A stretch of DNA of 40,537 nucleotides from Candidatus Nitrosotenuis cloacae (GTDB lineage Archaea; Thermoproteota; Nitrososphaeria; Nitrososphaerales; Nitrosopumilaceae): contig NZ_JAPPVQ010000018.1 in assembly GCF_026768455.1 (NCBI RefSeq), forward strand, positions 1 through 40,537, given 5' to 3'. The position numbers were made by a program, and so were the translations under genes. Below are positions 1 through 40,537 of this stretch, piece by piece (position 1 is the first letter of the stretch; the number at the start of each line of letters is the position of its first letter). Below the pieces are notes generated by a model, which did not search any database, was not told where the DNA came from, and worked only from the letters and a program-made list of their open reading frames with translations.

Positions 1-1
1 C

Positions 2-487
2 GCAATACTCTCCGAGGAGACACTCAAGATACCAAACTCGGAGATTGGAAAGGTGCCAGAGGATGTTACTGGGACGTATCATCTTGGGTGGAAGGGGGCA
101 TTGGTGAGTGCATCCACCAGTCGTACCTCATTTCCTATACCTGTTGACTTTCAGATATTCGAGTCGGACAAGGCCATGGGTGACATCACGATAATCCTAT
201 CAGAAGACAGGCAACCTGACGGGGCTGCTTCGCTGACACACCTGATAGTAGATGAGCAGGAACGCCAGATCCTAAAGGCATACATCACCATATTTGATGT
301 AAAGAACCTGGACAATCATGACTTTGAGGATGTAGTACGACACGAGTTTGCTCATGCATTGGGGCTACGACATGAAAGTCAGATGAACCTGAACCTGCAC
401 GATGGTCATGCGTATATCACAGAATGCAATATTGAACATATTGTGGACTCGTACAACGGAATTGAGCCACATACCATCTGTGACTGA
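2..487 (+). CDS. Metzincin-like zinc metalloprotease, C-terminal part (5' end outside window)
   Basis: The reading frame is open from the first bases of the window, so the 5' end is missing; the GTG at 53 is only the first internal start-like codon. Counting from that GTG, residues 97-107 read HEFAHALGLRH, which fits the metzincin zinc site HExxHxxGxxH: three histidine ligands plus a catalytic Glu98. This supports a matrixin/archaemetzincin-type peptidase. About 37 residues follow the motif, and I see no convincing Met-turn, so the fold assignment rests on the zinc motif alone. Thaumarchaeal proteins of this kind are often exported, but the N-terminus needed to judge that is not here. The stop at 485-487 lies 93 bp upstream of the cupredoxin gene, which has its own promoter-like box. 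Confidence 0.75.
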   Translation, partial: AILSEETLKIPNSEIGKVPEDVTGTYHLGWKGALVSASTSRTSFPIPVDFQIFESDKAMGDITIILSEDRQPDGAASLTHLIVDEQERQILKAYITIFDVKNLDNHDFEDVVRHEFAHALGLRHESQMNLNLHDGHAYITECNIEHIVDSYNGIEPHTICD

Positions 488-546
488 TTATATTATTTGC
501 TGCGTGTGTCGTTCGGTGATTTCATCTCATAGAATTCTGCTTAATC

Positions 547-556
547 TTAATATATT
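547..556 (+). promoter_or_regulatory. TATA-like box of the cupredoxin gene
   Basis: The A/T block TTAATATATT is centred about 29 nt upstream of the ATG at 581. That is the spacing expected if transcription starts at or next to the start codon (leaderless mRNA). Confidence 0.45.
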
Positions 557-580
557 CAGAAACAACCCGCGTGATCAATC

Positions 581-1150
581 ATGAACACAAAATTACTTGC
601 AAGCGTGGCAGCAATTCTGCTACTGGCAAGCATTGTTAGCGTTTCACTGATGGACTCTGCATACGCAGACGAAAAGACCGCAAAAGAAAAAGCAAAAGCA
701 AAGAAGGCTGAAGTAAAACAAAAGACATCTGCCAAGAAAACCGAAGTCAAGGAAAAGATTACAGCAAAAAAAGCTGAATCCAAGGAAAAAAAGGCTGAAG
801 TAAAGCAAAAGGTTACAGCAAAAAAGACTGAAACCAAAGAAAAGGTGGATGCCAAGAAATCCGCGACTGCGTCCAGCCCAGTCGTTGAAATGGCAAAAGG
901 CACTGCGACAAACCAAGACTGTGGAAACGACTGCTTCACACCGCACACCGTAAATGTCCCAGTTGGTGGAACTGTTGCCTGGAAGAATGTAGACACTGCA
1001 GCACACACTGCAACTGCAGCCGATATGGCCTTTGATACTGGCATGGTGATGGCAGGAAAGACAGGAAAACTAAAGTTCGAAACCGCTGGAACCTTTGACT
1101 ACTTTTGCATGGTCCACCCATGGATGAAGGGCGTAATAGTCGTCAGTTAA
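581..1150 (+). CDS. Exported plastocyanin-like blue copper protein with Lys-rich repeat linker
   Basis: 189 aa. Residues 1-29 are a signal peptide with a hydrophobic core and a likely cleavage after AYA. Residues 30-98 are almost entirely K/E/A/T and contain 11-residue repeats beginning KKAEVKQ or KKTEVKE. Residues 100-189 are a cupredoxin domain. Probable type-1 copper ligands are His142 (AAHT), Cys176 (FDYFC), His179 and Met182 (CMVHPWM). Small cupredoxins are thought to carry electrons outside the membrane in ammonia-oxidising archaea, where copper proteins stand in for cytochromes; that role is inferred here. The Lys-rich stretch is probably a long charged helix or coiled-coil spacer holding the copper domain away from the membrane or S-layer. 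The gene stands alone and is followed by a T-rich tract. Confidence 0.92.
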   Translation: MNTKLLASVAAILLLASIVSVSLMDSAYADEKTAKEKAKAKKAEVKQKTSAKKTEVKEKITAKKAESKEKKAEVKQKVTAKKTETKEKVDAKKSATASSPVVEMAKGTATNQDCGNDCFTPHTVNVPVGGTVAWKNVDTAAHTATAADMAFDTGMVMAGKTGKLKFETAGTFDYFCMVHPWMKGVIVVS

Positions 1151-1158
1151 TCAGAAAA

Positions 1159-1173
1159 TTCTTTTTTATTTTT
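1159..1173 (+). terminator. T-rich tract after the cupredoxin gene
   Basis: TTCTTTTTTATTTTT begins 8 bp after the stop codon. Archaeal transcription commonly ends at oligo-T runs without a hairpin. It also overlaps the 3' end of the convergent gene. Confidence 0.45.
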
Positions 1174-1459
1174 AATCTATGTACTTACCGGATTCGTCTG
1201 CCTTTAGCTCTATCTGCATGACCAGGCCTGAGATGAACGATTCGTTTCGAATTGTCCTGATCCTTGCTATGTCCAGATGATAGGGCCATATCTCGACTAC
1301 TATCTGCCCAACCTTGACATTGTCTGGGGCGTCCGTGAGCACGATGTCTTCCTTTTTGATTCCATACTCTTGCAGCTTTTTGAGGCAGTGTTCGACTAGC
1401 GGCTCTGGATTGTTGTGGTTCAGCGCCCAAACAGTGCCGGTATATTCAATTTTTTCCAA
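1172..1459 (-). CDS. Small conserved-looking protein of unknown function
   Basis: 95 aa, mixed alpha/beta composition, no membrane segment and no signal peptide. I do not recognise a family. Visible features are an acidic C-terminus and a central stretch with short hydrophobic strands (GQIVVEIWPYHLDIARI). It is convergent with the cupredoxin gene and 30 bp downstream of the Lrp/AsnC-domain gene on the same strand, so the two may be co-transcribed. The frame uses codons like its neighbours, and the long overlapping frames on the other strand look like shadows. Confidence 0.7.
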   Translation of the reverse strand: MEKIEYTGTVWALNHNNPEPLVEHCLKKLQEYGIKKEDIVLTDAPDNVKVGQIVVEIWPYHLDIARIRTIRNESFISGLVMQIELKADESGKYID

Positions 1460-1489
1460 ACTGGTATTCTATATGAAATTGGGATATAT

Positions 1490-1726
1490 CTATGGTGAGC
1501 CTAGTACCTTTAGCGTCATCGTGCTCATTACGCGTGAGAGCCGTCTTATCTTGTTTGAGACTGTCTTGTCAAACTCCTCAGGAGTCTTGGTGTGTATCTC
1601 TATGATTATGTCGTACGCTCCAAATGTAAGATAACAGTTCTTTACCTCCGGAATCTGCTTTATCTCCTCAAGCAGGTATTCCTCTGCCCCCAAATCACAA
1701 TTGAGTAAAACGAAGCCGATTTCCAT
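1490..1726 (-). CDS. Stand-alone Lrp/AsnC ligand-binding (RAM) domain protein
   Basis: 78 aa, matching only the C-terminal effector domain of Lrp/AsnC regulators. It has the alpha/beta RAM pattern, including a GAYDIIIEI strand and an IRRLSRVMSTMTL segment. There is no N-terminal helix-turn-helix. Proteins like this usually oligomerise and may bind amino acids or modulate full-length Lrp paralogues, so DNA binding on its own is unlikely. It lies upstream of the 95-aa gene on the same strand and 32 bp downstream of the helicase stop, so helicase read-through is possible. The family assignment is good; the ligand is unknown. Confidence 0.85.
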   Translation of the reverse strand: MEIGFVLLNCDLGAEEYLLEEIKQIPEVKNCYLTFGAYDIIIEIHTKTPEEFDKTVSNKIRRLSRVMSTMTLKVLGSP

Positions 1727-1758
1727 TGTTATTACTTACCTTGAACTTTTAAAAACAT

Positions 1759-3348
1759 TTACCAGCGTCGTCTGTGGCTTGGTCTGCCTGCACCATGATG
1801 CATTGGGCGGCTGCTCTTGTTGTCTGATCTGCCATAACTTGTACTCTTACTCTCGGATCTTTCGCTTCTTCCGCTGTCACGTCCAAAACCAGAACTTCTG
1901 TTATCCCTATCCCTTCCAAATCCTCCAGAACTTCTATTATCTCTGTCCCGTCCAAAACCAGAACTTCTGCTGTCTCTGTCCCTTCCAAAGCTGCTAGGTC
2001 TTCCGCTGTCCCGTCCAAAACCAGAACTTCTGTTATCCCTATCCCTTCCAAATCCTCCAGATCTTCCGCCACTGCGTCCAAATCCGCCGGAGCTTCTTCC
2101 TCCGCCACCGCGTCCAAATCCTCCAGATCTTCCGCCGCCAAATCTTGATCTTCCAAATCCTCCGCCGCCTCCACCACGTCCAAATGTCCTGCGTGAGCCG
2201 ACCTCTCTCTTTAACGGGTCAGGGATGCTTACGGTGATTCCAAGCTTTGCGTTTAGGTCTATCATGTCTACTTTGATTTGTTGCTTTATGAGATTAAAGT
2301 CGCCAACTGATGAGTATGATACAAGCGTGATTGCGCGTCCCTCCGCCCCTGCTCTTGCGGTTCTTCCGATTCTATGAAAGTACACCATCTCTTGATTTGG
2401 CACGTCGTAGTTTACGACAAGTGCTACCTGCGGAACGTCGATTCCCCTTGCCGCAACGTCAGTTGCAACTAGGATGTCTGCCTGGCCCCTTCTGAACTGG
2501 GACATTGAGATCTCTCGTCTGTGCTGCGACATGTCGCCTTCGATTGCAACCGCATTGAATCCCTCCTGGCGCAGTGCTCGTGCAACATCACGTGTCCTGT
2601 TCTTCGTGGAGCAAAATACTACGCTTTGCGCCTTTTTGTTCTCCTTGATGAATTGGATTAGGTACTGCATCTTCTCTCTGTCCTTGATTATCAAATACGC
2701 CTGCTCGATTCCCTCGCCGCTGAGGTCGTCCGCATCCAGCAGGAACTGCTTTGGATTGTTGAGGTATTCCTCTGCCAGTCTGAGTATCTCCGGTGGCATT
2801 GTTGCCGAAAACAACGACATTACCTTTGTCACCGGGGTTAGTTCTAAGATGAATCTGATGTCGTCAATAAAGCCCATGTCGAGCATCGTGTCTGCCTCGT
2901 CTAGTACGACATACTTGATGTCGTTTAGGTGGATGGATCCCTGTCTTAGGTGGTCAATCAGCCTGCCTGGCGTTGCGACTACTATCTCGACTCCATGTCT
3001 TAGTGCCTGCAGCTGGACTCCTATTCCCTGACCTCCGTAGATTGCCACGCACTTGATTCCTGTGTATTTTGCAAACTTTTTGATTTCTGCAGTAATCTGA
3101 ACTGCAAGCTCCCTTGTGGGTGCTACGACTAGGCCCTGAATTGTCTTGTTTGGTTCTACGTTTTGCAGCATTGAAATTGCGTATGCTGCCGTCTTGCCAG
3201 TTCCAGTGTGTGCCTGTCCTATTACATCCCTTCCAGAAAGCAAAACCGGAATGGTCGCCTCTTGGATCGGGAATGGCTCTTTAAATCCTATTTCCTCTAG
3301 TCCATCTGTGATGGATTGTTTTATTCCTAATTGTTCAAATGTTGTCAA
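1759..3348 (-). CDS. DEAD-box RNA helicase with RGG/FGRD-repeat tail
   Basis: 529 aa ATP-dependent RNA helicase of the DEAD family. RecA domain 1 carries the Q-motif region (about 5-30), motif I AHTGTGKT (46-53), Ia PTREL (78-82), DEAD (150-153) and SAT (181-183). RecA domain 2 carries ATDVAARGID (295-304) and HRIGRTARAG (325-334). Residues from about 386 to the end form a Gly/Arg/Ser-rich tail of FGRGGGG blocks, then FGRDRDNRSSG-type repeats, ending in HRRRW. Such tails bind RNA non-specifically and are typical of cold-shock and ribosome-assembly helicases. The start is TTG, with an AGGT Shine-Dalgarno-like stretch 8 nt upstream and a hairpin in the leader. The gene was probably expanded by repeat slippage in the tail. 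Confidence 0.95.
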   Translation of the reverse strand: MTTFEQLGIKQSITDGLEEIGFKEPFPIQEATIPVLLSGRDVIGQAHTGTGKTAAYAISMLQNVEPNKTIQGLVVAPTRELAVQITAEIKKFAKYTGIKCVAIYGGQGIGVQLQALRHGVEIVVATPGRLIDHLRQGSIHLNDIKYVVLDEADTMLDMGFIDDIRFILELTPVTKVMSLFSATMPPEILRLAEEYLNNPKQFLLDADDLSGEGIEQAYLIIKDREKMQYLIQFIKENKKAQSVVFCSTKNRTRDVARALRQEGFNAVAIEGDMSQHRREISMSQFRRGQADILVATDVAARGIDVPQVALVVNYDVPNQEMVYFHRIGRTARAGAEGRAITLVSYSSVGDFNLIKQQIKVDMIDLNAKLGITVSIPDPLKREVGSRRTFGRGGGGGGFGRSRFGGGRSGGFGRGGGGRSSGGFGRSGGRSGGFGRDRDNRSSGFGRDSGRPSSFGRDRDSRSSGFGRDRDNRSSGGFGRDRDNRSSGFGRDSGRSERSESKSTSYGRSDNKSSRPMHHGAGRPSHRRRW

Positions 3349-3359
3349 TTTACTTACCT

Positions 3360-3389
3360 AAGCAATGACAGAGAAAAAGCTCATTGCTT
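3360..3389 (-). promoter_or_regulatory. Leader hairpin or operator upstream of the DEAD-box helicase
   Basis: A perfect 9-bp inverted repeat (AAGCAATGA / TCATTGCTT) with a 12-nt spacer. Read on the minus strand, the second arm runs directly into the AGGTAAG ribosome-binding-like stretch before the TTG start at 3348. TATA-like sequences lie just upstream (3399-3414). It could be a 5'-UTR stem controlling translation, or a protein operator around the transcription start. Confidence 0.45.
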
Positions 3390-3463
3390 GTTTTCCGTCA
3401 TTATAGCCTTATACGCTTGAGAGAATTTGTAGTACTAATAAACCATTGCTAATGCTAAAATGA

Positions 3464-4273
3464 CTATCTTCTTGGATGCTTTTTCGCAAGCCATGAGACG
3501 ATTATCTCTTGAGCAAGCTTCTCTGGCTCTTCGTCCCTGTATGATGATATTCTTTCCAGCTTTTTTGCATTTGTGGTGGATAGTGTGAGTGGAACTGTCT
3601 TTCTTACTGCAATCAACCTTGCCTGTCGTAGCAGTCTGCGGTGATTTGCGTTTGGTCGCCTTGCCAGTGCTTTGAGGTATGCTTTTTGCGTGCGGGCATC
3701 AAGTGTGGATATTCTCTCCGCAACGCGGATTGATTTTGGAACATTTGGTATTATCTGGTGCAGTCTGACTGCAACACTGCTTGAAAGCGTACCTGGAACT
3801 AGGTTCTTTATCTTGTCTGGAAGTGCCGCAAAGCCGACATATTTTTTGAATGTCTTCGATGATATTCCAAGTGAGCGGGCGCCCTTTGCCACTCCGATCT
3901 TTTCTGCAAGAAAGCTACATGATCTTGCCATGTCCTTTGGCTTCATATTCTTGCGGTGCAGGTTTTCAATTACAGACGCCGCCTTGGCATTCTCTAAATC
4001 GTATCCTTTTGTGAGTACTAGTACTGGTATCTTTTTGGCCTTGAGCATCTTTAGTGCTGCAAGTCGTCTTTGGCCAGACATTAGCAGAAATCCGTTGCCA
4101 TTCTTTTGCACAAGTGGCGGATTCTGCAGTCCTTCGTATTTGATCGACCTTGCAAGTTCGCGTATTCCGTCTCTGTCAAGGGACCTTGCCTGCGCCTCAT
4201 TCCATACGTGAACTTTCTTAATCGGGATGAATTTTACTCTGTAATGGATTTTTGGGCGGTACCTTGCTGACAT
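3464..4273 (-). CDS. ParB/Srx-fold DNA-binding protein (ParB-like)
   Basis: 269 aa. Residues about 15-105 match the ParB N-terminal domain, with the signature around MSGQRRLAAL (65-74) and a following ENLHRKNM box (103-110). Residues about 112-150 look like the ParB helix-turn-helix region (GVAKGARSLGISSKTFKKYV). The C-terminal third is very rich in Arg/Lys. Family members bind centromere-like parS sites, or act as nucleoid-associated or regulatory proteins, and many hydrolyse CTP through the GxxRR region. No ParA/Soj gene is adjacent here, so a partition role is not established. A 15-nt palindrome sits 77 bp upstream of the start. Confidence 0.85.
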   Translation of the reverse strand: MSARYRPKIHYRVKFIPIKKVHVWNEAQARSLDRDGIRELARSIKYEGLQNPPLVQKNGNGFLLMSGQRRLAALKMLKAKKIPVLVLTKGYDLENAKAASVIENLHRKNMKPKDMARSCSFLAEKIGVAKGARSLGISSKTFKKYVGFAALPDKIKNLVPGTLSSSVAVRLHQIIPNVPKSIRVAERISTLDARTQKAYLKALARRPNANHRRLLRQARLIAVRKTVPLTLSTTNAKKLERISSYRDEEPEKLAQEIIVSWLAKKHPRR

Positions 4274-4349
4274 CGGTTGCCGTAATTATAAAAAAGAATC
4301 TAGTAAAGGGGATGGTGAAACACAATTAGCCTTTATGTGATCAAAAATT

Positions 4350-4364
4350 TGCCGAAATTCGGCA
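4350..4364. promoter_or_regulatory. Palindrome upstream of the ParB-like gene
   Basis: TGCCGAA-A-TTCGGCA, a perfect 7-bp inverted repeat around a single base, flanked by A-rich left and T-rich right sides that continue the symmetry loosely. It lies between tRNA-Thr and the ParB-like gene. It is a candidate operator or binding site for that protein. Confidence 0.4.
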
Positions 4365-4399
4365 TTTTGTGCCTAATCCGTTCTGTGAAAATATGAAAC

Positions 4400-4476
4400 T
4401 GGAGCCAATAAAGGGATTTGGACCCTTGACCCTCGGTTTACAAAACCGATGCTCTGCCAGGCTGAGCTATATTGGC
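4400..4476 (-). tRNA. tRNA-Thr (anticodon UGU), CCA encoded
   Basis: A complete cloverleaf is visible on the minus strand. The acceptor stem is GCCAATA/TATTGGC. The D stem is GCTC/GAGC with the AGCCTGGCA loop. The anticodon stem is TCGGT/ACCGA with loop TTTGTAA, giving UGU. The variable region is GGGTC and the T arm is AAGGG-TCCAAAT-CCCTT. The discriminator is U, as expected for archaeal tRNA-Thr, followed by a genomic CCA. No intron. A TTTAAAA box lies about 29 nt upstream (4502-4508). Confidence 0.95.
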
Positions 4477-4501
4477 ACAATTTTGTAAGAAAATGGTGGC
4501 G

Positions 4502-4508
4502 TTTAAAA
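4502..4508 (-). promoter_or_regulatory. TATA-like box of tRNA-Thr
   Basis: TTTAAAA (palindromic TTTAAA core) about 29 nt upstream of the tRNA 5' end at 4476, the normal archaeal spacing. Confidence 0.4.
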
Positions 4509-4565
4509 TGTTGTGAGCGGATCTCTCCACCACTCTTTTATAATCTCAAATCTCAAGTTCGGTAC

Positions 4566-4775
4566 ATGAAGTACATCAAGCCGAAAAAGCTTAAGGTGCT
4601 TGTTGCCATGTTTTTTGGAACCGGAATCTGGGGAATCATATCTGGAATGTTTCTCATTACTCCGACTGTGTTTTTCATTGTGGTGTTTGGCGTGATAAAT
4701 CTCTGCCTCGGCGGATTCTGCGGATACCGTCTCTTGACACAGGTAAAGCCTGAATCAAACAAGCGTAACAAGTAG
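4566..4775 (+). CDS. Small two-helix membrane protein
   Basis: 69 aa from the ATG at 4566. This start is chosen because a TTTTATAATC box sits about 23 nt upstream and the open frame before it runs into tRNA-Thr. A basic N-terminus (MKYIKPKKLK) precedes two closely spaced hydrophobic segments, roughly residues 11-30 and 35-55, and the C-terminus is charged (ESNKRNK). It is probably a two-helix hairpin with both ends in the cytoplasm. I do not recognise a family. Its 3' end overlaps the 3' end of the convergent membrane-protease gene by about 20 bp. Confidence 0.65.
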   Translation: MKYIKPKKLKVLVAMFFGTGIWGIISGMFLITPTVFFIVVFGVINLCLGGFCGYRLLTQVKPESNKRNK

Positions 4776-5312
4776 CGCCACGACAATCATAATGTTTGTG
4801 GCAAAGTGCATTGCGTACGAATGCTCTACTCCCTTTTTATCGTATATGTACTTGAACAAAAACCCGATTGGAATCAGCAGTACTGCCATGTGGATCTTGA
4901 TTCCCATTATGATGTGTGATGCGGCCCAAGCTAGGACCATCTTCTTTGATTTTCTAAAGTAAAACTCCTCTGCATGGTTTATGTGAATAAACATATAGAT
5001 TAGAAGGGGTATGAATGGTACCACGCCCCAGATGCCTTCAAGAGCAAACGGCCCAAACGCGATGTTGTATCCAAGCCAACTCCAGTTGAGAATTGGAATC
5101 TGTTCTGCATGCGGATAGACAAACACCAGATATGCTGCCATCATCCCAAACGATATTGGGGCGTATGCCATCGAGCGGATGCCTCGCCTTAGGTCGATGA
5201 CTCTCTTTTTTGTCTCCTTGATTAGGATGAGCGAGGTTGCAACAGTAAAGACATAGTACCCTATGATGAATATCTCGGATTTGACCAGGTCCTCAAACAA
5301 GGTGATCACCAT
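4755..5312 (-). CDS. CPBP-family intramembrane protease candidate (Rce1/Abi-like)
   Basis: About 185 aa, with roughly six hydrophobic segments. The three CPBP motifs appear in order: EEFYFR (EExxxR), WAASH (an [F/W]xxxH variant) and HFATN (HxxxN). These are the catalytic Glu and metal/water-coordinating residues of Rce1-type intramembrane glutamic proteases. The substrate is unknown; archaeal members are thought to process prenylated or small membrane proteins. I chose the ATG at 5312. An ATG at 5339 is possible, but it would put the shared promoter element inside the coding region and leave only 15 bp to the divergent peroxiredoxin start. The family call is from motifs only. Confidence 0.75.
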   Translation of the reverse strand: MVITLFEDLVKSEIFIIGYYVFTVATSLILIKETKKRVIDLRRGIRSMAYAPISFGMMAAYLVFVYPHAEQIPILNWSWLGYNIAFGPFALEGIWGVVPFIPLLIYMFIHINHAEEFYFRKSKKMVLAWAASHIIMGIKIHMAVLLIPIGFLFKYIYDKKGVEHSYAMHFATNIMIVVALLVTLV

Positions 5313-5325
5313 ACCGTGATAGCCG

Positions 5326-5336
5326 TTAAATAATAA
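5326..5336. promoter_or_regulatory. Divergent TATA-like element between the CPBP protease and peroxiredoxin genes
   Basis: TTAAATAATAA is centred 24 nt upstream of the peroxiredoxin ATG (5355) and 19 nt upstream of the CPBP ATG (5312). Its near-symmetry could serve both divergent genes. Confidence 0.4.
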
Positions 5337-5354
5337 CATGTGCATCATAATCTG

Positions 5355-5813
5355 ATGAACGAAGGTGACGCAGCGCCCGACTTTGAGCTTGCTGCAAGTG
5401 ATGGCACAAAAGTGAGGCTTTCGTCGTTTAGGGGGAAGAAGAACGTGGTGCTCTGCTTCTACCCAAAGAACCACCTCTTTATGTGTCCATCAAAAATGGT
5501 CTTCAAGATGGCGCAAAGCGTGATCTCTGCATATTCTGCCATACTGAACAGCGACTCTGTCCTCTTTGCAATATCTGTTGACACGGTGGGTGATCAGAAA
5601 AAATTTGTCCAAGAATACAATATACCATATCTGCATCTGTCGGATCCCTCAAAAGAGACATGTAAAAAATACGCCGGGCTGAATCTGGCAGGCCTTGCCA
5701 AGCGCACGACCTTTGTGATGGACAAGAACGGTGCAGTCCGCAAAGTCTTTCGTGACATCGACGTGGGAGCGCACGGACAAGAAATTGCCAAGACTCTTTC
5801 CGAATTGAACTGA
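5355..5813 (+). CDS. Peroxiredoxin (Bcp/PrxQ-like, AhpC/TSA family)
   Basis: 152 aa from the ATG at 5355. A GTG 15 bp earlier is also in frame but sits too close to the promoter element. The thioredoxin-fold peroxiredoxin pattern is clear: GDAAPDFEL near the N-terminus, FYPKNHLFMC ending at Cys44 (peroxidatic), an ISVDTVGDQKKF segment, Cys in SKETCKKYAG and Arg in KRTTFVMD. The enzyme should reduce peroxides with thioredoxin-like donors. It is odd in that the usual PxxxTxxC is PxxxLxxC, so the Thr that hydrogen-bonds the peroxide is replaced by Leu. Lower activity or a different role is possible. Confidence 0.9.
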   Translation: MNEGDAAPDFELAASDGTKVRLSSFRGKKNVVLCFYPKNHLFMCPSKMVFKMAQSVISAYSAILNSDSVLFAISVDTVGDQKKFVQEYNIPYLHLSDPSKETCKKYAGLNLAGLAKRTTFVMDKNGAVRKVFRDIDVGAHGQEIAKTLSELN

Positions 5814-5836
5814 TGCAAAAAATCGAAAACCTCAAG

Positions 5837-5847
5837 TATAAATAATA
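5837..5847 (+). promoter_or_regulatory. TATA-like box of the arginine decarboxylase gene
   Basis: TATAAATAATA is centred about 28 nt upstream of the TTG start at 5870, supporting that start and a leaderless transcript. Confidence 0.5.
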
Positions 5848-5869
5848 AAACTATTCCAGACAAAACAAT

Positions 5870-6421
5870 TTGCTAGACCTAGTTGCAAAAAAATTATTCC
5901 TCACAAAAGGCAAGGGTGTTCACGAAGACCGACTGACAAGCTTTGAGTATGCACTAAGGGATGCAGGAATTGCCGGGACCAACATAGTTCTAATATCTAG
6001 CATATTTCCGCCCGGTGCAAAACTGGTTCCACGCTCCGAAGGCCTCAAACTAATTCGCCCCGGACAGGTGTTATTTACAATCTACTCGCGAAACCAGACA
6101 AACGAGCCGCATCGATTGATATCTGCATCGGTGGGAATTGCGCAGCCGTCTGACCCAAAACGCTACGGCTACCTCTCAGAGTATGAGGCATTTGGGCAAA
6201 ACGAAAAGCAGGCAGGCGACTATGCCGAAGACATTGCAGCCCAGATGCTCGCATCCTCGCTTGGAATCAAGTTCGAGCTTGACAAAAGCTGGGACGAAAA
6301 AAGACAGCAATGGAAGATCTCAGGCCAGATTTACAAGTCAATGAACATCACTCAGACTGCGATAGGGGACACAAAGGGAAGGTGGACCACCGTGTTTGCA
6401 GCCGCAGTGCTGATCCTCTAG
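5870..6421 (+). CDS. pdaD: Pyruvoyl-dependent arginine decarboxylase
   Basis: 183 aa proenzyme that converts arginine to agmatine, the entry to archaeal polyamine synthesis. The self-cleavage site is ISSIFPPGAK (residues 42-51). Cleavage between Ser43 and Ser44 should turn Ser44 into the pyruvoyl group and leave beta and alpha chains. Other family segments are GTNIVLISSIFPPG, SASVGIAQP and YLSEYEAFGQ. The TTG start is supported by a TATA-like box 28 nt upstream. The 3' end overlaps the stop of the convergent exported-protein gene by 4 bp. The archaeal family usually runs about 150-170 aa, so the length is normal. Confidence 0.92.
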   Translation: MLDLVAKKLFLTKGKGVHEDRLTSFEYALRDAGIAGTNIVLISSIFPPGAKLVPRSEGLKLIRPGQVLFTIYSRNQTNEPHRLISASVGIAQPSDPKRYGYLSEYEAFGQNEKQAGDYAEDIAAQMLASSLGIKFELDKSWDEKRQQWKISGQIYKSMNITQTAIGDTKGRWTTVFAAAVLIL

Positions 6422-7569
6422 GATCTCTTTCTGATTCCCTTCAAGTAAAATGCAGCAGCCGCTGCCGCAGCTCCGCCAATTCCAATTAGAACGTATGTCT
6501 CATCCAGTTTCATCTCTGGCGCACCGGTCTTGTCCGTCTTTTCCTCTGCCAAGTAAACTGTAAGGTCCTGTGCATTTGCGGTGTTTCCATCGCCGAACAG
6601 GTATACTGCCTCGGTCCTGTCGCCAGACTCTGAATTAAAGAACCATCCGCTCTTTGTCAGGTCCGCCGGTACTCTCTGACCATTGGTAGTCACTGCTTCT
6701 AGCACATTGTCGACTCGAATCTTTGTGGAGTTGTCTGTCGGGAGAATGACCACGTGTACAAGCGAGTTTAGCGGAAAGAACCCTCCTGAGAAGTATTCTG
6801 ACTTTTTGATCTGCTCTGTTTTTAGAAACTCTTGTGGCCTTATCTCGGTTAGTTCCCTTGCCAAGTGTGTATAGTCCTCAGATACTTTGAGCTGCATGAT
6901 CAATCCCTGGGGCTTTGGAAGTATTGTAAATGTCATTGTGGAGGCGTCATCCTTTGCTAGATTCTGCGCCATGTCGTAAAATCCGCCAAAGCCTCGAATC
7001 TGCTTTGGAATCAGGGTGCCTGAAATCTTGTTGAACATATAGTCGGTGCTCTCCATCTGCGCTACGTATACTGCGGAAACGGTTCCTGCACCTGACACCT
7101 CGCCCGATGTTGCAAGCGCCTTGTTTGCCTTGTCGTCATAATGGATGAACACCGAATGGAACTTTGTCTGGAGGGAAAACGCCGAGTTGATGTCTCCGAT
7201 GAGTGAGTCCCCGATGACTTTTGCCTTTTCCTGGGCCGCCTTGATTCCTCCCTCGCCCTCCACCCTTTTGCTGTTTATCATGACGCAAATCCTGTCGCTT
7301 ACTCCAAGGACGCATTGGTTTTCGTTTGTAATTATCACTGCAACCACGTCTGTCTGGTTTCGAATCTTTGCCTCAAGTTCTGGTGGGATCTGGAACTCCT
7401 GCGTGCTGGTTGTCTGCAGCGAGACTGACGCAGTCACGTTGTTTGAGATCTTTTGATCTACTATCACGGACGCCATCTCGTGGTATGTGGCAAAGCGCGG
7501 CTCTTCTGCAAACGCAGTTGTGGTGTATGGTAATGTTATGATTAGAAAAAGTATGAAAACCCGGTACAC
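6418..7569 (-). CDS. Exported, C-terminally membrane-anchored protein of unknown function
   Basis: 383 aa with a GTG start. Residues 1-21 are a signal peptide (cleavage near AFA). A large extracytoplasmic domain follows, and residues about 355-375 form one helix with a striking GGAAAAAAAFYL core before a basic end (KGIRKRS), so the protein is anchored with its bulk outside. Two cysteines are present (QCVLGVSDRICV), spaced as a possible disulfide. I know no named domain; it resembles thaumarchaeal cell-envelope proteins in layout only. A TTAATA box lies about 26 nt upstream. The 37808-38749 protein has the same architecture. Confidence 0.85.
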   Translation of the reverse strand: MYRVFILFLIITLPYTTTAFAEEPRFATYHEMASVIVDQKISNNVTASVSLQTTSTQEFQIPPELEAKIRNQTDVVAVIITNENQCVLGVSDRICVMINSKRVEGEGGIKAAQEKAKVIGDSLIGDINSAFSLQTKFHSVFIHYDDKANKALATSGEVSGAGTVSAVYVAQMESTDYMFNKISGTLIPKQIRGFGGFYDMAQNLAKDDASTMTFTILPKPQGLIMQLKVSEDYTHLARELTEIRPQEFLKTEQIKKSEYFSGGFFPLNSLVHVVILPTDNSTKIRVDNVLEAVTTNGQRVPADLTKSGWFFNSESGDRTEAVYLFGDGNTANAQDLTVYLAEEKTDKTGAPEMKLDETYVLIGIGGAAAAAAAFYLKGIRKRS

Positions 7570-7640
7570 GAGATGTCGAGCCTTGCTTTTGGTATTAACT
7601 TTACTCCAAATTTGTCAAGGAATTGACGTAAAGTCAAACG

Positions 7641-7740
7641 TTTAAATCTGAATGATATTTCACGGTAGTTAGACATCGAATTCAAACCGAAGGGGAACAA
7701 AATGCTGGCAGCCCGTGCGTAAAGGCTGCCAGCCCCATTT
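7641..7740 (+). ncRNA. Candidate structured small RNA, or strong 3' hairpin of pepF
   Basis: The 169-bp gap 7570-7738 holds no gene. It contains a perfect 10-bp inverted repeat, GCTGGCAGCC (7704-7713) and GGCTGCCAGC (7724-7733), with a 10-nt loop, partly extendable by AAAT/ATTT. On the plus strand a TTTAAAT box at 7641-7647 would start a transcript near 7668 ending after the stem at CCCATTT. On the minus strand the stem begins 6 bp after the pepF stop and is followed by ATTTTG, so it could be a terminator or mRNA-stabilising stem instead. No coding potential is seen. Confidence 0.35.
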
Positions 7741-9559
7741 AACTTAACGAAATTAACTCTTTTACTTGTGATCTGACGTAGTCAAATCCGTCCTGCCAGA
7801 ATGCCTTTGAACTGATGTCTATTCCGTACTGGTTCAGAAGAGTCTCGGGTTTCTGCGACCCGCCAGCAGCCAGTATCTTTACGTATGACTTTGCAAACGA
7901 CTCGCCCTCCTTTTTGTACCTATGGTACAACGACAGCGAGAGAAGGTTCCCAAAGGAGTACGCGTAACAGTAGAACGGGGTGTGGAAAAAGTGCGGAATA
8001 CAGCTCCACTCTATGCCAAAGTCATCTGTCATCTCTATGGAATTCGCAAACTGCATCTTGAGGTTCTTGCTATATGTCTTTGATATCTCGTCCACCGTGG
8101 TGCCATCTGCAATCTGCTTGTGGGCAGATATCTCAAACAACGTAAAGAACGCCTGGCGCATTATCGTGGCGTACAGGTCGTCAATCTTTTCTGAAAGTAT
8201 GAGGCGTTTTTCTCCTGCCGTCATCTGGTCTGATATGTTGTCATATAGGAGCAACTCTGAGAACGTAGATGCAGTCTCTGCAAGTGGAAGTGGTGCCTCT
8301 GATACCAGAATCGATTGCTTTGATGCCGCCTGACTGTGCACCGCATGGCCCAACTCGTGGGCAAGTGTGAACACGTCCCTCGATTTGCCTGTGTAGTTGA
8401 GAAGAACGTACGGCGTCATCTTTGGTGTTATCGTGCTGCAGAACGCCCCGTCTCTTTTTCCCGCCCTTACCTCCGAGTCGATGTGGTTTTCCTTGAACAC
8501 TCTTTCTGCGTATTCTGACAACGCAGGGCTGAATCTTCCAAGTGATTCTAAGACCAGCTTTGACGCCTTTTCGTAGGAATAGTTTCTGTCCTTGATCTTT
8601 TTGGTGTTTGGAGCGTACAGGTCATACCGTCGAAGCTTTTTCAATCCTAGTGCCTTTGCCTTGTATGAGAAAAACTCGTAAAACACGGGGGCGTTTTCCC
8701 TACAGACCTCTAGTAGCGTGTCTATGGTTTTGTCATCCACGTCGTTTCCTATGTTCCTAATTGATATTGGGGAGGAATATCCTCGGATGTCTATTCCTTC
8801 GTCCTTCCAGTTCTGTACTAGGTTCTGGTAGATCTCACCTACCACGCCCTTATTCTGGCGGTATTTTGTCAAAAGTGTCTTGTATGCAAGCTCACGCATT
8901 TTGGGATCTGCGCTCCTGACAAGAACTGTGAGTTGCTCGCGCGTCATTTTTTTCTTTTTGCCGTTGACTGTGATGATGTACTCAAACGCATTTGTTATCT
9001 TGTCATACAGCTTGACTAGCGCAGTGGAGCCGGTGACATCCAGAGTGTTGATTATCCTTTCTTCCGGTTCTGAAAGAGAATACTTTGCAAGAAGGCGCTT
9101 GTGCCTTAGGTACTCTTTTATGTCGCCCGAATTTCTCATCAGTCTCTGCGCGTTTTTTTCGTCGATTTTGCGCTTCCACCATAAATCAAAAAACAGCATC
9201 TTGTTGTCGATCTCTGCTCCCAATTTTGACATTCTTGTGACAAGTGATGTTGCCTCGTCGGATTGGGTGTCTGCAGAATACATAAGCGATGCGTATCCTC
9301 CTACAATACTTGCCTCTTCTGAAATCTGTTCTATGCTCTTGATTATCTTAAAAAAGTCTTTTTCTGGCATGGTTGGCCTTAGCAATTTTTTTAGTTTTTC
9401 AAACTGTGTTACCTTGTTCTGAAGATCGGAAATCTGCTTTGCAAACTTGGGTGTCTTGTGACCGGGGGATAATTCTCGAAGATCCCATTTTCCCTGCTTG
9501 TACATCAGAATTTGGTTTCCTTGAGCCAATATATCACTTCTAACGCCTAAATACCGCAT
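7739..9559 (-). CDS. pepF: M3-family oligoendopeptidase F-like metallopeptidase
   Basis: 606 aa cytoplasmic zinc peptidase that degrades short peptides. The M3 signature HELGHAVHSQ begins at residue 401. His401 and His405 bind zinc, Glu402 is catalytic, and the third ligand is probably a Glu in ETASTFSE (429-436). The helical N-terminal two thirds and the C-terminal FYCYAYSFGNLL region match PepF. The length is typical (about 600 aa). It starts 16 bp from the divergent tRNA-Val, so their promoters interleave. A strong hairpin follows the stop codon. Confidence 0.95.
   Translation of the reverse strand: MRYLGVRSDILAQGNQILMYKQGKWDLRELSPGHKTPKFAKQISDLQNKVTQFEKLKKLLRPTMPEKDFFKIIKSIEQISEEASIVGGYASLMYSADTQSDEATSLVTRMSKLGAEIDNKMLFFDLWWKRKIDEKNAQRLMRNSGDIKEYLRHKRLLAKYSLSEPEERIINTLDVTGSTALVKLYDKITNAFEYIITVNGKKKKMTREQLTVLVRSADPKMRELAYKTLLTKYRQNKGVVGEIYQNLVQNWKDEGIDIRGYSSPISIRNIGNDVDDKTIDTLLEVCRENAPVFYEFFSYKAKALGLKKLRRYDLYAPNTKKIKDRNYSYEKASKLVLESLGRFSPALSEYAERVFKENHIDSEVRAGKRDGAFCSTITPKMTPYVLLNYTGKSRDVFTLAHELGHAVHSQAASKQSILVSEAPLPLAETASTFSELLLYDNISDQMTAGEKRLILSEKIDDLYATIMRQAFFTLFEISAHKQIADGTTVDEISKTYSKNLKMQFANSIEMTDDFGIEWSCIPHFFHTPFYCYAYSFGNLLSLSLYHRYKKEGESFAKSYVKILAAGGSQKPETLLNQYGIDISSKAFWQDGFDYVRSQVKELISLS
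9547..9554 (+). promoter_or_regulatory. TATA-like box of tRNA-Val
   Basis: CTAAATAC is centred about 26 nt upstream of the tRNA 5' end at 9576. It overlaps the first codons of pepF on the other strand. Confidence 0.35.
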
Positions 9560-9575
9560 GGTTTTCTCATAAAAT

Positions 9576-9670
9576 GGACCGGTTGTCTAGTGGTTAGGAT
9601 GACGCACTCACACTGCGTAAGGATGTCAAACATCCCGCAATGGTCATGGGTTCAAATCCCATTCGGTCCA
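9576..9670 (+). tRNA. tRNA-Val (anticodon CAC) with a 22-nt intron in the variable region
   Basis: The acceptor stem is GGACCGG/TCGGTCC with discriminator A; CCA is not encoded. The anticodon stem is ACGCA/TGCGT around loop CTCACAC (anticodon 9609-9611). The T arm is ATGGG-TTCAAAT-CCCAT. Between anticodon stem and T stem there are 27 nt instead of about 5. Removing 9620-9641 leaves the normal variable region AGGTC. The anticodon loop itself is uninterrupted, so the intron is non-canonical. Confidence 0.93.
9620..9641 (+). other. Non-canonical tRNA intron with bulge-helix-bulge motif
   Basis: The inner hairpin is GGATG-TCAAA-CATCC (9621-9635). The 4-bp central helix is TGCG (9614-9617) with CGCA (9636-9639). 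The 3-nt bulges are TAA (9618-9620) and ATG (9640-9642), and the outer pairs are 9613-9643 and 9612-9644. Cutting each bulge after its second base, as the archaeal splicing endonuclease does, releases exactly 22 nt at about position 44/45 of the mature tRNA. Confidence 0.8.
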
Positions 9671-9729
9671 CTATCTAGTTCTGAAAATTACTGAGCATTG
9701 CCTTGGGGGTAGCCAGGATGCCGCTGTGT

Positions 9730-10806
9730 CTAGCCTACGAACTGGAACCGTTTTTCCTTGTACCCCTTGTCAAGAGGGCCGATAATGGGTATCTTGTTCT
9801 CGCAAAACTTGCATCTGTTTTGTACATCAAGATTCCACTCCAAAATGTCAAAGTTGTACCTCCTTACAACAATTTTTTTACACTCTGGGCAGTAAGTGTG
9901 CTCATATGGGTGCCCCGGCACGTTTCCTATGTATGCGTACTTGAGACCTTCCTTTCTTGCAATGTCGTAGTGGTTTTCCAGCGTCTTGATTGGTGTTGAG
10001 GGAAATTCCATCATCTTGTAGTCTGGATGAAATCTCAAAAAATGAATCGGCATTTCAGGACCGCATGTATCATAAATGAACTTGCAGAGCTTTTTTGCAT
10101 GCTCCAAATCATCTCCTACCTGCGGTACCACCAAGTCAGTTATCTCAACATGAATGTCTTTCTCTTTTACCAGTCTTGATACCGTGTCAAAGACTGGCTG
10201 TGCGCTTGGTATTCCAATGTATTTTCTGACAAACTGCTTCTCTCCGTTTCCCTTAAAGTCCACAGTTATGCAATCCAAAAACTCCTTCATCATTGACACT
10301 GACTCTGGTGTGCAGTATCCGTTTGAGACAAAAATGTTGAACAATCCGTGCTTTCTTGCAATAACTCCACAATCTCGCGCAAATTCCAGAAAAATCGTCG
10401 GCTCGTTATAAGTATACGCTATGCCCTGGCATCCGTTCTCAAGGGCCTGTGAGACTACCTCCTCAGGAGTATAGTCCGCACCTTCTATCTTTCTTCTCTG
10501 ACTCAGATCGTAGTTTATACAGTACTTGCAGAGCCAGTTGCAACCTGTGGTGCCGACTGAAAATATCTTTGTGCCCTGCATGTAGTGCGTGACCGGCTTT
10601 TTCTCAATTGGGTCTATGTGTGCCGCAGCTACTTTGCCATAAACATACAGAACAAGTTTTCCGTCCTTGTTGCCCCTGATACCGCACAGTCCTATCTGGC
10701 CCTTACCAATCTCGCAGTATCTGGCACAAGCCAGGCAACGAACCTTGTCGTTTGGCAATCTCTCATAAAGAATCGCTTCCTTTTCTACCGTACAGTCAAT
10801 AAGCAT
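9730..10806 (-). CDS. amrS: AmmeMemoRadiSam system radical SAM enzyme
   Basis: 358 aa from the ATG at 10806. A TTG at 10839 would add 11 residues, but family members usually begin just before the KEAILYERL segment. An N-terminal Cys cluster, CLACARYC followed by GLCGIRGN, precedes the radical-SAM motif CNWLCKYC (CxxxCxxC, about residues 89-96). The C-terminus has another zinc-type set (CPECKKI, CKFCENK). Radical SAM enzymes cleave S-adenosylmethionine at a 4Fe-4S cluster. This subgroup normally occurs with AMMECR1 and Memo proteins; neither is in this window, and the reaction is unknown. The divergent neighbour makes S-adenosylmethionine, which is a tempting functional link. Confidence 0.9.
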   Translation of the reverse strand: MLIDCTVEKEAILYERLPNDKVRCLACARYCEIGKGQIGLCGIRGNKDGKLVLYVYGKVAAAHIDPIEKKPVTHYMQGTKIFSVGTTGCNWLCKYCINYDLSQRRKIEGADYTPEEVVSQALENGCQGIAYTYNEPTIFLEFARDCGVIARKHGLFNIFVSNGYCTPESVSMMKEFLDCITVDFKGNGEKQFVRKYIGIPSAQPVFDTVSRLVKEKDIHVEITDLVVPQVGDDLEHAKKLCKFIYDTCGPEMPIHFLRFHPDYKMMEFPSTPIKTLENHYDIARKEGLKYAYIGNVPGHPYEHTYCPECKKIVVRRYNFDILEWNLDVQNRCKFCENKIPIIGPLDKGYKEKRFQFVG

Positions 10807-10891
10807 ACCTTGGTTATTAACAGGGCAAGCAATTCTCAAATCTGAAAATTATATTTTGATCTAATTTACTTCGGTACTGCTAAAAGTCTGA

Positions 10892-12091
10892 TTGTCCGAC
10901 AGAGTCTTCATCGAGTCAATAGACCGCATACCTACATACCAAAAACAGTTTGAAATTGTGGAAAGAAAGGGACTAGGCCACCCTGACACCATATGTGATC
11001 TTCTGATGAACAAGGTCTCAATCGAACTATCCAAACTTTACCTAAAGGAGACGGGGGCAATCCAGCACCACAACATGGACAAAACCATGCTTGTGGCAGG
11101 CAAGACTGAGATCAAATTTGGCGGCGGCAAGGTGCTAAAGCCAATGAAGTTGATTCTTGGGGACAGGGCTACATTCCAAGTGAACGGAAGAACACTGCCT
11201 ATTGGTGATTTTGTGAAGGAGACTGCCAAGGAGTGGTTTGAAAAACACCTGCGATATGTGACAGGAGATGATCTCACATACCAGTTGGAAATAGGCCCTA
11301 CCTCTAGGGAACTACAGTCAATATTCAAAAAGCCAAAGACGATTGCGGCAAATGATACATCCGTTCTGGTCGGCTATGCGCCGTTTACGGACACAGAATC
11401 GGCAGTTCTTGAGGTGGAGAAATTCATAAACTCTCCCAAGTTCAAATCGGAATTTCCGGCAGCCGGCGAGGATGTCAAGGTGATGGGATTTAGAAACGGC
11501 AATTCGCTTGACCTTACTGTTGCAGTTGCATTTGTAGACAGGCACGTATCTTCGGAAAAGGATTATTTTGCAAAAAAACACGCCATGGTCGATGCGATAA
11601 ACGAATTTGCCTCACAAAAATACAACTTTACGGTGAATACTGCAATTAACTGCCTTGATGACCCGGACCGTGGGCTTGATGGGATCTATCTTACCGTCCT
11701 TGGCACATCTGCGGATCATGCAGATTCGGGCGAGGTCGGGCGTGGAAACAAGGCCAACCAGGTAATCTCACCAAGCAGGCCTGCAGGGGCTGAGGCAATT
11801 GCGGGAAAAAACCCAGTTAGCCACATCGGTAAGATATACAACGCAATGTCGTTCAAGCTGGCAGACGAGATACATCAACAGGTCACGGGAATGGATGAGG
11901 TGTTTGTGTGGATGTACAATGTGATTGGAAGGCCTGTTAACGACCCAAAAGCAATAGTGATCCAGCCAGTCACAAAAACAACTCTTGCAAAATCTGAAAT
12001 GGAACGGATTAGCGATATAGTTTCGGGCAATCTTGAACGGATGGATCAGTTCTGCATGGGGCTCTTGTCTGAGGATGTGCCTGTAGCCTAG
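10892..12091 (+). CDS. mat: Archaeal S-adenosylmethionine synthetase
   Basis: 399 aa, TTG start. It makes S-adenosylmethionine from methionine and ATP in the cytoplasm. The sequence follows the archaeal MAT family, which is only distantly related to bacterial MetK: an N-terminal [14 protein letters not shown], then [40 protein letters not shown] split over the middle, and [15 protein letters not shown]. The length is as expected (about 400 aa). A CTAATTTAC box sits roughly 28 nt upstream, shared with the divergent radical-SAM gene. The 3' end overlaps the RtcB stop by 4 bp in convergent orientation. Confidence 0.97.
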
Positions 12092-13539
12092 CCCTTCATA
12101 ACTCCAATTGGAACCAGACGAGCCACCTTTGTGGCAATTCCAATATCGTGTGAGATCTGTGCCACCTTGTCGACATCCTTGTAGACCTCCGGCGCCTCTT
12201 CAACTACGTCGTATCTGGTCATGGACTTTAGCACAATTCCCTGCCGCTCTAGCTGTTCTACTACCTGCTTGTAGTTGTAGTTTTTGTGGGCGGCAGTCCT
12301 TGACATCAACCTACCTGCTCCATGTACTGTGGACCCAAACGTCATATCCATCGAGTTTGGCCTTCCCAAAAGAATCCAGCTTGCGGATCCCATGGAGCCT
12401 GGAATGAACGTTGGCTGTCCTATGTCTCGATACATTCTTGGAATCTCCATGCGTCCTGCAGGAAATGCCCGCGTTGCACCTTTTCGGTGGACGATCACAT
12501 TTTTCCTTCCCCCATTCACTTGATGCTCTTCAACTTTGGCGCTATTGTGTGCAATGTCGTACACCAATTCAATTCCCAAATCTGATTCGGACTGGCCAAA
12601 CACAGTGCCAAACGACTTTCTGACCCAGTGCGTGATTGCCTGTCTGTTGCTCCAAGCAAAATTCATTGCACAGTGCATTGCTTTTTTGTACGCCACTCCC
12701 TCATCCGATGTGTATGGAACGCAGGCAAGCTGCCTGTCTGGCAGGCTGATGCTGTATTTGCCGTACGATTGCTCGCAGACGCTCAAATAATCCTTGCAAA
12801 TCTGGTGCCCAAGGCCACGTGAACCGCAGTGAATCAAAACCGTGACATCTCCATTCTTGATGCCGATCTTCTCTGCTGCATGTTCGTCAAATATCTCTTG
12901 CACCACCTGAATCTCAAGAAAATGATTCCCAGATCCGATGCTTCCAAGCTGAGGCGCACCTCTTGCATGCGCCATCTCTGACACCATTTGGGGATCCGCT
13001 TCATCCATGCGGCCTCCCTCCTCGCAAAACTCTAGATCCTCCTTTGTTGCGTAACCGTTGTCCGCAAGCCAGTTTACTCCCCTTACGAGAACCTCATCGA
13101 GTTGTGACTGCGTCAAGCGTATGCATCCCTCTTTTTTGCCGTAACCAGAAGGTATTGCTGAAAAAAGATCCTCTACCAATTCTTTTATCCTCGGCCGTAC
13201 TTGGGACTCTGTCAGATTTGTCCTCAGGAGCCTAACTCCGCAGTTTATGTCGTATCCAACGCTGCCCGGGCTGATTATTCCGTCTTCTGCATCCATCGCA
13301 GCAACTCCTCCAACTGGAAACCCGTAACCCTGGTGCCCGTCTGGCAGGACGACTACGTTTTTTTGGACCCCCTGTAACATGGAGACATTGACTGCCTGTT
13401 GAATCGTTTTATCTGCCATCATCTTTGCCAAGAGATTCTCATCTGCAAATATTCTGACTGGCACCTTCATGCCGATTGATTCGTTTTGTTCTATTTTGTA
13501 CTCAAAATCTCCAATCTTGTTGGCAGTATTACCAGTCAT
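12088..13539 (-). CDS. rtcB: RtcB, tRNA-splicing RNA ligase
   Basis: 483 aa from the ATG at 13539; a TTG at 13560 would add 7 residues. The enzyme joins 2',3'-cyclic-phosphate and 5'-OH RNA ends with GTP and Mn2+, the final step of archaeal tRNA intron splicing. Metal and catalytic segments are visible: YDINCGVRLL (Cys ligand), GSGNHFLEIQ and HCGSRGLGHQ (His ligands), HNSAKVEEH, HRKGATRAFPAG, and VHGAGRLMSR containing the His that is guanylylated. The length is standard. The window also holds an intron-containing tRNA-Val 2.4 kb away, a natural substrate. Confidence 0.97.
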   Translation of the reverse strand: MTGNTANKIGDFEYKIEQNESIGMKVPVRIFADENLLAKMMADKTIQQAVNVSMLQGVQKNVVVLPDGHQGYGFPVGGVAAMDAEDGIISPGSVGYDINCGVRLLRTNLTESQVRPRIKELVEDLFSAIPSGYGKKEGCIRLTQSQLDEVLVRGVNWLADNGYATKEDLEFCEEGGRMDEADPQMVSEMAHARGAPQLGSIGSGNHFLEIQVVQEIFDEHAAEKIGIKNGDVTVLIHCGSRGLGHQICKDYLSVCEQSYGKYSISLPDRQLACVPYTSDEGVAYKKAMHCAMNFAWSNRQAITHWVRKSFGTVFGQSESDLGIELVYDIAHNSAKVEEHQVNGGRKNVIVHRKGATRAFPAGRMEIPRMYRDIGQPTFIPGSMGSASWILLGRPNSMDMTFGSTVHGAGRLMSRTAAHKNYNYKQVVEQLERQGIVLKSMTRYDVVEEAPEVYKDVDKVAQISHDIGIATKVARLVPIGVMKG

Positions 13540-13714
13540 TATAGAATCCTGACTCTGCAATGTGGATTTGGGGCAGTTTCAAATCGTACCCTGTGTGCTT
13601 TTTTGATATATTAGACGATGGCACAATTCCCTGATCTGAAAACATGCATGCATGAACTCAAACTGGTAGTCAAGATGGACAATGCTTTTCAATTACAGTC
13701 GTATATTTTTTACA

Positions 13715-14596
13715 TTGGCTTATGCTGTGATTGGCGGACCGTCTTCAAAGGCTCTGGCTAAAAAAATTGCAAAAAAACTAGGTGCAAACTACGTAGATAC
13801 AAAGACGCATGTTTTTCCAGACGGTGAGGTAAAGATCACACTCGACCAAGTTCCAAGGGGTAGCAAGATTGTAGTTGTGAACTCTATTCAACCCCCAGTC
13901 GACTCTAATCTGATTCAAACGTGCGTACTGCTATCAAAAGCAAGACTGTACTCCCAACACGTGTTGGCAGTGATTCCATACCTTGGCTACCTGCGTCAGG
14001 ACATCGAGTTTCTTCCAGGTGAGGTTGTGACAAGTGCGCTTGTGGCAAAACTCCTAAAATCTGCCGGTGCAAGCAAGGTGATAGTAGCGGACGCCCACAG
14101 CACAATTGCCCTTGCCTATTTTGAGATTCCAGTACGAAATGTGAGCGCCGTGCCAAAAATTGCCAAATTCTTTAAGAAGATGGCACTCAATGCACCGCTT
14201 GTGGTGGCGCCTGACCTTTTCTGGGCAAACACGGCAGATGAGTTTGCCAGGCTGCTTGGAACCACGTCTACTGCGCTGAACAAGCAAAGGGACAGAAAGA
14301 CCGGGAAGATACGAATCATTCCGTCAAAGAAAACAAATCTCTTGCACCGCGACATCATTCTGCTTGACGATATGATAAGCACCGGAACGAGCATGATAAA
14401 GGCTGCAAAATATCTACAAAGTCAGAATTGCGGTCGCATTTATGCCGCATGCACACACGGTATCTTGGTATCTGGCGCGGAAAAGAAAATTCGTGACGCC
14501 GGAATCAAAAAAATCGTCAGCACAAACACCATACTGAACAAGACATCCTCAATCGACGTATCTGATGTCATTGCGGATGCGATTGGGTGTTGGTGA
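13715..14596 (+). CDS. prs: Ribose-phosphate pyrophosphokinase (PRPP synthetase)
   Basis: 293 aa from the TTG at 13715, chosen because the family homology begins at AYAVIGGPSS. An ATG at 13682 would add 11 hydrophobic, poorly matching residues. The enzyme converts ribose 5-phosphate and ATP to PRPP for purine, pyrimidine and NAD synthesis. Motifs are DGEVKITLDQ near the N-terminus, the ATP/metal region YLGYLRQDIEF, the His of ADAHSTIALAYF, and the PRPP-binding loop LLDDMISTGTS. It ends 6 bp from the convergent AMP phosphorylase gene, so the making and salvage ends of ribose-phosphate metabolism lie side by side. Confidence 0.95.
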   Translation: MAYAVIGGPSSKALAKKIAKKLGANYVDTKTHVFPDGEVKITLDQVPRGSKIVVVNSIQPPVDSNLIQTCVLLSKARLYSQHVLAVIPYLGYLRQDIEFLPGEVVTSALVAKLLKSAGASKVIVADAHSTIALAYFEIPVRNVSAVPKIAKFFKKMALNAPLVVAPDLFWANTADEFARLLGTTSTALNKQRDRKTGKIRIIPSKKTNLLHRDIILLDDMISTGTSMIKAAKYLQSQNCGRIYAACTHGILVSGAEKKIRDAGIKKIVSTNTILNKTSSIDVSDVIADAIGCW

Positions 14597-14602
14597 TCCT
14601 CG

Positions 14603-16141
14603 TTATCTCTCTAGCATGAAGCTCTTCTTTATCTCCGGAATGTCTCTTACCGTGTGTATCATCATGTCTGCACGCTTTCCAATTCCGACCATCTGAATTT
14701 CGTCTATGATGCCCTGTGCTCTTCCAAGCTTGCGTGATTTTTCTGCATGTACTGTGAAAATGACGTCGTCCTTTGCAACCTCGTCGCCAATTTTTTTGCT
14801 AAATACAATTCCTGCACCCTTGTCCTTTGGAGCTCCAGCACTGCGCGCCAGCTCCACTACTGCACTGTTGTTTATCCACAATATGCTTCCATCTTTTTTT
14901 GCCTTGACTCTGATTGTGTGGTCTCCGACCGGTATGTCTCGCGGCTTTATTGCCGGATTGCCGCCTTGCATCTTGATTATCTCACGGAGCTTTGCCTCCG
15001 CCCTGCCTGATTGGATTATGCCTTTCGCTAAGGAATACCCGTTTCTTTTTCCAGTCATTTCAAAAATCGCCCCTGCTATATTGCATGCCTTGTCAATCAA
15101 GTCCGGTACGCTTGATTCATTCATGAGCACTTCAAGCGCCTCTCTTGCCTCAAGTGCTGGTCCGATGGTATATCCGACTGGCTGCTCACCATAAGTGAGC
15201 ACGCAATGGGTGTGGATTTTGAGCCTCCTTCCAAGCTCGATTAGGTTTTTTGCAAGATGATCTGCCTCGCTTATTGTCTTTACCTTTGCGCCTCTTCCGG
15301 TGGGTATGTCTATTACCAAATGTGTTGCACCAACTGCCTTTTTCTTGCTCATTATGGATGGAAGCAGCAACGGGTCGATGTAAAGGGAGTATTCTGTTCT
15401 GACAAAAATATCGTCGGCTGGAGCAAGTTCAAGCGCCCCACCCCACACTATGCAGCCGTTGGTGTTCTTGATGACCTTTTTCATCTCATTGCTTGTGATG
15501 TTTACTGGCATCAGCACCTCTGCTCTGTCTGCAGTCCCTGCAGCGGATGTGATTGCACGTGATGATGTTTTTGGAATGATCAAGCCTGCGGCAGCAACAA
15601 TGGGTACCACCAGCAGTGTGGTCTTGTCTCCTGGCACACCGCCTATACTGTGCTTGTCTACTATGACCTTGTTCCTGAGACTGAGCTGCTTACCTGTCTC
15701 CACCATTGATCGTGACAGACTTGTTGCCTCGTCAAGATCCATTCCCTGTATGTGTAATGATGTGACAAATGACGATATCTCGCTTTCATTTAGCGCCCCA
15801 CTGACGACGCCGCTGACAATTTCGTGGATCTCGTGATAATTGAGCTTCTTTCCCTCCAATTTGTTTCGAATAAACTGCAGCGATTTTGGGAAAATTGAGA
15901 CTTCGACATCTATGGTGCGAGGTATGGGCTCAATCAAAAGCCGTACCTCCTCGCTTATGCCGACGTGTCCCTTCTTGAGCGTCTTTGTGGCGATATTTAC
16001 TATTGCAGTGATGTGTTTTCTTGTCTTCAAAACCACCCTGTCTGATGCAGTGACTCCGATCTCGTCGGCGTCAGCCTTGTTCAGAAATATCACCGGCTTT
16101 CCGCCAGACTCTATTCCAAGAATACTGGTTCTCAACTGCAC
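14603..16141 (-). CDS. AMP phosphorylase (archaeal thymidine-phosphorylase family)
   Basis: 512 aa, GTG start. It converts AMP and phosphate to adenine and ribose 1,5-bisphosphate. The archaeal form carries an extra N-terminal domain of about 80 residues (here up to EPIPRTIDVEV) before the nucleoside-phosphorylase core. The core shows KHSIGGVPGDK, SRAITSAAGTADRAEVL and HCVLTYGEQPVGYTIGPA. The length matches archaeal AMP phosphorylases (about 500 aa) better than bacterial DeoA (about 440). In other archaea this enzyme feeds type III RuBisCO; no RuBisCO or ribose-1,5-bisphosphate isomerase gene is in this window. It converges with prs. Confidence 0.92.
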   Translation of the reverse strand: MQLRTSILGIESGGKPVIFLNKADADEIGVTASDRVVLKTRKHITAIVNIATKTLKKGHVGISEEVRLLIEPIPRTIDVEVSIFPKSLQFIRNKLEGKKLNYHEIHEIVSGVVSGALNESEISSFVTSLHIQGMDLDEATSLSRSMVETGKQLSLRNKVIVDKHSIGGVPGDKTTLLVVPIVAAAGLIIPKTSSRAITSAAGTADRAEVLMPVNITSNEMKKVIKNTNGCIVWGGALELAPADDIFVRTEYSLYIDPLLLPSIMSKKKAVGATHLVIDIPTGRGAKVKTISEADHLAKNLIELGRRLKIHTHCVLTYGEQPVGYTIGPALEAREALEVLMNESSVPDLIDKACNIAGAIFEMTGKRNGYSLAKGIIQSGRAEAKLREIIKMQGGNPAIKPRDIPVGDHTIRVKAKKDGSILWINNSAVVELARSAGAPKDKGAGIVFSKKIGDEVAKDDVIFTVHAEKSRKLGRAQGIIDEIQMVGIGKRADMMIHTVRDIPEIKKSFMLER

Positions 16142-16237
16142 AAGTACCCTACGGTGTTTGACATTTTACGTGTTTAGCAATTATCAGTCGTGGTTTTTAC
16201 CAAATTCTATTTAATTGAGATTTTTTAAACAAAGCCG

Positions 16238-16651
16238 TTGGTTACAGTCAAGAAAATTCTAGTTCCATTGGATGGATCAAAGCACTCGCTGCGAGCTCTG
16301 GACCTGGCGCTTGCGCTGTCCGGAGACAAAGGCACCCAAATCACCGGTATACACGTGATAAAGATACCAATACAGTTCAGCAGGCAAATAAAATCACAAT
16401 ATCAGAAAAATGCGGAAAAGATAGTTCTGCAAGCAGTAAAGGTGGCAAAAAAATCAAAAATTAAATTCAATACAAAGATTCGCACAAACGGTTATGTTGG
16501 GAAGGAAATAGTCAAGTTTGCAGAAGACAATAAGTTTGATCTCATCGTCATGGGGTCACGCGGCCCAAGCCCTATTGCCGAAATGTTTCTTGGCAGTGCT
16601 GCAAACTATGTTCTAATCAAATCAAAAGTGCCGGTACTGATTGTAAAGTAG
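16238..16651 (+). CDS. Universal stress protein (UspA family)
   Basis: 137 aa, TTG start with a CTATTTAATT box about 26 nt upstream. A single Usp domain: ILVPLDGSKHSLRALDLAL at the N-terminus and the ATP-binding loop MGSRGPSPIAEMFLGSAANYV near the C-terminus (the G-x2-G-x9-G-[S/T] pattern). It is a cytoplasmic nucleotide-binding protein, probably a dimer. It is a paralogue of the 17254-17682 protein, with a DUF151 gene between them. The function in stress is inferred from the family. Confidence 0.93.
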   Translation: MVTVKKILVPLDGSKHSLRALDLALALSGDKGTQITGIHVIKIPIQFSRQIKSQYQKNAEKIVLQAVKVAKKSKIKFNTKIRTNGYVGKEIVKFAEDNKFDLIVMGSRGPSPIAEMFLGSAANYVLIKSKVPVLIVK

Positions 16652-16814
16652 GCTTCAATCTTTTAATGCGGCGGAAAACGCATTTTTATTCATAACCTCT
16701 GTGGCAATCTGCAAATTCACAAATGACGTTGTTCTGGGTAAAAGAACGTGCTTCACATTTCCAGTGTTGAAAATCATGGCTCTGATTTTATTTCAATGAC
16801 ACACATCCTGCACA

Positions 16815-17246
16815 GTGAAGATTGACGAGACGCCTGAGGAAGACTACGAACAAGTAAAAATCGAACAGGTCGGACTAATTGATCCGATGACTGGGGCGAT
16901 GATTCTGAAGTCCCTTGACGGTGCAGAATTTCACATCACTGCTTTTTCAGCAGAGGTAGCTACTCACATTGCCAATTTTATAGATCAAAAACGTGAGGAA
17001 CTGCCCACAATTTACAACATGTTTGAGAATATGTGTGAGGAAAACGAGGTGCTATTGGTTAAAGTGAAAATCTATGAGACTGGAGGAATTTTTAGAGCAA
17101 CGCTGTATTTTACTGGTCGAAAAGAGTTCTTGCTTAGGAACTATCGGGCATCTGACGCAATAGCGCTTGCCACATTTTATAATGTGCCGATACTTGTTCG
17201 AAGAGATCTGCTGCACAAACCGCAAACAAAAACACTTGAAAAATAA
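16815..17246 (+). CDS. DUF151 / bifunctional nuclease-domain protein
   Basis: 143 aa, GTG start with an ATTTTATTTC box about 25 nt upstream. The sequence follows the DUF151 (BFN) family: an N-terminal strand with LIDPMTGAMILKS, a central helix, GGIFRATLYFTGRKEF and the signature RASDAIALATFYNVPI (111-126). Plant and bacterial relatives have reported DNase/RNase activity, but archaeal members are uncharacterised. The position between two universal stress genes suggests a stress role. Archaeal copies usually stand alone, as here. Confidence 0.88.
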   Translation: MKIDETPEEDYEQVKIEQVGLIDPMTGAMILKSLDGAEFHITAFSAEVATHIANFIDQKREELPTIYNMFENMCEENEVLLVKVKIYETGGIFRATLYFTGRKEFLLRNYRASDAIALATFYNVPILVRRDLLHKPQTKTLEK

Positions 17247-17253
17247 CTGCTAA

Positions 17254-17682
17254 TTATTTCACTAATAGTACTGGCACGCCAGATTTGTGCACCACGTAAT
17301 GCGACACGCTTCCCAAAAAGATCTCTTTGAGTGCACTACGTCCTCTTGCACCAATTACAATAAGATCAAATTTCCTGGACTTGGCAAATTCTGTTATTGT
17401 GTGACCCGGATCACCAAATGCTATCTTTCTCTCAAACATAATGCCACGTTGCGCGGCATGCTTTTTTGCATACTCCATGTTCTTTTCGGCATCCTTTAGC
17501 AATTCTTTTTCTGGGTACTGTATGACGCGATACGTCCTGATTGGGGCCCTTGGCAGGACGTAGATTCCGGTGATGGTGGCCCGTGCCTGTCTTGCAAGAT
17601 TGATTGCGTTGTCAAGTCCTCTGATGGAATTTTTTGAGCCATCTAGCGGTACTAGGATCTTTTTGATTCCGTTTCCTGCCAT
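17254..17682 (-). CDS. Universal stress protein (UspA family), second copy
   Basis: 142 aa. Single Usp domain: ILVPLDGSKNSIRGLDNAINLA at residues 9-30 (start region) and the ATP-loop IGARGRSALKEIFLGSVSHYV near the C-terminus. It is similar throughout to the 16238-16651 protein, but on the opposite strand and convergent with the DUF151 gene (7 bp between stops). Two short palindromes lie upstream of its start, beyond the presumed TATA box. Confidence 0.93.
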   Translation of the reverse strand: MAGNGIKKILVPLDGSKNSIRGLDNAINLARQARATITGIYVLPRAPIRTYRVIQYPEKELLKDAEKNMEYAKKHAAQRGIMFERKIAFGDPGHTITEFAKSRKFDLIVIGARGRSALKEIFLGSVSHYVVHKSGVPVLLVK

Positions 17683-17723
17683 GTTACGGGTGGACCTTGC
17701 TGATAATTAAACCACGATCAAAT

Positions 17724-17755
17724 TATCATAAATGATATTGGTTGGCGTCCGCCAA
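17724..17755. promoter_or_regulatory. Two adjacent palindromes upstream of the second UspA gene
   Basis: TATCAT-AA-ATGATA (17724-17737) and TTGGCG-TC-CGCCAA (17742-17755) lie 4 bp apart, 42-73 bp upstream of the start at 17682. They sit just upstream of a TTTAATTA TATA-like stretch. The location suits an activator site. Confidence 0.3.
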
Positions 17756-17770
17756 TAGTGCCAAGTCGTA

Positions 17771-18703
17771 TTATTGGTTTTTTATCTCGATTGTCTGGTT
17801 TCCAGCAACCTTTCTCTTTGGAATGGTGATGGTAAATGTGGTCTTTCCGTGAGCACTTGATGCCTCTATTGTTCCATCGTGCTGCTCTACTATCTTTTTG
17901 CAGCTTGCCAACCCCAATCCAGTGCCGGTCTGCTTTGTAGTGAACAACGGCTCAAATATCTTTGGCATGTCATCCTGTGTTATTCCGCACCCGGTGTCTG
18001 TGATCTGTATTGTCACCTGCTCTTCGCCGTCTGCCAGACTGATGTCTATTTGGCCAGAGTTATTCATTGCCTGTATGGAATTGATTATCAGGTTGGTAAA
18101 CACCACCTCAAGCTTTGTGAAGTCGCAAACGAGGTAGACAAAGTTCTTTGGTAAATTGATCTTGATATGATCCGGCTTGGCAATCTTTTCCACCGCCGAG
18201 ACGATTATCTCATTTATGAGCTGCGTCTCAAAGCTGAACTTGACTGGCCTTACAAAGTCAAGCACGTCTTCTATCTGGTGTGATATCCTATCTATTGCCC
18301 GGTTCAATCTGTTAAAGTAGATTATTCGATTCTCAATTGAGATCTTTGGCTTGGACTCCATTATCTCGACTGTGTTTTTTATTATCGACAACGGATTCCT
18401 CAAGTCGTGAGCAAGTCTTGATGCAAGCTCCCCTATTGCTGCCAGTCTTTCGGTGTTTGCAGTAGCCTTTGTGTGGATCTTTTCCACGTTTATTATGGAG
18501 TTGCATTCCATGCCAATGTTTTTGTGATGATTTCTGACTGCCTGCTCATCCGATGCTTCTAGGATATAATACAGTTCTTGGTCCTTGTGATTGTACAACA
18601 GATCGATTATTCTCACTTCGGTCTCGTCTAGCATCTTGGACGAATCTCTAATGCGCTGTAGTGATGACTCACTTACATGGTGTCCGTCAATGAATATTGC
18701 CAC
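17771..18703 (-). CDS. Soluble sensor histidine kinase with DUF4242-like N-terminal domain
   Basis: 310 aa, no membrane segment. Residues 1-78 resemble the small ferredoxin-like DUF4242/SCO4226 fold, including EASDEQAVRNHHKNIGMEC followed by INVEKI; relatives bind nickel or other metals. Residues 85-160 are the HisKA dimerisation domain with phosphoacceptor His99 (RLAHDLRNPLS). Residues about 185-300 are the HATPase domain: N box NLIINSIQAM, G1 DTGCGI, and G2 TGTGLGLASCK. It should autophosphorylate and pass phosphate to a response regulator, most obviously the one at 18788-19246, 84 bp upstream on the same strand. The DUF4242 assignment is by pattern and less certain than the kinase. Confidence 0.92.
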   Translation of the reverse strand: MAIFIDGHHVSESSLQRIRDSSKMLDETEVRIIDLLYNHKDQELYYILEASDEQAVRNHHKNIGMECNSIINVEKIHTKATANTERLAAIGELASRLAHDLRNPLSIIKNTVEIMESKPKISIENRIIYFNRLNRAIDRISHQIEDVLDFVRPVKFSFETQLINEIIVSAVEKIAKPDHIKINLPKNFVYLVCDFTKLEVVFTNLIINSIQAMNNSGQIDISLADGEEQVTIQITDTGCGITQDDMPKIFEPLFTTKQTGTGLGLASCKKIVEQHDGTIEASSAHGKTTFTITIPKRKVAGNQTIEIKNQ

Positions 18704-18787
18704 AAAAAATCATGATTTGCATTTTTAAAGTAAATTACTATTTTTAATTTGAACAAACAAGTTTGAAAAATATCTGATTGTGATGCG

Positions 18788-19246
18788 TCAGATTCGCTGC
18801 GCTTGAGACGGCCTGGAATTTTTGACCCTTGCTAACACATTCTTCTGTCTGATATAATCACCACGTATCTTGTCTCTTAGGTGCTTTACTATCTTTAGCG
18901 CAATCTCATTCTGGCTGAACGGCTTGTGTATTATGTCACACGCCCCAAATTTTATGGCATCCTGGGTGTCTGTCTTGGAAGTCGAGCTGGTGATTACTAT
19001 AATCTTTGTGGAATAATCTATCTTGTGCATGATTCGTATCACGTCTAGTCCGTCAATTCCGGGCATCCGCAAATCCATGAGGACCATGTCTGGCTTTACC
19101 TCCAAATGTTTTTCAAGTGCCTCCCTACCTGTTGCCGCCTCGTAGACGAGCGGTGTTATCTCGTTTCTGTTGATGAGATCTTTTAGCAACATCCTCATGG
19201 CTTGGCTGTCATCTACTACTAGTATCTTGAAATACTCCTCTGACAC
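18788..19246 (-). CDS. Single-domain response regulator (CheY-like)
   Basis: 152 aa, GTG start. Residues 7-122 are a receiver domain: acidic pair Asp12/Asp13, phosphoacceptor Asp58 (MVLMDLRMPG), Thr/Ser at 86-87 (VITSS) and Lys108 (HKPF). The last 30 residues are basic and show no DNA-binding or enzymatic output domain, so it probably acts by protein-protein contact. The histidine kinase at 17771-18703 follows on the same strand and is the likely partner, though the other two kinases in the window have very similar cores. Confidence 0.95.
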   Translation of the reverse strand: MSEEYFKILVVDDSQAMRMLLKDLINRNEITPLVYEAATGREALEKHLEVKPDMVLMDLRMPGIDGLDVIRIMHKIDYSTKIIVITSSTSKTDTQDAIKFGACDIIHKPFSQNEIALKIVKHLRDKIRGDYIRQKNVLARVKNSRPSQAQRI

Positions 19247-19351
19247 GCATTTGATACTGTTATTGGGGAAATATGCACCTGTATGTTCGCTTTTTACGAA
19301 TATGTTTTATGCATCCTGCCTCATGGCCTGGCGTCATGCTCAATTCAAAAG

Positions 19352-19361
19352 TTTAATAAAA
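19352..19361 (+). promoter_or_regulatory. TATA-like box of the 102-aa gene
   Basis: TTTAATAAAA is centred about 25 nt upstream of the ATG at 19382, favouring that start over upstream in-frame codons. A GTGAT-C-ATCAC palindrome follows at 19365-19375. Confidence 0.45.
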
Positions 19362-19381
19362 TTGTGATCATCACATTGATC

Positions 19382-19690
19382 ATGCTGTTTGGCGTCTTTG
19401 CTACCCACAACCCCGAATCCTGCCCATTAAACAACAAGGCAAGCAGGAAGATATTCCTTGACATGGAGAAAAAAATCAAGGCAAACCGACAAAAATTCAA
19501 CATCACCAAAATAACCGGATTCTACATGTCCGTCCTTGAGCACCAGTGGGTGATAATGCTGGACGCAAAGAACGCCCATGACATTGAGCAGTTCTGCATT
19601 GCAGTTGGCATCTCCACCATAAGCACAGTCAAAATCGTTCCAATGAACGACTTTATGGTCGCCGCAAAGCGAATCAGGTCACAAAAGTAA
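19382..19690 (+). CDS. Small cytoplasmic protein, ferredoxin-like alpha/beta fold candidate
   Basis: 102 aa from the ATG at 19382, which has a well-placed TATA-like box. Longer versions starting at 19283 would include low-quality sequence. The pattern is strand (LFGVFATHNPESCP), helix (KIFLDMEKKIKA), strand (KITGFYMSVLEHQWVIMLDA), helix (AHDIEQFCIAVG), strand (STVKIVPM). This resembles small dimeric alpha/beta-barrel sensors such as DUF3303 or DUF4242. It is divergent from the response regulator and shares the general DA-x-N-A-x-D-I/E-x-F layout with the N-terminus of the nearby kinase. No enzymatic motif was seen. Confidence 0.7.
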   Translation: MLFGVFATHNPESCPLNNKASRKIFLDMEKKIKANRQKFNITKITGFYMSVLEHQWVIMLDAKNAHDIEQFCIAVGISTISTVKIVPMNDFMVAAKRIRSQK

Positions 19691-19770
19691 CAGCGTGCTG
19701 AACTGAAGAATAATTATAAAAAAATAATAATAAAAAAGTTTGCCACAAAAATTCCTTTAAGCTTTAAATC

Positions 19771-19914
19771 CTAAAATCTTCTTTGTGTGCGGTGTTTTGG
19801 CAGGCATTCTCTGCAATAAACTGGTTTGCCCTCTTTTGGTTCGAAAGGTACCTCTGACGCTTTGCCACAGTCTGAGCAAGTGCATGGGTACATTTTTCGG
19901 TTAAAATTGTCCAT
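19771..19914 (-). CDS. Small zinc-binding protein, CxxC...CxxC type (47 aa)
   Basis: 47 aa: after MDNFNRKMY come CTCSDCGKASEVPFEP, then GKPVYCRECLPKHRTQRRF. Two Cys pairs (CSDC and CREC) lie about 17 residues apart, matching the widespread short CxxC-x17-CxxC protein family, which probably binds one zinc. A third Cys (PCTC) precedes the first pair. The C-terminus is basic. A TTCTTATTT box lies about 30 nt upstream, supporting the ATG at 19914. The function of the family is unknown; size and charge suggest nucleic-acid or protein binding. Confidence 0.85.
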   Translation of the reverse strand: MDNFNRKMYPCTCSDCGKASEVPFEPKEGKPVYCRECLPKHRTQRRF

Positions 19915-20013
19915 TAATCAATTGCCTTCCTGTACCAAATAAGAACTATTGGGTATGAAACTCATCACAAAACGCACACTAGTGCTTAATTACTCTAAAA
20001 CGGCGTCTGTCTA

Positions 20014-20403
20014 TTGGCAAAAGCAAGGCAGGATCACGCATCTCTGATTAAGCGCCTGATTGATCATTTTACAGAAAGCGGACTGGAAATTCAGTACGCA
20101 AATTATGAAAACTATGGCAGACCGTACGTAATAAAGCGACACGCCCCCGACGTGATTGCGTACAACAAAGCCAACGGGCTTGCATACATTGGCGAGGCAA
20201 AGATGTGCGGCGAGCTCACCGCAGAAATAACAAGGCAGCAGTTTGAGGATTTTTCAAAAACAGTGATGAAGTCAGGCAAGTCCGGAGCAGCACACCTTCC
20301 ATTCTTTATTGCGGTTCCAAACGAATGCAGTACAAAGATAACTCAAACCTTTCGCGACTTTGAGATCCCACTAAAAGAAAACGTGCACATCCTAGGCTTC
20401 TGA
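20014..20403 (+). CDS. PD-(D/E)XK nuclease-fold protein, stand-alone
   Basis: 129 aa, TTG start with a CTTAATTAC box about 26 nt upstream. The nuclease signature is APDVIAY (Asp46), then 14 residues, then Glu61-Ala-Lys63 in IGEAKM, followed by a helix with Gln75/Gln76 (TRQQFEDF). This is the D...ExK...Q layout of restriction-endonuclease-like folds. The N-terminal helix (KARQDHASLIKRLIDHF) and a late strand (LPFFIAVP) also fit. There is no methyltransferase or specificity gene beside it, so it is not a visible restriction system. It may be a repair or resolvase-type nuclease; the substrate is unknown. Confidence 0.75.
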   Translation: MAKARQDHASLIKRLIDHFTESGLEIQYANYENYGRPYVIKRHAPDVIAYNKANGLAYIGEAKMCGELTAEITRQQFEDFSKTVMKSGKSGAAHLPFFIAVPNECSTKITQTFRDFEIPLKENVHILGF

Positions 20404-20404
20404 C

Positions 20405-21118
20405 TTATTTTATCTTAAACCCTGCAAATGACATAGAGTCACCACGCGTCTCGGATGTATGTCTTACGCCGAGCAGGTCGATGAGCTCCTTGAGATTTTT
20501 TGTCTGAAAGTACACCGTTGCGGGGCCGTGAATCTCAGTTACCAGCCCCTCTCCTCCAAGTATAGTGCTCTTTAGTCCGCCAAACTTTGTCACATTGTAT
20601 TCCGAGTCGGCTGAGAGCGCAACTAGGTGATAGTTGTCAAGGACCATCTTCTCGCCGGCCGCCAGCTGTTTTTGAATTATGCCGCCATACGCGTTGCAGA
20701 ATACCTTTCCTGCACCTGTTACCTTTAACATGAACAACTCACTACCAAATATTCCCTTTGTGAATCCCTGCCACTTTGTGTCTATCTCGACTCCTTGAGT
20801 TGAGGCAATGTATGAGCCGGACTGGACAATAAAGCCACTACCTTGTGTGATTGGTATCTCTACTATGTCTCCTACAGGAGGGCCCGTGAGCCCCAACACA
20901 CATCCGTCCTCTCTTGCCGTGTACTTGTTGACAAAAAACGACTCGCTTCCAAGCAAAGACACCTTGACGGTCTTTAGGAACCCACTGCGCATCTTTGTAT
21001 CCACTTCGATATCCCCCTTCATGAACACCAGCGCTCCAGCCTCCGCAGTTACTGTCTCACTCCTGCCTAGATGCACCTCCAATATGCTCATCGGGTTTTT
21101 GAGAATCTGAAATTCCAC
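20405..21118 (-). CDS. AIM24 / TIGR00266-family protein
   Basis: 237 aa, GTG start. All-beta protein of the AIM24 family: TVTAEAGALVFMKGDIEV, the GSESFFVNKYTA segment, a Gly-rich repeat through FIVQSGSYIASTQGVEID, and LGGEGLVTEIHGPATVYFQTKN near the C-terminus. Bacterial and archaeal members are uncharacterised; the fold is a beta barrel related to tryptophan-RNA-binding attenuator-like proteins. It is convergent with the nuclease-fold gene (1 bp between stops) and divergent from the aldo/keto reductase, with paired TATA-like boxes between. Confidence 0.92.
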   Translation of the reverse strand: MEFQILKNPMSILEVHLGRSETVTAEAGALVFMKGDIEVDTKMRSGFLKTVKVSLLGSESFFVNKYTAREDGCVLGLTGPPVGDIVEIPITQGSGFIVQSGSYIASTQGVEIDTKWQGFTKGIFGSELFMLKVTGAGKVFCNAYGGIIQKQLAAGEKMVLDNYHLVALSADSEYNVTKFGGLKSTILGGEGLVTEIHGPATVYFQTKNLKELIDLLGVRHTSETRGDSMSFAGFKIK

Positions 21119-21186
21119 TAGTATGTGATTGTCACTTTACTACAAAACCGTTTTGCTTTTTATCTTGGCCGTATTATCTTGGAATT

Positions 21187-22194
21187 GTGCCTGTAATCGA
21201 AAGTGCCTCACTTGCACCTGATTTAAAGATCTGCAGAATCCTCAACGGAATGTGGCAGGTGTCTGGCGCGCATGGAGCAATCAACCCTGACCTGGCCGTG
21301 GACTCGATGATCACGTATCATGATCTGGGGCTTACCAGCTGGGACATGGCAGACATTTATGGTCCTGCGGAAATCCTATTTGGAAAATTCCGGCGCGCAA
21401 TTGCCGCAAGAAACGACGATTGTCTCTCCCAGATAACGGCGCTGACAAAATTTGTCCCAAATCCCGGACCGATGACAAAATCCATAGTTGAAAGCGCTGT
21501 GGATAGATCACGCACTAGGATGAACGTCTCTGCAATTGATGCAATTCAATTCCACTGGTGGGATTACAGCGATGAAAGATACCTTGACGCAATGCGCTGC
21601 CTTGCTGACTTGAAAGATGATGGAAAAGTCCGCCACATCGGACTGACAAACTTTGACACAGCTAGGATGTATGCAATGTCCGACAACGGGCTAGAGTTTG
21701 TCTCAAACCAGATCCAGTACTCAATAATTGACCAAAGACCTCTGGTCCAAATGACTGCCTTTTGCAGTAAAAACAATGTGGGACTTCTGGCTTATGGCAC
21801 GCTGGCAGGAGGCCTATTGTCTGAAAAATATCTGAAAGCACCAGAACCAAAAAGGGCTGACCTGTATACCGCATCTCTTCAAAAATACAAGAACATGATC
21901 GATGCCTGGGGCGGATGGAGCCTGTTCCAGAAGCTTCTCGCGGTACTTGATGATGTGGCAAAAAAGCACCACGTGCAAATCCCAACTGTGGCCATCAGGT
22001 ACATCTTGGACAAGCCGTGTGTGTCAGGCGTCATAGTTGGGGCGAGGCTTGGCATCTCAGATCACGCATCTGAGAATTTGGCGGCATTTGATCTAAAACT
22101 TGATTCCGACGACCGGGCCCGAATCGACGAGTTTTCCTCAAACTGTAATGACTTGTATTCTCTGATTGGAGACTGTGGCGACGAATACCGATAA
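21187..22194 (+). CDS. Aldo/keto reductase family oxidoreductase
   Basis: 335 aa NADPH-type oxidoreductase with the TIM-barrel tetrad visible: Asp53 and Tyr58 (WDMADIYG), Lys88 (ALTKF) and His123 (IQFHWWDYS). The C-terminal cofactor region contains VSGVIVGARLGISDHASENL. GTG start at 21187 with a TTTTTATCT box about 28 nt upstream. The sequence groups by eye with the larger aldo/keto reductases of the YajO/Tas type rather than short aldose reductases. The substrate is not deducible. The gene stands alone. Confidence 0.93.
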   Translation: MPVIESASLAPDLKICRILNGMWQVSGAHGAINPDLAVDSMITYHDLGLTSWDMADIYGPAEILFGKFRRAIAARNDDCLSQITALTKFVPNPGPMTKSIVESAVDRSRTRMNVSAIDAIQFHWWDYSDERYLDAMRCLADLKDDGKVRHIGLTNFDTARMYAMSDNGLEFVSNQIQYSIIDQRPLVQMTAFCSKNNVGLLAYGTLAGGLLSEKYLKAPEPKRADLYTASLQKYKNMIDAWGGWSLFQKLLAVLDDVAKKHHVQIPTVAIRYILDKPCVSGVIVGARLGISDHASENLAAFDLKLDSDDRARIDEFSSNCNDLYSLIGDCGDEYR

Positions 22195-22216
22195 ATCGTG
22201 AAAATAAAAGAAAAAA

Positions 22217-24304
22217 TTAGTTTTTAGTCAATCTCATTTTTGCGAGAATTGACTGTTTTTCTTTTTGATCTTGCGTTGCGGCTGGTTCATCGAGTTCCAA
22301 CTTGAACTTGGCTACCGTTGACTGTAGCTGCAGTGCTAGCTCTGCCATCTGATTTGCGGCATTTGCTATCTCGTGAGTTTGTGATGTCTGCTCTTCTACT
22401 GCTGCAGACGCCTCCTCCGTAGCTGCGGCATTTTCTTCTGAAACTGCTGCTATCTCTACTACGTCTTCTGAGACGGTTCTCACGTTGTTCATCTGCTCCT
22501 GCGTAGACTCTGATAGGTTTTTGACAGTCTCTGACACGTTTCTGATATTTATCGCAATATCGTGAAGTGTCTTTAGTGACATGTCGATTACCATCTTGCC
22601 TTGGTTTACCTCGTTTGCACTGGTCTCGATTTCTCCGACAACTTCTTGAGCGTGTTCTTGAATCTGTTTTAGCTTCGAATCGATCTCGTCTGATGATCTT
22701 GCGGAACTTTCAGCTAGCCGTCTTACCTCATCTGCAACCACTGCAAATCCACGCCCTGCTTCGCCTGCACGTGCTGCCTCAATCGCGGCGTTTAATGCAA
22801 GCAAGTTTGTCTGGTCTGCAATCTGCTTGATTACCTCAAGAACAGCGGTGATTTCGTTGGTCTTTTCTGCAAGTACTTTCACTCTTCGCGCCGATTCATT
22901 AGTCACCGCAATTATCTTGTTCATGCGCTCGCCTGCTTCTTTTGCAGACTCGGTGCCCTTGTCGGACAACATGCCTACTTGGTTTGATATGTCGACTGAT
23001 TCCTTTGCATTTGATGCCAATTCGTTCATGGACTTTGCAAGTTCCTCTACGGTGTGTTTTGATTTTTCTATTCGCTGTGCTTGTGTCTGAGAGCCCCTTG
23101 AAACTTGGTCCACCGTAGTTGCAATCTGCTGTATTGCTGAATTTAGCTCCGTTCCGGATGCAGAGAACTGCTGTGCGCTAGATGACACCGACTGTGATGC
23201 CGACTGCACATCGCCTAACACCCTCTTGAGATTCTCAACCATTCGTCTTTCCGAGTTGACAAGAGTTCCGATCTCATCTTCTGATTTTGACTCTGCAATC
23301 GTCACAGTCAAGTCGCCTTCACTGATCTTCTTTGTCACCTCTGCTGCAAGTCTTATCGGTCTAGAAATTGATCTAGAGATAAAGAATGCAAAGGTGCCAA
23401 CCAGTCCTGCAATTGTGCTACCGGTGATCACGTACATGTTTTGTAATGCGACGACTGGTGCTACGATCTCTGCTACGTCAAACTCTGCAATGAGCACAAC
23501 ACCCATGTCCGGCTCACATTTTGAGATGCCAAATATCGGCACGCCTCTGTAATCTGGGTATATCGATGCGGGTATGTCTCTGCCATTCTCGATACACTCT
23601 TTTGCTGGAAGTGTGTCCACCACTTGGGTGAATTCCAGCCCCTCCTTGAATCTGGACGGGCTGATCATCATTTTGTCAAAATTCACAAGATATGTCTCAC
23701 CGGTTTCTGCCAGTCCCTCTCTGTCGAGTAAAATTGAGTCAAGTGCTGGTACCGCTGTCTGTCCCATTAGGACACCTATCTTTTGGCCGCTTTGCGGATC
23801 AGCGATCGGCACTGCAGTCACCGCGATTCTATTTCCGTTGTCTTGGGAATATTCGCGGTATGACTTTTGTAGGCCGTTTTCGAAGATCTTGCTGCCAGAA
23901 TAGTCTTGACCTATCTGTGTTTTGTCTTGCGCATAAATGACGCCACCGTTAGTTGAGAGGATCCTAAAGTTGTGGTATCCGCTGTCTCCTCCGGTCGATT
24001 CTCTTACATTGCTAAATATTTTTTCAAGAACATCCGAATTGTGATCCTTGCTCTTTGCAACACCTACAATTTCAGGCATCTGGGCTACCTGGCTTAACTG
24101 CTGTATCCTAAAGTCGTTTAACTGCTCGATCGCCTTTGTCCTGTCGTTTGCAAGTGTCTTGAGCTGATCAAATGCCCTTTGCTGAAGTGATTCCTGTGAA
24201 TTGTTAAAACTAATCACAGATATTGCTACCATTGGAACCATTGCTACAACAAGGAACAAACAGATCAGCTTTCCATTCAATGACCTTGTCAGAATATTCT
24301 TCAT
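22217..24304 (-). CDS. Transmembrane methyl-accepting chemotaxis protein with Cache sensor
   Basis: 695 aa from the ATG at 24304; an upstream ATG at 24361 adds 19 poorly matching residues. First transmembrane helix about 11-34 ([15 protein letters not shown]), an extracytoplasmic Cache-type domain (about 35-285), second helix around [14 protein letters not shown], a HAMP linker, then a long coiled-coil signalling domain. The conserved hairpin tip is [17 protein letters not shown] followed by [16 protein letters not shown], encoded around 22715-22815. The tip contacts CheA and CheW in chemotaxis arrays, but neither gene is in this window. No C-terminal CheR-tethering pentapeptide is seen. It is divergent from the 24513 kinase across a 208-bp gap. 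Confidence 0.96.
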
Positions 24305-24483
24305 GTATTTTCGGTTTATGTGGAATGTGGATATAGACACGTGTTTGTTTACAAAAAACAATTATGATGTTATGATGATAAACAACTATGTCCTAAAGTA
24401 GGATGATAATACTTATGCATTCTGCCGGAATTGTATGACGCATCACATTTGACTACGTTTTGTTCATTTTTGTTTATCGCGCG

Positions 24484-24492
24484 TTTTTAAAA
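24484..24492 (+). promoter_or_regulatory. TATA-like box of the transmembrane histidine kinase gene
   Basis: TTTTTAAAA is centred 25 nt upstream of the GTG start at 24513. The same intergenic gap has a small TCCTA-AAG-TAGGA palindrome (24391-24403). Confidence 0.5.
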
Positions 24493-24512
24493 CAAATCGG
24501 ACAATTCTACAC

Positions 24513-26009
24513 GTGCTAATAAAATACAAACTATTGCTGTGCTTTTTGATCATAATTGGAATAACGGTTCCAAACGGAATAATCGGATACACAAAAGTGG
24601 ACCAAAGCCTGGCAAAAATCGAGGCGGAACTAGTCACCAGTCTTCAGGAGATGAAAAAGGCGTCCCACCTTGACAACCTGACTATTCACATAAAGTACTA
24701 TGACGAGGTGTTGACGCAGTCTGCAAGAAATTATGCGTTCACCGCAGATGAGAAGTGGCTTGATACATATTATGCGTCAGAGCCGGGACTGAACGCCCTG
24801 ATTCTGGAGGCGATAACCTTGGGAGGAAAAGACGACAAAGTCTTCTTTCAAAGTCTAAGCGATGCAAATACGCGCCTAACACAGCTCGAACACGAATCGA
24901 TTCGTCTTGTGATGGATGGAAGACAAAGTGACGCAATCGCAGTCTTGGAGAGCCCGGAGTATTGGAAGCACAAGCAAGTGTACAGAAATGCACTGGAAAA
25001 TTACGCCAAAAACAAGGGGTTGGAGTATGATCAGGTATTTGACGTATCCACAATCCATCTGGAAGCATCAGTACAGAGCATAAAGGAGGTACTAGTTGAG
25101 GCAGAAACATTGCTGTATGTCGGAATACCAATTGTGCTTTCCATGGCACTAGTGCTAGCCTATTATTTTTTCAGGTCTGTGGTGAGTCCAATTAGCCGCC
25201 TAAACAACGTAGTAGAAAAAATCTCACAGGGAAAATATGATGTGCCATTCCCGAAGCAAGGGCATGACGAAATAGGCGATCTTGGAAGACGTATGCAGTC
25301 AATGGTGCACTCGTTCAAGGCTGCCTTGGAGACGGAACGCCAGCTTGCAGTGGCTCAGGAAAAGCTAAAGAGCGAAAAGCTTACTGTGATTGGCGAGCTT
25401 GCGGCAAGAATTGCGCACGATCTGAGGAATCCATTATCCGTGCTCAAGAACATATGTCAGATTCTCAAGATACAGTACGGGCAAAAAGACCCCAAGATGC
25501 ACGACCATCTGACTAGGATGGAAAACTCGATTCAGCGCATGTCTCATCAGATAGACGACGTCCTGACATTTGTTCGGACAGTGCCAATAGACAAACAGAT
25601 AATTTCGCTCAGGGACCTGGTGGCCAAAGTGGTGTCTGACTCTGACATACCTTCTGATGTCATAGTGACAATGCCGAGCAACGACGAAAAGATAAACTGC
25701 GACGAGCAAAAAATGAGAACCGTTCTCTCAAACGTGATACTAAACGCCGTTCAAGCAATGGATGGGAGGGGGTTACTTACAATCAAGATTGTAGGATACA
25801 CGAAATTTGTAAACATTGAGATCTCTGATTCCGGACCTGGAATACCTGAAAAAACTCTGCCGTCCGTTTTTGAACCGTTGTTCACTACAAAGCAGACCGG
25901 CACGGGACTTGGACTGTCCAGCTGCAAGAACATAGTGGAGCAACACGGGGGCACCATCAATGTGACGAACAACCCTACCACGTTCACAATTACCTTGCCG
26001 CGGCTTTGA
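24513..26009 (+). CDS. Transmembrane sensor histidine kinase with HAMP domain
   Basis: 498 aa, GTG start. First membrane helix about 5-26, a mostly helical extracytoplasmic domain (27-195) and a second helix about 200-220. HAMP spans about 221-272 with the DEIG motif (HDEIGDLGRRM). HisKA follows with phosphoacceptor His302 (RIAHDLRNPLS). The C-terminal HATPase has NVILNAVQAM (N box), DSGPGIPE (G1) and TGTGLGLSSCK (G2). The sensor lacks obvious ligand motifs; its helical character resembles four-helix-bundle sensors of chemoreceptors. It is divergent from the Cache chemoreceptor. The kinase core is closely similar to the cores at 17771-18703 and 39720-40537. Confidence 0.95.
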   Translation: MLIKYKLLLCFLIIIGITVPNGIIGYTKVDQSLAKIEAELVTSLQEMKKASHLDNLTIHIKYYDEVLTQSARNYAFTADEKWLDTYYASEPGLNALILEAITLGGKDDKVFFQSLSDANTRLTQLEHESIRLVMDGRQSDAIAVLESPEYWKHKQVYRNALENYAKNKGLEYDQVFDVSTIHLEASVQSIKEVLVEAETLLYVGIPIVLSMALVLAYYFFRSVVSPISRLNNVVEKISQGKYDVPFPKQGHDEIGDLGRRMQSMVHSFKAALETERQLAVAQEKLKSEKLTVIGELAARIAHDLRNPLSVLKNICQILKIQYGQKDPKMHDHLTRMENSIQRMSHQIDDVLTFVRTVPIDKQIISLRDLVAKVVSDSDIPSDVIVTMPSNDEKINCDEQKMRTVLSNVILNAVQAMDGRGLLTIKIVGYTKFVNIEISDSGPGIPEKTLPSVFEPLFTTKQTGTGLGLSSCKNIVEQHGGTINVTNNPTTFTITLPRL

Positions 26010-26049
26010 ACGTGGATATTTTATATTGTCTGAACTGGAACGATGAGTT

Positions 26050-26181
26050 ATGTGTAGGCATGAATGTTCTGACTTGCCAAGACGAGGAAACAAACGAATG
26101 GAACTTGACAAAAAAGAGGGCGACTTTTACTCGCACTTTAAGACGTCGATGCTTTTCACAAAATCAATGAAGGCGTTATAG
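26050..26181 (+). CDS. Possible 43-aa peptide of unknown function
   Basis: ATG-to-TAG frame of 43 residues (MCRHECSDLP..., then MELDKKEGDFYSHFKTSM). A second ATG at 26098 gives a 27-aa form. Composition is plausible for a real small protein, and a TATTTTATATTG box precedes it (about 26017-26028), but I recognise no family and the case rests on an open frame alone. It lies in the 243-bp gap between the kinase and the 26253 gene. Confidence 0.25.
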   Translation: MCRHECSDLPRRGNKRMELDKKEGDFYSHFKTSMLFTKSMKAL

Positions 26182-26252
26182 ACAGTCAAACTGTATGTGT
26201 GATTCTTACAAACATGTCCTAATACTGTGGAAATCCTTCACCCAACTGTAGA

Positions 26253-26669
26253 TTGAGTTCCACAGAGATGCGAAAATCAGAATTTGGGCAAATCGGTCTC
26301 TTGCCGGATACGTATCTGACAATTAACGCACTGGACGCTCAATATGGCCCTGACTCTGCCGAATTTGGCAGGCAAATTGAGAATAAAATAGCCGGGGCAC
26401 TATCGCCACTAGTAAAGTCCATCTTGTCACAATCTGGGAATGACAACGTGCTGCATTTGATTCAAGTACTGGCATCAAAAATCGAATCTGCGCAATACTC
26501 TCACTATCTACGTGCCGGAAGAAATCATGTGGAAATCAAGCATGGTCTGGGACTGGAGGGAAACATGTTTTTCAAGACGGCATTTGATATCGTGTTGGGA
26601 CGTGGAATGTACCATGTCTTGGTGCAGGAAAACTCTATCTGCGTCGTGTTTCGAATAAGCTCTGCGTGA
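26253..26669 (+). CDS. Unrecognised soluble protein in the signalling island
   Basis: 138 aa, TTG start; an ATG at 26268 would shorten it by 5 residues. No membrane helix or signal peptide. The N-terminal half is helical (FGRQIENKIAGALSPLVKSILSQSG), and the C-terminal half has beta-strand patterns with HVEIKHGLGLEGNMFF and VLVQENSICVVFRI. I do not recognise the family. It lies between the transmembrane kinase and the soluble chemoreceptor-like gene, all on the plus strand, with 108 bp to the latter. A ligand-binding or adaptor role in signalling would fit the place but is not shown. Confidence 0.65.
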   Translation: MSSTEMRKSEFGQIGLLPDTYLTINALDAQYGPDSAEFGRQIENKIAGALSPLVKSILSQSGNDNVLHLIQVLASKIESAQYSHYLRAGRNHVEIKHGLGLEGNMFFKTAFDIVLGRGMYHVLVQENSICVVFRISSA

Positions 26670-26777
26670 TTGTGACAAAACCTGTCCATACAACTTTACT
26701 AACTAATAGTGGTCGCATTGCCTGTTTGTTTAAAACAACCATACAAAGTATTCTATTGAGAACGACCAAGTACTATC

Positions 26778-27860
26778 GTGCAACAATCCGAACTACAACA
26801 AGGAAAAAAATTTACATTAGAAGAGGTAGTAGAGTTTACCGATCTGATTGCTGAAAAGCTTGACAATGCAATAGACAAAGTGGACAACATAAATCACAAA
26901 ACTCATGTTTTATCAGTCAACGCATCCATTGAGGCAGCACGTGCCGGCACATACGGAAGACCTTTTGGAATAGTGGCCACAAACATGAGCGAGCTCTCAG
27001 AAGAGACTACAAAGATCACAGAAAAGATGAGAAATGACACTAAGGAAATTCTTCAAGTAGGGAGCCTGATCAAGGCACAATCAAAAGATTTTCGTGGAAA
27101 CAGATTATCTGATCTGGCGCTTGTAAACATCGACCTAATCGACAGAAATCTATACGAGCGAACTGCGGACGTCCGTTGGTGGGCGACTGACGGCAGCGTG
27201 GTGGATGCACTGACACAAAAGACATCCGAATCGTACGACGCAGTGTCAAAACGACTGGCTGTAATCTTGCAGGCGTACACCGTGTACTATGACCTCGTTC
27301 TGGCAGATGCCGACGGCAAAATAATTGCAAACGGCAATCCTCAATATTCATCTGTAAACACCATGGTTGCCGACTCTAGGTGGTTCTCAAGTGCGGTGAA
27401 AACAAAGAGCGGTGGCGAATTCGGATTTGAATCTGTACACCGATCTGGTCTTGTTGACAACAACTTGGCACTGATCTACTCCTGCGCAGTACGGGAGAAC
27501 GGCGACACCAAAGGCAAGGTGATTGGAGTCCTCGGCGTGATATTCAAGTGGGAATCGCTTTCTCAGACCATAATACAGCACACCCCAATAGATGACGATG
27601 AGAAGAAAAACACGCGAATATGCGTCACAGATGACGATGGAGTGGTGCTTGCAGACTCTGATAACAAGATGCTAAAAGACAAGATCCAGTTTGACAAAAA
27701 AACTAGTCTGTTCTCAGAAAAAAAGAACTACCTCTTTACCGACTATGGGGGCTTGGAATGTTGCATTGCGCACGCCCTCTCGCCTGGATTTGAGGGATAC
27801 TCGACTGGATGGCATTCTATAATAATACAAAACTTGGGCAGCATCAGCAAGAAAGCATAG
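26778..27860 (+). CDS. Soluble chemoreceptor-like protein: short MCP hairpin followed by Cache domain
   Basis: 360 aa, GTG start, no transmembrane helix. Residues about 25-92 form a shortened methyl-accepting signalling hairpin with the tip-like sequence LSVNASIEAARAG, then YGRPFGIVATNMSELSEET. Residues 108-136 carry a distinctive linker (DLALVNIDLIDRNLYERTADV, then RWW). Residues about 140-345 are a Cache-type sensor (YYDLVLADADGKIIANG, ADSRWFSSAVKTKSGGEFG, CVTDDDGVVLADS). The order is reversed relative to normal receptors, and the sensor must be cytoplasmic. Similar layouts exist in bacteria, so transfer is possible. Partners are not visible. Confidence 0.85.
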   Translation: MQQSELQQGKKFTLEEVVEFTDLIAEKLDNAIDKVDNINHKTHVLSVNASIEAARAGTYGRPFGIVATNMSELSEETTKITEKMRNDTKEILQVGSLIKAQSKDFRGNRLSDLALVNIDLIDRNLYERTADVRWWATDGSVVDALTQKTSESYDAVSKRLAVILQAYTVYYDLVLADADGKIIANGNPQYSSVNTMVADSRWFSSAVKTKSGGEFGFESVHRSGLVDNNLALIYSCAVRENGDTKGKVIGVLGVIFKWESLSQTIIQHTPIDDDEKKNTRICVTDDDGVVLADSDNKMLKDKIQFDKKTSLFSEKKNYLFTDYGGLECCIAHALSPGFEGYSTGWHSIIIQNLGSISKKA

Positions 27861-27929
27861 TCCCAATCGATTCTGATCCACTGTGTGAATAATGTATATT
27901 ATGTGTCTTGATTGTGTCTGATTTAACGC

Positions 27930-28883
27930 ATGAATGATATCGGCCTGCTATGGATTATGTTCTCCCTGTTTGTGGGAGTATCTCTTGCTATAGACCTCGG
28001 CGTATTCTCAAAACTCAGAAGAAAAAAGGAGCCAGACCACCACATTCCACCGTTTAAGCAGGCACTCGTCTGGACAATAGTGTGGATCTCACTTGCAGGA
28101 ATATTTGCAGGAATAATCTATGTGGATATGGGCTCAGAGAAGCTTGCCGAGTTTGTGACTGGTTATGCACTAGAAAAATCACTAAGTGTTGACAACATGT
28201 TCATCTTCCTTCTCATCTTTACGTCGCTTAACATCCCCCACAAGTTCCAGCACAGAGTCCTGTCTATGGGAATTCTAGGCGCAATTGCGATGAGGATCCC
28301 ACTTATCTTTGCAGGAGTGACTCTGCTGGAGCACTTCCACTGGATGATCTACCTGTTCGGCGCATTCCTTATTGCAACTGCCATCAGAATGCTGATTCAA
28401 AGAAAGGAAAAGAAGATCGACATTGAGAAAAACATAGCAATACGTGCACTCAAGAAAATAATGCCTGTAGATCTTGAGCTGAAGGAACCAAAATTCTTCC
28501 TGGTAAAAAATGGCATCCGTTATGCCACGCCGCTAATTGTCGCGCTGGTAATAATAGAATTCACGGATCTCTTGTTTGCCCTTGACTCAATCCCTGCGAT
28601 TCTGGCCATTACTACCGACCCGTTCATAGTAATCACATCCAACGTGTTTGCAATCTTGGGACTCAGAAGCCTGTACTTCCTTTTGGCAGGAGTAATGGAA
28701 AAGTTCTACTACCTAAAGCCCGGCCTGATTGCAATCTTGCTGTTCATCGGCTTTAAGATGATGCTTGCGGAAATCATAAAGATTCCTACAAACCTGTCGC
28801 TTGGCGTGGTCCTTGGAATACTTGGAGTTGCACTAGCTCTGTCGTTCCTTAGAGCAAGGCGACACATCGAGCCGCCTGAATAA
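27930..28883 (+). CDS. TerC/Alx-family membrane protein
   Basis: 317 aa integral membrane protein with about eight to nine hydrophobic helices. TerC hallmarks include SLAIDLGVFS, EKSLSVDNMFIFLLIF (conserved Asp/Asn in the membrane), RIPLIFAGVTLLEHFHW, EFTDLLFALDSIPAILAIT and FAILGLRSLYFLL. Relatives are linked to tellurite resistance, alkaline pH response and manganese export; the last is the best-supported role in bacteria and is inferred here. There is no yybP-ykoY-type leader visible in the 69 bp upstream. The gene ends 51 bp before the convergent L40e gene. Confidence 0.95.
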   Translation: MNDIGLLWIMFSLFVGVSLAIDLGVFSKLRRKKEPDHHIPPFKQALVWTIVWISLAGIFAGIIYVDMGSEKLAEFVTGYALEKSLSVDNMFIFLLIFTSLNIPHKFQHRVLSMGILGAIAMRIPLIFAGVTLLEHFHWMIYLFGAFLIATAIRMLIQRKEKKIDIEKNIAIRALKKIMPVDLELKEPKFFLVKNGIRYATPLIVALVIIEFTDLLFALDSIPAILAITTDPFIVITSNVFAILGLRSLYFLLAGVMEKFYYLKPGLIAILLFIGFKMMLAEIIKIPTNLSLGVVLGILGVALALSFLRARRHIEPPE

Positions 28884-28934
28884 AAAGACGATTGGGTAAA
28901 TTCCGACTCGTGTTGATCAAGTAAAAGAGAAATT

Positions 28935-29102
28935 CTACTTTTTGGCGCCTAGTGTTCTATTCTTTAGTCTCAGAAAACCGCCGTGACACTTGCGACATCT
29001 TGACGCTGCAAGCGAGTTTCTAACTCCGCAGTTGAGGCAGATCTTCATGTGTAGGCGTGCTGCCTGAGCAATTCGTTTCTTTTCTGGGTCTGTTATTGGC
29101 AT
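28935..29102 (-). CDS. rpl40e: Large-subunit ribosomal protein L40e
   Basis: 55 aa: MPITDPEKKRIAQAARLHMK, then ICLNCGVRNSLAASRCRKCH and a basic C-terminus ending GAKK. The two Cys pairs CLNC and CRKC form the zinc ribbon of L40e, a component of archaeal and eukaryotic large ribosomal subunits. The length is normal for archaea (about 50 aa). It lies 28 bp downstream of sucD on the same strand and may be carried on its transcript. Confidence 0.95.
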   Translation of the reverse strand: MPITDPEKKRIAQAARLHMKICLNCGVRNSLAASRCRKCHGGFLRLKNRTLGAKK

Positions 29103-29130
29103 CTTTCTTCAACCTCATGTAATGTACTTT

Positions 29131-30054
29131 TTAGTCTTTGGATTTTTCCAGTTTACCTGCAAGCAGCATTGCTACCTCGTTTGGCCTTTTGGCAACTGGG
29201 ATGTTGGCCTTGTTGAACATTGAAATCTTCGAGTCCGCAGAGCCGTAATTGCCCATTACTATTGCCCCCGCGTGTCCCATTCGCTTTTCCTTTGGGGCCC
29301 TGCGACCTGCAATGTATGCGACAATCGGCTTTTTGAAATTGGTATCCATGATGTGCTGCGCTAGGATCTCCTCAGAGTCTCCACCTATCTCGCCTACTAC
29401 TACCATGCCCTCCAAGTTAGGATCGTCCTTTACCATGTCAAATGCGTCTATGAGTCTGGTTCCGTTCACCGGGTCTCCACCGATTCCCACCGTGATGGAC
29501 TGTCCAAACCCTGCCTTTGTCAGAGTGTTTGATATTTCGTATAGTAATGTACCACTTTTTGACAACACTGCGATGTTGCCTGGCTTAAACGGGCTTGCCG
29601 GCATGATTCCTATTTTGATGAGACCTGGAATCATGATTCCCGGAGTGTTTGGGCCGATTATGACTGCATCTTTTTGCTGCGCCATCTCAAGTACCTGCAT
29701 TGTGTCCCTTATCGGCACGTGTTCTGGGATTGCCACTAGCAGCTTGATTCCTGCATCAAGTGCCTCCTTTGCGGCACTCAAAAAGAACTTGGCTGGAACG
29801 AACACTATTGATATCCTAGAACCGGTGGCGTCAACTGCCTCCTTTACCGTGTTGTAGATTGGCACCTTGTCCTCAAATTTTTGTCCTCCCTTGCCAGGTG
29901 TTACTCCAGCTGCGATGTTTGTGCCGTAATCCATCATTGATTTTGCGTGCAGTGATCCGAACGTACCTGTTATTCCCTGCACTATTACTGGCACTCGCTC
30001 ATAGTTTCCATTAGAGTCCTTCTTTCCACGTAGAATATCGTAAATGTCAGCCAC
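29131..30054 (-). CDS. sucD: Succinate-CoA ligase, alpha subunit
   Basis: 307 aa. ADP/GDP-forming succinyl-CoA synthetase alpha chain, binding CoA at the N-terminal Rossmann domain (VIVQGITGTFGSLHAKSM) and carrying the phosphorylated His in KRMGHAGAIV. IGPNTPGIM and GIGGDPVNGTRLIDAF are also family segments. Its start overlaps the end of sucC by 8 bp, a translationally coupled pair. In ammonia-oxidising archaea the enzyme serves the incomplete TCA cycle. The related reverse step of carbon fixation uses other acyl-CoA ligases, so its exact direction is not given by sequence. Confidence 0.97.
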   Translation of the reverse strand: MADIYDILRGKKDSNGNYERVPVIVQGITGTFGSLHAKSMMDYGTNIAAGVTPGKGGQKFEDKVPIYNTVKEAVDATGSRISIVFVPAKFFLSAAKEALDAGIKLLVAIPEHVPIRDTMQVLEMAQQKDAVIIGPNTPGIMIPGLIKIGIMPASPFKPGNIAVLSKSGTLLYEISNTLTKAGFGQSITVGIGGDPVNGTRLIDAFDMVKDDPNLEGMVVVGEIGGDSEEILAQHIMDTNFKKPIVAYIAGRRAPKEKRMGHAGAIVMGNYGSADSKISMFNKANIPVAKRPNEVAMLLAGKLEKSKD

Positions 30055-31159
30055 GCTTGCTTACCTCCATTACGACGCCGTTTATTGCGTCCTCTACTGA
30101 GTCGAACATCTTCGTCTTTGTGTTTTTGAGCATCTCTTTTGACTTTTCTGATTCTGAACCCATCAGCCTTGCATACACCGGAAGGTCAATCAGCTTGTCG
30201 TCGTACGCCTTGATGAATGCGGATGCCACGGTAGTAGTCTTTACGATTCCACCGTACAGGTTGACAAGTATTGCCTTTACCTTTTTCATTTTGCTGATTA
30301 GCGTGAGTGCCTCGTACACCGACTCTGTAGTTGCTCCACCGCCGACATCCAAAAAGCATGCTGGCTTGCCGCCGTTGTCTGCAAGCATGTCGAGCGTGGA
30401 CATGACAAGTCCCGCGCCGTTTCCAACCACTGCGATGTTGCCTTCAAGCTCTACTAGTGAGAAACCGCTTTTCTCTGCTCTCTCCTCGAGTTCTGTCTTT
30501 TCTTGATACTTTTCCATCTCTGGGTGTCTAAAGTTTGAATTGTCATCCGTGGTTACCTTGCCGTCAAGCGCAATCAGTGAGCCGTCTTTTAGCAGCGCGA
30601 CTGGATTGATCTCTGCAAGCTCCGCCTCCTTCTCGATTGTTAATTTTGATAATCTCTGCAGCATGTCTACAAAGTCTGGAATTGATTTTCCCTCGAGGCC
30701 TATCTGCTTTGCGACCTCTTCTGCAACTTTGGCATCTACATTGCCTAGTCCGACTTCACGGATTACCTGATTCTTGACCGACTCTATTTCGACTCCGCCC
30801 TCGCCTGACGCAATTATCGTGTAACATCTCTTGCTGCGGTTCAAAAACAGTGACAGATACAGCTCTTTTTCATACTCTGCCATCTTTTCTAGCAAAATGG
30901 CCCTGGTCTTCTCACCCTTGATTGACATGTCCAAAATCTGTGGGTATTTTATCTCAAATTCGTCCTGATTGTGGCATTTCTGTATGCCTCCCGCCTTTCC
31001 TCGTCCGCCTACTGGAACTTGGGCCTTGATTACGAACGGAAATCCTAACTCTTTGGCATGGATTCTTGCTTGGGCAATGTCTTTTGAGGAGATGCCTTTT
31101 GGGGTCTTGATGCCGAACTGGGCAAACAACTCCTTTGCCTGATACTCTAAAAGTCGCAT
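30047..31159 (-). CDS. sucC: Succinate-CoA ligase, beta subunit
   Basis: 370 aa from the ATG at 31159 (MRLLEYQAKELF); a TTG two codons earlier is possible. ATP-grasp nucleotide-binding domain with FVIKAQVPVGGRGKAGGIQ, then AELAEINPVALL, followed by the CoA-ligase C-terminal domain with FLDVGGGATTESVYEAL and LVNLYGGIVKTTTVA. It pairs with SucD, whose start overlaps this stop by 8 bp. The length is slightly shorter than bacterial SucC (about 388), as usual for archaea. T-rich sequence lies just upstream. Confidence 0.97.
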   Translation of the reverse strand: MRLLEYQAKELFAQFGIKTPKGISSKDIAQARIHAKELGFPFVIKAQVPVGGRGKAGGIQKCHNQDEFEIKYPQILDMSIKGEKTRAILLEKMAEYEKELYLSLFLNRSKRCYTIIASGEGGVEIESVKNQVIREVGLGNVDAKVAEEVAKQIGLEGKSIPDFVDMLQRLSKLTIEKEAELAEINPVALLKDGSLIALDGKVTTDDNSNFRHPEMEKYQEKTELEERAEKSGFSLVELEGNIAVVGNGAGLVMSTLDMLADNGGKPACFLDVGGGATTESVYEALTLISKMKKVKAILVNLYGGIVKTTTVASAFIKAYDDKLIDLPVYARLMGSESEKSKEMLKNTKTKMFDSVEDAINGVVMEVSKRG

Positions 31160-31191
31160 GGACAAATTTTTTTTCAGGTCTTTATAATCTG

Positions 31192-31536
31192 TTACCTTAG
31201 TTGGGTCTCAAGAAGCTCGATTGTCTGTAAAAACAGGTCCTTGCTCTTTCGCAGTAATCTCTGGGGGAACTCGTCCAGCGTATAGATCATCTGCTGCCTG
31301 AATGTAGGCGGAAGAACTCCTCCCGATATGACAAGCTGCTCCACTACGTATTTTTCGGTTACTGTGCAGACGATCTCCTCATACGAGTCGTCTTCCTCTT
31401 CTAGCGTCTGTCGGTAAAGTATGATCGGGTTGCCTGTCTTGGTCACTGCGTTTGCTGCTTGCTTTAGCAACTCCTCTAGGTGCTGAATCTGCCATGCGTC
31501 AAGACTGATCTGCTTTACCATGTCACTATATGTCAA
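31192..31536 (-). CDS. Small protein of unknown function between ileS and sucC
   Basis: 114 aa; an ATG at 31521 (MVKQISLD) is an alternative start. Helical N-terminus (WQIQHLEELLKQAANAV), an acidic loop (LEEEDDSYEEIV), then strands and a C-terminal helix (LRKSKDLFLQTIELLETQL). No motif that I recognise, no membrane segment and no signal. Same strand as ileS upstream (41 bp) and sucC downstream (32 bp), so it may share transcripts with either. Confidence 0.7.
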   Translation of the reverse strand: MTYSDMVKQISLDAWQIQHLEELLKQAANAVTKTGNPIILYRQTLEEEDDSYEEIVCTVTEKYVVEQLVISGGVLPPTFRQQMIYTLDEFPQRLLRKSKDLFLQTIELLETQLR

Positions 31537-31577
31537 ATTTGATATTTAACTTGCCCTATTTGCCAAAAGCTAGCTTG

Positions 31578-34500
31578 TTACTCTATTGAGATTCGAATTT
31601 TTTGACCATCGATGTCGTCGTCCTTGTATTCCTTGCCGCTTCCAGTAAAGTCGACGTGCTTCACCCGCACCAAAAATGCAAGATCATCTGATTTTTCTTT
31701 TACCATGTCGAGCATCTCTGAATCAAGATCCATTACGGATGCAGTGTCTAGTACGTCTGTCGGGTTGTATCCTTTTTCCTTTCTTAGCGTTTGCAATCTT
31801 CTGGCGAGATCCTTGACAAGTCCTCTTGCCATCATCTCGCGGTTTCTGGCAGTTGAGATGAACACAATGAGCGAGTCCCTCTGAGAAAAAGCATATCCGT
31901 CACTTGCGTCAAAGCTAACCACAAAGTCATCTCTGTCTAGTGTTATCTTTGCCTCCCCAACATCAAACGTGTGGCTGCCGGCATTGAGCAGATTCGAGAA
32001 TATTTCATCTGCAGGCGTGGTGGAGAACTTGGCAACCAGTGCACCCATGTACTGCTTTGCCTTTGGGCCTATCTTCTTTCTTTCAAGCTCTATGATTGGC
32101 TTTGCTGGGAGTCCTTCCTGTTGCATCTCTGCAAGCAACTCTAACCCCGCCTTGTCTCCAAGCTCCACTATCTTTGCTGTCTCTACATTCATCTGGGACA
32201 GCAACAGGTCCTTCAGCGTCTCTATCTTTGCCTTTTGTCCTTTCTTGAGGCAGATTATGGACTCGACGAGCGGCCACCGTCGTTTCAGCTTCGCCTTCAT
32301 TCTTGCCGCCGCGGAAACTGACACCGACTCTTTCATAAGATCAAACGATTCTTCCAGATATTCGTCGACGAACTCTTGCTTTACCTTTGGCCAGTCCTCA
32401 AGAAGGATGCTGTTGCTGCCAAACGTGCATAGGTGGAGGTACTCACTTGTGTACGGACACAGTGGGTGAATCAGAGTGTCGAGAGTTTTGAGTACCTCGT
32501 GTAACACGGAATAGATGACGGATCTCCTCTCGCCCTTTGAGTTGTCCTCATCCCAAAGCTCCGCCTTTGTTATCGGGATGTATATTTGGCTGAGCGAGTT
32601 TATCACAAAGTCCTCAAGTGACCTTGCTGCCTCGTGGAACTTGCATCTGTCGTTGTTCTCCTGAATCTCTTTGATCATCTTCTGCATCTTTGATAGGATC
32701 CACCTGTCCGGGGCCTGCAAAAGGTTGTTTTGCAGTGCAAGCGATACTGGTGTCTTGGTGTTGTCGAACTTGTCGTATTCGCTGTTCTGCTTAAAGTACA
32801 GGTGGATGTGGTAGAGCGTGTTTAGAATCTGATACGGCCTTGACATCATCTCATCGGTGCTAAAGTTTATCGGCTCGATGGGACTCGATTTCCATATGAA
32901 GTAGAATCGGATGAGGTCCACTGGATACTTTGTCAGCATCTCCTCTGCGTCCATCACGTTTCCTACGCTCTTACTCATCTTGTTTCCATTTTTGTCAAGC
33001 ACATGGCCTTGGAACAAAAACGACCTAAACGGGGACACCGGGCTGTTATTCAATATTACATTCTCGATGAGCAATGTGTATGCCCAGCCGCGCGTCTGGT
33101 CGATTCCCTCGGTGAGAAACATGGCAGGTATGCCTGCCTTGTACTCTTCATCCGTAAGCGATGAATATGGTGCAGAGCCGCTGTTGTGCCATGTGTCAAG
33201 GACAAACCTTTCTCGCTCCATCATTGATTGGCATTTTTTACACTTGATGCCAACCCTATCGATCCACGGCCTGTGCAGCTCAAAATTCGGGCCGTCTGGC
33301 AGGTCTGTTGCAGCCTCCACGATCTCCTTTCGGGAGTAAAGCCTCTCAACATGTCCACAGTTCTTACAGTTCCATATTGGAAGAGGGCATCCCCAGAATC
33401 TTTCCCGTGATATGCACCATGGGTGTTTTTCTTTTATTATTCCAAGAAACCTGTTCTTTGGTTGATCAAAAAAGTACTCCACGTTTTCTGCGGCCTCAAT
33501 TGCCTTGTCCCCTAGCCTGTCCAACATGTAAAAGAACTCTCTGCGTGCAAGCCACACTATTGGGTGGTGTGATCTCCAGCAAAGCGGATACTTGTGCTTG
33601 ATTCTGCCTATTCTGACTAACCCTCCTGCCGCCTTGAGGTCCTCAACTATTGGCCTGTCAGCGTCGCGGACGAACATTCCAGAATATCTACCTGCGTCCT
33701 CTGTAAATCTCACCTCGTCGTTAATCGGATTGAAAATCGGCACGTTTCGCCTTCTTGCAATGTCGTAATCCTCCTCACCGTTTGCAGGAGACAGGTGCAC
33801 CAGACCGCTTCCCGTGTTGGCGTCAACAAACGACTCTGCTACTGCGACGTACACTGTTGGCTCTTTAGCAAGCTCACGTATCTTCGGAATAGAGTCGTGC
33901 AGCGGGTGGATGTATTTTTTGCCTTCAAATTCGGAACCCTTGACGGTCTTTACTATCTGATAGTTTTCAATCTTGGCCTCCTTTGCAAACTCGTCAAGTC
34001 GTTTCTGACCGATTACCCAAGTCTCGTTTTCTATTTTGACGTAATGGTACTCCTCGTCAGGATTGAGCCCCACCATTGCATCAGTTATCAGCGTAAATGG
34101 CATTGTAGTCCAAACGATAAGGTATGCGTCCTCGTCTGCCAACTTTGCCTTGTAGTATAGCGATGGGTCCTGCACCATGTCGTATCCCTGGTTCACCTCT
34201 GCATGACTTAGCGAAGTCTGGCAGCTTGGGCAGTACGCGACAACCCTGTACCCCTCGGTCAGAACCCCTGTCTCGTGCGCCTTCTTTAGAAACTGCCATT
34301 CTCTTTCGATGAACTCGTCCTTGTACGTCCAGTACGCGTCTTCCTGATTAAACGACATGCCAAGAAGGTTGTCCACGTGGACCCACTTCTCGTTATATTT
34401 TAGTACCAGCCGCTTGCATTCATTCACCAGCTTTTCAATTCCAAATGATTTGAGAATCTCTGTCTTTCCGCCCGTAATGCCTAGCTCCTTTTCTGCTTGC

Positions 34501-34772
34501 AATTCCACTGGAAGACCTTGAGTATCCCATCCTGCGTTGAACACGACCTTGTGGCCCTTGAGAGTCATGTACCTGTACCAAAGATCCTTGATTATCCTGC
34601 CGCGCAAATGTCCTGCATGCGGCGTACCGTTCATGGTGGGAGGACCTTCGATGAATACGATCTTTTCAAGTTTCTTGGAATCGAAAATCAATTTGCGCAA
34701 ATCTGTTTTTGCAAGGTATGCTCGTATCTCGCCTTCAATTTTTTTTGAATCAAAATCTTTTGCTAACTGCAA
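31578..34772 (-). CDS. ileS: Isoleucyl-tRNA synthetase
   Basis: 1064 aa class I aminoacyl-tRNA synthetase charging tRNA-Ile. The HIGH motif appears as HAGH (52-55, in GPPTMNGTPHAGHLRGR) and the KMSKS loop as NKMSKSVGN. The inserted editing domain includes YLIVWTTMPFTLITDAM and ANGEEDYDIARR. Zinc-type Cys pairs CPSC, CKNC and CKKC are present in the catalytic insertions. The C-terminal anticodon-binding region ends with a Lys/Asp-rich tail. The length is typical for archaeal/eukaryote-type IleRS. It is divergent from purD. Confidence 0.97.
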   Translation of the reverse strand: MQLAKDFDSKKIEGEIRAYLAKTDLRKLIFDSKKLEKIVFIEGPPTMNGTPHAGHLRGRIIKDLWYRYMTLKGHKVVFNAGWDTQGLPVELQAEKELGITGGKTEILKSFGIEKLVNECKRLVLKYNEKWVHVDNLLGMSFNQEDAYWTYKDEFIEREWQFLKKAHETGVLTEGYRVVAYCPSCQTSLSHAEVNQGYDMVQDPSLYYKAKLADEDAYLIVWTTMPFTLITDAMVGLNPDEEYHYVKIENETWVIGQKRLDEFAKEAKIENYQIVKTVKGSEFEGKKYIHPLHDSIPKIRELAKEPTVYVAVAESFVDANTGSGLVHLSPANGEEDYDIARRRNVPIFNPINDEVRFTEDAGRYSGMFVRDADRPIVEDLKAAGGLVRIGRIKHKYPLCWRSHHPIVWLARREFFYMLDRLGDKAIEAAENVEYFFDQPKNRFLGIIKEKHPWCISRERFWGCPLPIWNCKNCGHVERLYSRKEIVEAATDLPDGPNFELHRPWIDRVGIKCKKCQSMMERERFVLDTWHNSGSAPYSSLTDEEYKAGIPAMFLTEGIDQTRGWAYTLLIENVILNNSPVSPFRSFLFQGHVLDKNGNKMSKSVGNVMDAEEMLTKYPVDLIRFYFIWKSSPIEPINFSTDEMMSRPYQILNTLYHIHLYFKQNSEYDKFDNTKTPVSLALQNNLLQAPDRWILSKMQKMIKEIQENNDRCKFHEAARSLEDFVINSLSQIYIPITKAELWDEDNSKGERRSVIYSVLHEVLKTLDTLIHPLCPYTSEYLHLCTFGSNSILLEDWPKVKQEFVDEYLEESFDLMKESVSVSAAARMKAKLKRRWPLVESIICLKKGQKAKIETLKDLLLSQMNVETAKIVELGDKAGLELLAEMQQEGLPAKPIIELERKKIGPKAKQYMGALVAKFSTTPADEIFSNLLNAGSHTFDVGEAKITLDRDDFVVSFDASDGYAFSQRDSLIVFISTARNREMMARGLVKDLARRLQTLRKEKGYNPTDVLDTASVMDLDSEMLDMVKEKSDDLAFLVRVKHVDFTGSGKEYKDDDIDGQKIRISIE

Positions 34773-34880
34773 TACTGGTTTTGTATTTGATCTGATTTTA
34801 TAAAGCTAGACCGGTATGTGATCAAATCACTCCAAAACTCGTAAACTTGGATTATATACGAGATTCCGAATTTTGTTCTG

Positions 34881-36146
34881 TTGGTAAACGTTCTAGTCGT
34901 AGGTTCTGGCGGACGTGAGCACGCACTTGGCTGGAAGCTTTCAAAATCCGGCCGCATCACAAACGTGTTCACTGCGCCTGGAAACGGGGGAACAAAAAAC
35001 AACGTTCCGATCCCAGTTGAAGACATTGACGGTCTGGCAGAGTTCGCAAAGAAAAACGACTGCTTTACGGTGGTCGGACCGGAGGTGCCGCTGTCACTTG
35101 GAATAGTTGACAAATTTCAGAAAATGGGTCTTGGAATATTTGGCCCTACAAAGGCTGCCGCCCAGCTGGAATCTAGCAAAATCTGGGCAAAGCAGTTTCT
35201 CAAGAAATACGGGATTCCAACTGCCCCATTTGAGGTCTTTGATGACGCCGGCGCAGCCCGGGATTATGTTAGGTCCTTGGATTACGACGTGGTAGTCAAG
35301 GCGGACGGACTGGCTGCAGGAAAGGGAGTCATTGTATGTGGTGATAAAAACGAGGCATTTGAGGCAATTGACACGATACTGGTAAACCGTTCCTTTGGAA
35401 GCGCGGGAAGCAGGATCATAGTTGAAAAAAGAATTGACGGAACCGAGGCATCATACATTGCACTCTCTGATGGAAACGTGGCCATTCCGATGGCGACAAG
35501 TCAGGACCACAAGAGAATATATGATGATGACAAGGGCCCAAACACCGGAGGCATGGGTGCGTATTCTCCGACCGGAGTAATCACGCCAATGCTTGCTGAG
35601 CAAATACAGCACGATATCATTGACAAGACGATCGAGTCGATGAAAAAGGAAGGAATAACGTTCAGGGGATTTCTATATGCTGGAATAATGGTTCACGACG
35701 GCAAGCCCTACGTGCTTGAATTCAATACGAGGATGGGCGATCCTGAGTGCCAACCGATTCTGATGCGAATGGACTCTGATCTCTTTGAATATCTGGAGGC
35801 AAGCTCACATGGTACGTTGGATATGTTGCCTCCGATATCCTGGAAAAAACAGAGTGCGGTGTGCGTAGTTCTTGCGTCAAGCGGATACCCTGATTCTTAC
35901 CAAAAAAATGAGAAGATACTCGGCCTTGACAAAATACCTGAATCGGATGCGATGGTGTTCCATGCAGGAACGCGACAAGAAAATGGCGATATTCTCACAA
36001 GCGGAGGGCGGGTACTTGGGGTTACTGCGCTTGGGGATACACTACAGGATGCCATATCTGGGGCATACCTTGCAGTGGACAAGATAGAATGGAAAAGCAA
36101 ATTTTATCGAAAAGATATAGGCAAAAAGGGACTGCGGTATCTATGA
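34881..36146 (+). CDS. purD: Phosphoribosylamine-glycine ligase
   Basis: 421 aa, TTG start just before the N-terminal VLVVGSGGREHALGWKL. It is the second step of purine synthesis, joining glycine to phosphoribosylamine with ATP. The ATP-grasp core is visible in VVKADGLAAGKGVIV and the metal/ATP region in LEFNTRMGDPECQPIL. GPEVPLSLGIVDKF and GGMGAYSPTGVIT are further family signatures. The length is normal. Its stop overlaps the convergent cyclo-ligase stop by 6 bp. Confidence 0.97.
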   Translation: MVNVLVVGSGGREHALGWKLSKSGRITNVFTAPGNGGTKNNVPIPVEDIDGLAEFAKKNDCFTVVGPEVPLSLGIVDKFQKMGLGIFGPTKAAAQLESSKIWAKQFLKKYGIPTAPFEVFDDAGAARDYVRSLDYDVVVKADGLAAGKGVIVCGDKNEAFEAIDTILVNRSFGSAGSRIIVEKRIDGTEASYIALSDGNVAIPMATSQDHKRIYDDDKGPNTGGMGAYSPTGVITPMLAEQIQHDIIDKTIESMKKEGITFRGFLYAGIMVHDGKPYVLEFNTRMGDPECQPILMRMDSDLFEYLEASSHGTLDMLPPISWKKQSAVCVVLASSGYPDSYQKNEKILGLDKIPESDAMVFHAGTRQENGDILTSGGRVLGVTALGDTLQDAISGAYLAVDKIEWKSKFYRKDIGKKGLRYL

Positions 36147-36710
36147 TGTCTTTATCGCGTCGTCTTCTGTGACAACCCACTGTATGCTTATGTCGCCGTC
36201 CGTCGTCGGAATGTTTCTTACAACAAGTTTAGAGTATGCAAGTGCGATCGTCACGGCTTCCGTCTTTGCCAAGAATCTGTCGTAAAACCCCATTCCGTAT
36301 CCAAGCCTGCGTCCATCCTTTGTCATCGCTACCGCTGGAACCAGAACCACGTCAAATCTGTGTACCTGTGGGCATGTCTTCTTTGGCTCCATGATTCCAA
36401 GCTCATTTTTTTCTAGGTCGTCAAAACTCTTGACGTTACAAAAGATCATGTTGCCGCCGTCAATTCTTGGGAGCGATAGCGTCTTCCCGTCGGTCAGTAT
36501 GTCTTGTATGATGCTACCTGTCTTTACCTCGCTTCCGATGGAGTAGTAACACGCAATACTTTCTGCAGTCCTATATGCCTCGATTTTCTTGAGGTTTCTT
36601 CGTATCTGCCTGCTTGCAATTGTCATAAAGTCGTCCGACAGTATGTCTCGTTTTTGCAACAAAAGCCTGCGAAGGCTTGATTTTTCGTTATTTTCCGCCA
36701 AAACTTGCAC
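36141..36710 (-). CDS. 5-formyltetrahydrofolate cyclo-ligase
   Basis: 189 aa. It converts 5-formyl-THF to 5,10-methenyl-THF with ATP, returning a storage form of folate to the one-carbon pool. Family segments are the N-terminal LRRLLLQKRDIL, IACYYSIGSEVKT, a central KTLSLPRIDGGNMIF and the C-terminal VPAVAMTKDGRRLGYGMGFYDRFLA with the Gly-rich substrate loop. It starts inside the end of folD (23-bp overlap, different frame), indicating a two-gene operon with translational coupling. Confidence 0.92.
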   Translation of the reverse strand: MQVLAENNEKSSLRRLLLQKRDILSDDFMTIASRQIRRNLKKIEAYRTAESIACYYSIGSEVKTGSIIQDILTDGKTLSLPRIDGGNMIFCNVKSFDDLEKNELGIMEPKKTCPQVHRFDVVLVPAVAMTKDGRRLGYGMGFYDRFLAKTEAVTIALAYSKLVVRNIPTTDGDISIQWVVTEDDAIKTS

Positions 36711-37554
36711 TCAACGATGCTGCAGTCACGGTGTTTTTTAAAAGCATTGCAATCGTCATGGGACCTACCCCTCCTGGAACCGGTGATGCAAATGATGCCT
36801 TTTGTATTATCTTCTCAAAATCACAGTCGCCTACAAGCTTGCCGTCAAGCCTGGCAGTGGCGACATCGATTACTACTGCTCCGTCCTTTATCATGTCTGG
36901 CGTGAGTGTGAACCTAGTTCTGTCCCCTACACCTGTTATGACAACATCTGCCTGCCTGCAGATGCCTGCAAGATCCTTTGTCTTTGAGTGACACGTGGTG
37001 ACAGTGGCATTTCTTTCAAGCAACAGGTGGTACAACGGTTTGCCAAGCAGGTTGCTTCTGTTGATGACTACAACATTTTTTCCCTCGATATCTATGTTGT
37101 AATGATCCAGCAACTCGATTATTCCTGACGGGGTGCACGCCTTTAGAACCGCCTTTTTCATTGACAATAGTCCGACATTATGTGGAGTGAGGCCGTCCAC
37201 GTCCTTGAGCGGTGAGATTCTGGACGTCGTCTCGAATTCGTCAATCTGCTTTGGTAGCGGCAGCTGAACCAAGATTCCGTGCACTTCGTGATCCTTGTTA
37301 AGCGAGTCCACCAAAACATTCATCTCGGATTGTGTAAGTGTGTCTGGAAGCTTGTGATCCTTTGTGAGTATGCCGACGTCTGCGCATGCCTTTTGTTTGT
37401 TCCTGACATATGTGGCAGATGCCGGGTTGTCCCCGACCAGTACCGTGGCAAGGCACGGCTGTATTCCATGCTTTTTTATCTCATCCACTGCCATTTTGAC
37501 GCGTTCTTTTACAGTACCTGCAACAAGGATTCCATCAATTCTGATTCCAGTCAA
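36688..37554 (-). CDS. folD: Bifunctional methylene-THF dehydrogenase / methenyl-THF cyclohydrolase
   Basis: 288 aa. It interconverts 5,10-methylene-, methenyl- and 10-formyl-THF, supplying formyl groups for PurN and PurH. Visible are the catalytic Lys in SATYVRNKQKAC, the LVQLPLP segment, the NADP-binding NRSNLLGKPLYHLLLERNA, and the C-terminal PVPGGVGPMTIAMLLKNT. The length is standard (about 285 aa). It is first in an operon with the cyclo-ligase. A TTAAATA-type box lies about 26 nt upstream, back to back with the promoter of the divergent small gene. Confidence 0.97.
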   Translation of the reverse strand: MTGIRIDGILVAGTVKERVKMAVDEIKKHGIQPCLATVLVGDNPASATYVRNKQKACADVGILTKDHKLPDTLTQSEMNVLVDSLNKDHEVHGILVQLPLPKQIDEFETTSRISPLKDVDGLTPHNVGLLSMKKAVLKACTPSGIIELLDHYNIDIEGKNVVVINRSNLLGKPLYHLLLERNATVTTCHSKTKDLAGICRQADVVITGVGDRTRFTLTPDMIKDGAVVIDVATARLDGKLVGDCDFEKIIQKASFASPVPGGVGPMTIAMLLKNTVTAASLSASFGGK

Positions 37555-37616
37555 TGCTGTCCAATCAGGCTAATCGTATTTAATTTATTCAAACCTGCAG
37601 TATCTGACAATTAAGA

Positions 37617-37624
37617 ATTTAAAT
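37617..37624 (+). promoter_or_regulatory. TATA-like box of the 48-aa coiled-coil gene
   Basis: ATTTAAAT (palindromic) is centred about 29 nt upstream of the TTG start at 37650, supporting that start and a leaderless transcript. Confidence 0.45.
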
Positions 37625-37649
37625 TCGAGATGGTGCAACATTCTCTGAA

Positions 37650-37796
37650 TTGAAAAAAGATGTCAACTCTATAGATAAAGCCGGTTTTTCCAACAAGTTT
37701 TTTGAGGAGCTTGAAAAAGAATACGAGAAAATTGACTCGCTTGCAAGCAAGCAAAAGGAACTAAAACAAAAACACACTCAATCAACATTGCGATAA
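37650..37796 (+). CDS. Small charged coiled-coil protein (48 aa)
   Basis: 48 aa, TTG start: MKKDVNSIDKAGFSNKFFEE, then a Lys/Glu-rich helix (EYEKIDSLASKQKELKQKH). Heptad-like spacing of L/I/F suggests a short coiled coil or single amphipathic helix. No known family. The TATA-like box at the right distance and clean reading frame support a real gene. It ends 11 bp before the ATG of the exported protein, so the two are probably co-transcribed. Confidence 0.6.
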   Translation: MKKDVNSIDKAGFSNKFFEELEKEYEKIDSLASKQKELKQKHTQSTLR

Positions 37797-37807
37797 GGCT
37801 ACCATAC

Positions 37808-38749
37808 ATGACAAAACTTGTTCTGCTCTGCGTCTTTTTAGTGCCATTGATTGCACTTCAAAATGCGGACGCGGCGACAATAAAACAAACAATGGATGGC
37901 GGAATGGACATCTCAATTACGTACCCCGATTCTGTGATTGTGGGGCGCGGCTTTGAGGTGTCAGTATTTGTACAAAATAACGGCTGGGAGGACAAGCAGC
38001 ACATCACCTTTGCAATGGCAAGTCAGGACGACGCTATGATGACAAAAAATGGCACAATCTCAATTGAACGCCTCTCAAAGAACGGTTCGTATGGGGCAAC
38101 CGTTGCATTTACAACATCCTCTGAGGCGCAACCCGGCATGCACTATCTTAACGTATTGTACTCGCAGGTGTTACTCAGCAACAACGAGACGCCTACTGCA
38201 GCAACTCAGAAAAATATCGCAATACCGATTGAAATCAAAAGGGAGCCGCACGTGCAGCTAAACACTGTATCCCCATCATCAATATTCCCAAACGCCGAAT
38301 TCCAGTTTGACGTAGAACTGCTCTCATCAGACATGGATCTTCGCGATGTTGCAATTGACATCAAGGCACCGAGTGACGTCTCAATCAGAGGTCAGACGGC
38401 GTACACATTCTCGTTGATACAAAAAGGAGTACCTGTACAAATACAATCACAAATTGTGACTACTCCGGATGAAGTAACGCTTGAGCACAAGCTGCCGTTT
38501 GAGGTGACTGCAACATACCTTGATGACGCCGGCGAGGAGCGAACCACATCAAAGACAGTCTCGCTACTTTTGCGGCCCAGAACGTTCATGGAGTTTACGA
38601 CTGATGGCGGCGTCTGGGTGGGGGGCGTGTTCTTGGCACCGTATGTAAGCATCGGCACACTCGTCGGAATCCCAGCCGGCGCGCTGTTCTCACTGTTGAT
38701 TCATAGGCTACAAAAGAAAAAAAACACTAAAAAGCGCAAAAACAAGTGA
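37808..38749 (+). CDS. Exported, C-terminally anchored beta-sandwich protein
   Basis: 313 aa. Residues 1-22 are a signal peptide (cleavage after NADA). Residues about 30-270 are beta-rich, with a pattern like CARDB/NEW3 adhesion or cohesin-like modules (IVGRGFEVSVFVQNNGWEDKQ, then IFPNAEFQFDVELLSSD). One transmembrane helix about 275-300 precedes a strongly basic tail (RLQKKKNTKKRKNK) in the cytoplasm. The likely place is the cell envelope, facing out. The specific function is unknown. The stop is 4 bp before the cupin gene. Confidence 0.85.
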   Translation: MTKLVLLCVFLVPLIALQNADAATIKQTMDGGMDISITYPDSVIVGRGFEVSVFVQNNGWEDKQHITFAMASQDDAMMTKNGTISIERLSKNGSYGATVAFTTSSEAQPGMHYLNVLYSQVLLSNNETPTAATQKNIAIPIEIKREPHVQLNTVSPSSIFPNAEFQFDVELLSSDMDLRDVAIDIKAPSDVSIRGQTAYTFSLIQKGVPVQIQSQIVTTPDEVTLEHKLPFEVTATYLDDAGEERTTSKTVSLLLRPRTFMEFTTDGGVWVGGVFLAPYVSIGTLVGIPAGALFSLLIHRLQKKKNTKKRKNK

Positions 38750-38753
38750 GACC

Positions 38754-39074
38754 ATGAAGCTGGAATTTAACACAAAAAAATACATCGACGACATAAGATC
38801 GTCTGATGGGTATTTTCACACCTTTATCAACAGGCAAAATATCGCCACCGGTATACTGGTATTGCAGCCGGGACAGGATGACACGCAGACTCCGCATGAC
38901 TCAGACGAGGTGTACTATGTGGTGAGAGGTAATGGTTTTTTGAAGATAAATGAAAAGGATTACAGGATTTCTGAAGGGATGGCATATTTTGTACAAAAAG
39001 AAGTACCACACAAATTTTTTGGTAACACTGACGAACTGGTGGTGGTTTATTTTTTCAGCGGCCCTGATTCGTAA
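38754..39074 (+). CDS. Cupin-domain protein
   Basis: 106 aa single-domain cupin. The metal site is recognisable: PGQDDTQTPHDSDEVYYVVRG gives His and Glu ligands (motif 1, first twenty residues shown here as one block plus a Gly), and the second motif lies around YFVQKEVPHKFF. Cupins bind Fe, Mn, Zn or other ligands; the substrate cannot be told from sequence. The ATG follows the exported-protein stop by 4 bp, suggesting one transcript. The 3' end overlaps the convergent purN stop by 20 bp. Confidence 0.9.
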   Translation: MKLEFNTKKYIDDIRSSDGYFHTFINRQNIATGILVLQPGQDDTQTPHDSDEVYYVVRGNGFLKINEKDYRISEGMAYFVQKEVPHKFFGNTDELVVVYFFSGPDS

Positions 39075-39684
39075 TTGTGGTTTTTCTGCCCATGATTCTG
39101 ATTCTTCCCTCTGCAAACAGCCTTACTGCCTCTGGGTAGATTTTGTGTTCTTTGGCAAGGATCTTCTTTGAGAGCGTTTCTTCAGTGTCTGTATCGCTTA
39201 CTGGAACCACTGCCTGCAATATGATCGGGCCTGTGTCTACTCCATCGTCCACAAAGTGCACAGTGCACCCTGAGAACTTTACTCCATAATCAACTGCCTG
39301 TTTTTGTGAGTGTAAGCCCGGAAATGCCGGTAGTATTGCCGGATGTATGTTCAGTATGCGGTTTCTGTATTTTTTGATAAACTCTGAGCTGATTATCCTC
39401 ATGAATCCTGCAAGGCACACAAGGCCATTTTTTTCGGTGACCCCGTACTTTTGGAGCACATTGATTATTTTCTGGTCGTATTCCCACCTGGTCCCGGAAA
39501 ACCCCTTGCTTTCTACAACCTCGGTCTTTACTCCCATCTTCTGAGCTATCTTGAGTCCCTTGGCATCGGGGTTGTTGGATATTACAACTGCTGCGTTTAT
39601 TGGGATCTTTTGCCTTTTGATCGCCTTTAGAATTACTTCCATGTTACTTCCGCGACCTGAAATTAAGATCCCCAAATTGATCAA
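39055..39684 (-). CDS. purN: Phosphoribosylglycinamide formyltransferase
   Basis: 209 aa. It formylates GAR with 10-formyl-THF in purine synthesis. Family segments are LGILISGRGSNMEVIL at the N-terminus, VVISNNPDAKGL, the catalytic region ILNIHPAILPAFPG with Asn/His, and VHFVDDGVDTGPIILQ with the conserved Asp. The length matches PurN (about 200 aa). The window also encodes PurD and FolD, giving three linked steps of purine and one-carbon metabolism. The histidine-kinase gene ends 35 bp upstream on the same strand. Confidence 0.97.
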   Translation of the reverse strand: MINLGILISGRGSNMEVILKAIKRQKIPINAAVVISNNPDAKGLKIAQKMGVKTEVVESKGFSGTRWEYDQKIINVLQKYGVTEKNGLVCLAGFMRIISSEFIKKYRNRILNIHPAILPAFPGLHSQKQAVDYGVKFSGCTVHFVDDGVDTGPIILQAVVPVSDTDTEETLSKKILAKEHKIYPEAVRLFAEGRIRIMGRKTTITNQGR

Positions 39685-39719
39685 GTCGCTTTTCCCAAAA
39701 CGTCAATCGATATTATGCT

Positions 39720-40537
39720 TTATCCTGTTTTTGGCAGCTTGATGGTAAATACCGTGCCCTTGCCTGCGATGCTGGAGCAGTCGATGTTTCCACCATGATT
39801 CTCAATTATTGCCTTGCAGCTTGCCAGTCCGAGTCCTGTACCGTTTTGCTTTGTGGTGAAGAGTGGCTCAAAGATGTGTTCTAGGTTTTCTTTCTCGATG
39901 CCCCGTCCGTTGTCGATTATGTCTATTGCCACCTCGTCGCCGTTGTCAAGTATTTGTATCATGATTTTGCCTTTATTTTCTATTGCTTGAATTGAATTTA
40001 GGATGAGATTTGAAAACGCCACCTCCAACTGTTTTACGTCGCCAAACAGGTTCACATCTTCGGATGGAAGAATCACCGTTATGTCGCCTGGAATTTGTAG
40101 ATCACTTAGGACGTTTTTGATTAGTTTTGAAAATGGAATCTCTTCCATCAGCAGATTGCTGGTTCTTACATAGTCTAGTACGTCTCTGATCTGCTGGGAC
40201 ATTTTTGCGACCGCCCTTTCTATTCGATCATAGTTTTCAGCGGTTTTCTTGTCTAGTTTGGGCTGATTCAATTTCAAAATTTCCAGCGTGTTCTTGATTA
40301 TTGTTAATGGGTTTTGCAAGTCGTGTGCAAGTCTTGATGACATTTCGCCTATTGTGTGAAGCTTGTCTTTTTTGAGCGATGATCTTTCATCGCTCGTATG
40401 AGACTCTGCGTGTAAAGTGTTATCTGTCGCGCCGCCCGATCTTGCCGCATCCTCCTGGGCATTCTTTAGCAGTCTTGCCGCATCCTCGCCGGCGTTCCTC
40501 AAAAGTCTTGCCGCATCCTCCTGGGCATTCTTTAGCA
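39720..40537 (-). CDS. Sensor histidine kinase, C-terminal part (5' end outside window)
   Basis: At least 272 aa; the frame stays open to the window edge, so the TTG at 40502 is not a safe start. The visible part begins with 11-residue repeats (NAQEDAARLL type), then an acidic linker, HisKA with phosphoacceptor His in RLAHDLQNPLT, and HATPase with NLILNSIQAI (N box), DNGRGIEKE (G1) and TGLGLASCKAI (G2). No membrane helix is seen in this part. The core is closely similar to the kinases at 17771 and 24513. The sensor domain lies beyond the window. Confidence 0.93.
   Translation of the reverse strand, partial: LKNAQEDAARLLRNAGEDAARLLKNAQEDAARSGGATDNTLHAESHTSDERSSLKKDKLHTIGEMSSRLAHDLQNPLTIIKNTLEILKLNQPKLDKKTAENYDRIERAVAKMSQQIRDVLDYVRTSNLLMEEIPFSKLIKNVLSDLQIPGDITVILPSEDVNLFGDVKQLEVAFSNLILNSIQAIENKGKIMIQILDNGDEVAIDIIDNGRGIEKENLEHIFEPLFTTKQNGTGLGLASCKAIIENHGGNIDCSSIAGKGTVFTIKLPKTG
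40437..40535 (-). repeat. Three 33-bp tandem repeats encoding an 11-residue motif
   Basis: Units at 40535-40503, 40502-40470 and 40469-40437 on the minus strand encode L(L/R)(K/R)NA(Q/G)EDAAR-type undecapeptides in the kinase. Units 1 and 3 agree in 30 of 33 bases, a sign of recent duplication, and more copies may lie beyond the window. The 11-residue period suits a hendecad coiled coil. Confidence 0.85.

Follow-up and report, generated by a model that had tools for sequence, protein, structure and literature searches.

A soluble chemoreceptor-like protein with an N-terminal receptor hairpin and a C-terminal dCache domain in Candidatus Nitrosotenuis cloacae

Cache domains are regarded as sensors for the outside of the cell, and a broad, conserved protein family in which a full dCache domain appears to lie in the cytoplasm, behind a chemoreceptor hairpin, raises the question of how such a protein could signal and to what. 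The member considered here is encoded in a stretch of 40,537 nucleotides from Candidatus Nitrosotenuis cloacae (hereafter the window), at 26778..27860 of the forward strand, where a preliminary description had placed a soluble chemoreceptor-like protein with reversed domain order. The reading frame lies where it had been described, running from a GTG start at 26778 to a TAG stop ending at 27860 and encoding 360 residues, and its relatives start at about the same site in the alignment. A TATA-like TTTAAAA upstream of the gene, at 26729..26735 (+), was read from the sequence as a candidate archaeal promoter element, and an AT-rich stretch resembling it occurs at another locus, L037.

Both Pfam matches of the protein exceed the curated thresholds, with MCPsignal (PF00015) covering residues 15-87 (47.8 bits against a cut-off of 34.6, E 1.9e-12) and dCache_1 (PF02743) covering residues 119-345 (51.5 bits against 45, E 1.3e-13). 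The MCPsignal match corresponds to profile positions 19-94 of 172, which include the hairpin tip, and the top sequence matches in the PDB are MCP hairpins with both arms covered (3g6b, E 1.5e-9). The same order is found across the family, MCPsignal being present in 62/62 and dCache_1 in 60/62 aligned members, and the proposed reversal, hairpin at the N-terminus and Cache at the C-terminus, is borne out. The protein does not contain a HAMP domain. In a 19-residue hydropathy scan the highest value was only 1.37, located within the Cache domain, and it is therefore concluded, as had been described, that there is no transmembrane segment and that the protein does not class with the transmembrane dCache receptors.

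An AlphaFold model of the whole protein, built from an input alignment of 62 relatives, has a mean pLDDT of 89. Here an N-terminal arm (residues 14-57, 26817..26948, +), a tip containing NASIEAARAGTYG (residues 48-60, 26919..26957, +) and a C-terminal arm (residues 58-104, 26949..27089, +) could be delineated, the first from the model and its superposition on 3g67, 1qu7 and 6s1k, the tip from the register of the E. coli core unit alignment and from conservation, and the last from DSSP of the model, in which its helix runs straight on to residue 135 as the N-terminal helix of the Cache domain. The preliminary description had named structure prediction as a check on its MCP-type hairpin, and an antiparallel hairpin with a receptor tip was indeed obtained. 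Residues 12-117 superposed on 103-208 of 3g67 without a break (106 residues, 2.0 A), residues 10-108 on 342-441 of the 6s1k core unit (99 residues, 2.1 A) and the hairpin on 1qu7 over 96 residues (1.8 A); across 3g67, 1qu7, 2ch7 and the E. coli core unit, superpositions extended over 96-108 residues and were nearly gap-free. When the hairpin was modelled alone, receptor tips were the first Foldseek matches. The Z-scores of the hairpin, 10-11, are by themselves not decisive, as ESCRT-III and PspA hairpins score similarly. A straight-helix reading was also considered, the DSSP helix being unbroken through the tip in both models, and was rejected on the gap-free superposition on known hairpins.

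The structural register aligns N48, E52, R55 and G57 with Tsr N381, E385, R388 and G390, and it agrees with the sequence match despite Z-scores that are not decisive for helical hairpins. Most tip residues are kept in the family (N48 in 61/62, E52 in 56/62, R55 in 57/62, and G60 and F63 each in 62/62). At residue 43 (26904-26906), the position of Tsr N376, 67/72 family members have Arg, His, Lys or Gln, His being found here. The same position is Asn in 19/19 neighbouring ordinary MCPs, and contacts to CheA and CheW may differ from those of canonical receptors for this reason. The arms comprise only about 45 residues each in the model, which leaves the Tsr methylation helices without counterpart; they were not found in the hairpin, which spans only the level of Tsr ~342-441 and matches 76/172 profile positions.

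The junction (residues 105-138, 27090..27191, +), which includes the N-terminal helix of the Cache domain and contains RLSDLALVNIDLIDRNLYERTADVRWWATD, shows the highest conservation within the family, with a mean identity in the family alignment of 78%, as compared to 51% in the tip and 43% in the core of the Cache domain. D122, R123, L125, E127, R128 and D131-D138 are invariant in the 62 sequences, and the window protein keeps all positions of the near-invariant DRNLYERxxDVRWWATD that precedes the Cache domain. The linker segment 'IDLIDRNLYERTADVRWW', singled out in the preliminary description, is real and belongs to this most conserved part. Residue 130 (27165-27167) is Cys in 57/62 aligned relatives, in contrast to the Ala of the Nitrosotenuis and the fused Nitrosopumilus proteins. 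We infer that the junction serves as a dimerisation and signal-transfer element, with a role in ligand binding also possible. The dCache core that follows (residues 139-355, 27192..27842, +) was recognised by Pfam dCache_1 and by its fold, the dCache part of the model matching DctB with Z-scores of 20.6-22.1 and Tlp3 and PctA with Z-scores of about 18; across all matches, others included, the range is 18-22. An amino-acid-binding subgroup of dCache domains reportedly carries a conserved arginine-x-tryptophan-tyrosine pocket motif; in its place, when aligned by eye, the present family has xxWF throughout and no conserved arginine. Plausibly, the putative ligand belongs to the metabolites.

The window protein shares domains, order, length and the near-invariant junction with an unnamed family of soluble MCPsignal-dCache_1 proteins, for which a scan of genome contigs gave at least 581 confirmed loci. 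The best 80 of these relatives come from Planctomycetota, Verrucomicrobiota, Proteobacteria, Spirochaetota, Balneolaceae and ammonia-oxidising archaea, and the median length among the matches listed is 372 aa. On plasmid records, family genes are annotated as methyl-accepting chemotaxis protein; no relative was found on viral contigs, and phage records held nothing beyond weak partial hairpin matches. The literature searched contained no study of these proteins; the family is large and already annotated, yet apparently unstudied. Among 400 related archaeal genomes, the full-length gene is present in 53, and within the phylum full-length copies are confined to the order of ammonia oxidisers, across three of its families.

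CheW is present in 53/53 of the genomes with the full-length gene (one copy being cut by a contig end), the gene is found in 0/335 genomes that lack CheW, and only 12 genomes, several of them incomplete, have CheW without the gene; the corresponding Fisher p of 8e-55 overstates independence because the genomes share ancestry. Within about 5 kb of relatives, CheW, CheA, CheB, CheR, CheC or CheD are encoded in Nitrosotalea-like, Nitrososphaera-like and other archaea as well as in Planctomycetota, Verrucomicrobiota and Balneolaceae, representatives being confirmed by Pfam. Linkage was counted from CheW, CheR, CheC, CheD and confirmed CheA, because the local CheB label takes in plain receiver domains and the CheA at L072 is an ordinary histidine kinase. 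The window gene itself lies outside the che cluster of its genome; a search for cheA and cheW elsewhere, suggested in the preliminary description, was positive, with CheW, CheB, CheA, CheC, CheD, CheR and a CheY-like receiver in one cluster on another contig (C11), adjoining a gene for a T2SSE ATPase. Apart from the soluble receptor, the genome encodes two MCPs, of which one lies in the window (22217..24361, -), a 714-residue protein in which Pfam identifies the canonical order dCache_1-HAMP-MCPsignal and which is a candidate array partner.

Hairpin superposition, linkage to che operons and co-occurrence with CheW therefore favour the earlier suggestion of an input to a receptor array or to CheA, and the reading as a cytoplasmic sensor is supported as well. 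We assign a probability of about 0.78 to the protein being a cytoplasmic chemoreceptor with a C-terminal sensor and without methylation helices, which feeds CheA via CheW and whose Cache domain signals down its N-terminal helix; what the Cache domain senses is most likely intracellular. Two chains would form a four-helix hairpin bundle contacting CheW and CheA, and a putative cytosolic small molecule, on binding to the Cache domain, would shift its N-terminal helix, a movement that would pass directly into the C-terminal arm of the hairpin and then through CheA activity and CheY phosphorylation to archaellum switching. According to the literature, Cache domains are mainly extracellular and send their output through the C-terminal helix alone (PMC4822843), and the polarity in this protein would therefore be reversed. 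Since methylation helices are lacking, the receptor probably does not adapt by itself; adaptation might come from neighbouring full-length receptors, or the protein might give a non-adapting report of the state of the cell. Counting against this reading, besides the altered tip residue and the position of the gene outside the che cluster, the very short hairpin would hold the Cache domain at a distance of about 7 nm from its tip, where it might crowd an array. If correct, this mechanism would mean that the N-terminal helix of a dCache domain can serve as its output and that about 6.5 heptads per hairpin arm suffice for kinase control, and it would offer a pointer to what motile ammonia oxidisers monitor intracellularly.

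A hairpin this short, with no adaptation helices, and the family-specific tip residue would also suit an array member that does not drive CheA and instead tunes array size or gain as a cap, a spacer or a competitor of CheW, and the fused relatives described below, which retain one changed and one conserved tip, could be read in the same sense. We regard this as unlikely, however, as the Cache domain is conserved family-wide and most tip residues are kept. A connection that bypasses CheA is suggested by the histidine kinase at 24513..26009, encoded on the same strand as the soluble receptor gene, which starts about 0.8 kb downstream, and by a PAS-GAF histidine kinase that adjoins the homologue in Kuenenia; the protein could then be a sensor for the adjacent kinase. 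Nevertheless many relatives adjoin che genes and not a kinase, presence of the gene strictly tracks CheW across the 400 related genomes, and a HAMP domain and an N-terminal sensor region are already part of the kinase itself, which makes such a partnership very improbable.

The preliminary description had further proposed a possible acquisition from bacteria, and its phylogenetic check went against this in any recent sense. In a tree of 74 proteins, archaea and bacteria are split by a single branch (99/96), recovered in 100% of 200 bootstrap trees, and the window protein falls in a Nitrosotenuis clade inside a broader, old clade of ammonia-oxidising archaea, a placement that the preliminary description had itself named as refuting this part; a second, quick tree comprised 94 proteins. 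From its place on the archaeal side of this branch, the grouping with Nitrosotenuis and the presence across the order, it follows that the gene is old in the ammonia-oxidiser order. It is true that the family is mostly bacterial among the matches listed in the genome scan and that the nearest bacterial relatives in that set are 47-52% identical, as might be expected of a recently acquired gene or of the decaying remnant of a transmembrane receptor. The tree nevertheless refutes a recent event, the reading frame is intact with genus orthologues 75-84% identical, and all relatives share the architecture, so that this origin is hardly credible. A deep transfer between archaea and bacteria, in one direction or the other, is likely. 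The closest bacterial relatives among the matches listed include MAGs of anammox bacteria and of nitrifiers such as Nitrosomonas (L045, L046, L049, L072), and anammox bacteria and Nitrosomonas share habitats with ammonia-oxidising archaea.

In Nitrosopumilus-like genomes, two MCP-dCache units are joined in a single chain of some 710-745 aa (L063 2041-4170; also L117, L119-L125 and L136). In every case read, the first unit has Thr for the tip Asn at the position of Tsr N381, and the second unit keeps Asn. The two units form separate clades in the 74-protein tree, each paired with one adjacent unfused gene of another genus, which indicates a duplication that was later followed by fusion. The pair of neighbouring unfused copies in that genus (G037; L127 6182-7312 and 7400-8464), each grouping with one fused unit, likely represents an intermediate of the fusion. 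A receptor dimer places its subunits at different positions of the trimer, and an engineered single-chain Tsr is said to signal; the fused proteins are a natural asymmetric single-chain receptor and offer an asymmetric receptor dimer provided by nature. Natural soluble single-chain MCPs are known from a few microbes (PMC4692393), and an archaeal one with sensors and one changed tip is apparently unreported in the literature searched. A bolder view, possible but rather doubtful, would see in these proteins a whole class of cytoplasmic receptors that lack adaptation and whose Cache domains signal backwards via the N-terminal helix into a minimal hairpin, with single-chain versions in marine ammonia oxidisers that devote one tip to the trimer axis and the other to CheA and CheW.

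The general kind of receptor is already known, as Helicobacter pylori TlpD, a survey of archaea that noted cytoplasmic receptors with C-terminal sensors (PMC9680633) and receptors with C-terminal ligand-binding domains of at least 17 types (PMC7390727) have been reported. TlpD, which is soluble with a C-terminal CZB sensor, has been reconstituted in vitro together with CheA and CheW (PMC6715182), and its hairpin is of half length (PMC12871147). It resembles the window protein in being soluble, with the sensor C-terminal to a shortened hairpin, and differs in having a CZB zinc domain instead of dCache, a longer hairpin and an extra N-terminal region; by analogy, it is the best experimental precedent for CheA control by a soluble receptor whose sensor is C-terminal. 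The closest structural match of the hairpin, Thermotoga maritima Tm14 (3g67), has 213 residues, no Cache domain and a hairpin about twice as long. The dCache fold is shared with the transmembrane PctA and Tlp3, the DctB sensor and the window receptor at 22217..24361; in these the domain is extracytoplasmic, flanked by transmembrane helices and has its output on the C-terminal side, whereas in the present protein it would lie in the cytoplasm and signal out via the N-terminal helix. An output domain followed by an intracellular Cache domain is also seen in YkuI, where an EAL domain precedes YkuI_C, a principally intracellular Cache family (PMC4822843), but there the output is EAL and the Cache domain is single. 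The Methylobacterium formaldehyde sensor MtpA is cytosolic and has no Cache domain according to its authors (PMC10613068).

Some minor observations concern an orthologue of the gene and its neighbours in the window. The orthologue of one Nitrosotenuis-related MAG carries an in-frame stop (L009/L039, ~1556), either an assembly error or a sign of decay. Just upstream of the window gene, the reading frame at 26253..26669 (138 aa) has no Pfam or NCBIfam match over threshold and is retained, among the compared loci, only next to Nitrosotenuis-type copies. A further histidine kinase of the window (17774..18703, -) resembles at its N-terminus an SCO4226-like nickel-responsive domain, a weak match just below the cut-off (E 3.8e-6).
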